From: Novakomyces olei
Taxonomy: Eukaryota > Ascomycota > Novakomycetes > Novakomycetales > Novakomycetaceae
Assembly (NCBI GenBank): GCA_016906335.1
Contig: JADEYG010000012.1
Location: 806,501-870,500, forward strand
Direction: 5' to 3'
DNA length: 64,000 bases
The notes beneath the pieces are model-generated. The model was not told the DNA's origin. It was given only the letters and a program-made list of their open reading frames with translations, and did no database searches. The position numbers and the translations under genes are program-made. How positions within the stretch are numbered: the stretch's first letter is position 1; the number at the start of each line of letters is the position of its first letter. This document shows, one piece after another, positions 1 to 64,000 of the stretch.

Positions 1-1029
1 TCTGAGATTATGACTACTGACGTAATCACGGCGCCACAAGGGATCACGTTGGAGAAGGCGAACAACATTCTGCGCCAGTCCAAGAAGGGCAAATTGCCCA
101 TTGTCGATGATAAAGGCAATCTGCGATCATTGCTAGCTCGAAGCGATCTCATGAAGAATCTTAACTTTCCATTGGCCAGCAAATTGCCTGACAGCAAACA
201 GCTTATTTGCGGAGCTGCCGTGGGCACACGGCCGGACGATAAAGATCGGCTGGCTCTTTTGGTAGAGGCCGGCTTGGATATTGTTGTGCTGGACTCCTCC
301 AACGGAGACTCTGTCTTCCAAGTGGAAATGATAGAATGGATTAAACGCACTTTCCCTCAGCTCGATGTTATTGCCGGCAACGTGGTCACTCGACAGCAAG
401 CTGCCCGACTGATTCAGGCCGGGGCCGATGGATTGCGTATCGGTATGGGCTCTGGTAGTGCCTGTATCACACAGGAAGTTATGGCTTGTGGTCGGCCTCA
501 GGGCACAGCCGTCTTCCAAGTCTGTGAATTTGCTTCCCGGTTCGGAGTGCCCTGTATTGCTGATGGCGGTATTCAAAACGTGGGCCATATGGTAAAGGCA
601 CTTGCTCTCGGAGCCAGTACGGTTATGATGGGCGGTCTTTTGGCAGGGACTCAAGAATCCCCTGGCGAGTACTATATCCGTGACGGTCAGCGCTACAAGG
701 CCTACCGGGGAATGGGCAGTATTGCCGCTATGGAGGGTACCAAGACTACGGAAAATGCCGCTACCGGCCGTTACTTTTCTGAGGACGATGTGGTGCGTGT
801 GGCCCAGGGAGTCAGTGGACTAGTGGCAGACAAAGGCTCCCTGTCCCGTTTTATTCCATACTTGTACACGGGCATTCAGCACGCTTTGCAGGATGCTGGA
901 GCGCAGGGCGTTACCGAGTTTCAGGTGCGGGTCTTAAACGGTGACCAGCGGTTCGAACTGCGTAGCAGTGCTGCCCTGCGGGAGGGAGATATTGTTGGAT
1001 TTGCGACATACGAAAAGCGACTTTATTAG
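1..1029 (+). CDS. Inosine-5'-monophosphate dehydrogenase, 3' part
   Basis: The gene enters open from the left edge, so its start and N-terminus lie outside. The reading frame starts at base 1, and the ATG at base 10 is internal. IMPDH oxidises IMP to XMP with NAD+, the rate-limiting cytosolic step of GTP synthesis. The fragment begins in the second CBS repeat ([17 protein letters not shown]). It then shows the barrel strand VLDSSNGDS, the catalytic loop with Cys at bases 463-465 before [12 protein letters not shown], the IMP-binding [11 protein letters not shown] and STVMMGG, the flap YRGMGS, and the C-terminal YEKRLY. Two conserved positions are unusual. The residue before the catalytic Cys is Ala (bases 460-462), where fungi and animals usually have Ile. 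The usual EGG of the potassium site reads EGD (Asp codon 988-990). No intron in this part. Assignment is very secure. Confidence 0.97.
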
Positions 1030-1368
1030 GTGATTGCAATAGAATGGTAATAGTAATAATATTATAGTAATAATAACGTAGCGATAATGATCTTGAAATC
1101 GCAATGATTGAGCAATAAGTTGGGCAATAATAGTAGATGCTGGAAAGAATTTTGAAAATATATAGACAGATTTTGACCCTAACCCTGACCCAGTTTGTCA
1201 TTAGATATTAGGCAGTAATTGAGGCAATCGTTAAACTAAACTCTGAATGTTCAAAGGCACATCTATAATCCAGCAAATACAGATACAAACAAGGCACTAT
1301 TGCTGACTTCTCTGGCAACCAAGTCTGCATGCAAAATTATAACTGTTGAAGCGCCATGTTTGGCCGGC
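1030..1368. other. Convergent spacer with telomere-like motif
   Basis: AT-rich stretch between two convergent genes. Bases 1178-1187 read CCCTAACCCT, one and a half telomere-like units. No coding signal is seen. Confidence 0.6.
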
Positions 1369-2754
1369 CTATGTGTAAAAAATCTGTGCACTTAATATGC
1401 CAGAGTTGTCTGGCCTCAGCTGCACCCAATGCGCACTGAATCCCTCGGGAAACACAAACGTTGCAATGGTCGAGTCATTGTCCCATTGCAATTTCTTATA
1501 CAGCCCAAACTCACCGTGTCCGAGAGCATCGACTTCAATGTCGACAGACGTGATGTCAGACGGTCCATGCTTTTGCACGTGCAAACATTTATGATCAAAG
1601 TTAGTCATAAGGTAGGGATCAGAGGCCTGATTTTCCTTCACTTTGGTCTGCCACCAGGGCCCACCCCAGCCTTTTGGTTTACCAAAAGACCACAGGTCGT
1701 CAGTTTTACCAAAAAACATGTTAGACTGGGGCTCTGCAGTGTAAGGGTTGAGGCCGTCGCTCGGAGAAGCATTATCTGCTCCAGCAACAAACAGACCCTG
1801 CCAGGAACAAAAATCTCCCAGGACATTGAGGTGCGTTGAGATCGGCCTCACACCCCAGATACGTCCGCCATACGCCCATGGCGAGAGCTCATAATACATT
1901 CCGTGCGCATCCATGAGAAGACGCTCATGCTCGACCTCCCTAATGCGCGGCCATTCAGTCTGCCATTTGTGATCAAAGCAATGAGAAGCTTTGGGCAGTC
2001 TGTAAAGAGTCCATTTCTTATCAGCGTTTGTGAAGACGTATAACAAAGCTGAAGCTTGATCCCAGCCCAAGGCGAACATGGTGCCGCCAAAGGTCAGTCT
2101 GCCTCCGAGTCCAACAAAGGGAGACTTTGATATTATTGTCCAGTCTTTCCCGTCCCATTCAGCCAAACGGCCCCGTGACTGTTTACGAGCCCAATCGCCT
2201 TCATCGTACTCATTGGAGCAAACCACAAGCCGATCGAAGCACGAATAGCAGTCCTTGTAGTGTACTTTCCATTCTCCCTCAGTTTCCAGTTGGTCATTCA
2301 AATCAAACAGAGGTGCGCACTCCAACGTTATCACATTCAGCTCCCAAAGGACGCCCTCCATTGTGAGCACATAAACATGACTATCGGGTTTAGTAAGGTG
2401 GGCACATGTACCGCACAGTCTTTCGGGTTGCAGTTTGGGGACAAGACGGATTTCGTGCTTTTCAGAAATGACGTAGGGGCCAAGTACGAGTGAATTCGTG
2501 GGGAAATGGATGTATCGATTGGCATAAGTGCCATCGATGCCCAGTGTCTGTTGCACAATTTCCATTGAAAAATCAGGCGAAATTCGTCTCAGACTTACCC
2601 CTGCACCACTTTGCGCCTTGTGGGAGTTGTAACACTGAACGTACAGAAACCCATTCCACGGCATTAAACTGCCTATGCCGATTTCTGAGCGTGGCGGACC
2701 CAGGCTGGCGACCTGCGTCAGCGAAGGAAAAATCCCCGATACATTCAACGGCAT
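1369..2754 (-). CDS. Uncharacterised 461-aa protein resembling a bacterial family
   Basis: Single open frame, ATG at 2754, no intron. No signal peptide or membrane segment is evident. The protein is rich in Trp and aromatics, with blocks such as MPWNGFLYVQCYN, GTYANRYIH, LTMEGVLWEL, LAEWDGKDW, FALGWDQASALLYVF, TEWPRIREVEHERLLMDAHG and WGVRPISTHL. The evenly spaced strand-turn-strand blocks suggest a beta-propeller (inference). From memory, the combination GTYANR, TEWPRIREVE and RPISTHL occurs in uncharacterised proteins of Planctomycetes, Verrucomicrobia and Bacteroidetes. I know no function for them. A plausible horizontal acquisition. It converges on the IMPDH gene, and the upstream spacer of almost 1 kb is long for this region. 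Coding is secure; function is unknown. Confidence 0.85.
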   Translation of the reverse strand: MPLNVSGIFPSLTQVASLGPPRSEIGIGSLMPWNGFLYVQCYNSHKAQSGAGVSLRRISPDFSMEIVQQTLGIDGTYANRYIHFPTNSLVLGPYVISEKHEIRLVPKLQPERLCGTCAHLTKPDSHVYVLTMEGVLWELNVITLECAPLFDLNDQLETEGEWKVHYKDCYSCFDRLVVCSNEYDEGDWARKQSRGRLAEWDGKDWTIISKSPFVGLGGRLTFGGTMFALGWDQASALLYVFTNADKKWTLYRLPKASHCFDHKWQTEWPRIREVEHERLLMDAHGMYYELSPWAYGGRIWGVRPISTHLNVLGDFCSWQGLFVAGADNASPSDGLNPYTAEPQSNMFFGKTDDLWSFGKPKGWGGPWWQTKVKENQASDPYLMTNFDHKCLHVQKHGPSDITSVDIEVDALGHGEFGLYKKLQWDNDSTIATFVFPEGFSAHWVQLRPDNSGILSAQIFYT

Positions 2755-3728
2755 AACGAGACAAGATTCGTATTACAGTCGTGGCAATTGCACAAAAGGT
2801 ACCACCGTCTCTGCACAGTGTATCGTAATTGACCGAATCCTCACGATAAATCGAGGAATTAGGTATAACCAGTAAATTAGGGAAAAGTACAATATTATAA
2901 TAATATTGTTATAACAATAATTGTAGAATAATTATAAAATCGTGAAACTTTTAATGATAGTAAGTTGTGCTCGCAGAAAAGGCGGGCAATCGGGAGCAAA
3001 TAGCAAAACAAAAGAATCTGTCTAATGTCAGGAGAAGCAGTATACAAAAGTCTGCATTACCCTTGGTTTAAGTTGGCTTATTTATACACATTATTATGCA
3101 CGATGTATGGCGGAGATATTGTCACCCGCTTTACCCGCATTTATGTGGGGAAACACAGTTCCAACGTGGGCGGGCGTTTGGTTTGATTGGTCATTAGTGT
3201 ATTGAACCCGTAAAATCCCAATTTACCGGCAAAAAGTGCGGGTATCGGATATCGGCCAACAGTAAATGTATTCATCCACGCTGTTTGCGATTCTGCGTGT
3301 CGCTCTTGCTATTTTGACGTCTTGAAAAGGAGATAATTAATAATAGCAGCACAATAGTCTAAACTTTTAATTTTAAGCCCTTGGAATACGCGGGGAAATG
3401 GGTCTAAACAATTTTAGCATAGTTGCTACCATGAAAGCTTGCGCTGCTCATATCTTTGTTGCAGACTTCCATGGCAAAAGAAAGGCGCGGCCAATACGCC
3501 AGCATCTGGGGCACATATAACCTCAATGAGCCTTATCTGATCCACGTAACGTAATCCTGCGTGCAAAGCTACTTGTGAATATTTTCTGCGTTGCTATACG
3601 GATCTTCCATAATATCAGCAATATATCGTCATATCAAACGAATCATTTGATAAACAATCTTCCCATTACTTTCACATGAACTTGTCTTTGCCGGTGGTCA
3701 TCTTTGTTGAGCGCGGCAATGATTCAAA
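2755..3728. other. Divergent spacer, 974 bases
   Basis: AT-rich DNA between the starts of two divergent genes. It holds short A/T runs near 2885-2940 and no convincing open frame or RNA gene. It should contain both promoters, but no clear TATA box is seen. Confidence 0.5.
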
Positions 3729-4691
3729 ATGCGAACTTTATGGTTTTACCTACTGGCGTCTACATCATTGGCAAGGCAAATACCCGTGCAAGATAAAAGC
3801 CATGAATTAGTACTGGAGCGTAGGGTATTTTCAGTGGCCGATATCCATGGAGATTTTGAGCATACGGTTGTTCTACTGGAAAAGGCTGGAGTTATATCAG
3901 ATTCTAGTCCTTTAAATTGGACAGCAGGCAACGCGACACTCGTACAGACTGGCGATATTGTAGACCGTGGGCCTGACACACGAATCCTGTTTTCCTGGTT
4001 ACGCGATCTGAGCGTGGTGGCCTCTTTGTATGGTGGATCTATCGTTCATTTGTTAGGCAACCATGAATTCATGAATGCAATGGGTGACTGGCGCTACGTT
4101 TCCCAACAAGACCTACTCTCCTTTCCCCAGCCGCACAAAAAATCTCGTCAAATTGAGTTTAGCCACTGTGGCACTATTGGACTTGATTTCTTGCACAATT
4201 ATCAGCTCAGTTATCTCGATCCTATAGGCGTTTTCTTCATTCACGCAGGCTTGACTGCAGAATGGGCAAAACGCGGAGACTACAACTCTCTGAGCCGAGC
4301 TTTTATGGCACATTTACTCGAGGGCCATCACGATCGCGAACGCTGGCCGCTTCAATTTCAGAAATTTTATTCTGCCGACGGCCCATTATGGTATCGAGGA
4401 TACAGTACTCAGCCAGAACCGGTCGCTTGCATAGAAGCAGAAGATGTTCTAGACCGTTTGGGTGCATCAATGATGGTCGTTGGCCACACTATTAATATGG
4501 AGTACGTTGTATCTCGGTGTGAGGGCAAAATACTTGCTATTGATACCGGGCTTTCTGCCGCCATTGGTGGGCGGGGCTGCGTTATTGAACTGCAAAAGTT
4601 CGAGGGTCACAAAAATTTGCGAATTATTGCCTACTATGACAATGAAACAGTCATTCTGCAGCCAGGGCCAAGCAAAGCTGATGTTTTTTAA
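3729..4691 (+). CDS. Shewanella-like (SLP/Shelph) metallophosphatase, secretory
   Basis: Single open frame of 320 aa. The PPP-type phosphoesterase motifs are all present and in order: ADIHGD (about residues 36-41), GDIVDRG, GNHE, IHAGL and VGHT, followed by an AIDTG block. These residues bind two metal ions in the PPP fold. The GDIVDRG/GNHE spacing with a small C-terminal part fits the bacterial-like SLP group rather than PP1/PP2A. The N-terminus has a hydrophobic stretch (FYLLASTSLA) followed by a likely cleavage region, so the enzyme probably enters the secretory pathway. That is typical of eukaryotic SLP1-like members. Known SLP proteins act on phosphoproteins; the substrate here is unknown. 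Family call is firm, localisation is inference. Confidence 0.88.
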   Translation: MRTLWFYLLASTSLARQIPVQDKSHELVLERRVFSVADIHGDFEHTVVLLEKAGVISDSSPLNWTAGNATLVQTGDIVDRGPDTRILFSWLRDLSVVASLYGGSIVHLLGNHEFMNAMGDWRYVSQQDLLSFPQPHKKSRQIEFSHCGTIGLDFLHNYQLSYLDPIGVFFIHAGLTAEWAKRGDYNSLSRAFMAHLLEGHHDRERWPLQFQKFYSADGPLWYRGYSTQPEPVACIEAEDVLDRLGASMMVVGHTINMEYVVSRCEGKILAIDTGLSAAIGGRGCVIELQKFEGHKNLRIIAYYDNETVILQPGPSKADVF

Positions 4692-5795
4692 AGATTTAGT
4701 CTTTATAAGGATGGATTTGAAGCGATTTGTCTCGCTGTGGTCCATTAAATTAAAAATATAGAGGCTATCGGGCAACTAGGCGCTATAGATTAGAGGAGAT
4801 TTAGCTTTTGAATAATTGGAAAAGGCGTTGTGGGACTCTGCATTATAGTATGGGCATAGAACGAACGAGTATACCAATAAGATTAAACTGTATTCGCGGG
4901 TTAGGGTTTATTTTCTGAATAAACCGACATGATACTAGACTCGAATGTTTTTTGAAGTAATATTAACCTATAAACAATTTTAATAATGATAAATCTTCAA
5001 ACGCGATTCAACGCCAGCATCTAACGAGCTCGTTTGAAAGATCAAGCATTTGCCCCCATTTGAAAATCAAGTTCTTTGCAAATTGATGGGGTCATTTCTT
5101 TTTCTCTCTCAAGTGAGCTGGTTAGTGCTCTTACTTACGAGAAGGAGAGTATCCATTTTTTGCAAGATTGTCGCACACGACTGCTCATTCGCTCTTTGCT
5201 ACCAGCTGGCGGCGCGATAGGAAACTGGGCGTTCTGTTCAACCTGTCGTAGTGAGCACTCTATACAATATGTATTTTACTTGCTATAAAAACTGTGTCTC
5301 ATAGTTCACACTTGTGCAAGGATTGACCATCATGGCCTTTCACCTTTTCTACACGAGTGTGACTCCAATCACACATACATATCGACACTATGGTTATAAT
5401 ACTGACAAATTTAAATTGTAGGCGTCCTATATAATATCATGTTGTGAACAATTAGAGCCGATCCTGTACAGCCGTCCAAGATGTCAAGCCCTGTGCAGCT
5501 GCAGCGGCGCATATTCGTATATTCTTTTGCAAATTATATGGCCGAGGCACTATATAATAAAAAGATAAGAAACATTATAGAACTAAAAAATAAAAATAAA
5601 ATAAAACTGTTTCACGTACATTAATTTACGGATCCTCGTATTTCATGTGCAACAGAAGGCAGATACATTACTTTGAACGAGTTCAATATGCCAACTCTCA
5701 GATTCAGTGAAATTGGAGACAATGCTTTATTCATTTAGAAAACCCTAACTAGCTTATATATTACCAGAGCAACAAAATCACAAGCCCAAAGCATC
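4692..5795. other. Intergenic spacer, 1.1 kb
   Basis: AT-rich, between two genes on the same strand. A TTAGGGTTTA motif lies at 4901-4910 and AACCCTAAC at 5741-5749. Several short open frames (for example around 5076-5288) have no coding character. Nothing else is seen. Confidence 0.5.
5741..5749 (+). promoter_or_regulatory. Telobox-like promoter motif (AACCCTAAC)
   Basis: Lies 47 bases before the coactosin ATG. Such CCCTAA boxes are bound by Tbf1/Teb1-type Myb factors in fungi. The regulatory role here is inferred from position only. Confidence 0.4.
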
Positions 5796-6443
5796 ATGGC
5801 CGACGTTTCTGACCCGAAGATTGTGGAAGGTAGCATTGAGATCAATTGGTATAACGTAATACTGATGCGCTCAAATAGCATACAATGATGTCCGTGACGA
5901 TAAGTCCGAGACCAATTGGTACGTTTATGTTTTGGGAAAGTACTCGGTTCCGATCGTACTAACGCGCCAAAAGGCTGTTGCTCAATTACGAAAGCGATAA
6001 AAGCAACAAGCTAGAACTTGCGGCTACGGGTAAAGCGTATTTGTTCTTCCATATTTTACTATGCTACAATGGCTTCGTCGTGAATTGTTTTTATCGTGAA
6101 GACTGACAATTGGGCGTTCAACGCCGTTACAGGTTCCGGAGGCATCTCAGAACTACGGGAGAAACTTGAGCCGACTCAAGCACAGTACGCTTATGTGCGC
6201 GTGACCTATGCAAATGACAAAGAATCACAGCGTGTCAAATTTATTCTTTTAGTATGGATTGGTGAAAACACTAAAGTTATGAGGAAAGCCCGTATTTCCG
6301 TTCACGCCACAGATGTGAAAAACGTCTTACGCATCTTTAGCATTGATGTGCCCGCCAGCACACTCTCTGATGTAAACGAGGATGCTATTGTCAAAAGACT
6401 TCGCTCGGCTGGCGGTGCGAGTTATTCGTTCTACTCATCATAG
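5796..6443 (+). CDS. Coactosin-like actin-binding protein
   Basis: Four exons: 5796-5829, 5879-5918, 5974-6029, 6133-6443, giving 146 aa. Introns are 49, 55 and 103 bases; the second has a perfect TACTAAC branch point at 5957-5963. The product is a single ADF-homology domain protein. It begins MADVSDPKIVEAYNDVRDD, continues NWLLLNYES and ATGSGGISELREKL, has the VKFILLVWIGE core and ends with GGASYSFYSS. Coactosin binds F-actin and antagonises capping in the cytoplasm. Length and all blocks match the family. The third junction (ACG G / GT TCC) is chosen because it restores the TGSGG turn. An alternative acceptor would add TDNWAFN-like residues that the family lacks. Its stop is only 12 bases from the stop of the opposing gene. 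Confidence 0.92.
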
Positions 6444-6455
6444 AATTGGTTTTAA

Positions 6456-7815
6456 TTAAAATATGTCTAAAGCAGAAATGACACGCGTCTTGTCATCTTG
6501 TTCATAGTCTAATGCTGTTCTTGTCGCTCGGTGAAGGGCAATATTTTCATCTTGTCCACCTAAAAGCGATAATGCTGCACTGCGCCAAAGGCTGATAATA
6601 GCTTTCAGTTCGTGAATGTGCAGAAACGGGGTATCATCGAAAGCTTTTTCTCGCCATTTGTCAAATGCGGACGCTGATTGAACCAGCTCGGTCCATTTGT
6701 GCCGAAAGTCAGGCATCGTCTCGTTAAATGTTCCGATGGCGCCGGCCTTGAGCGCCAATGCTACGTCCTTCAGACTATCGAAACGATAGGGCAAAAGCAA
6801 GTAATCAACATCAGCTGAATCTTTATGTACAGAGAGTAGGCGACGACGAATGTACTTTGGCATGATTTCGCAAAGTGTATGCTCAATATCTGTAAGCTGA
6901 GAAAGAAGCTGAGCATTGTCCTTTATAAGTTCAGAGTTTCTGCTAGTTTCACTCAGAATGCTGTGATTGTTTTCACGCTCATCTCCCACAGTGCTTGTAC
7001 TAATTGACCTCGATTTTTCCTCCGCCACATCAGGAACACTCTTGACCTGAACAGCTGGCTCTTCCAGTTCGCCGTCAATTTCCATTGCCTGATCATTTGC
7101 AGCCTCATCTCCTACATGCTTTGACGATGCAAATTCTTTGCGCAAACTCTCGATGAGATGTGTGACTGTTTGCGCATCCGCAGAGTCGCGTACAGCAATG
7201 CCCTCCGTCATCGTTTGGTTGCCCAGATTGCGGTCATTTGTCAGCAGTATCACCAGCCTGCCTTCTCGCTGAGACAGGAAGCTATTGTCAGTAACAAAGA
7301 AATTAAAGTAGGCAAAAACAAAACAGAAATCTAGATTATAGAACGAAGCAAAAGCAAAGGGCAAATTACATGCAGCAATCCATAATTGCCTGATCGTGCT
7401 TGAGGGATGAGTCAATACGCTGATTGCTGCGCTGACCCAACAGCCCCACATGATGCTCCCGAAGAGTCTCGTAGACGTACCGGATCGCCCTTCTCGCTAG
7501 CACGCCCACATCTCCCGCAGCAGAGGCAGCCACATTTTTCAGCGCGTCCAGCTCGTGAAACACAGCGATAGGTATCACAACTGCCGCATTATTTGCCGCA
7601 CAAATATCAACAAGCTGCCGGATAAGCGCGAGCTTTAATAGCATAAAGTTTGTGTCCACTACGAACGCGACTCCGTACGAGCTCGTGCCCTCGCTCTCAG
7701 GCATAACCACATCTTGTGCATAATTTGACGGCTGATGACGAGCGTTGCTGATGACGGACGATACCGTGTTGATGACGTTGGCGTCATCAACATCCATAGA
7801 CTCGTCATACTCCAT
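6456..7815 (-). CDS. SWT1: SWT1-like PIN-domain endoribonuclease
   Basis: Two exons, 7370-7815 and 6456-7281 (88-base intron), 423 aa. The PIN domain occupies about residues 45-185. FVVDTNFML carries the first catalytic Asp, followed by IPIAVFHELDALK, DQAIMDCC, and after the intron VILLTNDRNLGNQ with the last acidic cluster. The junction chosen (AT/C) yields DCCIFLSQREGRL, colinear with SWT1 proteins. Swt1 is a nuclear endonuclease that clears defective mRNPs near the nuclear pore. The C-terminal half (from about residue 200) is predicted helical, with an acidic linker containing KSRSIST. It converges with coactosin, 12 bases apart. Family is well supported by the PIN motif order; orthology is inferred. 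Confidence 0.85.
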
Positions 7816-8119
7816 CTGACTGCTTCATCGCTGATAACGCTAGAGCGCTTTTATCATACTGGATTTTATTTGCTATACTATATTGAATCAAATATTGAAT
7901 CAATCTGAATAAATTACTTTCTCCTATTTTCCTGTATCATATAAATGTATCAAAATTAGCTGAATTATTTCCAACATACAGTACTCGCCTAATTTTCCAT
8001 CTTTTATTTTTCTACTCTCATATTTTTCTACTCTCATATTTTTCTACTCTTAATTTCCTAGCTTTTATTTATTATTTTTGTTTTAATTGATTTTTTTTTC
8101 AAAAGCAAAAAGCTCAACA
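7816..8119. repeat. Divergent spacer with 16-base tandem repeat
   Basis: Pyrimidine-rich spacer between divergent SWT1 and malic enzyme genes. About three copies of ATTTTTCTACTCTCAT lie at roughly 8008-8051, followed by T runs up to the malic enzyme start. The T-rich tract may serve as its promoter element (inference). Confidence 0.55.
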
Positions 8120-10062
8120 ATGCTGCAGACGCGGATCAGCCGACGAGTGACTCCCAAATGCTTTATCAGGCGTGGAGCCGCGTCAAGTGCAAAAGGCAGT
8201 CCAGCACTGCGCGCTGTTGGCCCTCGCGACTGTGCATTGGAGGGAAAAGAATTGCTAAATTCGCCTCAGTTTAATAAAGGCAGTGCCTTCAATAACGAGG
8301 AACGTTACCGCTTCCGACTGAATGGACTACTGCCACCACACGTGCATACGCTTGAAATGCAGGTATATTGCTAATCTTTTGAGCTTCTTTTGAGTTTCTA
8401 ATTGCAATTCATAATACTCATTTCAAACAGGTCGACCGCGCGTACAACCAGTTTACCGCTCTCCAAGACAATTTGGCAAAGAACGAATTTCTCACGAGCA
8501 TGCGCGAGCAGAATGAGGTGCTGTTCTTCCGCCTTTTAAGCAACCATATCAAGGAAATGCTGCCTATTATCTACACGCCTACAGCTGGCGAGCGTATCGC
8601 ACATTACTCGGAATTGTTTAGGCGACCAGAAGGCCTCTTTCTCAATCTCGAGTTCAATACCAAAGACGATATCCTCGACAAGATTGCTTACTGGGGCGGT
8701 GAGGACGATATAGACTATATCATTGTCACGGACAGCGAGGGCATTTTGGGAATTGGTGATCAAGGTGTGGGCGGAATAGGCATTAGCGTAGCTAAAGCCG
8801 GCCTTATGACGCTCTGTGCGGGCGTCCACCCGCACCGTGTTCTCCCCGTGGTCCTTGATGTGGGCACAGACAACGACGATCTGCTTTCAAACGAATTATA
8901 TATGGGTCTTCGGCGTAGACGTGCTCGCGGAACTGAGTATGATGATTTCGTGCATAACTGTATTGAAGCCTTTATGGAACGCTTCCCCAAGGCAGTTATC
9001 CATTTCGAGGATTTCGGTCTTAAAAACGCAAAACGATTACTCGATTTCTACAACGATAAGCATTGTGTGTTTAACGACGATATCCAGGGCACTGGAGCCG
9101 TTACGCTTGCTGCCATTACTAGTGCTGCTCTGGTAACAGAGCAGCAAAGAAAGGACATGAAGTATGTAATTTTTGGTGCTGGTTCAGCCGGTATGGGCAT
9201 TGCCAATCAGCTTAAAGAGGCCATGATCATGGACGGGTTAAGCAGCGAGCAGGCAGTCTCACAGATATACCTTGTAGACTCGCTCGGTCTCCTGTTAGAA
9301 TCGCACCATGACTATTTAACCCCGGCACAGAGGCCTTTTGCTAAATCAATCAGCGAGTTTAAATCGCTGATTCGTGGTGTTGCGCCTATTCGGCTACTGG
9401 ATGCAATTAAGCAGGTTAAACCCAATGTCTTACTTGGCTGTTCCGGCCAGCCAAACCAATTTACGGAGGAAGTTGTCCGTGAAATGGCCTCGCATGTAGA
9501 AAGGCCTATTATTCTGCCGCTATCAAACCCGACACGACTGGCAGAAGGCAAACCAGCAGATTTAATTCGATGGACAGACGGGCGTGCTCTTGTAGCAACA
9601 GGTTCTCCCTTCCCTCCTGCAGAATACAAGGGCCAAAAGTTTTTCATTGCCGAGTCCAATAATGCTCTGGTCTACCCCGGTATTGGCCTAGGCTGTGTCC
9701 TTTCCCGAGCCAGTCAGCTTACACCGGCTATGATAAAATCGGCAGCGGATGCTTTGGCGTCTGACTCGCCTGCTTTAGCCGATGCTAAACTGGGTCTATT
9801 ACCGGACGTGAAGTACGTGAGGGAAATTAGTTTCAAAGTGGCCATGGCGGTTATAAAGAAGGCAGTAGAAGAAGGAGTTGCCGACCAAGTGCGACACTGC
9901 GAAGGTGAGACGGTTGTTATTCCTGTGGAAGACGATCACGAGCTCGCAAAGTGGGTGAGCATGCAGCTCTGGGTGCCAAAGTATAGGCAGCTCAGGAAAG
10001 TTGAACGGGATACAGCCAGCCCGGCGGCGAGAGGTGAGACGGGTATTGGTAGAGTCCGCTAG
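8120..10062 (+). CDS. Malic enzyme, mitochondrial
   Basis: Two exons, 8120-8362 and 8431-10062 (68-base intron), 624 aa. It decarboxylates malate to pyruvate using NAD(P)+. The start at 8120 gives an Arg-rich presequence (MLQTRISRRV, CFIRRG), fitting import into mitochondria. Landmarks in order: YTPTAGE with the catalytic Tyr, IGDQGVGGIGI, HFEDFGLKNA, FNDDIQGTGAVTLA, the nucleotide fold GAGSAGMGIA, LPLSNPT, ATGSPFPP and NALVYPGIGLG. The family is usually 540-620 residues; this one has a short extra C-terminal tail rich in Arg, Gly and Ala. Cofactor preference (NAD or NADP) cannot be decided by eye. Very secure family call. Confidence 0.97.
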
Positions 10063-10399
10063 AAGAGGCAGCGAAAGTTGGACTGAATAGAAAAGACAAA
10101 ATATAGAGATTGAGTGAAGGAATCAGCGACGCACAAAAAAGTATGAAAGCGTCAGGGTTAGGGTTTAGAGAAAGAAGAAGAAATGTATAGAGTAATGTAT
10201 AGAATAACGCAGGGTAGAGTTGTGCAAAGCACGAGGGACAGCAGTTGAAGAGTACTTTATAGAGACGCACTTTACGATTAATAAACTTGTTTCTGTCAGT
10301 TATTGCGCAAAGATTGCACTCAAGTCTTGTAAAAAAATGATATGGTGAATTCCTTGCTGATAGTGTACAGTGCAATCAGATATTATCTAAGCCCATTTT
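10063..10399. other. Convergent spacer with telomere-like motif
   Basis: Between the convergent malic enzyme and OXA1 genes. AGGGTTAGGGTTT lies at about 10154-10166. Nothing else recognisable is seen. Confidence 0.55.
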
Positions 10400-11785
10400 T
10401 TACTGCCCAGGTTTTTTGAAGCGCTTCATTTGCTTCTGCAGTGTGTGATCAACAGACTTGGGCGCGTGGCCTGCACTTTGCTTTTTAGCCCTCATTTCGG
10501 CTTCTACCCGCCTCTGGTTTTCTTTCGCCTGAAGAGCAGCCGACTCTTTTACGTTCTGCACAAAGTCCTTGACGGAGGCCATCAATCCCGGTCGTGGCTC
10601 CTTAATGCCGACAGCGTCGGCTACAGGAGCAGGCATGGGTGGAAGCTTCAACCGCGCGCGGAACTTTCCGTTCCGTAGCAGAATACCTTGGACCATGGCA
10701 AATAACTGGGTTGGAATCCAGTAACTGAACACAGCCTAAACAAGTCAGCAAGAAGGAAGATTAAAGACTGGAATTGTGAAGATGTAAACACGAATAGAGA
10801 TGAGATTAAAAAGGAAGGGGGGAAAAGGGGAAATAATTTACCGCTTGAAAGTTCATCGTGAGCAATGGCATAGCCCAAATGAGGCCTTGAAAGATACGCT
10901 TCAAATTCTGAGACATGGCTGAGTTTGAGGTACCTGAATCGCTTCCAAGCTTGAAATTGACTTGCACTAATGCCGCATTAATTAATGGAAGAATGAGGTA
11001 GTAAGGATCACGAGCAGTGAGATCAGTGATCCAGCCGAATCCACCAGAGGTGAGACCAGGAACGGGCAAATTACACATGCCCTGAATTCCGATATAGAAA
11101 GACATGAAAATAACACCAGAGACCGCGGGAAATTTGATCATTGAGAACGGACTAACGTTATTGCTGGTAAACAATTTACGCATAGAGTTTACTGATTCCT
11201 GTGCCTTTTGTGTGTCGCCCTCCTTTTTAGCATCTTTCATTGCCTGCTGCAGTTCCTTTAGACGCGGTCCTATCTTTGCCATTACTGCTCCCTTTTTCGC
11301 TTGGTCAATTACAAGAGGCACCAGGGCCAAACGCATGGATATCGCAGTCACTCCGATAGTTAACCACCACGGAAGCCCGGTAATAACATGGACGCCCTCC
11401 AACAGAGCCTGGCAAAACCCCGCAGGTGACCAATTGCAAAGTCCCATCGAAGCTAAATCGCCTAGTTGATGCTGCGCAACCGTCAAATTTTCCGACAAGC
11501 TTGCTCCATGCTCGGAAAAGGATTCCGGAATATTGGCCAAGTCCGGCGTTGGACCCGGATGAGGAATTACTGTGTCCAGGTTCTTGTGTGGAGCCGCTGC
11601 AGCTGTTGTAGAATTAAGTCGTCGGCCACAAACTGCAGTTACTGCGTGCGGCCGACTATTGTTCAACAGACTTGAATTTGCGCGAGAAGCGTTCCGTATT
11701 GCTCCATGTGCAATAGACCTTTGTGCTGGGTTAGTTGATTGCAAAATTACAGCCAGTCTTACCGTACGCCCACGGCCAAATTCAT
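10400..11785 (-). CDS. OXA1: OXA1 mitochondrial inner-membrane insertase
   Basis: Three exons: 11763-11785 (only 23 bases), 10842-11718, 10400-10735, giving 411 aa. Introns are 44 and 106 bases; the first has the branch sequence CAACTAACC. The product belongs to the YidC/Oxa1/Alb3 family, which inserts mitochondrially encoded proteins into the inner membrane. Visible parts: presequence MNLAVGVRSIAHGAIRNASRA; first core segment starting GLPWWLTIGVTAISMR; the matrix hairpin with KIGPRLKELQQAMKDAKKEGD; membrane segments FPAVSGVIFMSFYIG, YLILPLINAAL and, across the last intron, AAVFSYWIPTQLFAM. The basic C-terminal tail (KKQSAGHAPK to KRFKKPGQ) is of the type that binds the mitoribosome. The tiny first exon is inferred, but it supplies an in-frame ATG and a presequence that would otherwise be missing. 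Confidence 0.93.
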
Positions 11786-12067
11786 TTTGGACAGTGTTGG
11801 ATATATTTTTTTATCCTGCCTATATTGGAGAAGCGTAAAACTAGAAATCTAATTATTATGAACAGCCGAAAAGATATTGAATATTATAAAATATAAAATA
11901 TAAATATTAAAATAATAATAAAATAGATGTTAATAGATAACGAAATATATATGAAACACATAATATATGGACCCCGTCTGCCGTTTTGCTTGCTATCTCC
12001 AATCAAGCCCATCCTGCAATATGATGAACGAGACCTTGGCTCTGCCATGTAATGCGAATCGGAAGCA

Positions 12068-13676
12068 ATGAAACAGTACATGAAATTTCTGGCATATATC
12101 GCTATTGTGCTCACAGTTTATGTGTACGCTTTTCCCGTATTTCATGGCTGTGTGCCTGTGCACCAATTACTCGGCCTCACCGTGCCTTGGCCTCAGTTGC
12201 GTCTAGCGCTTATGGCAGATCCTCAAGTCGAGGGTGATTTCAAGCAGAGCCAAGGGTTACGATGTACGGAAAAATCGTTTATTTTCTAGTTCTTTACTGT
12301 ATTCATCGGCCGTTTATTACCTGTAGCATTTTAAATTTTTTTTTCCCTAATTTATTTATTTTAATCGCTGCTATCAAAACAGGATCTAGGTTCCCGATTA
12401 CGATAGCCTTTCTCCTAGCAATTTTGCTGTAGCTGCTTCATTACTGTACTCGCTAGCTGTCTATCATATTGTATTTAACGCACTAACAACAGCACGCTTG
12501 GATGTGTGGGGTAACGATAGGTACTTGGCTCATTTACGGCGCACCATCACTTTATTCTCGGGCCCATTCGACTATTATTGTGTACTTGGCGATCTGTTGT
12601 CTAGTCAGTGGGTTACGGATGACGAATTTGGTCGGCGCGCAGATCGTATGCAGCACATTGTGCTTGATAGAGTATACAAAACTTTTGGATAATTACGATA
12701 TTAATGGCCAGAAAACTCCAGGACTGATAGTTCCCGGAAATCATGATATTGGCTATGCAGTAAGTCGCTTGAAAGCTTAGACACTAAAATTCAAAGGGCG
12801 ATGTTACACGGCCACGACTAGACCGTTGGGAACGAACATTTGGGCCTGCAAACAGGCAATTTCTAATCAATCTTGACACTGCAAAGATTCGTGTGGTTTT
12901 GCTTAATTCCATGGTGCTGGATACGCCTTCGGTGGACGAGGTAAGAACCGAATTCAACATTTTATGTCTTATACACTGCCGCGTTTGGAGCGCGCAAGGG
13001 AATAGTACACTTGTACATTCATTTGTTCAAGGTTTATATTTTTTGTATTACACTTTAGCTTTTGTTCGATTTATTCGTCTTCTAATCAAAAGGCAATTCG
13101 CAATGAAACATTGGCTTTCATTGAATCTTTGAGAGCGCAAAAAGATCCCGTTGTTCTCCTCTCTCACATCCCATTGTACAAGGAGGCCGGATTATGTGTG
13201 GACAGTCCTCTTTTCGAGTACTACAAAGATGGGCGGTTGAGGGTGCAAAACCTACTCTCCCCCTCTGCTTCGAGTCTGCTACTCAGCGTCCTCCCACCAG
13301 GCTCAATGATCTTCAATGGCCACGATCATGAAGGATGCTCGACAGCTCACTATCCTTTGGGTTCCGCGACGACACTTGCTTCGGCTTCTGGCGACTACAT
13401 CCCAGAGTTCACTCTGAGAAGTATGATGGGCCAGTATGGGGGTTATACGCATACGGTTTCTCTCCACACTGCCGCTGATGGTAAGCTTGCTGTACCCTCG
13501 TATATCATTGACCGATAGGCCGGGTACGCTACCAACTTGTTTCATGCCGAGGTATTGGAAACACGCTTTGGTGGGGTGTTCACGTGTATGATATTTTACT
13601 ACTTGGAATAGGAGTGGGAAGGGTTGCTTTGCGGCTGTCCAGATGGTACGCGCAAACAAAGGATCACCGTGATTAG
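12068..13676 (+). CDS. TED1: TED1/PGAP5-type GPI-glycan remodelling phosphoesterase
   Basis: Six exons: 12068-12263, 12493-12671, 12712-12759, 12797-12940, 13093-13480, 13519-13676, giving 370 aa. Introns are 229, 40, 37, 152 and 38 bases. The family removes ethanolamine phosphate from the GPI glycan in the ER, a step that marks GPI proteins for export. Motifs: MADPQVEGD (metal site), LDVWGNDRYLAHL, LGDLLSSQW, VPGNHDIGY, LSHIPLY, NGHDHEGC and the conserved tail block MGQYGGY. One membrane segment lies near the N-terminus (residues about 7-27). A second near the C-terminus starts LWWGVHVYDILLLG and is followed by a short cytosolic tail KDHRD. The last exon is recognised because it restores this C-terminal anchor; stopping at 13518 would lose it. 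Active site is complete. Confidence 0.9.
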
Positions 13677-14019
13677 CTATACCAAAGACGGTTATGAATT
13701 GCACAAATTATACTGTACTAGTATTGTGAACAAATATCGACGAATGTTTTAAATAACATCACAAAATGCTGCAGTAGGCGATTGCCTACTAAAAATGTAG
13801 CCAACAGTTATTGCCGTGGTGTTTTGGCACTGCTGTGCTCCAAATCGTATTGGATTCGTGTATTATATACAACTGCTAAGCTGTCCCTTATAACCTTTTA
13901 TAAATAATAAATAATAAATAATAAATAATAAATAAATAATGTTGGTGCTACCAATAGTACCTAGCGCAGAGCTACGAGCGCCTCACTATCCTCGCCGTAC
14001 GGAGCGCTCATGATGCGCA
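13677..14019. repeat. Spacer with (TAA/TAAA) simple repeat
   Basis: AT-rich spacer between two plus-strand genes. Bases 13902-13939 are a run of TAAATAA units. The same repeat type recurs near 19843-19930 and 40498-40615. No gene is seen. Confidence 0.6.
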
Positions 14020-15297
14020 ATGACGAGCCCGAGTTTTCTGCCCGTTCCGACGGCACTGGTCGCGCTGCGTCGTGTGCTTTTAGACATTGAGCGCACGGAT
14101 CAAGAGTATAAAAATGGACTCGTTAAAGAGCGTCATAGACGCTATGAGCGCGAGATGAAGAGCTTGAAGCACGAGCAGAGTCTGCTTGAGCAGCGTCTGT
14201 TAGAGACGAGCGCCCAGAATCTATGCGACTTTGATTCTGGTCTGTTTGTACAGGCGCTCGTCTATTTGTATAATACTTGCAGTGAGGCCTCGTCGCTAAT
14301 TGCCTTTCTAAAATCCTGTCTGCCCTTTTCTCTTGTCTCTGCTTTTCGCGCTGGTCGCGGAGCGTCTTCAGTGCGAATGCTCACCGACTCTATCGCACTT
14401 CTCCACCACAGCAACGAGAATCTTTGCTCCGCTTTACGCGCAGTGCTACAGAGCTCTCAAGTTCAACGGCTCGAGGACAACGAGCCTTTACCTGCAAAAG
14501 ACCATACAGACTCTGGTCGTGCAGGGCAGAGCAAAGACGATCTCGTTCTTTGGCTTGTGACACGTGTCTCTGTAGACCAGGAGGCCTTGTGGGACGCTTC
14601 TTACGCCGTCAAGCCTCCACGGCCGGGCGAGCTTATGGAATTAGAGCCGGAGGCGGTTAACGATCACGGGGCCCGTGATCGTTTATCAGGCGATCGTTCG
14701 CCAGCCACTAATGCAAAAGGCACAGTGCCGAGTTTGTCTGGGAAAAGGAGTGCCATACGATTACAAAACACCGCGGCACCAAGCTTGTCTGATCTTGATC
14801 GCTTTGAGCGCAATTTGGTTGGTAAGGAGGGGCATAATGGGCAAAGTACGGACGGAGTTGGGCAGAGGAGGACGAGTAACAGATTGGTACCCGGTCAACT
14901 TGAAGTGCAATCGTCCCTTGCTGATCAGGATCGTGTAGAGCCGCCCCAGCACAACGGGTCTCAAGATTTCGAGGCTAGTAACAATGGAGATTTAGAAGAC
15001 CGGGTCAATGCTCTTATCGAGCAGGCGCAAGCTGATCTGGATTCTGGCGAATACACAGAACGGAGTGGCCCATTATTACACTTCCAGTCTTCAGCATCGT
15101 CTTTGTCCGGCGACTCGTTGGATCAGCATCGAGACTCGGATGCTGCCAGTAGCAGTGCTTACGGGTATCAGGGCTCCTCAAAGCCCACCTCAGTTTCTTC
15201 GAGCCGAATTTACAGGAATCCAATGGAGCGAATGCTGGGGACGAAGAGCCGATCTACAATCGCGGCATCTACACCCCGTCATGATAGCCTTGATTAG
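14020..15297 (+). CDS. Unknown 425-aa protein, helical N-terminus and disordered C-terminus
   Basis: Single open frame. The ATG at 14020 is used; another ATG at 14010 is in a different frame. I do not recognise the family. Residues about 20-65 form a likely coiled coil (TDQEYKNGLVKERHRRYERE, MKSLKHEQSLLEQRLLE). Residues about 70-155 look like a compact helical domain (FDSGLFVQALVYLYNTCSEA, SLIAFLKSCLPFSLVSAF). From about residue 200 the chain is rich in Ser, Asp, Gln and Gly, with no fold evident, and ends in a conserved-looking patch NPMERMLGTKSRS. No signal peptide or membrane segment. The long uninterrupted frame and normal codon use make it a real gene. The stop codon lies inside a TTAGGG motif. 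Confidence 0.8.
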   Translation: MTSPSFLPVPTALVALRRVLLDIERTDQEYKNGLVKERHRRYEREMKSLKHEQSLLEQRLLETSAQNLCDFDSGLFVQALVYLYNTCSEASSLIAFLKSCLPFSLVSAFRAGRGASSVRMLTDSIALLHHSNENLCSALRAVLQSSQVQRLEDNEPLPAKDHTDSGRAGQSKDDLVLWLVTRVSVDQEALWDASYAVKPPRPGELMELEPEAVNDHGARDRLSGDRSPATNAKGTVPSLSGKRSAIRLQNTAAPSLSDLDRFERNLVGKEGHNGQSTDGVGQRRTSNRLVPGQLEVQSSLADQDRVEPPQHNGSQDFEASNNGDLEDRVNALIEQAQADLDSGEYTERSGPLLHFQSSASSLSGDSLDQHRDSDAASSSAYGYQGSSKPTSVSSSRIYRNPMERMLGTKSRSTIAASTPRHDSLD

Positions 15298-15577
15298 GGT
15301 TACAGTCGAGAGTGGATGGCAATTTTTGTGAATATGGTGTATCTAATAGATTGTGCAGTTTGTACCTGTAATGGTCAACATAAAGTTTTGGTGGCGACCT
15401 GTATCGAGCGGGAATTTGACGGATTACAACATCGATACTACAAACAACACCCATTCTTCATGTGGTTATTGCAGCGTCATGATGAAATAACTAATAAAAT
15501 AAACATTGTCTGCAGCAGATAATGGCGCTAGAATTAAAAAAGTTTCCTTTTCAAGATTTATACACTTTGGATAAAGG

Positions 15578-18500
15578 CTATTTGATCAACGACTCTAGAT
15601 GCTCTCGTGAGTCTTCATCCAAGTAGGCAAGTTGTGACCGCTGTTGAAGATTTTGATAAGCACTTGAAATACACCGCTTAATGCTCAAAGTGTGTACAGG
15701 GCTACTGGCCAGATAAGCTTCCCGTCGAGCCGAATCGAGAGATTCTGTATAGTAATCTTCGCCGGAAAAGTTATCGTGTTTCCAGTATATGCTCGAACTA
15801 GAAAGGCTTAGCAACAAATCATAATTTAGAAAATTAAAGTCTACATACTCTCCTTGACAATCTTCATTGACATCATTTACTAGTATCGACCATAATTTGA
15901 TTATGTTTGGTAAATGGAAAAGTACCCGTGAATCTCCCGTAGAGACCAGTGAAGCTAATGCAAGTGCGTGAAGCTTTCGATTGTGAAATTCGCCAATATT
16001 TTCAAACTTTTGGTATTGTTAGATGGTTTCAATTTGTCAAAAAAAATAATAGATAATAAATGAACAAGTATACCCGCAGAATCCAAGCCCGTATTATGGC
16101 ATCTACCAGCGCGTCCGGAGTTTCGGTAAGACTTTCAATGATTTTCAGTAGTGAACCACCGTCCTTAATAGCAATCCATGACAGAACGTGCAAATACTGT
16201 ACGAGAACCGACGCACTCTCCTTGCAAGAATTAGAATAAAAAGTTTCATAAACTATATGTAAAATCATAAAACTAAATTCTTACATCTTCGTCCACGACC
16301 GCAGACACTAAATGCTTCACTATCTCAGATCCCTTCAAAGCCTCTATCAAATCAACGGTGGATATGCTCCATACAAACACCGATATCGCACGGCAAATGG
16401 GCTGTACAGCGTCCATCTTAATATTTCCGATAAATCCAGAAAATGCACTGGTAATCGGCTGAGCAAATCTCGAGCCCAATTCAGAGGGACACAAGTACGT
16501 GTAGCATTCAATTATTTCAACAAATTTTTGAGCAGACTCTGTGCCGCAATTCAAGCTCGAAATAGCAATGGCGACAAGATCAAGTAACTCTGCTGTCGCA
16601 GAACTTGCGTTTTTGAGCAAAGCAATCCAAAGTTCAATTGCGTCTTCTGCGAGATAGACGTGCCCGTCTTGATACGGATCGAGCGAGTAAGAGATCAGCG
16701 GTAAAATTAGACCTAACAGCTGGACAGACTGGTGCCTCATAGACTTGATGTTTGTTAGCCTGTACCGAAAATAATTAGGCAGAATATGAATATAGAAACG
16801 AGAGAATGTTTCGAGTGCCAACCTTGGCAGCCCATGTATCTGGAATATAATAAAAAGGAAAAACAAAGCAAAGTGCCAGCTCTGTTGAGGAGAAAAAGCA
16901 GACCAAAATCATACCTCAACCGTCTTTGTGAGAGTAGACAGTATCGACATTTTAAGCAAATGCTGGTCCCCGCATTGCTGCCAAAGCGAGGGTAAAAGTT
17001 GCGCAATTGTTGGGCAATGCGGTGCCATCTTCGTATCCATACGCTCAATTATAATTCTGACGACACTGAGTATTTTGACTTTGGTATCGATTTCGCTGCA
17101 CTCCTCAATTATGCTAATAAGTCGTACGACTATTTCATCCATAAAGGGCTCAAAGTCGTGCGCTTCAAACTGCCACTCGTCCACAACTGGCTGAAGCATT
17201 TCTGCAGCAGTTAAGCGAACAACAAAATCTGTATACTCGGCTGGTTTCAGGTTACGTAGGAACAGCTCGTATACCATTGGGCGAATACCCGTGGAACATT
17301 TTACGCCAATCCATTCGGAGACAAGAATAATCAGCCGCCGACGTAAGATATTCGCACTAGAGCGAACTATGTAAGCATTGATGAGCCAAACAACAAAATT
17401 ATCTCAAAAAATTTGGAAAAAGAACAAAAAGGGTAAAGAGAACAAAACACATCATACAAGGGGATTTCGAGGGTTGACAGAGGGATAATTCTTTCCGTCA
17501 TCACTCTATCAAAATCGACCATTTCATACAAGCTGTGAGCAGCCAGACCGAGTGCCGTATAGTAAGAGTCTGTTGTAAGAATAGATTGCCTGTCCATCGG
17601 GTCTGTCGTGATTAGTTGCCAAAATTGTTTAAAATTAAAATACTAGGCACTTGAAAAATAATGAAATGACGAGTATAAACCGAAATTCGACTTGATACGA
17701 ATTCCAAATAATAAAAGGCGCTTCTTCTGGAGGGGAATTAACGTACCTCCTAAAGACTGTATCAAGTTGATCAAGGGCAAAGATAGCGAATTTTTGAATT
17801 GCTGTACGAGATCAATAAATAATTTTTGGGCGCACGGCTACACACGTTAACACTGAAACCGACATGGTCCAAAAAAGCTATAAACGAAGGCATACTCGTA
17901 ATTCGAATTCCCATTGGTCCTGCTGCTCCTCTGCCACGAAGGCCTCCGGCTCCTCTGCCCACTGTTCCAATTGGCGCGGCTGAAGAGGAAATAATTTCGC
18001 TACAAGTTCAGATGCAATCATTTCCACTCTATCGCGAGTAAACAGAGTGCTCTCAAACAGCTCTGTGGCCCTTTTTCGCTCTTCCACGTCAAGCTCTGAC
18101 GGCTCTGAAAACTGTCAATATTACAAAGAATAATTTTGACATACTGTTGAGAACGACAACATTATCGTTTGGTAATACGCGTATAGCAGAACGCAATATT
18201 CGTAAGGCTTGTAAGGCTATTTTTACCCACAACTGGTAATAATCATCGTCCTCTTGTACTGAATCCTGAGGAGCATTATCCACCACCAAAAGAGCCCATG
18301 ACCAGTATAATAGAACACTATCAGACGCGCCTGGCATGAGTGCAAAGTTTCCTGGAGCCGAATCAGACAATCGCAGAAAGAACTTGCCGTATAAAAGGGT
18401 AAACTTGATCAGTAATTCTCTGCTCTCTTCTGTCCTTAAACTCCCATCTAAAACAAGTAAGCTCCGAATATACATATACTTAAGAGGAGACTAAACAATA

Positions 18501-19696
18501 AACAGAAACAGTCTTGGAAAAAGAATAAGAAGGGGTAAAATTACAATTTTCAAGCACAATCTTGCAATGAGTGGCCAGAGTTGTAAAAACCGCCCTAGAC
18601 TCGGTGCTGCGATGAAAATGTTCAAATCCCTGTACGCACAGGTGGACAAGTATCTTCATCAACAGTCGTGTCAAAGCAAGAAACTGGATAGCGCCTGAGC
18701 CACCAGCTGCCCGTTCCATATAGCCCGTGAAAAATGTGGTATATACATGAGTAAAAAACTCTGTCAAACGAGGAGCAGCATTGTACAAATGCTGGCGGGA
18801 AGACCGTAATTTGCTAGATGCTAGTGCTTTTATTGTCTGTAGTGTAATGCGCAAGTAAGCGTTCAGCGCAGGCCAGAGAGACTCGTCAGGAGCAGCCACC
18901 ATAATTCGGCTCATTAAAACATCAAAAATATTTGGCCAATCATTAGGAAAGTCTATACGGGCCATTCTTGAAATCATGACGGCCGCTTGAGGGACCAAGA
19001 TGGAGGGAAAATCCACGTCAATATTAAGAATATGTTCACGGATATGCTGTTTCTCCTGCGGCGTTATAGCGCTAGCAAATATTAGTTACACCCTGCATTA
19101 TTTACGTCGTCTTTGTTCTTTTGTTTTCATTTATATACTTTTTGGGGAGCTTGCGCCAGTATTTGTCAACACCGTTTTTCATATATATGACGGCGCCCAG
19201 CCGAAGTGGAAGCGTGGCATTTGCGTCCATGTATATTTCCTTTATAATTAGAACAAATTGCAAAGACGATCCGCACGACACGTGAAAGCATTCAAGACGT
19301 CGTGACCATAAAAAAGTAAGAGACAAAAAGACGCATAAATTAAATTCTAAAGTTGCTCTCGTTGTTTTAATTTATTTTTCATGTGCAATGCTTCTGACGA
19401 AATTGAAGACAGCCTTTGACAAGTTTCCTGATGGCAGACACCAAATTAGAGCAGGAGACAAAGAAGAAAGGCCTGGAAGTGTTTGACAAAATTATCTCTG
19501 ATCTATTTAATTGGCACACGATGTGCCTTTGGCAAGGGATATCCGTAGCCAAGTGTTGACCTACCAGCAAATGCGAATAAAAGCCAGGCTTTGTCTCCCA
19601 TGAGCGCAACCGCGATTCACCCGTCCGAACCCCGACGGCATCTTGCTGTGTGGCCAGCTCCAGCGCAGCACGTACTGCGGCCGGCGAAAACTCCAT
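15578..19696 (-). CDS. KAP120: Importin-beta family karyopherin Kap120/importin-11
   Basis: Thirteen exons, total 2967 bases and 988 aa: 19565-19696, 19139-19239, 18545-19071, 18447 down to 18145, 18104-17896, 17837-17747, 17602-17458, 17356-16915, 16839-16823, 16759-16285, 16220-16074, 16006-15849, 15797-15578. It carries cargo such as ribosome assembly factors into the nucleus. It is colinear with yeast Kap120: importin N-terminal block (SWETKPGFYSHLLEIYMD, KNGVDKYWRKLPKNAI), RIDFPNDWPNIFDVL, QLEQWAEEPEAFV, PCAQKLFIDLV, MVDFDRVM, VVDEWQFEAHDFEPFMDE, HVYLAEDAIELW and the C-terminal SREHLESLIK. Most introns are 40-144 bases. The first is 325 bases and holds hairpins. The 17-base exon 16823-16839 is the least certain; if the following 63-base segment is exonic, 21 residues are added in frame. 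Family call is very firm. Confidence 0.92.
19240..19564 (-). other. Long first intron of KAP120 with hairpins
   Basis: 325 bases, much longer than most introns here. It contains a perfect 6-bp hairpin at 19513-19527 (GGCACA/TGTGCC) and a second inverted repeat CACGAC/GTCGTG between 19275 and 19305. It may host a small RNA, but box motifs are not decisive. Confidence 0.35.
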
Positions 19697-19970
19697 ATTA
19701 AACTTTAAATTAAAAGCATTGCAGCACGCGCTTGTAAATTACAAGGGCACGCAGCATGAAGGAGTCAAGTGCCAGAAAGACAGTAAATTATATCTGTGAC
19801 AAAATATTATAAAAAATCAATGATATCAAAAAGAAAGATAATAAATAATAAATAATAAATGGATAATAAATAATAAATGAATAATAAATAATAAATGAAT
19901 AATAAATAATAAATGAATAATAAATAATTTCATTTAGTGTGGGCGCATTTAATACGTCTCCAACGCGGGG
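19697..19970. repeat. Spacer with TAATAAA simple repeat
   Basis: Divergent promoter region between KAP120 and PEX2. Bases 19843-19930 consist of AATAAATAATAAATG-like units of about 15 bases. Confidence 0.65.
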
Positions 19971-21128
19971 ATGGTCCTGCAGGCGCTTTCTCGATTATGG
20001 GCGGACGGTGATGGAGCAATAGTGCCTATACGCACAGGCCAATTAGACGCAAGTCTGCTCGATCACGAACTTGAACAAGTATTTTCAGCGGCTTTGTTAC
20101 GCGCGGTAAGAGGAAATGGCACAGTTCGAGCCGAGCGACAGCAACGCATCGAATGGGGTTTAAGGCATTTTTTACGAGCGGCGGTGTGGAAGCTTAGTGT
20201 ATGGGACAAAGGATCAACCCATGGCTCAATGCTACAAAATTTAAAATATGCACAATCGAGTGGAGGCAGTTTGAATTCTCCTTCACGGCGGGCAAAAGCA
20301 CTGCACGGCCTACTCGTGCTTGGATTGCCGCTTGTGCACGAGCAGGTTGGTGATTATATTCAGCGGGACAATTGGGTGCAGCATGAAAGTGTAAGCAAGG
20401 CAGATACTTTGGATTGTATCCTGAGCTGACTATTGAAAACAATACAGACCTGGAAACGGAGGGCTGCAAAGCTACTTTTGCGAGGAGAAGCATTGCTATC
20501 AGTCTTGACTTTTATTAACCTTGTTGCTTTTCTCCGGACAGGAAAGTACCGGTCGCTGGTTGATAGGATTCTTCGTCTCCGGTTAGTGCCAGCATCTCGG
20601 TCACTGTACCGTGATATCAATTTCGAGTTTCAAGACCGCCAGCTCATATGGTCTGCGTTTACAGAGTTTATTCTCTTTGTTTTGCCTCTATTGAAATTTA
20701 GACGCTTAATCCTTCAGGTACAGAGATGGCTGGCGACTAGAGCGCAAAAAGCTGCCATTCCTCCGCCATTTGCCCATTTGCGCAAAGCATTAGATGCTAT
20801 CTCTGTTAGTGAACTTGACCCGCTTGCCTATGCGCAATCACCGCATGCGGTTGATGCTTGTGTCATCACAAACCCCTACCAAGCGGACTGTGGGTGCGTG
20901 TACTCGTACACAAACATAATTGCAAAGCTAGTGGAAAATGAGGGCTACGGATGGGACTGTTTGCGATGTGGCCAAAACATAAAGTCGGCCCAGCGGTGGG
21001 TGCTGCTTACGGAAAAGGCAAAAATTGCAATTTCTAGTATGGGTGCTTCCATCGAGGACGAGAGCGGCGAATCTGATTCGGAATCTGTTTCGGAATCTGT
21101 TGCCAATTCGGAAAGTGATGTAAAATGA
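19971..21128 (+). CDS. PEX2: Peroxin PEX2 with degenerate RING
   Basis: Two exons, 19971-20390 and 20448-21128 (57-base intron), 366 aa. PEX2, with PEX10 and PEX12, forms the peroxisomal ubiquitin-ligase channel that recycles the PEX5 import receptor. The Pex2/Pex12 membrane region is recognised by the block ALSRLWADGDGA, HELEQVF, WGLRHFLRAAVWKLSVWD, HGLLVLGLP, FINLVAFLRTGKYRSLVDRI and NFEFQDRQLIWSAFTEFILF. The RING region spans about residues 276-314: DACVITNPYQ, CGCVYSYTN, GWDCLRCG. Fungal PEX2 usually has CGCVYCYVC-type spacing. Here two zinc-ligand positions are Ser and Asn, and the first CxxC has one Cys. The acidic tail (SGESDSESVSES) ends the chain. Identity is secure; ligase activity is doubtful. 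Confidence 0.9.
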
Positions 21129-21398
21129 AATCAAGAGTAAATATAAAGTGTATATATACATCATTTATTCCAATGAATCTTTGTGCATAAACGTATACCA
21201 TATAGAGTGCAGTCAAGGGCCACATACAAATCCATTTATTACTTTTCAGAGCAGCCTTCTTCAACGCGTGAATGGTCTGCTGAGGCTATTCCCAAATTGC
21301 CTACAAATTCAAAACGTGAGGAATCAATATTAATGCAGAATAAATTATCATGCGGCGACAACTTGAAGCTGCTATTTCATCGTTTAGTTTCGCGATAT

Positions 21399-21786
21399 TT
21401 ACTTTTGTGCTTGTAGAGCCTTGAGCTTTTGCTTGACAATCTTTTGCTCCTCTATAAGGAAAGCACGCATAATACGGTCCTTCACGCACTGTGCGCAGCG
21501 CGAGCCTCCATAAGATCGTTGAACAGTCTTTTTGGTCTTTGAGAGAGTTGCCAATTCACGCGGGCGGTGCGGCTTGATTCCAAAGAGAGATGATCCACAG
21601 TCACCTATATAAAGATTAATATTTGTAAAGTCTAGACATTTTGCTCGACATACCGCAGCGAGGAACCTTGCCGGTCTTCTTGATGTGCAGATACCGCAAA
21701 TTGTTGCCGGGGGTTTTAGTGACGCGGACCTTGTTGGACCGAGTGTTGTACGGCAGGGCACGACGGTAAGTCAATCGCGGAGCCAT
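21399..21786 (-). CDS. RPL34: 60S ribosomal protein L34 (eL34)
   Basis: Two exons, 21654-21786 and 21399-21604 (49-base intron), 112 aa. Starts [20 protein letters not shown], contains [15 protein letters not shown], the paired Cys knuckles PRCGDCGS and [11 protein letters not shown], and ends [11 protein letters not shown]. Complete eL34 of normal length, with all four Cys of the zinc site. Upstream at about 21872-21884 the spacer reads ACCCTACCCTAG, a telobox-like element of the kind found at fungal ribosomal protein promoters. Confidence 0.97.
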
Positions 21787-22138
21787 TTGTGCTCTTTACT
21801 TTAGTGTAGTGTGATATTACAATTGTTGTGTTTGTGTCTTGTGATGCTTGTCTAGAGTGACTGCTATATTTACCCTACCCTAGACATCAGTTAGACATTA
21901 GATATCGGTAATGCGTAAACCAAAAATACTAGCTTAATCGTACTCTTAGCAAGTAACGCTAATTGATTGATATACATACTATATGGACAAGTAATGTAGT
22001 AAAGTTACACGACACGGTAATATATATGCACGACACGATAATATTGCACGTAATTATTCATAAAAATAATGCGATAATCCCACAGTATTTGTGTGCACAG
22101 TTCGCAGTAAGGGCAATATCGCAGTATTCAATCAATCC
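21787..22138. promoter_or_regulatory. Divergent promoter region of RPL34 and Y14 genes
   Basis: 352 bases. ACCCTACCCTAG at about 21872-21884 is a candidate Tbf1-type box. The rest is AT-rich with no gene. Confidence 0.45.
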
Positions 22139-22560
22139 ATGGAGATTGATACTTCGGATAACCCCATTCGATCTGTTGAAGGATGGGTCGTTCTTGTTAC
22201 TGGTGTGCATCAAGAAGCTGGAGAAGAAGACATCAAGGACGTTTTTGAGGAATGGGGTCCTATCAAAGATATTCACTTGAATCTCGAACGGCGCACTGGC
22301 TATGTCAAGGTAGGATCGCATTATGAGATTTGTGCTAATGACAGGGATATGCGTTGCTAGAATATGCTTATTATGAGGAGGCGAAAGCGGCGGTAGAGAA
22401 TGGGAATGGCGCACGTTTACTTGGCCAGCCTTTGCGGGCGGATTTTGCTTTCATAAAGCCATTGGAACATGACCCTTCGCAGGACGGCGGCGCTGATGAT
22501 TTTGATCGTCATAGCCGCAGTGCTAGCCCAGAACGGATTCGTGAGGATGATTTACGGTAG
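22139..22560 (+). CDS. Exon-junction complex RNA-binding protein Y14 (RBM8A)
   Basis: Two exons, 22139-22309 and 22345-22560, joined over an intron of only 35 bases (branch GCTAAT five bases before CAG), 128 aa. Y14 pairs with Mago in the exon-junction complex deposited by splicing. One [26 protein letters not shown]2-like [30 protein letters not shown]1 region [12 protein letters not shown], then [15 protein letters not shown]. The C-terminal tail is short and rich in Arg, Ser and Asp ([16 protein letters not shown]), typical of Y14. Start at 22139 gives [12 protein letters not shown]. It indicates that the organism keeps an EJC. Confidence 0.93.
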
Positions 22561-22889
22561 AAGCATGGATCCATGCCACGAATTGCTGAAGGGCTTTGTA
22601 TATTGCCCGGGGGATATGATAAAAATACAGCAAAACTAGATAATATAGTTATAATAAGACCATATTTCTTAAACACATGCCCTCTACTATGGCAAAAATC
22701 AAGGAGGATTTTTGTGTCATAACGAGTCGACTCGTACTACAAGTGACCCTGTTATTAACCGATTAAAGTCGTGTCTTGTAGATAAAATTTTGGATTGCCA
22801 GTAGTAGCGTATAATCTTTTTGTTACTATGAGAAAACGTCTCCATATCAACAGCTTCAATTGATTGATACAAAGTCACTAGCAATGAGC
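22561..22889. other. Convergent spacer
   Basis: 329 bases between the ends of the Y14 and MMF1 genes. AT-rich; nothing recognised. Confidence 0.5.
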
Positions 22890-23456
22890 TTATTCCAAAG
22901 CGACAGCCTCGATCTCTATGTCTGTGTTCTTAGGCAGAGTTTTAGCGCTATCGTGTTAGTTTAACCTTTTGCCCAAATACTTACGCAACACAGCTGCGGG
23001 CTGGCTTTGGATCAGGGATGATCTAAAGGATTAGCAAAGATTACAGAGCGTACCGTTTACCTCTGTGTAAACTTCGTTTACGGCGGCAAAATCAGCCATG
23101 TCAGCAAGGAAAATATTGATCTTGACCAATTTCTCCATGCTGGACCCGGCGTCTTTGAGCACAGTACTCAGGTTCTCAAGGGACTTCCGAGTATGAGCCT
23201 TGATATCTCCTTCAATAATTGTTCCCGACGCATCGGCTGCAATTTGTCCAGAAATAAAGATGAAACCATTCGCCTTGATGGCCACATTGTAAGGCCCGGC
23301 AACAGTCAGCTTTGACTCAACTACCTGCTTTGACATATTTCGTACGGGAGAGATGTTGGTTCGTATAGCAAAACGCCTGCTCAATGCTGCTCTTCGTCCA
23401 AGTGGGTTTAGTAAAGGTGCCGAAAGTGTCCCGGCGAATATCGCGGCTGTTCTCAT
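22890..23456 (-). CDS. MMF1: RidA/YjgF-family deaminase, mitochondrial (Mmf1-like)
   Basis: Three exons: 23061-23456, 22985-23022, 22890-22947, with introns of 38 and 37 bases, 163 aa. RidA proteins hydrolyse reactive enamine/imine intermediates made by threonine dehydratase and protect branched-chain amino acid synthesis. The N-terminal 43 residues are basic and lack acids (MRTAAIFAGTL, GRRAALSRRFAIRTNI), a mitochondrial presequence. The core has GPYNVAIKANGFIFISGQIA, HTRKSLENLSTVLKDAGSSM, KINIFLADMADFAAVNEVY, and after splicing PDPKPARSCVAAKTLP with the substrate-binding Arg. It ends in IEIEAVALE. Complete. A double telomere-like motif lies about 165 bases upstream of its ATG. Confidence 0.94.
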
Positions 23457-23954
23457 TACAAATATATTATGGTAGACAGCCACATTAAACTGTATTAAGC
23501 GCAGAGCACGAGGTATTATTGGAATTATTGTCGTATATATTGTATGGACCTGAAATAATGTATGATGGCAATGGAGCTGTAAAGTAATCAAATCCTCGAA
23601 CGAGCGGCGCTGATATATAAAACCCTAACCCTAATACTTCTTGTACGGCAGTCGCACATTTCAACGTCCATCCCACGTTGCAAAAACTCAAGTCTTGATA
23701 CGTGCTGCTAGTCGTGGTTAAATAATGGTGGAACCAACTTTCCCTCAATATTTTGACACTTTGTAACTACATTACATTCCTCTGCTCTGGTCCTGGTTAT
23801 CGACCTTGTTTTGGTCATTCATTATTCACTATGCACTATACAACAAGCCATGTTTTCGTTGGACGAATATTCAAAGTTCCTAGTTTGAAATACACAAATA
23901 ACAGTGGACGACCAATCCTCTTTTCAAATCACTCTGTACTCCCTAGTATTCTGC
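23457..23954. promoter_or_regulatory. Spacer with CCCTAACCCTAA motif
   Basis: 498 bases. AAAACCCTAACCCTAA lies at 23619-23634, upstream of MMF1. It is probably a Myb-factor site; a telomerase RNA template is a less likely alternative. The part towards 23954 is the 3' flank of the aquaporin gene. Confidence 0.45.
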
Positions 23955-26187
23955 TCAACGTGCCGTCTTGGTCATCTCAATTCCCGCATCTTCCACATGT
24001 TTACTCTTGTGCTTTACAATCTGATTGCCACGGCGGGTAATCTTTTTCAGCTTCAACTCAACATAGCCATTGTCGGGATAATTGATGGGCGACTCGCTTC
24101 CTGTAAACAGGAATATGTCATACACAAGCGCACCGGCAATCCCGCCGCCAATGCAGCCGCCCCAGACACCCCACGTCCACCACCAATGAGTCAGATGGAA
24201 AGCGTGGGCTCCGTACCCCACCATTGAGGCAAAAATACGTGGACCCAGGTCACGTGCTGGGTTAAGGGTAAAACTGGTCTGGTATCCCAGAGCCATACCA
24301 ATGGCAGCGATTGCCAGGCCGACGACAAGAGCCATAAGGCCATTGGACGGTGGGTTGTTAGCATCGTCACCCAGAGCCAGAAGGCAGAGAATGAAGACCG
24401 CACTGCCGATAAACTCGTTGAAAAAGGCATTTCGCCATGTTACATAGGGGCGAGGATTCGTAAACAGACAGGCACCAGAGGCGGCAGTGCGAATATGCGA
24501 GCCGCCTTCATACTCGTTTATACTGCTCCAAAAGTACCCATAAGACAGAGCACCGCCAAAGAAGGCTCCACAGATTTGTGCAAAAATGTATTTTGGCACT
24601 TTGCGCCATGGAAATCCTCGGAAAATAGCCATTACTAATGTCACGACGGGGCTCACGTGGCCACCGCTGCGTCCGGCGGCTACAAAGATGGAAAGCATTA
24701 CACCAAAACCCCACGCAAATGATAAACTGCAATTAGTATAAAAGAAGTGTATGAATTAGAAAGGTAAGATGGCACGTGATTATTTCCTTGTTTTAATTTT
24801 TATTTTTATTTTTATTTTTATTTTTATTTTTATTTTTATTTTTATTTTTATTTTTATTTTTATTTTTATTTTTATTTTTATTTTTATTTTTTTGGTTTTG
24901 TTTCCATGTCTGTATTTTTTTTCTCTTTTTTTTCTTTTATTTCATTTTTACATAATCTCTCAAGTCGTAGTCTTACCTTTCATACGACCCACCGGCGCCG
25001 TTACGCACCACGGTAGCCTGTAAATTACCACCCGTACCAAACACAACAAGCACCATTGTACCAATAAACTCGGCAAACGGTTCCCGAAGCCTGTACCGAA
25101 TTTTCGACCACATATTTGGGAAAGTGATGAGGTTATTGTCGTCGTCCGTTTCCGAATCCTGCGGCGACTTGTCCAGTGGCGGTGGCGATTCCACGAGCGG
25201 GTGCTCATCGTCCTCTTCGTGGTTCACAGAATTTGCTTCGCTGTCTATTGTGAACCGGACATCGTGGTGTGCGTGCTGTGGAGTGAGCTGCTGCCTTTGC
25301 CTCTTGCTGTTCTCCACAAAGGACGACGAAGGTTTGAGGTGCTTTGAAACACGTGCACTAGCTGGTTTGCCATTAACATTTTTTAATGCCTCTAAATCAT
25401 CAGGAGCTTGCGATACAGAGTTTGATGCTGAGCTAAGCAGCCGACGCCACGTGGGCACGTGTGGAAGTTGGGGCGATGATCCAGCCGAGGCAGCTGCAGT
25501 TGCAGTTGCAGCGTTTGGCAGTGAAGCAGCCGATGCGTTACGCGAGGGCCCACGCGAAGTACTACGCGACCCAGCGCGTAAATTGGTACGCGAAGCCGCC
25601 CGTCGAGACCGAACTTCATTGTTTTTTTGTGCAATTTTTTCCGCCAGTGAGCGGTTCAGAACGTGTGGGAACGACTGGTTAAGGCTCCACAGCGGTTTCC
25701 CGCGGGTACGCACTTGCCCGCTCATTGCCGGATTGAACTCCTCATAGTACGGATCTATGTAAGAGCCATTTCGGCGGTAAGCGCCGAGACGGCTTTGCAA
25801 GTAATCGTACATTTGCCTCTCGCTCACCTCCGAGTCCTGTTCCAGCCGATGAAGGTTCGGAGCGGATCTGTTTGCCTTTAACCGACGGCGGCGGGCTGCC
25901 TCCCGCACAGCCTGAATTTGGTTCAATTCTTCTTCTTCTTCTTCCTCATCTTGTTGTTGCCCAGCGCCTCGGCCATCTCGAGGGCCGAGGCGAGCTTCGT
26001 CCTGTGCAACTATACCCCCCGTACTCACTGGCCGGCCTCCTCCTCTTGCAGGCTCTGTTCGAATCGAGGGCGGAGGCATCTCTGGCCCTAATTCTGCCTC
26101 TGATGCATCACTGCTATGATCATTGCGAGCAGGCGTATCGTCCATTCGAACGCTTTTGCCAGACTGATGGCTGTTTGCTTCCTCCAT
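23955..26187 (-). CDS. Fps1/Yfl054-type aquaglyceroporin with long N-terminal domain
   Basis: Two exons, 24977-26187 and 23955-24726 (250-base intron), 660 aa. The first 365 residues are cytosolic and disordered: an acidic run of Glu (about 85-90), many Arg-Ser patches and a conserved-looking YDYLQSRLGAYRRNGSYIDP motif. The MIP channel follows. Segment 1 is FAEFIGTMVLVVFGTGGNLQ. Across the intron comes SFAWGFGVMLSIFVAAGRSG. The second pore signature TLNPARDLGPR (about 557-567) has the Asp typical of glycerol channels. The first pore signature is GHVSPVVT (SPV at about 429-431) instead of GHxNPAVT. Such channels pass glycerol in osmoregulation. The start is the first ATG in frame, at 26187. 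Firm family call; transport property uncertain because of the changed first motif. Confidence 0.92.
24793..24891. repeat. (TTTTTA)n simple repeat inside aquaporin intron
   Basis: About 16 units of TTTTTA within the 250-base intron. On the gene strand this is A-rich. It accounts for most of that intron's extra length. Confidence 0.9.
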
Positions 26188-26697
26188 CGGTCCCGAGAGG
26201 GGCCGCTCGACTGCCGTATATATCACTTTTCGGCTCTATAGTGTTACTTTTATTCACAGCCCGCATTAAACCCACGCATGCCCGTTAGGGCAGGTCGCTT
26301 TCCTTTTTGGGATTCGGGCCGAGGGTGCCGTCATTATCGGTGGGCGTCTACTAATATGGCATCGTGGTTTGACATTTAACGGGTATTGGCACACGAAAAG
26401 ATTGAAAAATGGAAATAAAATAGCAAAGAAAAATAGTAATAGAATCATAATAAAATTGGAAAGGAAATTGGAAAGGAAATTGGAAAGGAAATTGGAAAGG
26501 AAATTGGAAAGGAAATTGGAAAGGAAATTGGAAAGGAAATTGGAAAGGAAATTGAAAAGAAAAATGGAAAGGAAATTGGGAATAATGGAAAGAAAAAAAG
26601 GGAAAAAGAAGCAGCCTTTTCTATATGTACATATGTATATTTGCAGTCATCTCATTATTACCATGCCCATTTGGCAGTGTAGTCAGCCTATATACAA
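26188..26697. repeat. Spacer with 12-base minisatellite
   Basis: Between two minus-strand genes. Bases 26453-26578 carry about ten copies of AAATTGGAAAGG. The unit keeps a frame open as a repeated Lys-Leu-Glu-Arg, but the rest of that frame has no coding character. Confidence 0.8.
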
Positions 26698-28823
26698 TCA
26701 ATAGCCTTCGATACTCAGCCTCCGCCGGCGCCGTTCTTTAGCTGCTTTAGAAGCGGCCGCGTTTGCAAAAAAAGCAGCTGCCCCACCGCCTTTAGTCATC
26801 CTCCATTGGGCCGGCAAGTTCAACGTTGTGGGCCCAAACGTTGAAACTTCCATCGCCAGCCGCGCCATACACTGCCAGTGCTGCCGCTGCACCATAATAA
26901 CATTGGTCAAAGACTGCTGGGCAGATATATTGGGCCGGACGGATGCTAAACTGCCTAATAGATCAGTGTGAGGAACGTCTCCCGAGGAAGAGGCAACTAG
27001 CTCTTGCAGGCAGGCAGCAGCTGCGTTAGCCAGCGGAGACAGTTCATAGCCTCCTTCCAACACCATTATAACCCGACCGCCTTTTAGACCAGCGACTAAT
27101 TGCGTCATCAAGCTCAGTCCGTGTGGTGTTACCCTGTACCCGCCCAACCCATCCATGTGTCCTTCCACGAGATCGAAGCCGGCGGAAATGAAAACGAGAT
27201 CTGGGGCAAATTCTCTGGCAATAGGAAGGACAATATGATGCACAGCCGCCAAATACTCTGTATCGCCCATCCGATCAGAACGATCTTTGGCCTTGGACCA
27301 GCCGATATTCACGTTACGGCCCAGTCCACGGCCCTCGCCGCACCTGTCCAGGTCCCCAGTGAAAGGGTAAAAGTCGCCATCGTCATAGCGATGCAGGGAG
27401 ATGTAGAGCACATCATCCTTATCGTAAAAGCAAGCCTCTGTCCCATTGCCGTGGTGAACGTCCCAGTCAACGATCAGGATTCTACGTACTTTTTCCGGAT
27501 AATGCTGCAGCGCCCACCGGCTGGCCGTTGCTACGTTGTTGTATATACAAAAGCCCATCGCCTGGTCTGGCTCTGCATGGTGGCCGGGCGGACGAATAGC
27601 AGCGAACCCGTTCTTCAGTCTGTCCGTGACCACACTGTTCACAAGGTTGAGCAAACTGCCCACCGATTGACGGCATTCTGTTGGACTCCGGTCCGGATCG
27701 AATACTGTATCCACTGCTGTTCCCATATTTCCGCACCGTAGCTTACTTGTAAGCGTGGGAGGCCATTGCTGGTGTGGGTCCTCGCCTTCCTCAACAACGG
27801 CTGATTCTTCATTTGCCACTGTTACGGCATTCTGCAGCGGCACAAGTGCCCCATCCGCAGTGACTACAGAACCCCTTCGGGGCACAGGGTCCTCTGGTGC
27901 TACTTCGCCACTCGTAACTGACGTAGAATGTGCATTTGCCAGCGGCGGTTTTGCTTTTAGAGTGGCATCAGGGTTAGGGTCGGCCTCTTTATTGCTATCC
28001 GAAGAATCCTTTGTCGCGGCGACCGGCTTAGCATAATAATTTCGCATATGGACCTCACCGTGTACTCCTGCAATTTCCTCACGCAGAGCCAAACGACGAG
28101 GCGTGTTTAACACATAACGGAGTAACCCCCTACGGTGCCACTCTGTAACGATATACCGTAACCGATCAGCCCGCTCTGGGTGAAGACCGACACCGGCTTT
28201 AACTGGCTCGACTTTACGTACTGCAGAACAAGGGCATCCGTGGCCCAGTCCAGACCATACAACACCTGTTCTCTCCTGGCTAGCACTTTTCGTCTTTCGC
28301 GCACGATGAAAGTCAGCGTAATCCTCCCACCCTGCTTCAATTTCAGGTCCACGTACGCCGTAGCGCAAAAACGAATTTGATGAGGAATTTTCAGTGCTTG
28401 GGTTCGTCTTTTTGTCTTGACTTGAGTTTTCAATGAGCTCATTTTTAGTGTCTGCCTCCAATTTCGTTGCCTTTGTGTCTGCTTGTTCCTTGTTCTCTTC
28501 TTTTACCCTTTTTGGCTCCTCGTCGTCTTCCTCCTCCTCTTCTGTATTATCAGACTCCAGTCGGCGTACCATGTTTGGTGGGATCCAGTCATCTTCTATC
28601 GCAGAAAACCCTTCGAAATGAACAAAGACTACTGCAGTATCCTGGGATTCTGCACTCAATGGTGTAATGTTATCACTCCGACCAAAGTAGAATTTGGGGA
28701 AGATTCCCAACTGGACAACACGTGCCGCATACCAGGTTCCGTCAGTATGTGGCTTGATTGCTTCGATTTTGGCGCCAGGACGAAGATCTGCCATGATGTG
28801 AGCAATCGCCTAAACCAAGCATC

Positions 28824-28854
<31 letters not shown>

Positions 28855-30207
28855 TGGCGATCAAATCAAATAAGGAAAACAAATTTGATAAATAAAATTT
28901 AGCTAAATTAAAAAAATAATTAATTGTACCTGGATGAGTAGAGAGTATAACGCCATCGTAGCCTGATTCTTCTGGTTCTGTTTTCGCATCATCAGTCACG
29001 TCCAAAGATTTCACTAAGGGTGAGGAGTTGCCTGAGAAATTCACAGAAGATACAGGCAGGTTTACGGACGCTGCGCTGGACAATTGCGGGCTGTTTTCCA
29101 AATCATCCAAGACCTTACGGCGTTTAGACGCAGAAGACGCGTTAGACACGCTTGATAAGTCATCAGGATAGTTTTGCTGGTAAACAAGAGGAGAAGGTGC
29201 TCTATTTCCTTGTGCGGCCGTCCGTGCACAAGCCCTATAGATGTTTTGAAAGTGGTGGGGCCCATAGTTGAACCCAGATGGCACGAGGACTACATTTCCT
29301 CCTGCATCAGTTCTCTGCGAGAATCCCGTGTTTTTTGGGTAATTGTATCGAGCTTGCTCATCTAGACAGTAGACGTTAGTAAGAATTTGCAAATGTCCTT
29401 GGCCCGTAATTCACCGTTCGCTCCAACGCGGCATTGAAATAAGAATATCGATAAAACTGATAAACAAAGAAAAATAAAAGAAAATAGTGACATTTAGGTT
29501 CATGCAAATCATAATTCATGTTTTAATTTGATATTCCACTGAAACATTTAAGTAATGTAATATGCAATTAGGAGTAAATAAAAATAAAACTTCCGCTAAT
29601 CTTATTAGGTCCCAGAAGATACGTATAGAGGTAAAATTAAAAAAACACCCGACAAAAGCATTGAGGAAATTAATGAGATCTTAATATAGGGGATAGATAA
29701 TGGTTATATGAAGGGTCAAATTAGCATGCACGCCAAATAATAGAGGCTTTTTCAATTATCATAGTTCAGAGTTGACAGTAAGAGTTTTGCAAAATAGAAA
29801 TCAATAAGCATCTGTTCTTTCAAATCAGACAGTCTCATACTCAAGTCTTGGAAAAGGGCTAAACATCAAACATAGAAGACAAGCAGTAAACAAGGGACTC
29901 GCGGATTTTGTGACCGGCGAGAGTTAGAAACACAAGTGCCGCACCATTTACTATACATGAATAGTAGATTAAATGTTGACAAAATGATATAGGTAATATG
30001 TCCTCACAATAGGTGGCAATTACGCAATGATCAGTCTGCGCAAATAATACAGATTTAGAAAAGCATAAAAAATGACCGCCAATACGTTGTGCGCCAAGTG
30101 CAAACTGCAGGCGGCGGAGCGTCTGGAGATATAGTCATACCGTACGGGTGTGATGTCGGTCGGCGACTTTGATCGTCGTCGGCATTGAGGAGTAGCCGAA
30201 TATCCAT
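26698..30207 (-). CDS. Class IIa-like histone deacetylase with N-terminal Tudor-like domain
   Basis: Two exons are well supported: 28930 to 29361 and 26698-28787 (142-base intron containing a homopolymer). A first exon 30141-30207 (MDIRLLLNADDDQSRRPTSH) is proposed because it supplies a start and the right phase, giving 862 aa across a 779-base intron. The joined chain has a disordered N-terminus with the basic patch SKRRKVLDD. A Tudor/chromo-like module follows, running from PGAKIEAIKPHTDGTWYAAR to FSAIEDDWIPPNMV. Then an acidic linker and the deacetylase: HPERADRLRYIV, RPPGHHAEPD, VDWDVHHGNGT, SLHRYDDGDFYP, ISAGFDLVEGH and LEGGYEL. The zinc and charge-relay residues and the catalytic Tyr are present. 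Spacing and the GFDLVEGH/GGY blocks resemble animal class IIa enzymes more than Hda1, and there is no Arb2 tail. It probably deacetylates lysines on histones. Catalytic core is certain; the first exon is tentative. Confidence 0.85.
28829..28854. repeat. A26 homopolymer in HDAC intron
   Basis: Run of 26 A on the plus strand, a poly-T pyrimidine tract on the gene strand upstream of the acceptor at 28788. Confidence 0.95.
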
Positions 30208-31243
30208 GGCACGACCGTGAATTATCCGTCAATTGCGTTTGCGGCCGGCGTAAAGAATAATCGGTGATTAATGAGGAATCTAGGGATTGATAGTAATATT
30301 TTGATTTATTATAATTGTGCGTGCATACTGTTTGGGAGCGTAATATATTGTCCATTAGGGAATGGAGCCCATTTATTTAAGCAGTAATATAATACGATAA
30401 TTGTTATATCAGGGATCCACAATACCAATCATTGTTCTGCTGAATCGGATCTGGGCTTCTGGCAAACAAGCAATAATCGAGTATATAACCGTTGTTTAGT
30501 TATTATTATCCCTTATTTTCTTTGATTTACCCCTGATTAACTAATAATTCTCATTGCCTTGGACAAACTATTCTTCACGGCCATAACAGATCGATTAGTA
30601 TATGCACAAAATGGTCTGCGGGAGGATCGGAAGGCAAAGACGCCAAACGTAGAGCTCAACACGAATAGATGCGAAAAGACTCTGTTAGAAAGCTGCATGC
30701 AAACCTCTCCATAGGACAAACCTACTTTACAGATAATATGTGCGGCAATGCCACCGCAGGCAATGGCAATAAAATAAGAGAATTTGGTCTAGAAGAAAAT
30801 ATTGAAGAATCAAATCAATTAATTTCGAAAGAATTGCATTCTCGCGTAGATCGAAAAACGGCGTATAGATGGTGTTTTTAGCCAAAAGTAACGTTTCTTC
30901 GCAACGTTGCGAAGAACATTGCGTGGGCTCATACCATATAGCATTGTACAAATTGAATTTTGAAGGGCAGACATTTCTCCACCCATATTGATTGGATTCG
31001 TTTAAATTAAACTTGTAAATCGTACGCTGTGTCCAACTTGCTTTAAAACCGCATTTACTAAAATATATCACTACCGAATGTCCTTGTTTACAATAAAAAC
31101 CACGCCATTTCCACAGCCAACATGTTATTGGCCCATCGACAATTAATTTAATAAAAACATTCGCGTACTCTATACATTATATTGGCTGATATCGCTGATA
31201 TACAGTATAGGGCCGTCTCGTAATCAGCAGCAGCATAAAAAAG
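30208..31243. other. Divergent spacer, about 1 kb
   Basis: AT-rich DNA between the proposed HDAC start and ERG24. No coding exon or RNA gene recognised. A short GC-richer block ends at 30207 and belongs to the proposed HDAC exon. Confidence 0.45.
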
Positions 31244-32772
31244 ATGGCAAAGCGAAAGGCTGTCGACCCTTCATCCAAGTCTTCATCTACATCTGATGCC
31301 TTGTCGAACTCAGAGAAAGCAAAACCGGACTATAAAAGTCTGAACAAAAGAGTAAACTTCAATGCCTCAAGTGCCACAACTAACTACTGCAGACCACTCA
31401 CTTAGAGTTTGGTGGTCCGTTTGGTACTGCGGCCATTTGCGTCTTTGTTCCTCTTACTATTATTTTTCTCAATGCAAGCTGCGATGGCAATGCGTGCCCT
31501 CATATCACCATTGATCATTATCGATACATATTGCTTAAAGCCTTTGATTTGCAACGTTTGGTTTCAGCAGCCGAGGCCTATGCGGCGTGGCTGGCTCTCT
31601 TAGTATTATGCTGGCGCGTGATCCCTGGAGAATGGGTGTATGGTGTGCCAATGCGGGACGGGCGTCGGCTTGCATATAAAATGAATGGTCTCCGTACTTT
31701 TGCTGTAGTGCTGGCGCTGTATGCAATTGCGGTCTACCATGATGGCCGGCGTATAGTGGAATTTGTGGATGATTTATTTATTAATCTTGCTTTGGTTGCT
31801 ATATTTTCGGCTTTCATATTGGCCATTGGAGTATACACTCTCTCGTTTAAGGACGAAGGGCGTGAGCTTCTCACAGACGGTGGTAATACTGGGTACCCTG
31901 TGTATGATGTAAGAACCGTTGTTTAATCCTTCTTTGCTTTATCTCTGTAATTGCCTACTCGCAAATACCATTTGCTTTCATTTTTTAATTTTGTTGTGAC
32001 ATATTAAACTCCATCGTACTAATCGCAGTTCTACTTTGGCCGACTGTTGAACCCCCGAATTGGCAACTTCGACATTAAAGAGTTTTGCGAGCTTAGACCT
32101 GGACTATTTCTTTGGGTTCTACTAGACCTTACGTTCGCCCTTAAGCAGTATTATCGCTATGGATACGTAACGAAGAGCATGATGCTCATTGCAGGATCTC
32201 AGACATTATACATCGTTGATTCAGTTTGGATGGAATCGTCAGTTTTGACGACAATGGACATTATATCAGATGGTATTGGTTTCATGTTAGCTGTGGGCGA
32301 TCTTGCTTGGGTTCCCTTTGTTTATACGTTGCAAGCACGTTATGCTTCCGACCATCCTGATGCTGATTTTGGAACGCTAGTTTCGCTTGCATTGCTGGTT
32401 TTGCAACTAGCCGGCTTCTGGATCTTCAGATCATCAAACAGTCAAAAGAACTTGTTTCGTTCAGAACCTAGCAATCCTGCAGTACGGCATCTGGAGTACA
32501 TAGAAACACGGACTGGGTCACGTCTCATTTGCTCTGGATGGTGGGGTACCGCGCGCCATATCAACTATTTGGGTGATTGGATGATGGCTTGGTCTTATTG
32601 CTTGCCCTGCGGATTCGGCTCACCTATTCCATACTTTTATGTTGCGTACTTTACTGTGCTGCTTTTGCACCGCGAGCTGCGAGATGAGCACAAATGCTCT
32701 ACAAAGTATGGCGACGCCTGGGTCCAATACAAACAAAAAGTCCCGTATCGCATTATTCCCTATGTGTACTAG
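31244..32772 (+). CDS. ERG24: Delta(14)-sterol reductase ERG24
   Basis: Three exons: 31244-31351, 31393-31908, 32029-32772, with introns of 41 and 120 bases (branch points ACTAACTA and TACTAAT), 455 aa. It reduces the C14 double bond after lanosterol demethylation in ergosterol synthesis, in the ER membrane. The short Lys/Ser-rich N-terminus is followed by THLEFGGPFGT. The family signature FGRLLNPRIGNFDIKEFCEL and RPGLFLWVLLDL follows, then PFVYTLQARY, the NADPH-site block GWWGTARHINYLGDW, and the C-terminal HRELRDEHKC and YRIIPYVY. The IIPYVY end and LNPRIG block match ERG24/lamin B receptor rather than ERG4. Several membrane segments are visible. Complete. Confidence 0.95.
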
Positions 32773-32903
32773 AATGTACATTTGAGACAAGATCTCACCA
32801 AAATCTGTCTTGTATAGCATGAAAATGCTCAAAATTGCATAGTTTATTGTAATGTAATACTATACTTAATTCCTATGGGCCATGGTACAGTGTCACCGTA
32901 CTG

Positions 32904-33146
32904 CTAGCAGCTCTCGTTTAGCGTGTCGTAAGAATTGAGTCCATGCCGATCCATTGATAATGGTATAATATTATTGACTTCAGGGTATCGTCCGTATTGG
33001 TGAACTAATATTTCGTGCATATGACCCACAGTCTTCTGTAACTCCATTCGATGAGACCTGAGGAGAGATATTCGGTGCAGATTGCCAACAGAAATGTTGT
33101 CGACTAATGCATGAACCAGCTTCAATATTAAATCTAACAGTAACAT
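32904..33146 (-). CDS. Small hypothetical ORF, 80 aa, perhaps a last exon
   Basis: ATG at 33146. The chain is helical, with balanced composition (LILKLVHALVDNISVGNLHR, SHRMELQKTVGHMHEILVHQ, YPEVNNIIPLSMDRHGLNSY). Codon use looks coding, unlike the spacer around it. Just upstream on the same strand a possible acceptor (AATTTTAG) and a short open stretch beginning MKLIIIKGTRLQNET near 33220 could be an earlier exon, but the join is not clean. I do not recognise the family. A small subunit of a complex is possible. Confidence 0.45.
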   Translation of the reverse strand: MLLLDLILKLVHALVDNISVGNLHRISLLRSHRMELQKTVGHMHEILVHQYGRYPEVNNIIPLSMDRHGLNSYDTLNESC

Positions 33147-33656
33147 AAAACCTAAAATTTATTCACCTATATTATTATGGTCTCATTTTGCAGACGGGTG
33201 CCCTTGATAATAATCAATTTCATCGTTGAAAATTGTAAGAGGCAAATAAATCATTAGCGCACACTTATCGCGCACATCATTATGATCCTTAAGACCACAC
33301 TAAATAGCAGGCGGGGAAAATAGCTATTTAGCTCAAAACCAAGCAGACACACAAGTCTGACCACTCAAAGTCGTCGCTTGCTCAATCTATTGTTGGCCAT
33401 CTATCCGTAAAATTGCTTAGTGCCTGCTCTTTGCCCAAGTAGGGGCCATATACATTTTGCAACTATATTAAACGCATTGCCGACATATATTATTACGTAA
33501 GCCTTGATATTATCGCGATGGGCGTCTAAATCATTGTCCATTTTTATCGCTTGCTATATCTCGTTTCTAATGGCGCAATATAAGTGAGGTTTGCGCCCAG
33601 ATAATTTATGGAATTGCCGAAGAGCATTTAGAGAAATTAGTTAGTTTGCAAGTACA
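33147..33656. other. Spacer upstream of MFS transporter
   Basis: 510 AT-rich bases, possibly holding an upstream exon of the small gene at 32904-33146. Nothing else recognised. Confidence 0.4.
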
Positions 33657-35565
33657 ATGGTGCCGCCTTTAGACGAAAGTGATGGACTTACGCCTTATAA
33701 TGTAGGGTGCCGACTTTCAGCGGGACGAGGTTCAGGTTCAGGTGGAATCGATCAGCATGAAGCAAATGAATTAAGGGACTTGAACGATAAGCAGGAAAAA
33801 TATGGCAGTATCCAGGAGAGCCCTATTGAGGCCTCTAATGAAGTAAAAGAGCCCGGAAAAGTTTTTACCAGGCTGGAAACTGAAAAAAATAATACAGATG
33901 AAAGGCAAAGCATTGATCTGGAGAATTTGGATGAAGCGTCAGAAGAATTAGAACGCATTCAATCGTTGTCAGCGGGACTCAAGTTTGACAGCGGTCGGGC
34001 ATGGCTTAACGCTCTAGGGACAGGTAGGCAGTCTGCAAATTGGTCGCAAAATTTTGCGTATTGAGTTGTGTATTTATTTATTTATTTTTGTTCAGACAAC
34101 ATGCGTATTAGAATTATTTCTCGTTCTGAACCTTTTCATATCGTTGTATGGTATTATTTGCGGAGCATAATACCCTTACTGACTGTATCAGGCTTATCAG
34201 CTTCGACGACGTTTGGTTTTGTTAATTCATGGGGTGTGTTTCAAGACTATTACCTCCACCATCAATTATCAGACTCGACCGAATCTTCCGTCTCATGGAT
34301 CGGCTCCATTCAGCTATTTCTCATTTACGCAGTCGGCATGTTTTCCGGTCGTATGTTTGATGCAGGCTATTTTAGGTCGTTGTACACTACGGGGGCTATA
34401 ATGTGTGTATTTGGGATCTTTATGACCTCACTATGTACGTCTTATTACCAGGTGCTGCTGGCTCAGGGTATCTGCTTTGGTATTGGCTGCGGTCTTATCT
34501 TTACGCCGTGTGTTTCACTCATTGGTAACTGGTTTCGAGAACGACGAGCCTTCGGTATGGGTCTCACTGCTGCTGGTGCTTCGATAGGTGGTATTATATA
34601 TCCGGTAATGATGCATCGACTACTGGCACAGTACAGTTTTGGTTGGACTGTGCGTATTGTCGGGTTTCTAGATCTCGGGCTGTTTATCGTGGCCAGTCTT
34701 TTGATGAAACAGCGACTTGCACCGGCCATAAATCCGCCGTGGTTTGACCCTTCGATTTTTCGTGACCCTCCATATCTAGTCTTTGTCTTGGGGAGTTTCA
34801 TCACTCTTCTGGGGCTTTATTCACCTTTTTTCTTTGTACAACAGTACTCTCGACAACACGGTGTTACCGGGCCCATTACGTTTTATATGCTTTCGATTCT
34901 GAATGCCGCAGGATTTTTTGGCCGCACTATCCCGAGTCTGCTCTCGGACAAGTAAGTATTTGTTCTTTGCGCTTGGTTAAAAAGTCCAATATTGTAATCT
35001 CTGTCGTTTCGTCCAATCAGTGCCCCTATATTGCTCGTTTGAACCCCTCAGTCTCTAGGCTACAGCATTGCTTTATGCTATTTTCGTTATCTATTACAAT
35101 TTCATGATACTTTACATGTGTTTATTTAAATTGAAAAATATGATTTGTTTCTTACTCGACAGAACCGGAGCCATCAACATGCTGTGCCCTTGCACCTTGC
35201 TGGCGGGTGTCATAATGTTCTGCTGGATGGCAGCGGATGGAGTTGCAGCTATTACCGTATTTTCCATATTCTACGGTTTTTTCGCCGGTGCTTTTGTATC
35301 GGTGGTCGCTCCAAGTCTCGCTCACTTTGCTCATCACCGATCGCAGATTGGTCGCCGGGTCGGGATCGCGTTTATGATGAGTGGATTCTCTTGCTTGTTT
35401 GGACTTCCAATTGCTGGCGCTATACTGGGCACGAGATCTGAAGGACACCCACAACGATGGTCGGCCATGATCAGTTATTCTGCCGCGGCCATGGTTCTTG
35501 GTAGTATTATTATTGCTGTTGCAAGAATGATGCACTCTCAGGGGAAAGTGATTTTGAAATGTTAA
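33657..35565 (+). CDS. MFS transporter, monocarboxylate-permease type
   Basis: Three exons: 33657-34023, 34192-34951, 35163-35565, with introns of 168 and 211 bases, 509 aa. The cytosolic N-terminus of about 115 residues is acidic and polar. The family start block SGRAWLNALGT joins GLSASTTFGFVNSWGVFQDY over the first intron. Further signatures: SWIGSIQLFLIYAVGMFSGR with the MFS loop, GICFGIGCGLIFTPCVSLIG, NWFRERRAFGMGLTAAGASI, GGIIYPVM, then SDKTGAINML over the second intron. Twelve membrane segments are expected. The family (MCT/Mch-like) moves monocarboxylates, riboflavin or unknown solutes; substrate cannot be told. Splice choice is supported by restoration of the first membrane segment. 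Confidence 0.9.
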
Positions 35566-35979
35566 GGAAAGAAAAGGTACGATCACATAACGTACCCGAT
35601 TAGCAAATGGTGATTTCAGTTTATTGTTTTATTATTATTATATTTTTAAAGTTTTGGAACAAAAGACGGGTAAAGACTCTCTAGCATTGCATTAAAATAC
35701 AGCACTTGGACCAGGATGCTCGTGGCTAATAAGTCTCATGGCCATTTGTGATGTTGACTGCATACGATACGTTTCGGCACGAGGCCTGCTTAATATAGTA
35801 ATTGCATTATGATATTAGAATATGGAGGTGAAAGCAAACAAAAAGCACGGGTACACGTCCACCCAACCTTTCCACAAACGCCAAAACTAGGTACAAATAT
35901 GACAAAATAGCCTCTGCATAATTAAACATCACAGAGCAAGTTGAGGGTATTATAGGTTTAAAGCCCGGCCAAGTCCGTC
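35566..35979. other. Convergent spacer
   Basis: 414 AT-rich bases between convergent genes. Nothing recognised. Confidence 0.5.
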
Positions 35980-36414
35980 TTAAGGTTGCCGCTTATCTTG
36001 TTCCGATCCAAACACAGCTCGCTGCATTTCACGTAAACGCAAGCTCAATTGTGTATCAAACGCGCGAGCATTTGCAGCCATATCGGTCGCGTTGCGTCTC
36101 GTACAAGCGTCGCGATACTGCGGTGCACGAGCACGTGACTCCTCGGGTGAGAATTCCGTCTCTGTGTACTTTAAAACTCGCGGTCGCCGCCTGCGCGACA
36201 GAGAATCCACCTGTCGGTGATCCACGGGAAAGGCAGTTTGCGATTCGGCGAGTGCATCGCTGTCATCGTCCTCATTGGCAAGGTCCTCATTGACAAGGCA
36301 GCCTTCGTCAGACATATGATCGGGCAGAGCAATCTCCTTATGAGCATTGTGCTGTGGCTCTTTAGCGGAAAAGCCTGGAGGCTTTGGCTCAGCAGAGTCT
36401 TTGTTTGCGATCAT
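35980..36414 (-). CDS. Hypothetical 144-aa charged protein
   Basis: ATG at 36414 (MIANKDSAEPKPPGF). No family recognised. Residues 1-80 are acidic and likely disordered. A basic patch SLSRRRRPRVLKYTETEF is followed by a helical, Arg-rich end (RNATDMAANARAFDTQLSLR, LREMQRAVFGSE). No signal peptide or membrane segment. Upstream, GTATGT and CACCAG around 36420-36465 could bound an intron in the 5' leader. Codon use and length support a real gene. Confidence 0.6.
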   Translation of the reverse strand: MIANKDSAEPKPPGFSAKEPQHNAHKEIALPDHMSDEGCLVNEDLANEDDDSDALAESQTAFPVDHRQVDSLSRRRRPRVLKYTETEFSPEESRARAPQYRDACTRRNATDMAANARAFDTQLSLRLREMQRAVFGSEQDKRQP

Positions 36415-37064
36415 TTTCGCGATTGCACTGGTGCAGTACTTTGTTGCGAGTGAGAAGTAAACACATACCCGAGACAAGGCACACTTCAACGGAGATCGAG
36501 ACCTGTTTCAATATATTTGGCACTGTAAAAGGCAGCTGCGATTGCTACACATCAAGCAAAACGCTAATCTGCCAGAGAAAAGAGAGGATGGCAAAAGTAG
36601 GGCTCGGCGATTAAGCAATACTGATAGTGTAAGCTAACCGAGTTACCGGGAAACGACAAGGCGTACAAGTAAGTGACGGCAGTTAGTGTATGATTTTAGC
36701 AGCGTATAAAGGGCTTCTACAGGCATTGAGAGGCATTGATGTTACTTGTTTGCCGCCTCCTTTTTTTTTAAAGTGCGAGGTCTCGACTCGAGGTGGTCTC
36801 ACTGATTGATCTATCAGGTGTGTGTATATTATTACTTTATTTGTTTATACTAATCCGTGTCTACAGCACTTTCTAATGTTACTTACCAATTACAAGTGCC
36901 CTTCTGTGGTAAAGACTTGCACGGTGTATTGCTTATGCATCATTGCTTGTGTATGCTTGTGTACTGCTTAAAACCTGGGGAGGCTGAAATGATCTGCGTA
37001 TATATGGCAGCACGACTTGTGGCATTATTCAGCACCCGAGGACGCTGGCCGAGCCCGCGAATTA
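36415..37064. other. Divergent spacer
   Basis: 650 bases between two divergent unknown genes. May contain a 5' leader exon of the minus-strand gene. No other feature seen. Confidence 0.4.
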
Positions 37065-37826
37065 ATGGGCGGCCGTAAGCAATGGCCCTGGAGCCATGTA
37101 AAATCATCACGGCGGCCTGAAGAATGGCTCGAGTATACGGCAGCCGCGAGCGCCAATGACACTCAAGCAAAGGGTATGAACACTGTTATGGCTGTTTGAT
37201 TTTCTAGCCAGTGCTTGAACTTGTCGGCTAATTTGGCAGTGGAAGTGTTCCGTCCTCTGGCTCTCAAGGACCGCACAAAAAGATCCATTTCTCTGCCGGC
37301 AAAGACGTCTCCGCCTCTAATCTCCGCGGCAGACAGGTTCACGGTTGTTGAAGAAGGATCTAAATTGCCACTGCGCAAGAGACTGCCCGCTGTTTTCCGT
37401 AAACAAAAGTCGGAAAAGGTCAGTCGACGGTCGTGGGCGGGACCGATGTACAATCCTGTACAATCCCGCCATAAAACAACGACAATAGTGCCCATAGTGA
37501 GCACTGCCGCCTGCATTGCAATCCTAGGCGGAGCCATTGACGGGCTATACTACGTCTACCAGCTAGTCCGCAAGACTCCAGAGCCAATGAGACTGGCTGC
37601 TGGGCTCACCGCAGCAGCAGTAGTAGGGGTGGCGCTTTACGAAATACACAGATTTATCACTCTACTCGAGCGGGCAATGCTGAACGGGTTTCTATTGCCC
37701 CTTATTATTGTCTTGATGGGGGGTACAAGTCTCGGAAAGGGCCAATCGGCTCTACCCAGCATACTTTACAAGGGTGGAAGCACGGGCTGGGCTGTCCTGA
37801 AGGCTCTTGCCAGCACAGTGAGCTAA
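37065..37826 (+). CDS. Unknown membrane protein, 231 aa
   Basis: Two exons, 37065-37173 and 37240-37826. The 66-base intron has branch GGCTAAT and acceptor GGCAG, and the join keeps the frame. I do not recognise the family. The N-terminus is MGGRKQWPWSHVKSSRRPEE. A basic region (LPLRKRLPAVFRKQKSEK) precedes three likely membrane segments: one around VPIVSTAACIAILGGAI, one around LAAGLTAAAVVGVALYEI, one around LNGFLLPLIIVLMGG. No cleavable signal peptide. The topology suggests an organellar membrane protein; Arg-rich N-terminus and lack of early acids would allow mitochondria, but this is inference. Confidence 0.7.
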
Positions 37827-37950
37827 ATTTTGTACATATATATAACAATCACTCTTATTATACATTTATGTTGATGCTGCTATTTATCATTCATGGATTA
37901 GCAATTCTAATTAATTATTTAAATTAGTTTATACTTTTTATATAATGCAA

Positions 37951-39283
37951 TCAGCCTTCCATCTCATCATCACCACCTCGCTCCATAGAGACGACACTCA
38001 TGCACTGGTACTTGTGAGCATAACTAGATTTCCAAAGCCTGATCATTCCATCATCACCAGCACTGCTCAATATCGTTCCGGTGATGTTGAAAGAGACCCG
38101 CCAAACTTGTGATTTATGGTCATCAAAATCAGCAATAAGCTCCACCAAGTAAGATGCACCAGAATGACTATCACTATCGTCATCTTCATCGTCGTCATCA
38201 TCATCATCCTCGCCCTCTCCTTCCACGCCATTCAGTCCATCAGCAGCGGCAGAAGCCTTATCCGGCCGTGCACCCAGACCTTCGTTATCCAGAGCCGTCG
38301 AGGCCTCTCCAGCTTGCTGTCTCCTTCGCCGCTTTGAATTCGACTCTGTAAGCTTGAATATCCTGACATGCCCATCGCGACAAGCAGTCGCAACTAGCTG
38401 ATACGATTTCCCCATACTACGGCCCCAAGTAATATCCCGTACCAGGTCAGTATGACCCTCCAGGGCCTCACCGGGCTGCCATTTGCCGGCACGGTCAGTG
38501 CGCCATACCCGCACTGTATTCATAGCACCGACGGCAATCTGCTGACCGTTCCAGCGTGACGGGCACCAAGTAAGACAAAAAGAAGCCTCGCGATCACGTG
38601 GAGGCGGCTGTTGCAGTACCATAAGCTCGTCCATCAGCGTCCAGTGCGCAATATTGTTTGGCTCCAGGGCTTCATAGACTCGCAAATACGCGTCTGCCGA
38701 TATAGAAGCGAGCCGAAGGCCAACGTGCTCCGGAGCAAACCATATATCGTGCACGGCAGCACGTGAGTCTGCCAATCGAGCTTTCTCGACCCATCGTTTA
38801 CCGGAATTTTTGGGCGCTTTGATTAGGAATTGTAATTAAAAACAAAGTTAAAAATGTGAAAGATTTAATTATTTTTAATTAATTGTTTATGTAAATTTTT
38901 GAATAATAATGAAGAATGAAAACAAAATTAAAGCAAAAATAGAGAATTTGAATAAAAATAAAACATAAACAAACAACTAGAAATATGGGCAAAGCACTGT
39001 TCAGCTTACCGTGAGGCTGCTCTTGGAATATCCGGACAGTACGGTCAACGGATGCGGTGGCAATTACTTGCCCATGCTCAGGGTGAGCCCAAATGACTTT
39101 TAGTAATGTCGCATCGGCGGCTTTACAGCTGTCGCTCTCATCCCACGAATCTGTTTCTTCCACGTAATCAAAGACCTTGAGCCTCAAGTCCGATGAGCAA
39201 GTGGCAAGGCGTTTCCCATAGTAGTCGTATGCAATATCATGGATCAGATCCTTATGATCTGTCCGAATCACTCGCGCCTGCAT
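37951..39283 (-). CDS. SEH1: Nucleoporin/GATOR2 WD40 protein SEH1
   Basis: Two exons, 39010-39283 and 37951-38816 (193-base intron), 379 aa. Six WD40 repeats are visible: HKDLIHDIAYDYYGKRLATC, AHPEHGQVIATASVDRTVRI, RAAVHDIWFAPEHVGLRLAS, GHTDLVRDITWGRSMGKSY, VATACRDGHVRIFKL, and SQVWRVSFNITGTILSSAGD. Seh1 is a member of the Y complex of the nuclear pore and of the SEACAT/GATOR2 complex that activates TORC1. The joined linker KNSGKRWVEKARLADSR matches the family. An acidic loop of Asp/Glu (bases about 38165-38220) is inserted in the fifth repeat region. Complete. Confidence 0.94.
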
Positions 39284-39511
39284 TGATTATGGATGGCTGA
39301 AGGGTTTGCCGTATAGTGTCATGATATGTAAATTCACAATATGAATATTAAAAAAATAATGATTATTAAAATAATGATTATTCAAAATAATATCTATTAA
39401 AATAATGAATATTAATTTTATTCTCACTCCCAAGCGATATTATCGTGGTACACGAGATATACACATTGTAACAAAAGGGATACATGGTATAAAATCTAAT
39501 GCTATTTAATG

Positions 39512-40337
39512 CTACATGACGGCGGGCTCACGCCCAATGCTGGTCCAGTATTCGCGTCGGGCAGCAAATAATTCATCTGTCCATTGTAAGACGAGCTTGT
39601 TGTTAATACCATCGCGAACGCTGGTAAATTGACTCAAATCTTTTGCGTCGTTAGACTGGCGCTCATACTCGTACATTTGTACAAGCAGCTCGTACTTGTC
39701 CACGTCTTTGACGAAAAGAGCTTCTGGAGTAGTACGCGTCTCGTATTCTATAAACAAATCCATCAACTCGCGTCCACGTGCCCTATACTCAGCCGTATCC
39801 GGCAGCAGTGTGACAATGTCCTTCATCGCTTGTAGCTCACGGCAATGCTTCTCCTCTATCATCCATTAGTCTTTCGTCAGAAAATGAAGCAGGCAGCAGA
39901 AAGCCAAGTACCTTTGCTGACGCCATCGAGCGGAGTTATATCCCCCACAAGCGACTCTGCCATATCGTGTACGAGCGCTAGTCTGACGCACTTGTTGGCA
40001 TCGAGCGATGAATCCGTACTCAGCATACATATCACTGCCATTCGATACATATGGTCCGCACAAGATTCTGCCGTTAGCTAATGCATTCTATTTTGCCTTT
40101 GATTTTTATGGACTATTCCCTGCTTCTTTGAGGCTTGGCCTCTTGGCTTGTCGGGCTCGCTTCCCATCTCTTCCTGTTCAGCATACCCGGATTTGGAACA
40201 CGATGGTTAATCCAGCCCGTGCGCGGAGTCAGTTTGAGCCTCTGTATTATATTCAGAAAGCTCAAGACTGACGCTGGCTCGGACGACACGTCCGGTACGG
40301 AGGCCAATTGGCCATCGCGATGCGGCGGTACAAGCAT
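39512..40337 (-). CDS. HD-domain 5'-deoxynucleotidase (HDDC2/YGK1 type)
   Basis: Three exons: 40187-40337, 39912-40067, 39512-39855, with introns of 119 and 56 bases (branch AGCTAACGG and GACTAATGG), 216 aa. The metal-binding HD superfamily residues are present: [20 protein letters not shown] (first His and the SxxDH block), [17 protein letters not shown] (HD pair) and [17 protein letters not shown] (last Asp). Members hydrolyse deoxynucleoside 5'-monophosphates. Length is normal for the family. The alternative reading that starts in the last exon would lose the metal site. Confidence 0.92.
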
Positions 40338-40891
40338 GAACTCGAGAACTGCCGATTAGTTTGGTTAGCGGCGTATAAGAAATAAATAACGCAGAAATAA
40401 ATAACGCTTACAACGACAACGGAGACGATAACGCGCGCTAGTGCGCGCGGAATATTTATTGTAAGAAATACAGTAGAGTATATAAGTTTATTAATAGAGT
40501 ATGAATAAATATAGCAATAATAAATATAACAATAATAAATACAACAATAATAAATACAACAATAATAAATACAACAATAATAAATACAACAACAAGAAAC
40601 AACAATAATGAATACAGTACAAGGATGAGGCAAAATGTGGTCCGCCAAGACGTACGCTGATTGCCTTGTTAATACTGCGCATATACGGTGGTCACTTTAC
40701 TCATCTCGCGTTATGAAATGGACGACGGGAAATGTACGTGTATAAACAATCGAATAAAATTGACATATTCCTACACGAAATTGCTCTGAGAGCACAACGT
40801 ACATTGTGAGCACAGCTTTACTGCTGCCAATATACAATGTGTCGGGCGATCCGACACTAAAATACACAAGCTTGCTTACGTCACAAAAGAC
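40338..40891. repeat. Spacer with 15-base tandem repeat
   Basis: Bases about 40498-40615 carry some seven copies of AACAATAATAAATAC. The rest is AT-rich with no gene. Confidence 0.75.
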
Positions 40892-43800
40892 TTATGCGTC
40901 CAAATAGTCTGCTACACTGGCAACAGAATAAATAAGCCGTGCCTGGCAAGAAGCCTCACTGGCCAGCAGCGCGATGTAGACACGCTGGGCCACACTGAGG
41001 TTTGCAGAGGCTCCAAAAGTACACCAGTCACGGTAGGAAATAGCGTGTGGACACATGCAGACTTTCTTCAAAAACGCCATGACGGAGTTGGGCACAAGCA
41101 TAGAAATTTCACGATAGTCATAGTCATCCTTCATGATCCCAAACAGCCGCTGAGCACTGTACCAAATTGCATCTCGGAACGGTGTGGAGTCCAGCTTTGA
41201 CACTCCCAAGTCTCGGCCCACCGAGTCAAGTGCCGGTTTGGCTGCACTGCTCCTGGCACTGGCCAAATCCTCCATGGCTGTGAGATCGTCGAGTGCCTCC
41301 ATGGCATTATGAAACTCGCGTTCAAACAGCTCGTCCATCTGTGGGATGTAGCGGCCAATAATAGCGGAAGCTTGATCTTCCCAGCTGTACTCTCCAAGCT
41401 GCAGTATATCCTGGTCACTGCTCTTTGAAAAATAGCGTCCATTACCGGCCAAAGCGTCCGCCTCTAGTGGACTGCGTGGCACGTATCCCCTGGCAGTGTA
41501 CCTCGAGGCATCTTGCAGCATAATCCCCACTGGCCTATCATCCGCATTTCTGCCTGCACGATCAGCTGTACCCAGTGTCGAAGCGGCCGCTGCCCTTCGA
41601 CGCAGACGGGGCAAAGTGCTTGATTGTAGATTGCTGCCTTCGCTACTGGCACTGTCACCTTGAAGAGTGGCACTACCACCATCAAAATCAGCACCCGTTT
41701 TGCCTGTTTCCAATCGCGATAGCTGAGCAAGCGGTGAGGCAGTTGACGGAGCCGATGTGGAAGTAGTAGGAGCCACAGGACTCGCAGCAAGTGCAGAAGC
41801 GGGTGCTATAATACTACAACTGCCATTGCCATTGCCACTGCCAATGCCTCCAGTGCTCTTACCCTCAGCGTTACTCCGTGGCGATGGAGGCCGACTCGAT
41901 GTTTGCAGCTCGCCTGTTCGCGAGTCAATGCACTGCTCAAAGCTGTGCAGACGGTTAATCTCTCTCATCGATCCAGTCTGCTCTGCTCCATTAGCTTTGT
42001 CACCACACCGAGCCAGACGCGCCCGGAGCAAATGCTGCAGGGAAAGGTACTCGCCTGACTGAGCACTGTCGTTATTATTGTCGTTGTTATTGTCGTTATT
42101 ATTGCTGCTACTGCTGCTGCTGCCGTTATTGTTGTTATTGCTACTACTACTACTGCTGCCGAGCCCTTGTCCCTGGACGCCGTAGGCAAAGGCGTCCACG
42201 AACGAGGGCACAGTCAGTTTTGCCAGTGGCGAGTGACGTATAAGGCTGTCGTAAAGGTTCTGTGAGATTTGGTTGCGTACTTTATAGCTCGGATGGAACA
42301 GGTCCTTGGGCCTCAAGGAGCCAAGCTCCTGTAGCCAGCGCAGTTCAGAATCAATCGTGTTTGAGTCCTGTGGTGGCAGCGAGGCAGGAGCTATAGCGGG
42401 CGAGCGTACACACGACCCTCCAAGGGTATCCGCCTCTGGAACTAGGGCAAAAGACAGAGCCTGCTGGCACCGGGCAGAGAAGAAGCATACACAGGCCATT
42501 GCCTGGACTAAGGCAGCCATTGTCCAAAACTCTGTACTATCCTTGGGGCCAGAGTTCCCATGCAACAGTTCACGGACATGCTCCCTGCGAAAGCCCCAGG
42601 GACACCGGATAAGCAGAGGCAGGTAAGGCGCCAGGCGACGGAACCTGGACGGAGCGTGATCCAGGCCTTTGAGCCACTCACACTCTGCAACAGTGGCACT
42701 TTCCTCAAAAAAGGCCGATAGCAGGGAAAGATAGTACTGGCAAGACATTACACTGGCCGTCATTATGCCCAGGTAAAGCTTGTAGGCCAGTGGCAATGGG
42801 CCATTGTTTGAATGGATGAGCCACTCAAACGTCTCGTAAACGCTACCAAGGTATCTCGGGAAATACGCCAGCATTTTACTGATGTTTGTAACTCGACCGT
42901 ACTGCAAAAACGACCGGATAAACAGCCGCGTCAAGTCTGGTCCTGCTCTCCACCTTGGGCCCACGATTCCGGAGGGCACACTCGTGCCCAAAGTGGCAGC
43001 TCGACGAGGCGAACTGTCCTGCCTCGCCCGTCTCTTGTTCGCCATTGATTTTCCCTTGGCATTATAGCTATTGCTATTATTCATATTATCGCTGCCCTGC
43101 TGGTACGAGCTAAATGGTGTTCGTGAAAAAGCAAATAGCGGACTGGGCTCCGTTATCCGCGACTGTGACTGCTGACGGGTCATGTTTTTAGCATTGCCCG
43201 TGGGCCTGAATGCGGAGGCATTAAAGGAAGAGCCGCTATTAAAAGTCACTGCTGTGTTAGGACTCTCATTCATGTCCCTCGTAGAGCTTAGACCAGACCG
43301 GCCAGAGACATTGCTCCGAGTCCTTGTGGATATTGGGATAGCAGAGGAAGAAATTGATCGGGCATCCGTGTCCTGCGCTGCCATTTCAAGTGCTGGACTC
43401 GGTGTGCTTTGGAGAGAGTAGGAATCTTCTCCTTTTCCGTCTCCTTCTTCCACCATACTAGCTTCCTCATCTGCTTCGTCTTCCACGTCTTCTTCCTCGT
43501 CTTCATACATTTCAATTTCCTCGCTATTGCCGCTAAAATCGCTCAGCATGTCCAGCGAAAACAGGGAACTGTCGTAAACCGCCGACCCTGGGCCAGGGCT
43601 CTGTCGGTTTCCCACTGAAGGCCGGCTGCCAAAAGACGCCTTGCTGCCAAAGGAGAACGATGAAAATGAATCTGAAAAAACAGAGAGCCGACGAGGTTTA
43701 CGTCGCCGTTTTGAAGAAGTGCCTACATTTGTCGCAAACCCTACAACCTCTTGCGGCGCAATAAAACAACTGGGAGAAGGTGAAATTAAATCAGGTGCAA

Positions 43801-44860
43801 AATTAACAACTTGCCGAAGTCGACGCAATTGACTGCGACAGCATCGTCTTACATCAGCATAAGGGCAGTCATTGCTCAAGTTTAAAGCTCGCAGCATATA
43901 TGCCCCGAGCAATTCTCGCCGGGCCGATTGCTCCTCAATATTATTGGCAGCTGGATCGTTCTTCATTTCCTCTTCCAACACCATTTCGTCAACGCCATAG
44001 GGACCAATTGATCCGAGTGTCGTACTCTGATAATTTGTAGAGCCATTAAATCTTTCGTCGCCCGCCAATTTAGATCTAAACTGAACTCCCGCAATAATAG
44101 GAGTTCCCTCATTGTTTAGGCCAGAAAGGTTTGAAAACGAATCGTTTGGCGATAAGACGCTGGGCGACTCTAATCTAAATTTTGCCAAATTCTCTGCATT
44201 TTCTGCATCTTCTTCTACACTAAAGACTTCGTCCCAGGGAGAGTCACCTGATGTAGGCTGCTGCTGTTGCTGTTGTTGTTCTTGTTGCTGTTGTGCTAGC
44301 CGGCCGTCTTTACTAGAATTGTAAGCAGCATTGGCAGTTTGTGGAGCACGTGTTGAAGGCGATGGAGCAGGCCGAGGAGTTTCTGCCTCCGCAATAGCCG
44401 CTGGACGAGAGTTGGGGGCTTTTGAAATCAGACTACGCCAAGCCTGGTTTCCGTACAGCGTGCGAATCAAAGACTCGAGGAGCTGAGATAGACTTTCAAG
44501 AGCATTGCGCCGTAGTGCAGGGTCATCAGTCTGAAGGCTATTGAATATGCATAATTGCGCACGGCTAGCATGAATATAGTCGAGCAATTGGCTAGACCCT
44601 AGACATATTTAATTGTGGAAACAACAAAGAAAGGATGAAACGTCAGAAGAAAGCAATCAAATAAATTAAATTAAACAAAAACAAATAAATATATAAATAA
44701 ATAAATAAATAAATAGATTAAACAAAATTAGCAAGAACGATGAATAAAATAATACAGAGGGTAAACACGATTTGGAAAATTAAATAAAATGCTTACGCCT
44801 TCTAGTCGGCCGGTGCCCGCTATCACGAGCACTGCCACTAGGTTTGGCCGGTTCAAACAT
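40892..44860 (-). CDS. Sestrin-family protein, 1256 aa
   Basis: Two exons, 44797-44860 and 40892-44598 (198-base intron), 1256 aa. Start MFEPAKPSGSARDSG. The N-terminal sestrin-like block LDYIHASRAQLCIFNSLQ is followed by long Ser/Asp/Gln-rich disorder. The redox-domain block starts GPLPLAYKLYLGIMTASVMS with Cys about 641 in the position of the sestrin peroxidase Cys, then LKGLDHAPSRFRRL, RCPWGFRREHVRELL. After a second disordered insert with Asn/Ser runs comes the leucine-sensor-type C-terminal domain: YSWEDQASAIIGRYIPQMDE, FGIMKDDYDYREI, NLSVAQRVYIALLASEASCQ. In animals sestrins bind GATOR2 and restrain TORC1 when leucine is low. The His expected seven residues after the Cys is Leu here. 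Fold assignment is firm; sensing role is inference. Confidence 0.88.
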
Positions 44861-45863
44861 GCAAAGAAATGACTTTCGGCCTCGCAATAGTAAGGATACT
44901 CCAGCAAAAAATGAACCTTAGTGTACAAAAATAGCCCCAATATATAATCAAGTCAATACTTTTAGTAGTAAATACGCGGGTAATATTCACGGACGTAATA
45001 ACGTTGCGCCCAAAAGGAGAATTTCTTGCTAAAAAGCGGGTGAGACCGGTGACAGAAGGCTCTGTAAATTAGAGCGAACCTTTGACGAGAAGTTTCAAAC
45101 GACCTGCAAGACAGGGCAAAAGGAAATCACTTTTTAAAGTCTAGAATTTTCAGCGGAAAGTCAATTGAATAGCCAGCAGTAGTAGCTGCAATTGCTTATT
45201 AGGCGCAAGGTGGTGCTTTTGAATGTAAAGCCAAATAAGCCTGACGAGTCCAGACAAAGTGTTTCCGGCCCTTTAAAAATTGCCTAATACCATAAATGTA
45301 CAAACGTCTCGCAGGCACGCATTAACCAAGATAATACGAACGGTTTTGAAGCTTAGCGCATGACAGCAATTGCTGATACTGACGCTGATTTTTAAAGGTT
45401 TGGCAATTAATTACATGGCACGATGCCCGCTTGCTGATCCCCTTCGTCAACCTTTCTTGTCGGCCAAATCAAATAAAACAAAATATTGTACAGATAAATT
45501 GAACAGGAGACGCTTTAACGCCTCGTCACTCGTTGACGCCGAGATTGATGCCCCCCTTCAATCGGGACATACGGAAATTAGAGTAATGTGGAGAACTGAT
45601 CCTCACGCTCCCGAATAGATACATTATTGCTTAGTCGCCGTTTATCATGATAGCCATGGCTCAATACGTAATGCCCGGTTTATCTTGAACCATTGTGAAA
45701 TCGAGAATGTCTCAAGACTGATTTATCTTATAAACTATCATTAGTCTACTATAATCCTGCTGTTGAGATATACGTTTATCTGGACCAAGCAAGGCACGTG
45801 ACTCCGCTATTGACGATATCATCCTCAAAAGCATAGAGCCCTTTGTTGGCCTTTGCGCAAAAG
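44861..45863. other. Divergent spacer with a possible small ORF
   Basis: About 1 kb. A frame 45415-45618 (67 aa, MARCPLADPLRQPFLSAKSN to HTEIRVMWRTDPHAPE) has a plausible composition but no recognised family and could be chance. Otherwise AT-rich. Confidence 0.3.
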
Positions 45864-46691
45864 ATGGAGGATCCATACTTTCAAGTTCGAGATGATTTAT
45901 TGCGGCAAGTGGACGATGCAAAAGTGGCATATACTACACGGCAAGAAGAAATCCGGGCTGCTAGTAATCCTGCCTCCAGCGTCGCAGTGGCAAATGCTAG
46001 TAGTAATTTGAGCTTTGCCCTCGACGCAGTACATGAGACTTTACAAGACTTGGAGGCTGCGGTAGAAGCAATCGAGCAAGATCCAGTGGCGTATGGTCTA
46101 TCTGAAGGAGAAGCCCGAGATAGACGGAAGTTTCTACACGCAATTGAAGCAGAGGCAGACGCTATGCAACGTGAATTAGCTGCACCTTATCCTGAGGACA
46201 AAAACAAGTTGCAAGATCCAAAGGCATCTTCAACTCCACCGCCTCCAAGCTATAAGGAAGACGATTTAGAAGGAGGGATTCGCGACTCTCATGCTTCTGT
46301 AATGGAGCAACAGTACCAAGATCAGCTTTTGGAAGACCAGGACCAGCAGCTTGACTCGGTGAGCCAGACAATCGGTAATCTTAGGGAACAAGCAGTATTA
46401 ATGGGCCGCGAGCTCTACGATCATAGCGAGTAAGTCGTTCTGAAGAATGTGTTATGCTGATGCATTAGATTATTGCGAGGTGTGGATGAACAGGTGGACC
46501 GGACGGGCGATAGACTACGCCGGGGCATGCGACGGCTCAATCATTTCATTAAATCAAACGAGGGTATTGTGCTTACTTTATTTTTAGATTGACTAATATT
46601 TTTTGTATTTGCAGACACCAAAAGCTCGTGCTGTATTGCCGTACTCGTTGTCGTTTTGATTATTCTGCTTGTGCTTGTCATCCTTGCATAG
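45864..46691 (+). CDS. TLG1: Syntaxin-6/Tlg1-type Qc-SNARE
   Basis: Three exons: 45864-46429, 46469-46563, 46615-46691, with introns of 39 and 51 bases, 245 aa. Starts MEDPYFQVRDDLLRQV, the conserved N-terminal block of syntaxin 6/10 proteins (a three-helix domain, residues about 1-100). The SNARE motif runs across the first intron: QQLDSVSQTIGNLREQAVLM, LYDHSELLRGVDEQVDRTGD, with the central Gln at the zero layer. A C-terminal anchor begins CCIAVLVVVLIILLV. It mediates fusion of endosome-derived vesicles with the trans-Golgi. Complete. Confidence 0.93.
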
Positions 46692-47173
46692 ATTTGTTGT
46701 ATATACACAGTGGAGAAAATTATGAGGACAACTTAAACAATGTTCGGCCAAGTTGGAGTAGAATACATCTATAATACAAACATTCAAATACTTGGATGCC
46801 TTTACTGTTATTGTACGCTCATAGATCAATTCTGAGCAGGTGCTCTCAGCTCTGTCCCCAGCCAATACAATCATTGCGCTCGTCCGTATATGGTTTTGAG
46901 TCTGCACTTTTCGATACGCCAGGTTCAAACATTGTCAAAACGATGCTCAGTAAACGAGTCGTACCCTTTAATTCAAACAGTAAAACTTTGCTGAGCAAAA
47001 TAAAAATAGAATTAGGATATTATCAAGAACTAAACATTGGACATACAGAGACAGGACTGAGGTAATAACGCTGGGAACGGCTAATACCAAACCTAACGAG
47101 CACATCTGCTCGATCTGGTGAACTAGCGCCCTTTCCAAAATCACTGAGGGTATCAAAAAGCACGTGGAAAAGG
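46692..47173. other. Convergent spacer
   Basis: 482 bases, AT-rich, between convergent genes. Nothing recognised. Confidence 0.45.
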
Positions 47174-48535
47174 CTATACCCGTCGTCCGCCTGCTCTTGC
47201 ACCCGGGTCACCAGCTCGATCAATTCCACGCATAACATCAGCAAAGCGTGCTTGTGCCTCAGGATCCCTGGCACTTTGAGCTTCAATGCGTCCGTCATTC
47301 AAATCTTCACCGGTCTCATCTTCGTCAGGATCAATCCATTGGCCCTGTTCATACTCTCTTTGTCCATCGTCATCATCATCAAATGCTAATTTTGGGGTAC
47401 TATCGCCCGCTCCACGCCCGGCAATGAGTTCGTCGTCTTCATTGCTACTGCCTTCGTCTTCCATGTCTGAAAGTGTTTGGGAAATATTTGCGGGAGGCAT
47501 TTTGTGTGATGCTTTACTGAAAGTTTTTCCACCAGCCGTCGCTTTACTCGATCCTCCATCCACATTCATATCCGCCATGAGCTCATCTAGTTGGCGCTGC
47601 TTTGCCTGTGCTTGCTTCTGCTCCTGCTCAGCCCGGAGACGATCAATTTCAGGTCGGTAAACAGCGTAATATTCTTCGACTTTTGCATTTACTGTTTCAA
47701 AGAATTCATCCATTCCAGAGCCTGTTAAAGCCGATACGGAGACCACGTCCAGGTGGCGATAAAATTCTTCAAGCATTAAAGACATCGAGTTCATTAAAGA
47801 GTTCATGTATCCACTGCCCTCGTTCTCGTCAGCTTTTAAAGCAGCCTGGAAAGCTTCAAAGTCGCGCATCCACGTGCGCATAGTAGTGTCGGGAACAACA
47901 TCTGTTTTGTTAAATACAATCACGAGCGGCAGCCTCGATTTGTACAAAATTGAGCAAGCATAAAGCATGCTGGACATAAACGTGACCGGTGAAGCGGATC
48001 TTGGAGTATCAATTATATAAGCAATGCATGTTGGAAAAGAGGCCGCCAGAGTGTCGGTAATAATGCTGCCCGAGGCGGACCACTGAAAGATTTCAATCTG
48101 ACCTGGCGTATCAATAAGCACGTGTGATACTTTCTCGTCACACCGATTATCCAATATTTGTAGCACTTGATCGAATTTTGTCGTAAAAAGATTGAGCGAC
48201 GTCATTATGGCCCCGTTAGGGCCAAGATTATAATGCTCCATGACCTGATGATAATTGACGGTATCGCGAATATCGATATTTGCATGATACGGCACGTTCC
48301 TTACAGCCGGATCCAAATTCATAACGTAAGGTAACGGCGTACCGGGGGCATCTGCACTGCGAGCATACAAATGGCTAACAAGCCTCTGCATCAAGGTCGT
48401 TTTACCTTTTTTCAAGTTAAAAAGTCGACATCATTTGTTCTTCTTACCCGATCCTGCCATGCCAAGGACAATAATACAGGGCGGTTTATCCGTGTTTGCC
48501 GCGGAACCGGCTGCCGTAGCGTCCGGCGTCGCCAT
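47174..48535 (-). CDS. NPA3: GPN-loop GTPase 1 (Npa3/XAB1)
   Basis: Two exons, 48448-48535 and 47174-48405 (42-base intron that splits the P-loop), 439 aa. The joined start reads [18 protein letters not shown] (Walker A). Further motifs: the diagnostic GPN loop [23 protein letters not shown] (G3), FNKTDVV (G4) and VSALTGSG (G5). The C-terminal third is acidic with Asp/Glu runs, typical of Npa3. The protein is needed for assembly and nuclear import of RNA polymerase II. The start at 48535 adds the otherwise missing P-loop. Complete. Confidence 0.96.
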
Positions 48536-49119
48536 TGCTTTAGCTTTGGGCTTTCGTCCTATTAGATTGGTGCGTATGGCATTTTATACTATTTATTTAT
48601 CATATACAATTGTAATCTTATAGTATTTTATATACAATTTTTTTAATGTTTCTTTTCTTCTTAATTTACTTTTTATTATCAGGTATACAATTAATGTAGC
48701 ACAACCCTCATACAATCTGCGCTTACATCACGAGCAACAACTCTTTTATTTCGTTTTTCTCTACTCTTTTTTATTCTTTATTTTTTTAATTTTATTCTAC
48801 TCTTCATTTTCGATCTTCTTGCTACAAAAGTAATCTCGAGCTAGAAAATATTCTGCTAAAGCGATCGATATCGTATGTACCGTAGCCCAGCGGGCCATGA
48901 TTGATCAATACCTTTTATCAGAGACATATTTGTACTATTAGCCAAAGCAGACGTGTTGAAGTTTATTGATCTGGGTGGTTGTGTGCAACTGGATTCACAA
49001 TCTATCCCTGAAAAGAAAAGGCCTTGATAAGGTGTTAATTTATTATTCTTTTTCTCCTTTACATTCTTACTCTGTTCAAGTCAAACACAGTATTCGAGGC
49101 ATTTAATATTTCTTTCACG
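48536..49119. promoter_or_regulatory. Divergent promoter region of NPA3 and NDUFAF3-like genes
   Basis: 584 T-rich bases. No specific site recognised. Confidence 0.4.
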
Positions 49120-49944
49120 ATGCCGTTTCTGCGCATCAGCATACAGCATTGCGGAAAACTGACGGGAATAATCAGCAAAAGCTATGGCGGACAATGCTCG
49201 AATTGTGCAGCAGCCGCAGCAGTACGTGCTTTCTCTCTTTCAGGGAGACGATCTCGTGGAGCATACCTGTCAGAGTTAAAGACGGAGGGCACTGAAGTTA
49301 GCCGGAAAAGGGAGAACGATAAAGTGCGAACTGCTACTTCACGCGATCGCGGCAGTATGTTTGAGAACATCCTGAGCGGTACTGAGCAGAGTCTACAAAA
49401 AATGGGCCGTGTATTTGTCGAGTCAGTGGACGATGATGCCGGTACAATTTTATTAAGCAACGGCCTCTTTTTGCGATTAGGGTCCGGTGTGCGTAATAGC
49501 CCGCACTGGGTTGATGGGCTTATGCTACTGAGTGGACGAGTCTTATTATTGCGCTCTTCCCCAAACACACCTTTATTGGCAGCAGGAAACAAAAAATTTG
49601 TGCCTGGGAAAGAAGTCCGCACACTGGAATTGAGTCCATCATGGTTAGGTACGTTGGGCGTAACTGCAGACGAGCGGCCAGAGACATTAGTAATAGGGCT
49701 GGCTGGCCACGGAGAGCCGTTGCAGATCGGACGTTACATGAACAAGAAACTGCGAAGTTTGGGGATAAATACAGAGCAAAAGTTAGCACCGGGTTGGTCT
49801 CGGGCGTCGTCTTTGTTCAACGTCATGCAGAGTGAGCACAGACGGGTGGCATTGATACTGGTACGGCGGGAGGATGCGGAAGACGACCTTGAAGACGACC
49901 TTGCTGCACCAGAAAATGTGAAGAATAATGATGGTGAGAGCTAA
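49120..49944 (+). CDS. Complex I assembly factor NDUFAF3-like (Mth938 domain)
   Basis: Single open frame, 274 aa. The first 50 residues are rich in Arg, Ser, Ala and Cys with no early acids (FSLSGRRSRG), a likely mitochondrial presequence. The Mth938/NDUFAF3 domain follows: FENILSGTEQSLQKMG, ILLSNGLFLR, WVDGLMLLSGRVLLL, LELSPSWLGTLG, ERPETLVIGLAGHGEPL, LGINTEQKLAPGWSRASSLF and HRRVALILVRRE. NDUFAF3 pairs with NDUFAF4 in early assembly of NADH dehydrogenase. The order and the GxxGIxTE / ALILV ending fit the family; overall similarity is moderate. Its presence implies that the organism has respiratory complex I. The last 25 residues are acidic. Confidence 0.8.
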   Translation: MPFLRISIQHCGKLTGIISKSYGGQCSNCAAAAAVRAFSLSGRRSRGAYLSELKTEGTEVSRKRENDKVRTATSRDRGSMFENILSGTEQSLQKMGRVFVESVDDDAGTILLSNGLFLRLGSGVRNSPHWVDGLMLLSGRVLLLRSSPNTPLLAAGNKKFVPGKEVRTLELSPSWLGTLGVTADERPETLVIGLAGHGEPLQIGRYMNKKLRSLGINTEQKLAPGWSRASSLFNVMQSEHRRVALILVRREDAEDDLEDDLAAPENVKNNDGES

Positions 49945-51360
49945 TGCGAAGGCCAACGCCATTTGACAATATTACACAATATATTGGTCGTTTTAAGATA
50001 AAAGATGGAGCATAACCGTATTCAACACTATCCACTTGACAAATTTGCAGCCATTGTATATAATTTTAATCAAATTTAAGAGTCCACTAGACTACCTTGT
50101 ACGCAGACGACCAGCGTTGTCCAGATCGGTAACAATGATAATATAATAAAAGTTTAGTGAGGCAGTGGAGAGTTTCCAAAGGACCTTGTGGAGAATATAG
50201 TATATATGAGCTTAATATTTGAAATGTAATGATTCATTGTCTATGCCAAGAAGGCGGGATTGAAGAACAGGCGGTATTTATAAGGTTGAGTATTATTTAC
50301 ACTCAGCTCAAATGTACCTCAGTCCGAGAATGCAAGCATTAAGCGAATGCTTGTTTACGCGAACTCAACCAGCCATAATTCCGTTGCGCGTTGCCCCTCA
50401 TATTCATGCCAATATTCATGCCACGGCAATTGCCAATATTTGTCACAAGAATTGCGGAGTATAGAATGCATCTCTACCGCTCAACGGTCGGCAACGGTCG
50501 ACAGGTGAACACAAGGGGCGTAAATGTCAGCGAATTAGCATCCACAAGGCGGACAGTTCATATTCTTCAAGCAATCTAGACCTTTTTACACAGGCGTAGA
50601 AGAATAATTCCGGAACATTAATCGCACGCATCTATACACAAGTAAGTAGAACTAGTCATGGTTTTAATGTAAATAACGAAATGCTGCAAGGAGACTGGTA
50701 TTAGCCGGATATTGTTGGCCGAGGTTCTTTAAAGTCCCCTTTTATGAAACATCGGGCTTGCTTTCAAGTAATATAAATGGGCCGGTAACTAGCGAAAATG
50801 GGATGTATACGTTACACGACGCTACGATCGGTCACATGCTGGTGTTGATCACTTCAAACTAAATTACGATGCACGCGACGGGCGCTCATAAACATGCACA
50901 CTCTTCTTGGCCCGCAAATTAATTTGCTTTATTTAGACCGAAATGATGAATAGTCCGACAAGCTCGCCCCTCTTTGCATCGATTTTGTGCAGCATTCATC
51001 ATCACTGTATTGCGAATTATTTAGTGCCTTTTGCTTGACTTTTGGCATTGGTATACTTAATATTGTAAACTTGATTTGAAATGCTCCATATTTTAATAAA
51101 ATACCTATATATTAATATCATTGCACGCACTATCACTTCTATATATAAACACACCCAAAAATAGCCAGAATACCCTGCCGACCAACCTCGCGTGTCTATT
51201 TCCGTTACGCATTCTTGCTCATTCTACTTGTTCCCGTTTGGGACGCGCGTTCGATTTTTTGCTTTTCACCTTATAAATAGGGCAAGGTTCCCCTTGAGCT
51301 ATTATTTGCAAAACCCACCTTCGTTAATTATTGTCATTGACAACAAATTTCTTCAACACA
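49945..51360. other. Long spacer upstream of GPI protein gene
   Basis: 1.4 kb of AT-rich DNA with no gene recognised. The last 250 bases hold two TATA-like sequences (51141-51149 and 51272-51279), fitting a strong regulated promoter. Confidence 0.5.
51272..51279 (+). promoter_or_regulatory. TATA box of GPI wall protein gene
   Basis: TATAAATA, 82 bases before the ATG. A pyrimidine-rich leader with CAACAC lies next to the start. The best promoter in the window by eye. Confidence 0.55.
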
Positions 51361-52029
51361 ATGGTTGTTTCTACTCTCGTTTTGGCTGCTCTTGCCAGCG
51401 CCGTTTCTGCTATTCGAGTCACCCAGCCCGACTCGAACACTATCTGGACTGTCGGTACTGAAGCTACTGTGCGATTTGACACTGTCAGCACTGATCCCGA
51501 CGTTGTTGATGTGTACTTGAACCAACAATACGAGGTATCCTCTACCATCACTACGCTGCTCGCAAGCAACGTCAGCACGGCAGATGGCTCCGTTACGATT
51601 GATACGTCAAAGTTGTCTCCCGGAAAACTGTTGCAAGTTGACTTGACTCGGCCAAACTCGCCTTATTCCATCTATGCTCAGTCTACTCAATTCAACATTA
51701 CTGCTCCTGTATCGTCCTCCACGGAGTCAACCTCTACTGCTACTTCTAGCAGCTCAAGCACCGCAGATTCGAGCTCCGCTTCAGCTCACCACCCTTCTAC
51801 CGTCTCTACTCATCCCCGTGTAGTTGCTACTGGCGCGGCCGTCTCTAACGGTAGCTTTACAAATGGCACATATACCAACGGAACCACCTCTAGTGGCTCC
51901 GGCTCTGGCAGCTCTACTAGCTCTGGTTCTAGCAGTTCTCCTTCTCAGGCAAGCGGTGCTGGCCGGATCGGAGCCAGTGTTGGCGCTGTGTTACTGGGTG
52001 GCCTGGCTGCTGCCTTGTACCTTGCATAA
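51361..52029 (+). CDS. GPI-anchored Ser-rich cell-wall protein (Kre9/Knh1-like N-domain)
   Basis: Single open frame, 222 aa. Signal peptide MVVSTLVLAALASAVSA (cleavage about residue 17). The first domain (residues about 18-115) has the pattern IRVTQPDSNTIWTVGTEATV, then VDVYLNQQYEVSSTI and SPYSIYAQSTQFNI. This matches the Ig-like N-domain of Kre9/Knh1 and related Ser-Thr-rich GPI proteins. It is followed by a Ser/Thr/Gly stretch with N-glycosylation sites (NGS, NGT). The end is a hydrophobic tail (IGASVGAVLLGGLAAALYLA) preceded by small residues, a GPI attachment signal. Codons look biased (GTC, ACT, CTC) as in a highly expressed gene. Probably wall structural or glucan-linked. Confidence 0.9.
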   Translation: MVVSTLVLAALASAVSAIRVTQPDSNTIWTVGTEATVRFDTVSTDPDVVDVYLNQQYEVSSTITTLLASNVSTADGSVTIDTSKLSPGKLLQVDLTRPNSPYSIYAQSTQFNITAPVSSSTESTSTATSSSSSTADSSSASAHHPSTVSTHPRVVATGAAVSNGSFTNGTYTNGTTSSGSGSGSSTSSGSSSSPSQASGAGRIGASVGAVLLGGLAAALYLA

Positions 52030-53250
52030 AGCGGTTAAACTATCATAACTACTATTGATACACGTTATCTAAAGAAATCCTTTTCATTCTTTTACTTTTT
52101 TCATTTCCTGTCTGCCCTTGTTATGTTTGGGGGCCACTTTAATGTGTTTGCGCGATCCTCATTGTCAAAGAGTGGTGTGTAACATCGAGCCGGTTGTTTT
52201 GATATAGCTCAGTATAATCTCAATAATAATAACTAAATTAATAATAAATTTAGATTATTCCATGGTATGACAATATGAACTATTGAATCCCTTAAACTTT
52301 AATTGAATCCTTTGTGGTTGCGTATGGTTACCGTTGTCACCACACAAAACCTTTCTAGTGCTGAATTCTCGGCCTTATTATTTTTGTTTTTATTTGCGAT
52401 CATTCCATTACCCCTTTCGGTACGCGTTGTGCGCGCTCGCGTGATTCGCTGCGCCACTAATATTAGGGTTTTCTCACAAAAGGATAGTTTTTATTTTGCA
52501 AATATCAAGGCTCTAGTATAGAATATACGACCTTGTTTTTTGCTTCGCAAACAAGTAATTTAGACTGGGAATAAAAGGGGGCAGATTTCGACAGTTGCGG
52601 TATTACCAGTAATATTATTGGGTGGATAGACCAGTTTATTTATCGAGGAAAGAACCGATCTTTACGGAGTGTGGTAGATTGTAAATAATTTTCACTCACT
52701 TTTATCCACAAATGTCAAAATGTCAAGCTATCTTTGCCATAATATTGATGGTAGCATATATTATTTGTCCACAATAAATTTGATTCGCTCTGCCATTAAT
52801 TTTTATGCCACTATATAGCCTGATGCGTGAAGATGCGAGCACGTGCAACCTATGATGTCATTATATTTTGGACATATGGTGCCGGCACCGACAATGGTGG
52901 GGTTTACAAGACAAACAATCTCAACGTCCGCAACACAAGAAACTTGCAGGACTAAAAGAACAAACGACCCATTTTTATCCACATATATTTTGGTTGTACA
53001 TTCTTACAAATATTTGAAATCATTGTATTCATGCCACGCTTATATACGTATTATACCTCTTCGGCGATACATAAATATAAACATCATGAACCATCATTAA
53101 AAATCATAAACAATCATGAATAATAATTTTCCTGAAATCATAATAACAATATTATCATCATCATCATCATCGTCATCATCAAAGACTCGTAACAATTCCA
53201 GCCCAGCCTCAAACCTGTAGCATTACAACTTTATAATTTCTATCAGATGT
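52030..53250. other. Convergent spacer, 1.2 kb
   Basis: AT-rich. A TTAGGGTT motif lies at 52463-52470 and a (CAT/ATC)n run at 53154-53180. A 66-codon frame at 52324-52521 shows no coding character. Confidence 0.45.
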
Positions 53251-55906
53251 TTACGCTTGTTGATGCTGCCGCCGTCGAGCAATCAACGTGGCCTTGTCCA
53301 AATTCAAGTCAAAAAGGCCCCCTCCGCCAACCCTTGCCCCACCAGCTCTCATCCTTCTATGAGCCTGTGGCTGTGCTTGCTGTGGCGGCTGTGGAGCAGC
53401 TTTGTTTGGTACGCTTTCAACACGTCTTTTTTTCAAAGCGTCCTGAAGACTCGTTGCCCGCATACTATGCTCGACCTGCTCAACCGTTGGTTCATCATTT
53501 GGTCCACTAAAATTACTGCCACTATCCCGCTTGTTTGTTCTTGCTGCCAGGATGACATCAGGACTAACTTGCTCTTCAATACCTTCTTCCTCGTCCTCCT
53601 CGTTCATAACGTTAAGCATATTTGCTTGCCAGTCGCCTGCATTGCCTACATTATTGCCTCCAACAGCACGTCGACGGGCTCCTTCCTCCTCCATTCGGTG
53701 GACGGCATACGTCACGTCAAAAGCTTCACGCAAGACTTGAACTCCTGGAGTCCTCATACCACGTGCAGGGCCCGGTGAACCCTCATACTCGTTGATCCAT
53801 TGAGGTGAGTCAAACCGCAATGGCGAGTCTGTGCTCTTGAATCCGGTTGGCGGAGCATCTGGTGCGGGAATAGTGGGCTCATTGACGTCACCTTTAATCC
53901 AAGGATGATCCAGAAATTGATTGATATCGTATCGCGCTGCAGCATCGACAGTGAGCAAATGCGAAATTAAATCCTGTGCCGACTTGCTAATTTCATCCCA
54001 CCAGGGAGATAAGAAAGTATACTGGCCGTGAGCAACTTTCTCTGTTAGCTGTTGAATGCTCTCATCGTAAAATGGAGGGAATCCACAGAGAAGCGTGTAA
54101 AGGACACAGCCAAGTGCCCACATATCAACAGATTTTGAATAACGTTCGTCTTTGACAATTTCAGGTGCAGTATACCCCACAGTCCCACATGGGGTCATTG
54201 TTTGCATATCCCATACAACTTTGCTTAGGCCAAAATCAGCAAGTTTAATGCGGCCGATACCGCCGGAACCCAGGCCTTGAACGAACTCCCCTTCGTCCTC
54301 TTTGTCCTCATCCTCGCCCTTGCGAACTTGAGGCGTCCTCGAGGGAACAAAGGGGATGGGGTCAAAAAGTAAATTCTCCGGTTTTATGTCCCTGTGTACC
54401 ACACCTTTTTCTTCGTGCAAATAACGGATGGCGTGAGCAACTTGCGTGATAACGTGACGTGAAAGATCTTCCGAAAAATAAGTAAGCCGCACAATTTGAT
54501 GGAATAGCTCGCCGCCCTTGCATAATTCAAGAACAAGAAAGTAATAGTCCCTTGTCTCGATAAATTCGATGAGACCAACGATGTTGGGATGATCTAGTTG
54601 CCGCATTATTTGGACTTCTTTGAGAATATTGGCCCGCTGTCGTTGTCAGTAATAGGAAAATATTAAAAAAATACTATGATGAATAATAAAAATAGTTAAA
54701 ACATCAAAAATAGTAAAAGTATTAAAACATTGAAAAAGATGAAGAAAACACGATAATATGATGCACACTCCATGGAGACACAAAAATCATCAAAAAAATT
54801 GTAAAATGATAAATCCTAAACTTTTGATGCAAATGCTAAACCAAGAGTAGTACAGCAAGGTGTTGATAACTAAATAGTACGTAGAGAATTGGTGAAAACA
54901 GCCAAAATGACGGGAAAAATCGCCATCAGATAACAGCAGCCAGAGCTGCTGATATGGTGAGAAAAACACACCTCAATGCCCTTGGGCTTCCTTTTCACAT
55001 TCGGGTGTAAATGACTCGTCTATTGTATTGGTGAATATCATAGTATGGGACACGCTTGACGAAGAGACGTATGTATTGGAGATACGGTTTGACAAAAGGA
55101 AAATAAACAAACAAGCCTGGAAAGGTGCGATTCGAAGCCGGGAAGCAGGATAGCTCGACAATATCCAAAACAGACGACGTACATTGAATTGAACATATAA
55201 AGGGGAAAAAAAGAAACGGGACAAAAAAAGTCATCAAATATTTAAAATCAAAGTAAAACCAAAAATTCAGCGCAAAATTGAAGAAGCTTGATCAGTCAAA
55301 AGGAAAATCAAGGCCGAGCAAATCTGAAAAAAAAAGCAAATCAAAATGTACGTGTTATAGTCATACCTGTGCCGGGCTAAGCTCATACTTTCGTACGGCT
55401 TTAATAGCCACTTCATCATTTGTCTTGGTATCCAATGCACGATAAACATTAGAAAAGGCCCCACTGCACATTAGCAATGTGTCCATTGAAAGCAAATGCC
55501 AACAAAATAAATCAAGGAATCCAAAAATCAAAGCATACTCTCCCATCTTCATCACAAGCTGGTATCGATCTAAACCTGGGTACTGTGGTATCCGGCCCTT
55601 GGCCTCTGCTTCCTCTGCGACAATTCGCTCGGCAGCTTCACTCCGTGCTTGTGCGGATGCAGATCTGGTACTAGTTGAGAGTGGTGAAGCGACTCCTGTG
55701 GCAGATTCATTTCCAGCAATGGAACTAGAAAATTCAGCTCCATTATTAGTAGATTTAGTTGCAGGCGCCGTTGTTGAATTGCCGCCCTGGCCACTTAAAG
55801 GCGGTTCTTGGTGGCGAGCAGACTGTGCTGGCATATTCGGCTGCTGCTTGCTGGCAGCTTGTTTCCCGTGCCGTATGAAATTCTTCAGATTCTCAATAAC
55901 CGCCAT
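53251..55906 (-). CDS. Rck2/Srk1-type stress-activated CAMK-family kinase
   Basis: Three exons: 55539-55906, 55367-55463, 53251-54636, with introns of 75 and 730 bases, 616 aa. It opens with MAVIENLKNFIRHGKQ. The kinase domain begins YPGLDRYQLVMKMGDGAFSN. It shows VAIKAVRKYEL (catalytic Lys), RANILKEVQIMRQLDHPNIV, VVHRDIKPENLLF, KLADFGLS, and the family signature CGTVGYTAPEIV and DERYSKSVDMWALGCVLYTL. A Gly/Asp/Glu-rich insert lies between the HRD and DFG blocks. The C-terminal end LFDLNLDKATLIARRR is the conserved tail with basic docking residues. In yeasts these kinases are targets of Hog1/Sty1 and control translation and Cdc25. Active-site residues complete. The 730-base intron is the longest well-supported one here. 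Confidence 0.94.
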
Positions 55907-57464
55907 CAGCTGAAGGAGGGAGAGAAAAGCCTGAAACAATACGAATTGTGTAATGTGCCGTTTGATCGGTTTGTGAGTGCGAGTCCTCGTTCTTACGTAG
56001 TAAATGGGTGAGCCAGTAACTGGAAACGGATTCTCTGCATAGTTTTTCCATTATACTTTTTCTGTATATATTTCCTAAACGTAACCCGTTAGGTACACTA
56101 TATACGTCGCATGGAACAATTACACACCCAACGAAATTCATAGTTACGTCAGGCAAAGGAGAAATAAGTAACGGCCCCGATCGTGGCAATGGATTTGCTT
56201 AATCAATGGTACTCGTCGGTTTGACGTAGTTGTTGGCTGTACTGTATTATAAAGGAATTATCAAGCATACTCTGTTTCGAAACGCAAATCATACAATGAA
56301 ATTCGGTAGTATTGGCCCTGCTATCATGATTCCTGTACTCTGCTGCCTATATATATATATATATACACAGAAATTATTCATAAACAAAATATTTGTATCC
56401 GTTCCTCCCTACGTAATACCGCTCCTTGATCCACCACGTCATACTGTCCGGCTGATTTAATTAGTTTGGCAAACAAGGATCGAGAATTGTGCATTTTGGC
56501 GGCCGCAGGTAGAACAAACAAGAGAGAATTCAATCAGATACACAAAAATCTATAGTTTCTACCGTAGCTTGTTCCATGCTGCTTTGGAGGATAGAATCCA
56601 GATGAACAGGTTTTGCCCAAAAACGTGTTCATGACTGCCAATTTCGAGCGACTCTGCTCTTTTAGGCTTCAGCGCGAATTGAAACATGATTCAAATGTGA
56701 CATGCGAATAACTTGAATGTATTTGTCATATATCCAAACGATTCCAAATGATAGCAATATTGTATTAGCAGCTTTCTATTATCAGCTGTGCCTGTGTTGA
56801 AATTATAAAGGCGTGTAATGTTTAGCTGCAATAAGGCCGCAATAACGGGCAGGCAGGTTTATTGGCCTTTTTCGATCTTTCAAGTGTTTAATCATCTACG
56901 TATATCTATCAAAATACCAATGGCGTGGAAATATGATGAGAATCAATGGTAAATAAATAATAATCAAGTGGGAATGAAATCGATACGGGTTAGACCTCAA
57001 AGCTATCATAAAAATTGGTGACCAGACGAGGGTTCGTTTTAATCAACTTCAGCATGTAAAACCCGCCAAGTTCATAGCGTTCCTAGCTGTGATTGATTAA
57101 GCAGTTTTAACAGCGAAATGAAGGAATACGAGATTATAATTAATGATGAATCCGAAAGCATTTGCCAAAGATCAGAATTCTTGGCCACAATTCGTAACAA
57201 TATTTACGCTTAAACTCTGGTAAATCAGCCGAGTTTGGCGCATTCATACGAAGCAGCGTCAGGCAGATCAAGACCCGAAAAAAGTTGCATTGCGTCGATC
57301 AAAATCAACTCCCTTTATTCATTCGTCATGATGCAGCAGTAAAGTTCCAAAAGTTCCAAACCGAAACTAAAGCCAAAGCCTTCAGTTACCGGTTTAGCCT
57401 CCGCTCATAGATATGCACATATCTCCCAAGATTTCATAATCCCAAAATCAGAAACCGACGTCCA
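55907..57464. other. Spacer, 1.56 kb
   Basis: AT-rich region upstream of the kinase gene and downstream of a small minus-strand gene. It includes a short (TA)n run at about 56347-56365. I looked for snRNA and tRNA signatures and saw none. Confidence 0.45.
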
Positions 57465-57743
57465 TTATTTTTTCTTGCTGTCACCGACACCGCTGTTCAC
57501 AATATCATGCACTACAGAGTACTTTGAATGGCCAGCGTGCTCTCCCGCCATACTGCCAATCGCCTTCTCATTTGTCTTGTTGATTGATTTTGAAATCTTT
57601 GTATTTAGCTGTGCTTCAGCTACAGCAGAAGCTTTCTTTGGTTTATAAACCCGAGCGCCCTTTTTGGGATTTTTGGCATGCTTTGTTACTCGGCCGGGGC
57701 TTGCCTTTGCCGGCTTGAACTTTTTCAGCGGGCCTTGAACCAT
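57465..57743 (-). CDS. Small basic protein, UPF0390/DUF2462 family
   Basis: Single exon, 92 aa. Starts MVQGPLKKFKPAKASPGRVT and continues with KHAKNPKKGARVYKPKKA, a highly basic N-terminal half that is the family signature (LYAR-tumour 10 kDa / L10K homologues). It ends in GDSKKK. Members are nuclear or nucleolar and of unknown biochemical role. Full length for the family. Confidence 0.88.
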   Translation of the reverse strand: MVQGPLKKFKPAKASPGRVTKHAKNPKKGARVYKPKKASAVAEAQLNTKISKSINKTNEKAIGSMAGEHAGHSKYSVVHDIVNSGVGDSKKK

Positions 57744-58250
57744 TTTGTTGGAGTAGTATTTAATTTTTTTGTTTACTCTGTATCAGTTTTTTAACTAATA
57801 TAGCTGCAAATATGATTATACCAGCGGTCTATATTATCGAAAAGTACAAGTTTAATAATTGATGCTCCAATAGATAAAATAATATAATCAAAGGGAGTGA
57901 GATATCAGACTAGCGAGAGATACATATAGAGCTTGTATTGGAGCAGCTCACAAAAAAAAAAAAATAAGGCATTTTAATATTTGGCAGGTGAAGCGCAGTA
58001 TGTGCAAGGCCTATTCGAATAGGACATCTACACTACTCCGTTTGATTCTTTTACTTTGATTATTTTACTCGCCGGTGCTTCAATCTACAACAATATGAAG
58101 ACCGATGGAGAAGACGAATAAATATATAATTTACAGGAAAATTAATTCATGCCCAATCGAGTCTTGTGCTTGTAACCTTTTTTTTTATTTATCTTTTCGC
58201 ACTTTATCAAAACCAATCTTCTTTATCATGCAATGACCGATAACGTTATC
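57744..58250. other. Spacer
   Basis: 507 AT-rich bases with a short A run at about 57951-57964. Nothing recognised. Confidence 0.45.
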
Positions 58251-59074
58251 CTAGACCACGCGCTTCACTTCGAAGAAGCGCTTAATATAAAACACCTGGA
58301 AAGCACAGGCGGCCACAAGCGCGACTGTTTGAAAAATGCTCCACCATTTGACACGGTTATTGGTCGATTCTGCCGTGTTGCGGTGAGTCCGCTCGCGCAT
58401 GACAATATATTGCTGTTCGTCCTTGACAGTACGAAGCGTTTCGTGTAGCAAACGAATCTCTTTCTCCAATGGATCTGCATGATCGGGATCATCATCCGAA
58501 ATGAAGATAATGCCGTGAATGTTGAACGATACTTCCTTGAATTCTTGATGATCTCGCTCCTAACGCAATTAGAACCAAATGTAGACGTATTATTGAAGGG
58601 AAATAGACAATGCCAACCCACATTTGAGAAGCAGTACCGGTGCACGCCATCCATATTTGCATCAAATTCATATTCTCCCGCGTCCACATCGTCTTTGTGG
58701 GCGATAACGTTGCCGTTTGGATCAGTGATCTACGAATTGTTAGATTAGTCGTTTCGATAAATAGTCGTTTCGATAAATAATCGATTCGATAAAATAGACT
58801 TGTTGAATGTAAACCATCAAGTAGTGGGCTCGTACAAAAAAACTGACTGTCTTTCCATTGCCATGGCCCTCTAGCGAAAACACTTGGAAAGTGACAGTCA
58901 TCTTGTCGCCTTTGCGAAGCGTCTCGTAAAAGCATTCTGTGCACCGTGTCAGCTCCCATTAATTAACGCGACCATCATACCTTGCCGACCGGGTAAAAGT
59001 TTTATCGAATGAGCTGCGGCTAAAGCCGCCAAGGCTGCCAGACAAAGCCACACCCGAATCGCCCACGACGCCAT
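58251..59074 (-). CDS. EMP24: p24 cargo receptor, EMP24/TMED2 type
   Basis: Four exons: 58981-59074, 58836-58936, 58622-58729, 58251-58559, with introns of 44, 106 and 62 bases, 203 aa. Signal peptide from MASWAIRVWLCLAALAALAA. GOLD domain with ECFYETLRKGDKMTVTFQVF, ITDPNGNVIA, GVHRYCFSNERDHQEFKEVS (two Cys form the disulfide). Coiled coil PLEKEIRLLHETLRTV, one membrane segment and the cytosolic tail KRFFEVKRVV, which combines the FF COPII signal with a basic motif. It cycles between ER and Golgi in COPII/COPI vesicles, carrying GPI proteins. The tail identifies the beta (Emp24/TMED2) subfamily. Confidence 0.95.
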
Positions 59075-59472
59075 TCCCGCCAACAGTGTGCAAAAGCCTA
59101 CAGAACCTGGTGGCTAAAGTATATTCGACTAATAAATCTGTGCTCCACGACAAGTCGATATTCACAGATGATATTCATTTATTTATTTGAATAAATAATA
59201 GCCATAATGTATGCTAGCAGGAGATATAGTAGATAAACCAGTTTAAAGGAGTTACAATATTAGCATTAAAAGTAGGAGCACAAATTTATGAGAGAGTGTA
59301 CGAATACGACAAATCCTGCTCCAGTGCCATTCACGTAATGTGAGGCCATTACTATACAATCAAGATCCATACAAATCCGCACGAGATCCAAACTTAGCCT
59401 TGGGCCACAGGCATTTGGTGTCTATGCTCTGCGCTAGCTTGCGCTAATACTAGCTAGATCGAACGAATCTAC
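59075..59472. promoter_or_regulatory. Divergent promoter region of EMP24 and USE1
   Basis: 398 bases between the starts of two ER-Golgi traffic genes. No specific element recognised. Confidence 0.45.
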
Positions 59473-60228
59473 ATGGCTGCCGATATACGGCCACTTGCCC
59501 TGTTGCTTTCAGCTGCCTACGATGACTTGGCGCTCGGCGGCCGACGAACTAGTCAAGATTTAACCGTTTTCCCGGTTCGCCTAGAAACACCAGCCCGATC
59601 AACGTCTTCAGACTTTTTCGCGCTTTTACAGCTCGTTCGTGCTTTAGAGCGCAGTGCCTCAGATACAGACCAATCGTCATCAATATTAGATATCCAAAAA
59701 TTATTTTGCAAGCTCAAGTACGCTAGGGCTCGTGCTTCAGCATTGGCCCAAACACATCCTGCTTCACCGCTTAATGCACAAATCATATCGCGTCTTCGGG
59801 CTCTGAATGAAAAGCTATGGGAATTACGGGCAGATTGTGAGGTAGCTGAAGCAAAAGTGGAGCGTATAGCCACGAATGTGGATCCGCAGTCTCAGAGAGA
59901 TGCGCTTTTTGGTGGAAAAAGGGTACAAGAGTCTGCGGTAGACGTGCAACGCGCAAAGCAAGATGATCTTTCAGAATCTCTTTTGGCCATGTCACAATCT
60001 CTGCGACACTCGACGTTTGCCTTTTCCCGTACACTTGAACGTGACCGTGACGTATTGGGCAGGACGGAGGACGCGTTGGACAGTAATACACGCGGGATGG
60101 GAGTAACGAGCTCGAATCTTGCTGCGTTTACCAAGGGACAGGGCGTTACGTGGTGTCTACTAATGGGCGTAGTGCTAGCGGGGATACTTTCTTTTGTGTT
60201 TATGGTGGCCTTTATAAATGTTACATAG
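59473..60228 (+). CDS. USE1: USE1-type ER SNARE
   Basis: Single exon, 251 aa. The N-terminal two thirds is helical. The block RDALFGGKRVQES precedes a Use1-type SNARE motif DDLSESLLAMSQSLRHSTFA, RTLERDRDVLGRTEDALDSN. A C-terminal membrane anchor (GVTWCLLMGVVLAGILSFVF) follows, so it is a tail-anchored protein. Use1 acts with Sec20 and Ufe1 in Golgi-to-ER fusion. Its divergent neighbour EMP24 serves the same route. Family length and the LFG/LR.S pattern agree. Confidence 0.88.
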   Translation: MAADIRPLALLLSAAYDDLALGGRRTSQDLTVFPVRLETPARSTSSDFFALLQLVRALERSASDTDQSSSILDIQKLFCKLKYARARASALAQTHPASPLNAQIISRLRALNEKLWELRADCEVAEAKVERIATNVDPQSQRDALFGGKRVQESAVDVQRAKQDDLSESLLAMSQSLRHSTFAFSRTLERDRDVLGRTEDALDSNTRGMGVTSSNLAAFTKGQGVTWCLLMGVVLAGILSFVFMVAFINVT

Positions 60229-60777
60229 ATGCTTTGCTTTCGACCTACCATATAGCATTCTGCATTGAATAAGTCAAGCGAGTCGTTTAATACTTCACAG
60301 ACAGGATTGAGTCCGTTGCATTCTGCATTGAATATGTCAAGCGAGTCATTATTGTTACGCAAAGCAATCGATCGCTTTCTCGGCCGCTATTCCATTCCCT
60401 CGTGCATCTAGCTGCCGGCTACAATGAATTGGCTTCGATATGTATATCATTTATCGTACATTGAAAGTATCATATGAAAGTATCATACATTGAACGTATC
60501 ATATTGAAAGTGTCATATTAAAAGTATCATCGTACATTGGAAGTATCATACATTGAAGTTATCATATTGAAAGTACCATACATTAGTTATTCATATACCA
60601 CTCGCTACATACAAAGTTAATCTATACCACTCGTTCGTACATTAATTAATCATAAGCTCGGTACTACACTTTCCCAGGTATCGTACGTTTCCAGAGAAGC
60701 CCACCAGTCCGTACCGAAATCTATGTAAGCATGATGTAAATGATCTGTGTGGATTTGGTGGCGAATCAGCAGCAAGC
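60229..60777. repeat. Spacer with a local duplication and degenerate tandem repeats
   Basis: A 33-base segment (GCATTCTGCATTGAATAAGT...) at 60255-60287 recurs at 60318-60350 with two differences. From about 60450 to 60600 lies a degenerate array of units like TATCATACATTGAAAG. No gene. Confidence 0.75.
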
Positions 60778-62211
60778 ATGGGCGGTATTTGCGGCAGTAG
60801 TGTATTTTACTTTGCAATTGGTGCCGCCGCAGGCATTTCCTTACTGTCCGCGCTCACTGCAGCCAGGTCCAGCCCCCCCGCAGGAGGCAGTCGTGTGCTT
60901 CTCTCACCGGCACCGGACAAGATCGAGGAGGCCAATGCCTCTACGCCGTACCCTGAAGACTTCTTCCCCGGCGGCGAGTACGTGGACACTCCTAATGGCG
61001 CTCGGCTGCGCGTGTACACTATGGGACCCGCCGACGGCGAGTGTATCATTATGGTCCACGGCATAGTGAACCCGTGCATCGTGTTCAAGCAGCTCGCCTA
61101 CCGCCTGGCCGAGCAGGGCTTCCGCGTGGCCGTCTTTGACCTGTACGGCCGAGGCTACTCTGACACTCCGCTATGTGCACATGACACTGAGCTGTACTGC
61201 AACGCGATCTGCTACGTGGCACTCCACGTCCAGGCTGCCTCGTTCCACCTGCTGGGCTACTCCCTTGGCGGAGCGATTGCCTTGGCCTTTGCCGGTACTT
61301 TTCGGGGGCCGGTTGTCCGCTCACTCATACTCGTAGGGCCCGCGGGCCTTGCGAAACGACGTGACCTTGGCTGGTCCATTAAGCGGCTGGTACGGGACAA
61401 CTGGCTGCCTGGGTTTGCCGTAAGGCACTTTGAACGGGATCTTTTACCCTCTCAACCGCCAAGGGCACAGCAGTCAGAGGGCAATTGGAGCCCAGACTGG
61501 GATACTATCCGTGATCGGACGGCTAATCCGCCCGTGGCAGTGACGGAGTGGCAATTGGCCACTCACCCGGGATTTTGGCCGGCTTACGTGTCAAGCTACA
61601 TAAACTGCCCTCTGTTTGATTCCCAGGGACTCTACCGTCGAGTCGGACAGTTTCTGCCCACTGAACTGCCCGTGCTTGCGCTCTATGGAGCAGCAGACAA
61701 GACTGTAGACGAGGCTCAGCGGCAGGAGGCTCAAGACCTGCTACCACACGCTCATTTTTTCACGTTCTCCGATGCCGGTCACGAACTGATCATTACACGG
61801 TACAAGCTGATAGCTGACCGTATTGCTGCCTTTTATGAGCACATCACTGCTGGAGGCATAGCTCCCTTGACGAGTAGCGATAGCAGCTCTAACCTGTCAG
61901 AGACCTCGTACCAGCACGTGACTCACTTTCAAAACTCGGCAAACAGTGTCAGCAGCAGTATGGGCACTACCGCTTCGCCTTCACTGACTCCTCACAAATC
62001 CAACCAAGCATCTCATTCGCATTCGCATCAGAATCAGCATCATCATACTCCTCCTGATCCGAGTTACTTGAACCATGCAAACCAGCATCTTTACAGGCAC
62101 TCTTCACTCGGCCGACGTTCACGTGCAACGCCACGCAGCAGTATTGACAGCACCAGCAGCCATGGCAGCTCGTCCAGTATGGCGCGAAGGCGGCTTCACA
62201 CGGCGGCCTAG
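60778..62211 (+). CDS. Alpha/beta hydrolase with N-terminal membrane segment
   Basis: Single exon, 477 aa, GC-richer than its surroundings. Start MGGICGSSVFYFAIGAAAGI, a hydrophobic N-terminus that may be a signal anchor. Hydrolase landmarks: IIMVHGIVNPCIVFKQL, the strand AVFDLYGRGYSDTP, the nucleophile elbow LLGYSLGGAIALAF (Ser), acid GAADKTVDE (Asp) and DAGHELII (His). All triad members are present. A cap region lies between. From about residue 365 the chain is Ser/His-rich and disordered, ending RRRLHTAA. Substrate unknown; relatives include serine hydrolases and haloperoxidase-like proteins. Confidence 0.88.
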   Translation: MGGICGSSVFYFAIGAAAGISLLSALTAARSSPPAGGSRVLLSPAPDKIEEANASTPYPEDFFPGGEYVDTPNGARLRVYTMGPADGECIIMVHGIVNPCIVFKQLAYRLAEQGFRVAVFDLYGRGYSDTPLCAHDTELYCNAICYVALHVQAASFHLLGYSLGGAIALAFAGTFRGPVVRSLILVGPAGLAKRRDLGWSIKRLVRDNWLPGFAVRHFERDLLPSQPPRAQQSEGNWSPDWDTIRDRTANPPVAVTEWQLATHPGFWPAYVSSYINCPLFDSQGLYRRVGQFLPTELPVLALYGAADKTVDEAQRQEAQDLLPHAHFFTFSDAGHELIITRYKLIADRIAAFYEHITAGGIAPLTSSDSSSNLSETSYQHVTHFQNSANSVSSSMGTTASPSLTPHKSNQASHSHSHQNQHHHTPPDPSYLNHANQHLYRHSSLGRRSRATPRSSIDSTSSHGSSSSMARRRLHTAA

Positions 62212-62705
62212 ATCGGATACCCTATTTATTTGTATTTGTATTTCTGTCTATTATGAACTCGTCCATTCATTCTTCAAAAATTGTCTTGAATCGTTCTCGT
62301 TTGCATTTCATACTGCTGGAATTTCGCCATAGCTACGCAAAGTATTTGAATGTTTTGTGCAGCAAGTTGTAGACTTGGCCTTTTAATGGCCCAAACGTTC
62401 GGGATTGGAAATTTGAGTGACTGGCTGTACGCTAGTAGTACGTTGCTCTACTTGACGTTTCTGCATAATAAAATGATTGACTGGTGTTGAACGCAAGTTT
62501 ACTAATTATTATTTACCAATTATGATCTGCACTAGTAAACAAAGACATGCTAGTCTTGAACAGCTAAACATGTGACTAATTATTTGCAAGTTGGTCCAAG
62601 TTAAATTACAACGTCATTGCTAGAGACAGCCTCAATTGGTGTTTAACTCCGATTGGCGCCTCAAAGTAGACTCTAAAGGATTCCATTCATACACAGTGTC
62701 CGAAA
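62212..62705. other. Convergent spacer
   Basis: 494 AT-rich bases. Nothing recognised. Confidence 0.45.
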
Positions 62706-63375
62706 TCACGCACTGCTCTTTTCCTGACCGGAGAGTAGAGTGAAAACAGGTGCACTGAGCTGATTGCGGCCCTTAAGGAACTCGAGTTCCATCAAGAACA
62801 CGTATTCCACCAACTCAGCGCCAAGCTGGGTCACTAGCTGGCCTGCAGCAGCAGCGGAGCCTCCAGTAGCAATTACATCATCGACTATAACTGCCCTTTG
62901 CCCTGGCTTTAAAGCGTCACGTTGCAGTTGGAACGAATCAACTCCATACTCCTTTTTGTACTCAGCCGAGACTATATCGCCGGGCAACTTTCCCGGCTTT
63001 CGAATCGGCACAAATCCACAGCCCAGGCGCAGAGCCAGTGCCGGTCCAAACAAAAAGCCTCGTGCTTCTAAACCCACGATTACATCGATTGATCCAAAGG
63101 TGCTGGTTATGTGCTGTTCTAGCGCAGATATCTTTTGATTATTAGCCGCACATTGACTCAATTCTACTTTTTGCTTCCATTTTGATTGCTGTTTTCTTAC
63201 CAATGCTGTGAAGGCTTCTACATCACTGAATATAGGAATTATCTGCCAATATTTAGTTTGTGCTTCAGACCCATAATGTTCGTACATCCTCAAACAGGAT
63301 CCCTTTTTGCGGGAAATCTGGGTATTGCCTTAATCGCGATTTTACCAGTCCGACGTGCTCATCGAAATGTCCCAT
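62706..63375 (-). CDS. Adenine phosphoribosyltransferase
   Basis: Three exons: 63286-63375, 63201-63242, 62706-63131, with introns of 43 and 69 bases, 185 aa. APRT converts adenine and PRPP to AMP in purine salvage. Start [20 protein letters not shown], then [60 protein letters not shown] and the PRPP motif [16 protein letters not shown]. The 69-base second intron (GTAAGA..GCTAAT..AAAAG) is a multiple of three and has no stop, so a frame reads through it. It is called as an intron because its removal restores the normal alignment and a length typical of APRT. Confidence 0.95.
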
Positions 63376-64000
63376 ATTACTGGCAGCGGTTTGATTGGTA
63401 ATGCTGTCGCCTTTCTATTCCGTGCGGTCAGCGCTTCCTTTATTCTTTTCTATTATGCCCACAACCACCGATGGATGGGCGCATACTAGAATTGGAATTA
63501 TATAACGTAATTTGTATTGTATAATAATTTGTATTGTATAATAATTTGTATTGTATAATCCAATTTCTTAACTTTAATGAAGCTCGGAAAATTGTGCTTT
63601 CCTATTTATTGGCAAAAGTACCCAAAATGAATTGCGACAATAGCGGATACAGTATACGTACGCGCTTTGGCTGTCTTGAATTTTACCTTTTATTATTAGA
63701 AAAAGGCGCATTGACCGTATAACAATGGTATATATTATCAGCACTAGTTTTGCTGTATTGATGATGTCCCTACTATCTCACATATACACAATATTTTAAA
63801 CATAAAATGCCTAATATTCGGCTGGAGGTAGATAAATAAGATTAGCATTATATTTTATTATAATATTATATAATACTGTAGTCGAATACTGCACTCCGTG
63901 TGTCGAAAGCACTCCAAGTGGAAACAGTCTACCATTAAGCCCGGACGAGGGCACCGAACACTGCGGTGCCGTAATGGAACACAAACGTGTCGTCATATAG
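63376..64000. other. Right-edge spacer, possibly with the edge of another gene
   Basis: 625 bases, AT-rich up to about 63880. The last 100 bases are GC-richer and hold an open minus-strand frame reaching the edge (DDTFVFHYGTAVFGALVRA in one frame). This resembles the YG.VVFW block of Rmd1/DUF155 proteins only weakly. Too short to call. Confidence 0.3.

Follow-up and report, generated by a model that had tools for sequence, protein, structure and literature searches.

Sestrins have been described in several fungal groups. Published examples come from Mucoromycota, Entomophthoromycota and Neocallimastigomycota and, scattered, from other early-diverging fungi (PMC11836306), as well as from Yarrowia (PMC11429811), and, as in the genome studied here, they occur in fungi with GATOR complexes. 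A paper in Nature Communications nevertheless lists homologs of sestrin, CASTOR1 and SAMTOR as lost in fungi, with few clues to their origin (PMC10957897). The two halves of sestrins share a remote ancestry with bacterial AhpD and fused AhpD-like proteins (PMC11429811), and a SESN2 query finds 2oyo, 6k40 and 2prr at E-values of 2.5e-6 to 3.2e-5. Unlike sestrins, AhpD proteins are described as having a two-Cys site and no DDYDY hinge (PMC11429811, PMC4674687).

The window analysed here, a stretch of 64,000 nucleotides, contains a gene which, judged by its sequence, encodes a true sestrin. Fungal sestrins as such are already known, and the notable part is the combination of changes in the leucine pocket: in the published passages on sestrins that were covered, no fungal sestrin is described with the same set.

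The sestrin gene and its host

Open reading frames in the window give a two-exon sestrin gene on the minus strand (44860-40892) with a product of 1256 amino acids (Table 1), compared with 480 amino acids of SESN2. This length requires a 198-nt GT-AG intron, because the ATG-initiated frame without splicing yields 1030 amino acids. Six AG sites were compared as possible acceptors, of which the one at 44599 alone joins exon 1 to a long frame, and GC content is 21.7% in the intron and 51.7% in exon 2. The sequence blocks quoted by the first-pass annotation are recovered in one frame, GPLPLAYKLYLGIM from residue 621, LDHAPSRFRRL from residue 667 and FGIMKDDYDYREI from residue 1174.

Table 1. Features of the sestrin locus and the adjacent genes (window positions)
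Feature	Position	Strand	Basis or remark
SEH1, GATOR2 subunit, two exon frames	37951..39286	-	PDB phmmer of longer frame, 7.4e-70
Part of HD-domain gene between sestrin and SEH1	39515..39865	-	PF13023, 7.7e-16
Sestrin exon 2 including stop codon	40892..44598	-	open frame; PA26, 6.8e-57
SESN-C half, residues 1086-1256	40895..41407	-	phmmer to SESN2 382-479; MAFFT
Gln1226 codon (CAG), aligned with SESN2 E451	40985..40987	-	paired alike by phmmer and MAFFT
DDYDY, GATOR2-binding hinge by alignment to SESN2, unchanged	41114..41128	-	residues 1179-1183
Linker, residues 746-1085, carrying a low-complexity insert of Ser, Asn, Gly and Ala	41408..42427	-	composition; GC resembles the coding core, unlike the intron
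SESN-A half, residues 575-745	42428..42940	-	phmmer to SESN2 residues 64-241; MAFFT
Redox Cys codon TGC, Cys641	42740..42742	-	alignment to SESN2; codon reading
Sestrin intron, 198 nt	44599..44796	-	GTAAGC...TAG; predicted from sequence
Sestrin exon 1, 64 nt (21 codons and the first base of the next)	44797..44860	-	ATG; GTAAGC donor

Family identity was assessed with the exon 2 product alone (1234 amino acids), which served as query in both the Pfam and the PDB phmmer searches. The Pfam family PA26 is matched at E = 6.8e-57 and 193.8 bits (cut-off 29.4) in two stretches that cover both halves of the protein; no other family reaches its cut-off in this product, and no AhpD family is matched. 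The first-pass annotation had let its case for a 1256-residue sestrin in a single frame depend on such a profile search, and the match is clear and far above chance level. In the PDB, five Sestrin-2 chain sequences are found at 2.6e-30 to 8.7e-25, each in two stretches. The best solved relative is SESN2 (2.6e-30), aligned over its residues 64-241 and 382-479. Searched over the whole genome (14.34 Mb, 15 contigs), the PA26 profile matches the sestrin locus only, again in two stretches (4.4e-30 and 3.7e-24). The LAHRPW motif in the SESN-A half of SESN2 is partly kept and corresponds to LIRCPW, with L166, P170 and W171 kept and A167, H168 and R169 changed. A collection of non-eukaryotic sequences was scanned for relatives by pattern; none was found among 475 and 168 matches in viral contigs, nor among 116 matches in prokaryote genomes. 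Single-sequence AlphaFold2 yields low-confidence models consisting of helices only (pLDDT 37.3 and 41.5), too poor for a reliable reading of the two AhpD-like helical halves that the first-pass annotation had named as its second criterion.

Between and before the two halves, the protein contains long inserts. A reading of the large inserts as unspliced introns was rejected on GC content (0.48-0.56 in the inserts vs 0.217 in the intron). They are not peculiar to the sestrin either: the SEH1, MIOS and WDR24 frames of the same genome contain similar low-complexity inserts, which are therefore ordinary here. By eye, the N-terminal extension (residues 1-560, window 42983-44860) is of low complexity, rich in Ser and acidic in part, and is interspersed with short stretches that look helical, and Pfam returns for it a sub-threshold HEAT match only (E 0.32). 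Neither Rfam (at gathering scores) nor ARAGORN (bacterial code) reports a match in the window.

The host is a fungus, as the first-pass annotation had it. Its genome has two matches to the chitin synthase N-terminal domain and 56 Zn2Cys6 matches, and ERG4/ERG24 and Kre9/KNH domains lie within the window. For IMPDH and SEH1, the best PDB matches are chains that we take to be fungal. A 615-residue piece of Prp8 scores 1585 bits with 9r8v (two stretches), 961 with spp42 and 913 with hPrp8, by their names presumably the proteins of S. pombe and human. The results on Prp8, IMPDH, SEH1 and Zn2Cys6 fit a fungus, without pointing to a given phylum.

Redox site and leucine pocket

In SESN2 the peroxidase reaction involves a proton relay of Cys125, Tyr127 and His132. 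MAFFT alignment with SESN2 (PDB 5dj4) pairs Cys641 with C125, Tyr643 with Y127, Leu648 with H132 and Leu629 with H113; the relay is thus incomplete, with Cys and Tyr kept and both relay histidines replaced by Leu. The codons for Cys (42742-42740), for Tyr two residues on (42736-42734) and for Leu at +7 (42721-42719) are as the first-pass annotation described them. Its further proposal, that the His change marks an altered fungal branch, was rejected. A survey of 213 non-metazoan sestrins published in 2024 reports C125 in 90.1%, Y127 in 91.5% and H132 in only 1.9% (PMC11429811), so that the missing His is the rule outside animals. The word "lost" may even imply the wrong polarity, since the same survey takes H132 to have been gained later, in metazoans (PMC11429811). 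SESN2 with the mutation H132A has no more redox activity than a peroxidase-inactive control (PMC4674687). Should the fungal protein have any peroxidase activity, this would depend on Cys641 and Tyr643, with neither relay histidine to assist.

Sensors of the SESN2 type bind leucine near 20 µM, and the leucine carboxylate is coordinated by R390. The first-pass annotation had pointed to this pocket, and the alignment to SESN2 displays a larger departure here than at the redox site. E451 is replaced by Gln1226, W444 by Gly1217, L389 by Phe1162, T386 by Ser1159 and H454 by Tyr1229; the lid T374-Y375-N376-T377 reads L-D-D-L, and the latch H86 is Phe601. R390 is retained as Arg1163. These assignments come from pairwise comparison with a single sequence that is about 30% identical (45 of 154 and 43 of 141 positions). 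Independently of MAFFT, phmmer also pairs E451 with this Gln and W444 with this Gly. The assignment of Gln1226 is secure because its helix is ungapped and rich in identities, while those of W444 and the lid are less secure because of insertions of two and 23 residues nearby, and a nearby Trp in RDWCTF could stand in for W444. The segment from YSWED to DDYDY contains only two Thr, so that misalignment does not conceal a TYNT lid.

Published SESN2 mutants indicate what such replacements may mean. Mutation of E451 abolishes leucine binding (PMC11429811), and Y375F abolishes the leucine interaction and leaves GATOR2 binding unaffected (PMC10938194). The triple mutant SESN2(E451Q/R390A/W444E) is an apo-locked form that served as cryo-EM sample (PMC12477443). 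According to the 2024 survey, non-animal sestrins mostly keep three of the pocket residues replaced here (E451 in 80%, T374 in 76.1% and T386 in 75.6%; PMC11429811), which places the window sestrin in a minority. As far as the aligned sequence tells, the animal-type leucine pocket seems to be lost in this protein.

GATOR2-facing surface and partner genes

The GATOR2 side of the protein is better preserved in part. The DDYDY hinge in the SESN-C half, which also carries the changed leucine site, is identical to that of SESN2, and D406 and D407 are kept; of 20000 shuffled versions of the sestrin protein, 4 contained DDYDY. Among the other residues on this side, D346 is kept, L351 is Ile and D364 is Glu. 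WSLAEL, a motif of the SESN-A half, is likewise partly kept and corresponds to WTMAAL, with W189, A192 and L194 kept, S190 changed to Thr and E193 to Ala. The survey of non-animal sestrins finds E193 kept in 87.8% and Thr at S190 in 32.4% (PMC11429811). In its Cys and Tyr, missing His, Thr at S190 and acidic D406/D407, the window sestrin thus resembles sestrins of that set.

Likely partners are encoded in the same genome. WDR24 is found at 2.7e-88, its propeller scoring 204.5 bits against chain 9dx0_C of WDR24, and SEH1 at the value in Table 1. A second zf-RING_16 gene of WDR24/WDR59 type above cut-off is the putative WDR59; two further zf-RING_16 matches and most of ten Rag matches were set aside as weak. 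Contigs other than that of the sestrin carry this second RING gene, MIOS, NPRL2, IML1 and two strong loci for Rag GTPases. Profiles for the CASTOR1 N-domain, KICSTOR C12orf66 and IFT46 match neither in this genome nor in any control genome. The genome also encodes a LeuA dimerisation domain (leucine synthesis), in line with a host that makes its own leucine.

SEH1 is the second gene downstream of the sestrin, starting 1.6 kb past its stop on the same strand, and WDR24 (contig C12, 780633-782954) lies on the sestrin's contig and strand at a distance of about 64 kb, approximately 61.5 kb beyond SEH1. The probability by chance is put at about 0.0011 that SEH1 lies within 8 kb and at 0.0098 that WDR24 lies within 70 kb, values which are post hoc and uncorrected for the several GATOR genes whose proximity would equally have been noticed. 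The linkage may reflect co-inheritance of the module. Between the sestrin and the HD-domain gene, window 40459-40696 translates into repeated Ile/Tyr/Cys units, apparently a short DNA repeat.

The propellers of WDR24 and SEH1L are reported to suffice for binding SESN2 (PMC11429811). In a published model, R228 of WDR24 contacts SESN2 (PMC12477443), and mutating R46, K120 and R167 weakened binding (PMC10938194). The host WDR24 has Arg at the positions of R167 and R228 and Ser at that of K120, and R46 falls outside the alignment; the Ser at K120 speaks against a fully kept interface. R228 was dropped as support for sestrin binding: GGRD occupies the same place in Rtc1, which we take to be a yeast protein, and a kept R228 is therefore not diagnostic. 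Yeast is listed as having no sestrin (PMC11429811).

The host WDR24 scores 300.6 bits with WDR24 vs 132.7 with Rtc1, and its propeller piece alone (query residues 140-773) 115.1 vs 26.5; this WDR24 (locus L011, 1137-3455) thus has a propeller nearer to WDR24 of human type than to Rtc1 of yeast. SEH1 of the host runs opposite, with 238.7 bits for the best SEH1 chain vs 142.4 for 5a9q, presumably a human chain, the best SEH1 chains being of yeast type. An animal-like WDR24 where sestrin is retained fits a leucine-blind, GATOR2-binding sestrin, as a correlation only.

Possible roles of the protein

We consider a leucine-blind sestrin that still docks on GATOR2 as a brake on TORC1 the best explanation, and hold it to be true with slightly more confidence than doubt. 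The DDYDY hinge would most likely dock on the WDR24-SEH1 part of GATOR2, and the docked sestrin would restrain TORC1. Because the leucine-holding and lid-closing residues are replaced, leucine would not be bound as in animal SESN2, if the published SESN2 mutants are a guide. The sestrin could then be a standing or expression-controlled brake; alternatively, it could respond to another signal via its reshaped pocket or its long low-complexity tails. Against this reading count the kept R390, the change of E193 to Ala, the Trp in RDWCTF and the Ser at K120 of WDR24. The evidence base is one assembly, aligned to a single SESN2 sequence. More specifically, we tentatively suggest a natural "apo-locked" sestrin, which would be blind to leucine, constitutively competent for GATOR2 and thereby a brake on TORC1, without an intact peroxidase relay or leucine pocket.

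The kept R390, together with a SESN-C half that aligns throughout and the presence of GATOR2 partner genes, may instead suggest that the protein still senses leucine or another amino acid through a diverged pocket, with other residues in place of E451, W444 and the lid. The sestrins of early-diverging fungi have been proposed as leucine sensors (PMC11836306), unlike the leucine-blind reading favoured here. We regard a sensor as rather unlikely, since it would have to accommodate E451 to Gln, W444 to Gly, Y375 to Asp, T374 to Leu and H86 to Phe all together, and SESN2 is reported to be leucine-blind when mutated at E451, at Y375 or in the triple mutant. A mainly redox function, either as Cys-Tyr alkylhydroperoxidase or as redox switch with GATOR2 binding secondary, would account for the kept Cys641 and Tyr643 and for the wide conservation of C125 outside animals, but the inactivating effect of H132A, in a protein that has Leu at both H132 and H113, and the identical GATOR2 hinge make it improbable. 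The number of changes in the pocket and the great length of the low-complexity stretches could also mark a decaying or subfunctional relic. Such decay is hardly credible for an unbroken 1256-residue frame with a clean intron, an untouched DDYDY and matches in both halves, in a genome where SEH1, MIOS and WDR24 carry low-complexity inserts as well.

Which of the sestrin roles, as redox enzyme, leucine sensor or GATOR2 ligand, came first is treated as an open question in the literature covered (PMC11429811), and sestrin has been proposed as the ancestral leucine sensor of fungi (PMC11836306). An exact DDYDY together with a dismantled pocket, in a genome with GATOR2 partners and a leucine-synthesis domain, provides a direct test case for separating GATOR2 binding from leucine sensing. 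If the apo-locked reading is true, it would suggest that the GATOR2-binding surface, rather than leucine sensing or redox chemistry, is what selection has preserved in sestrins outside animals.
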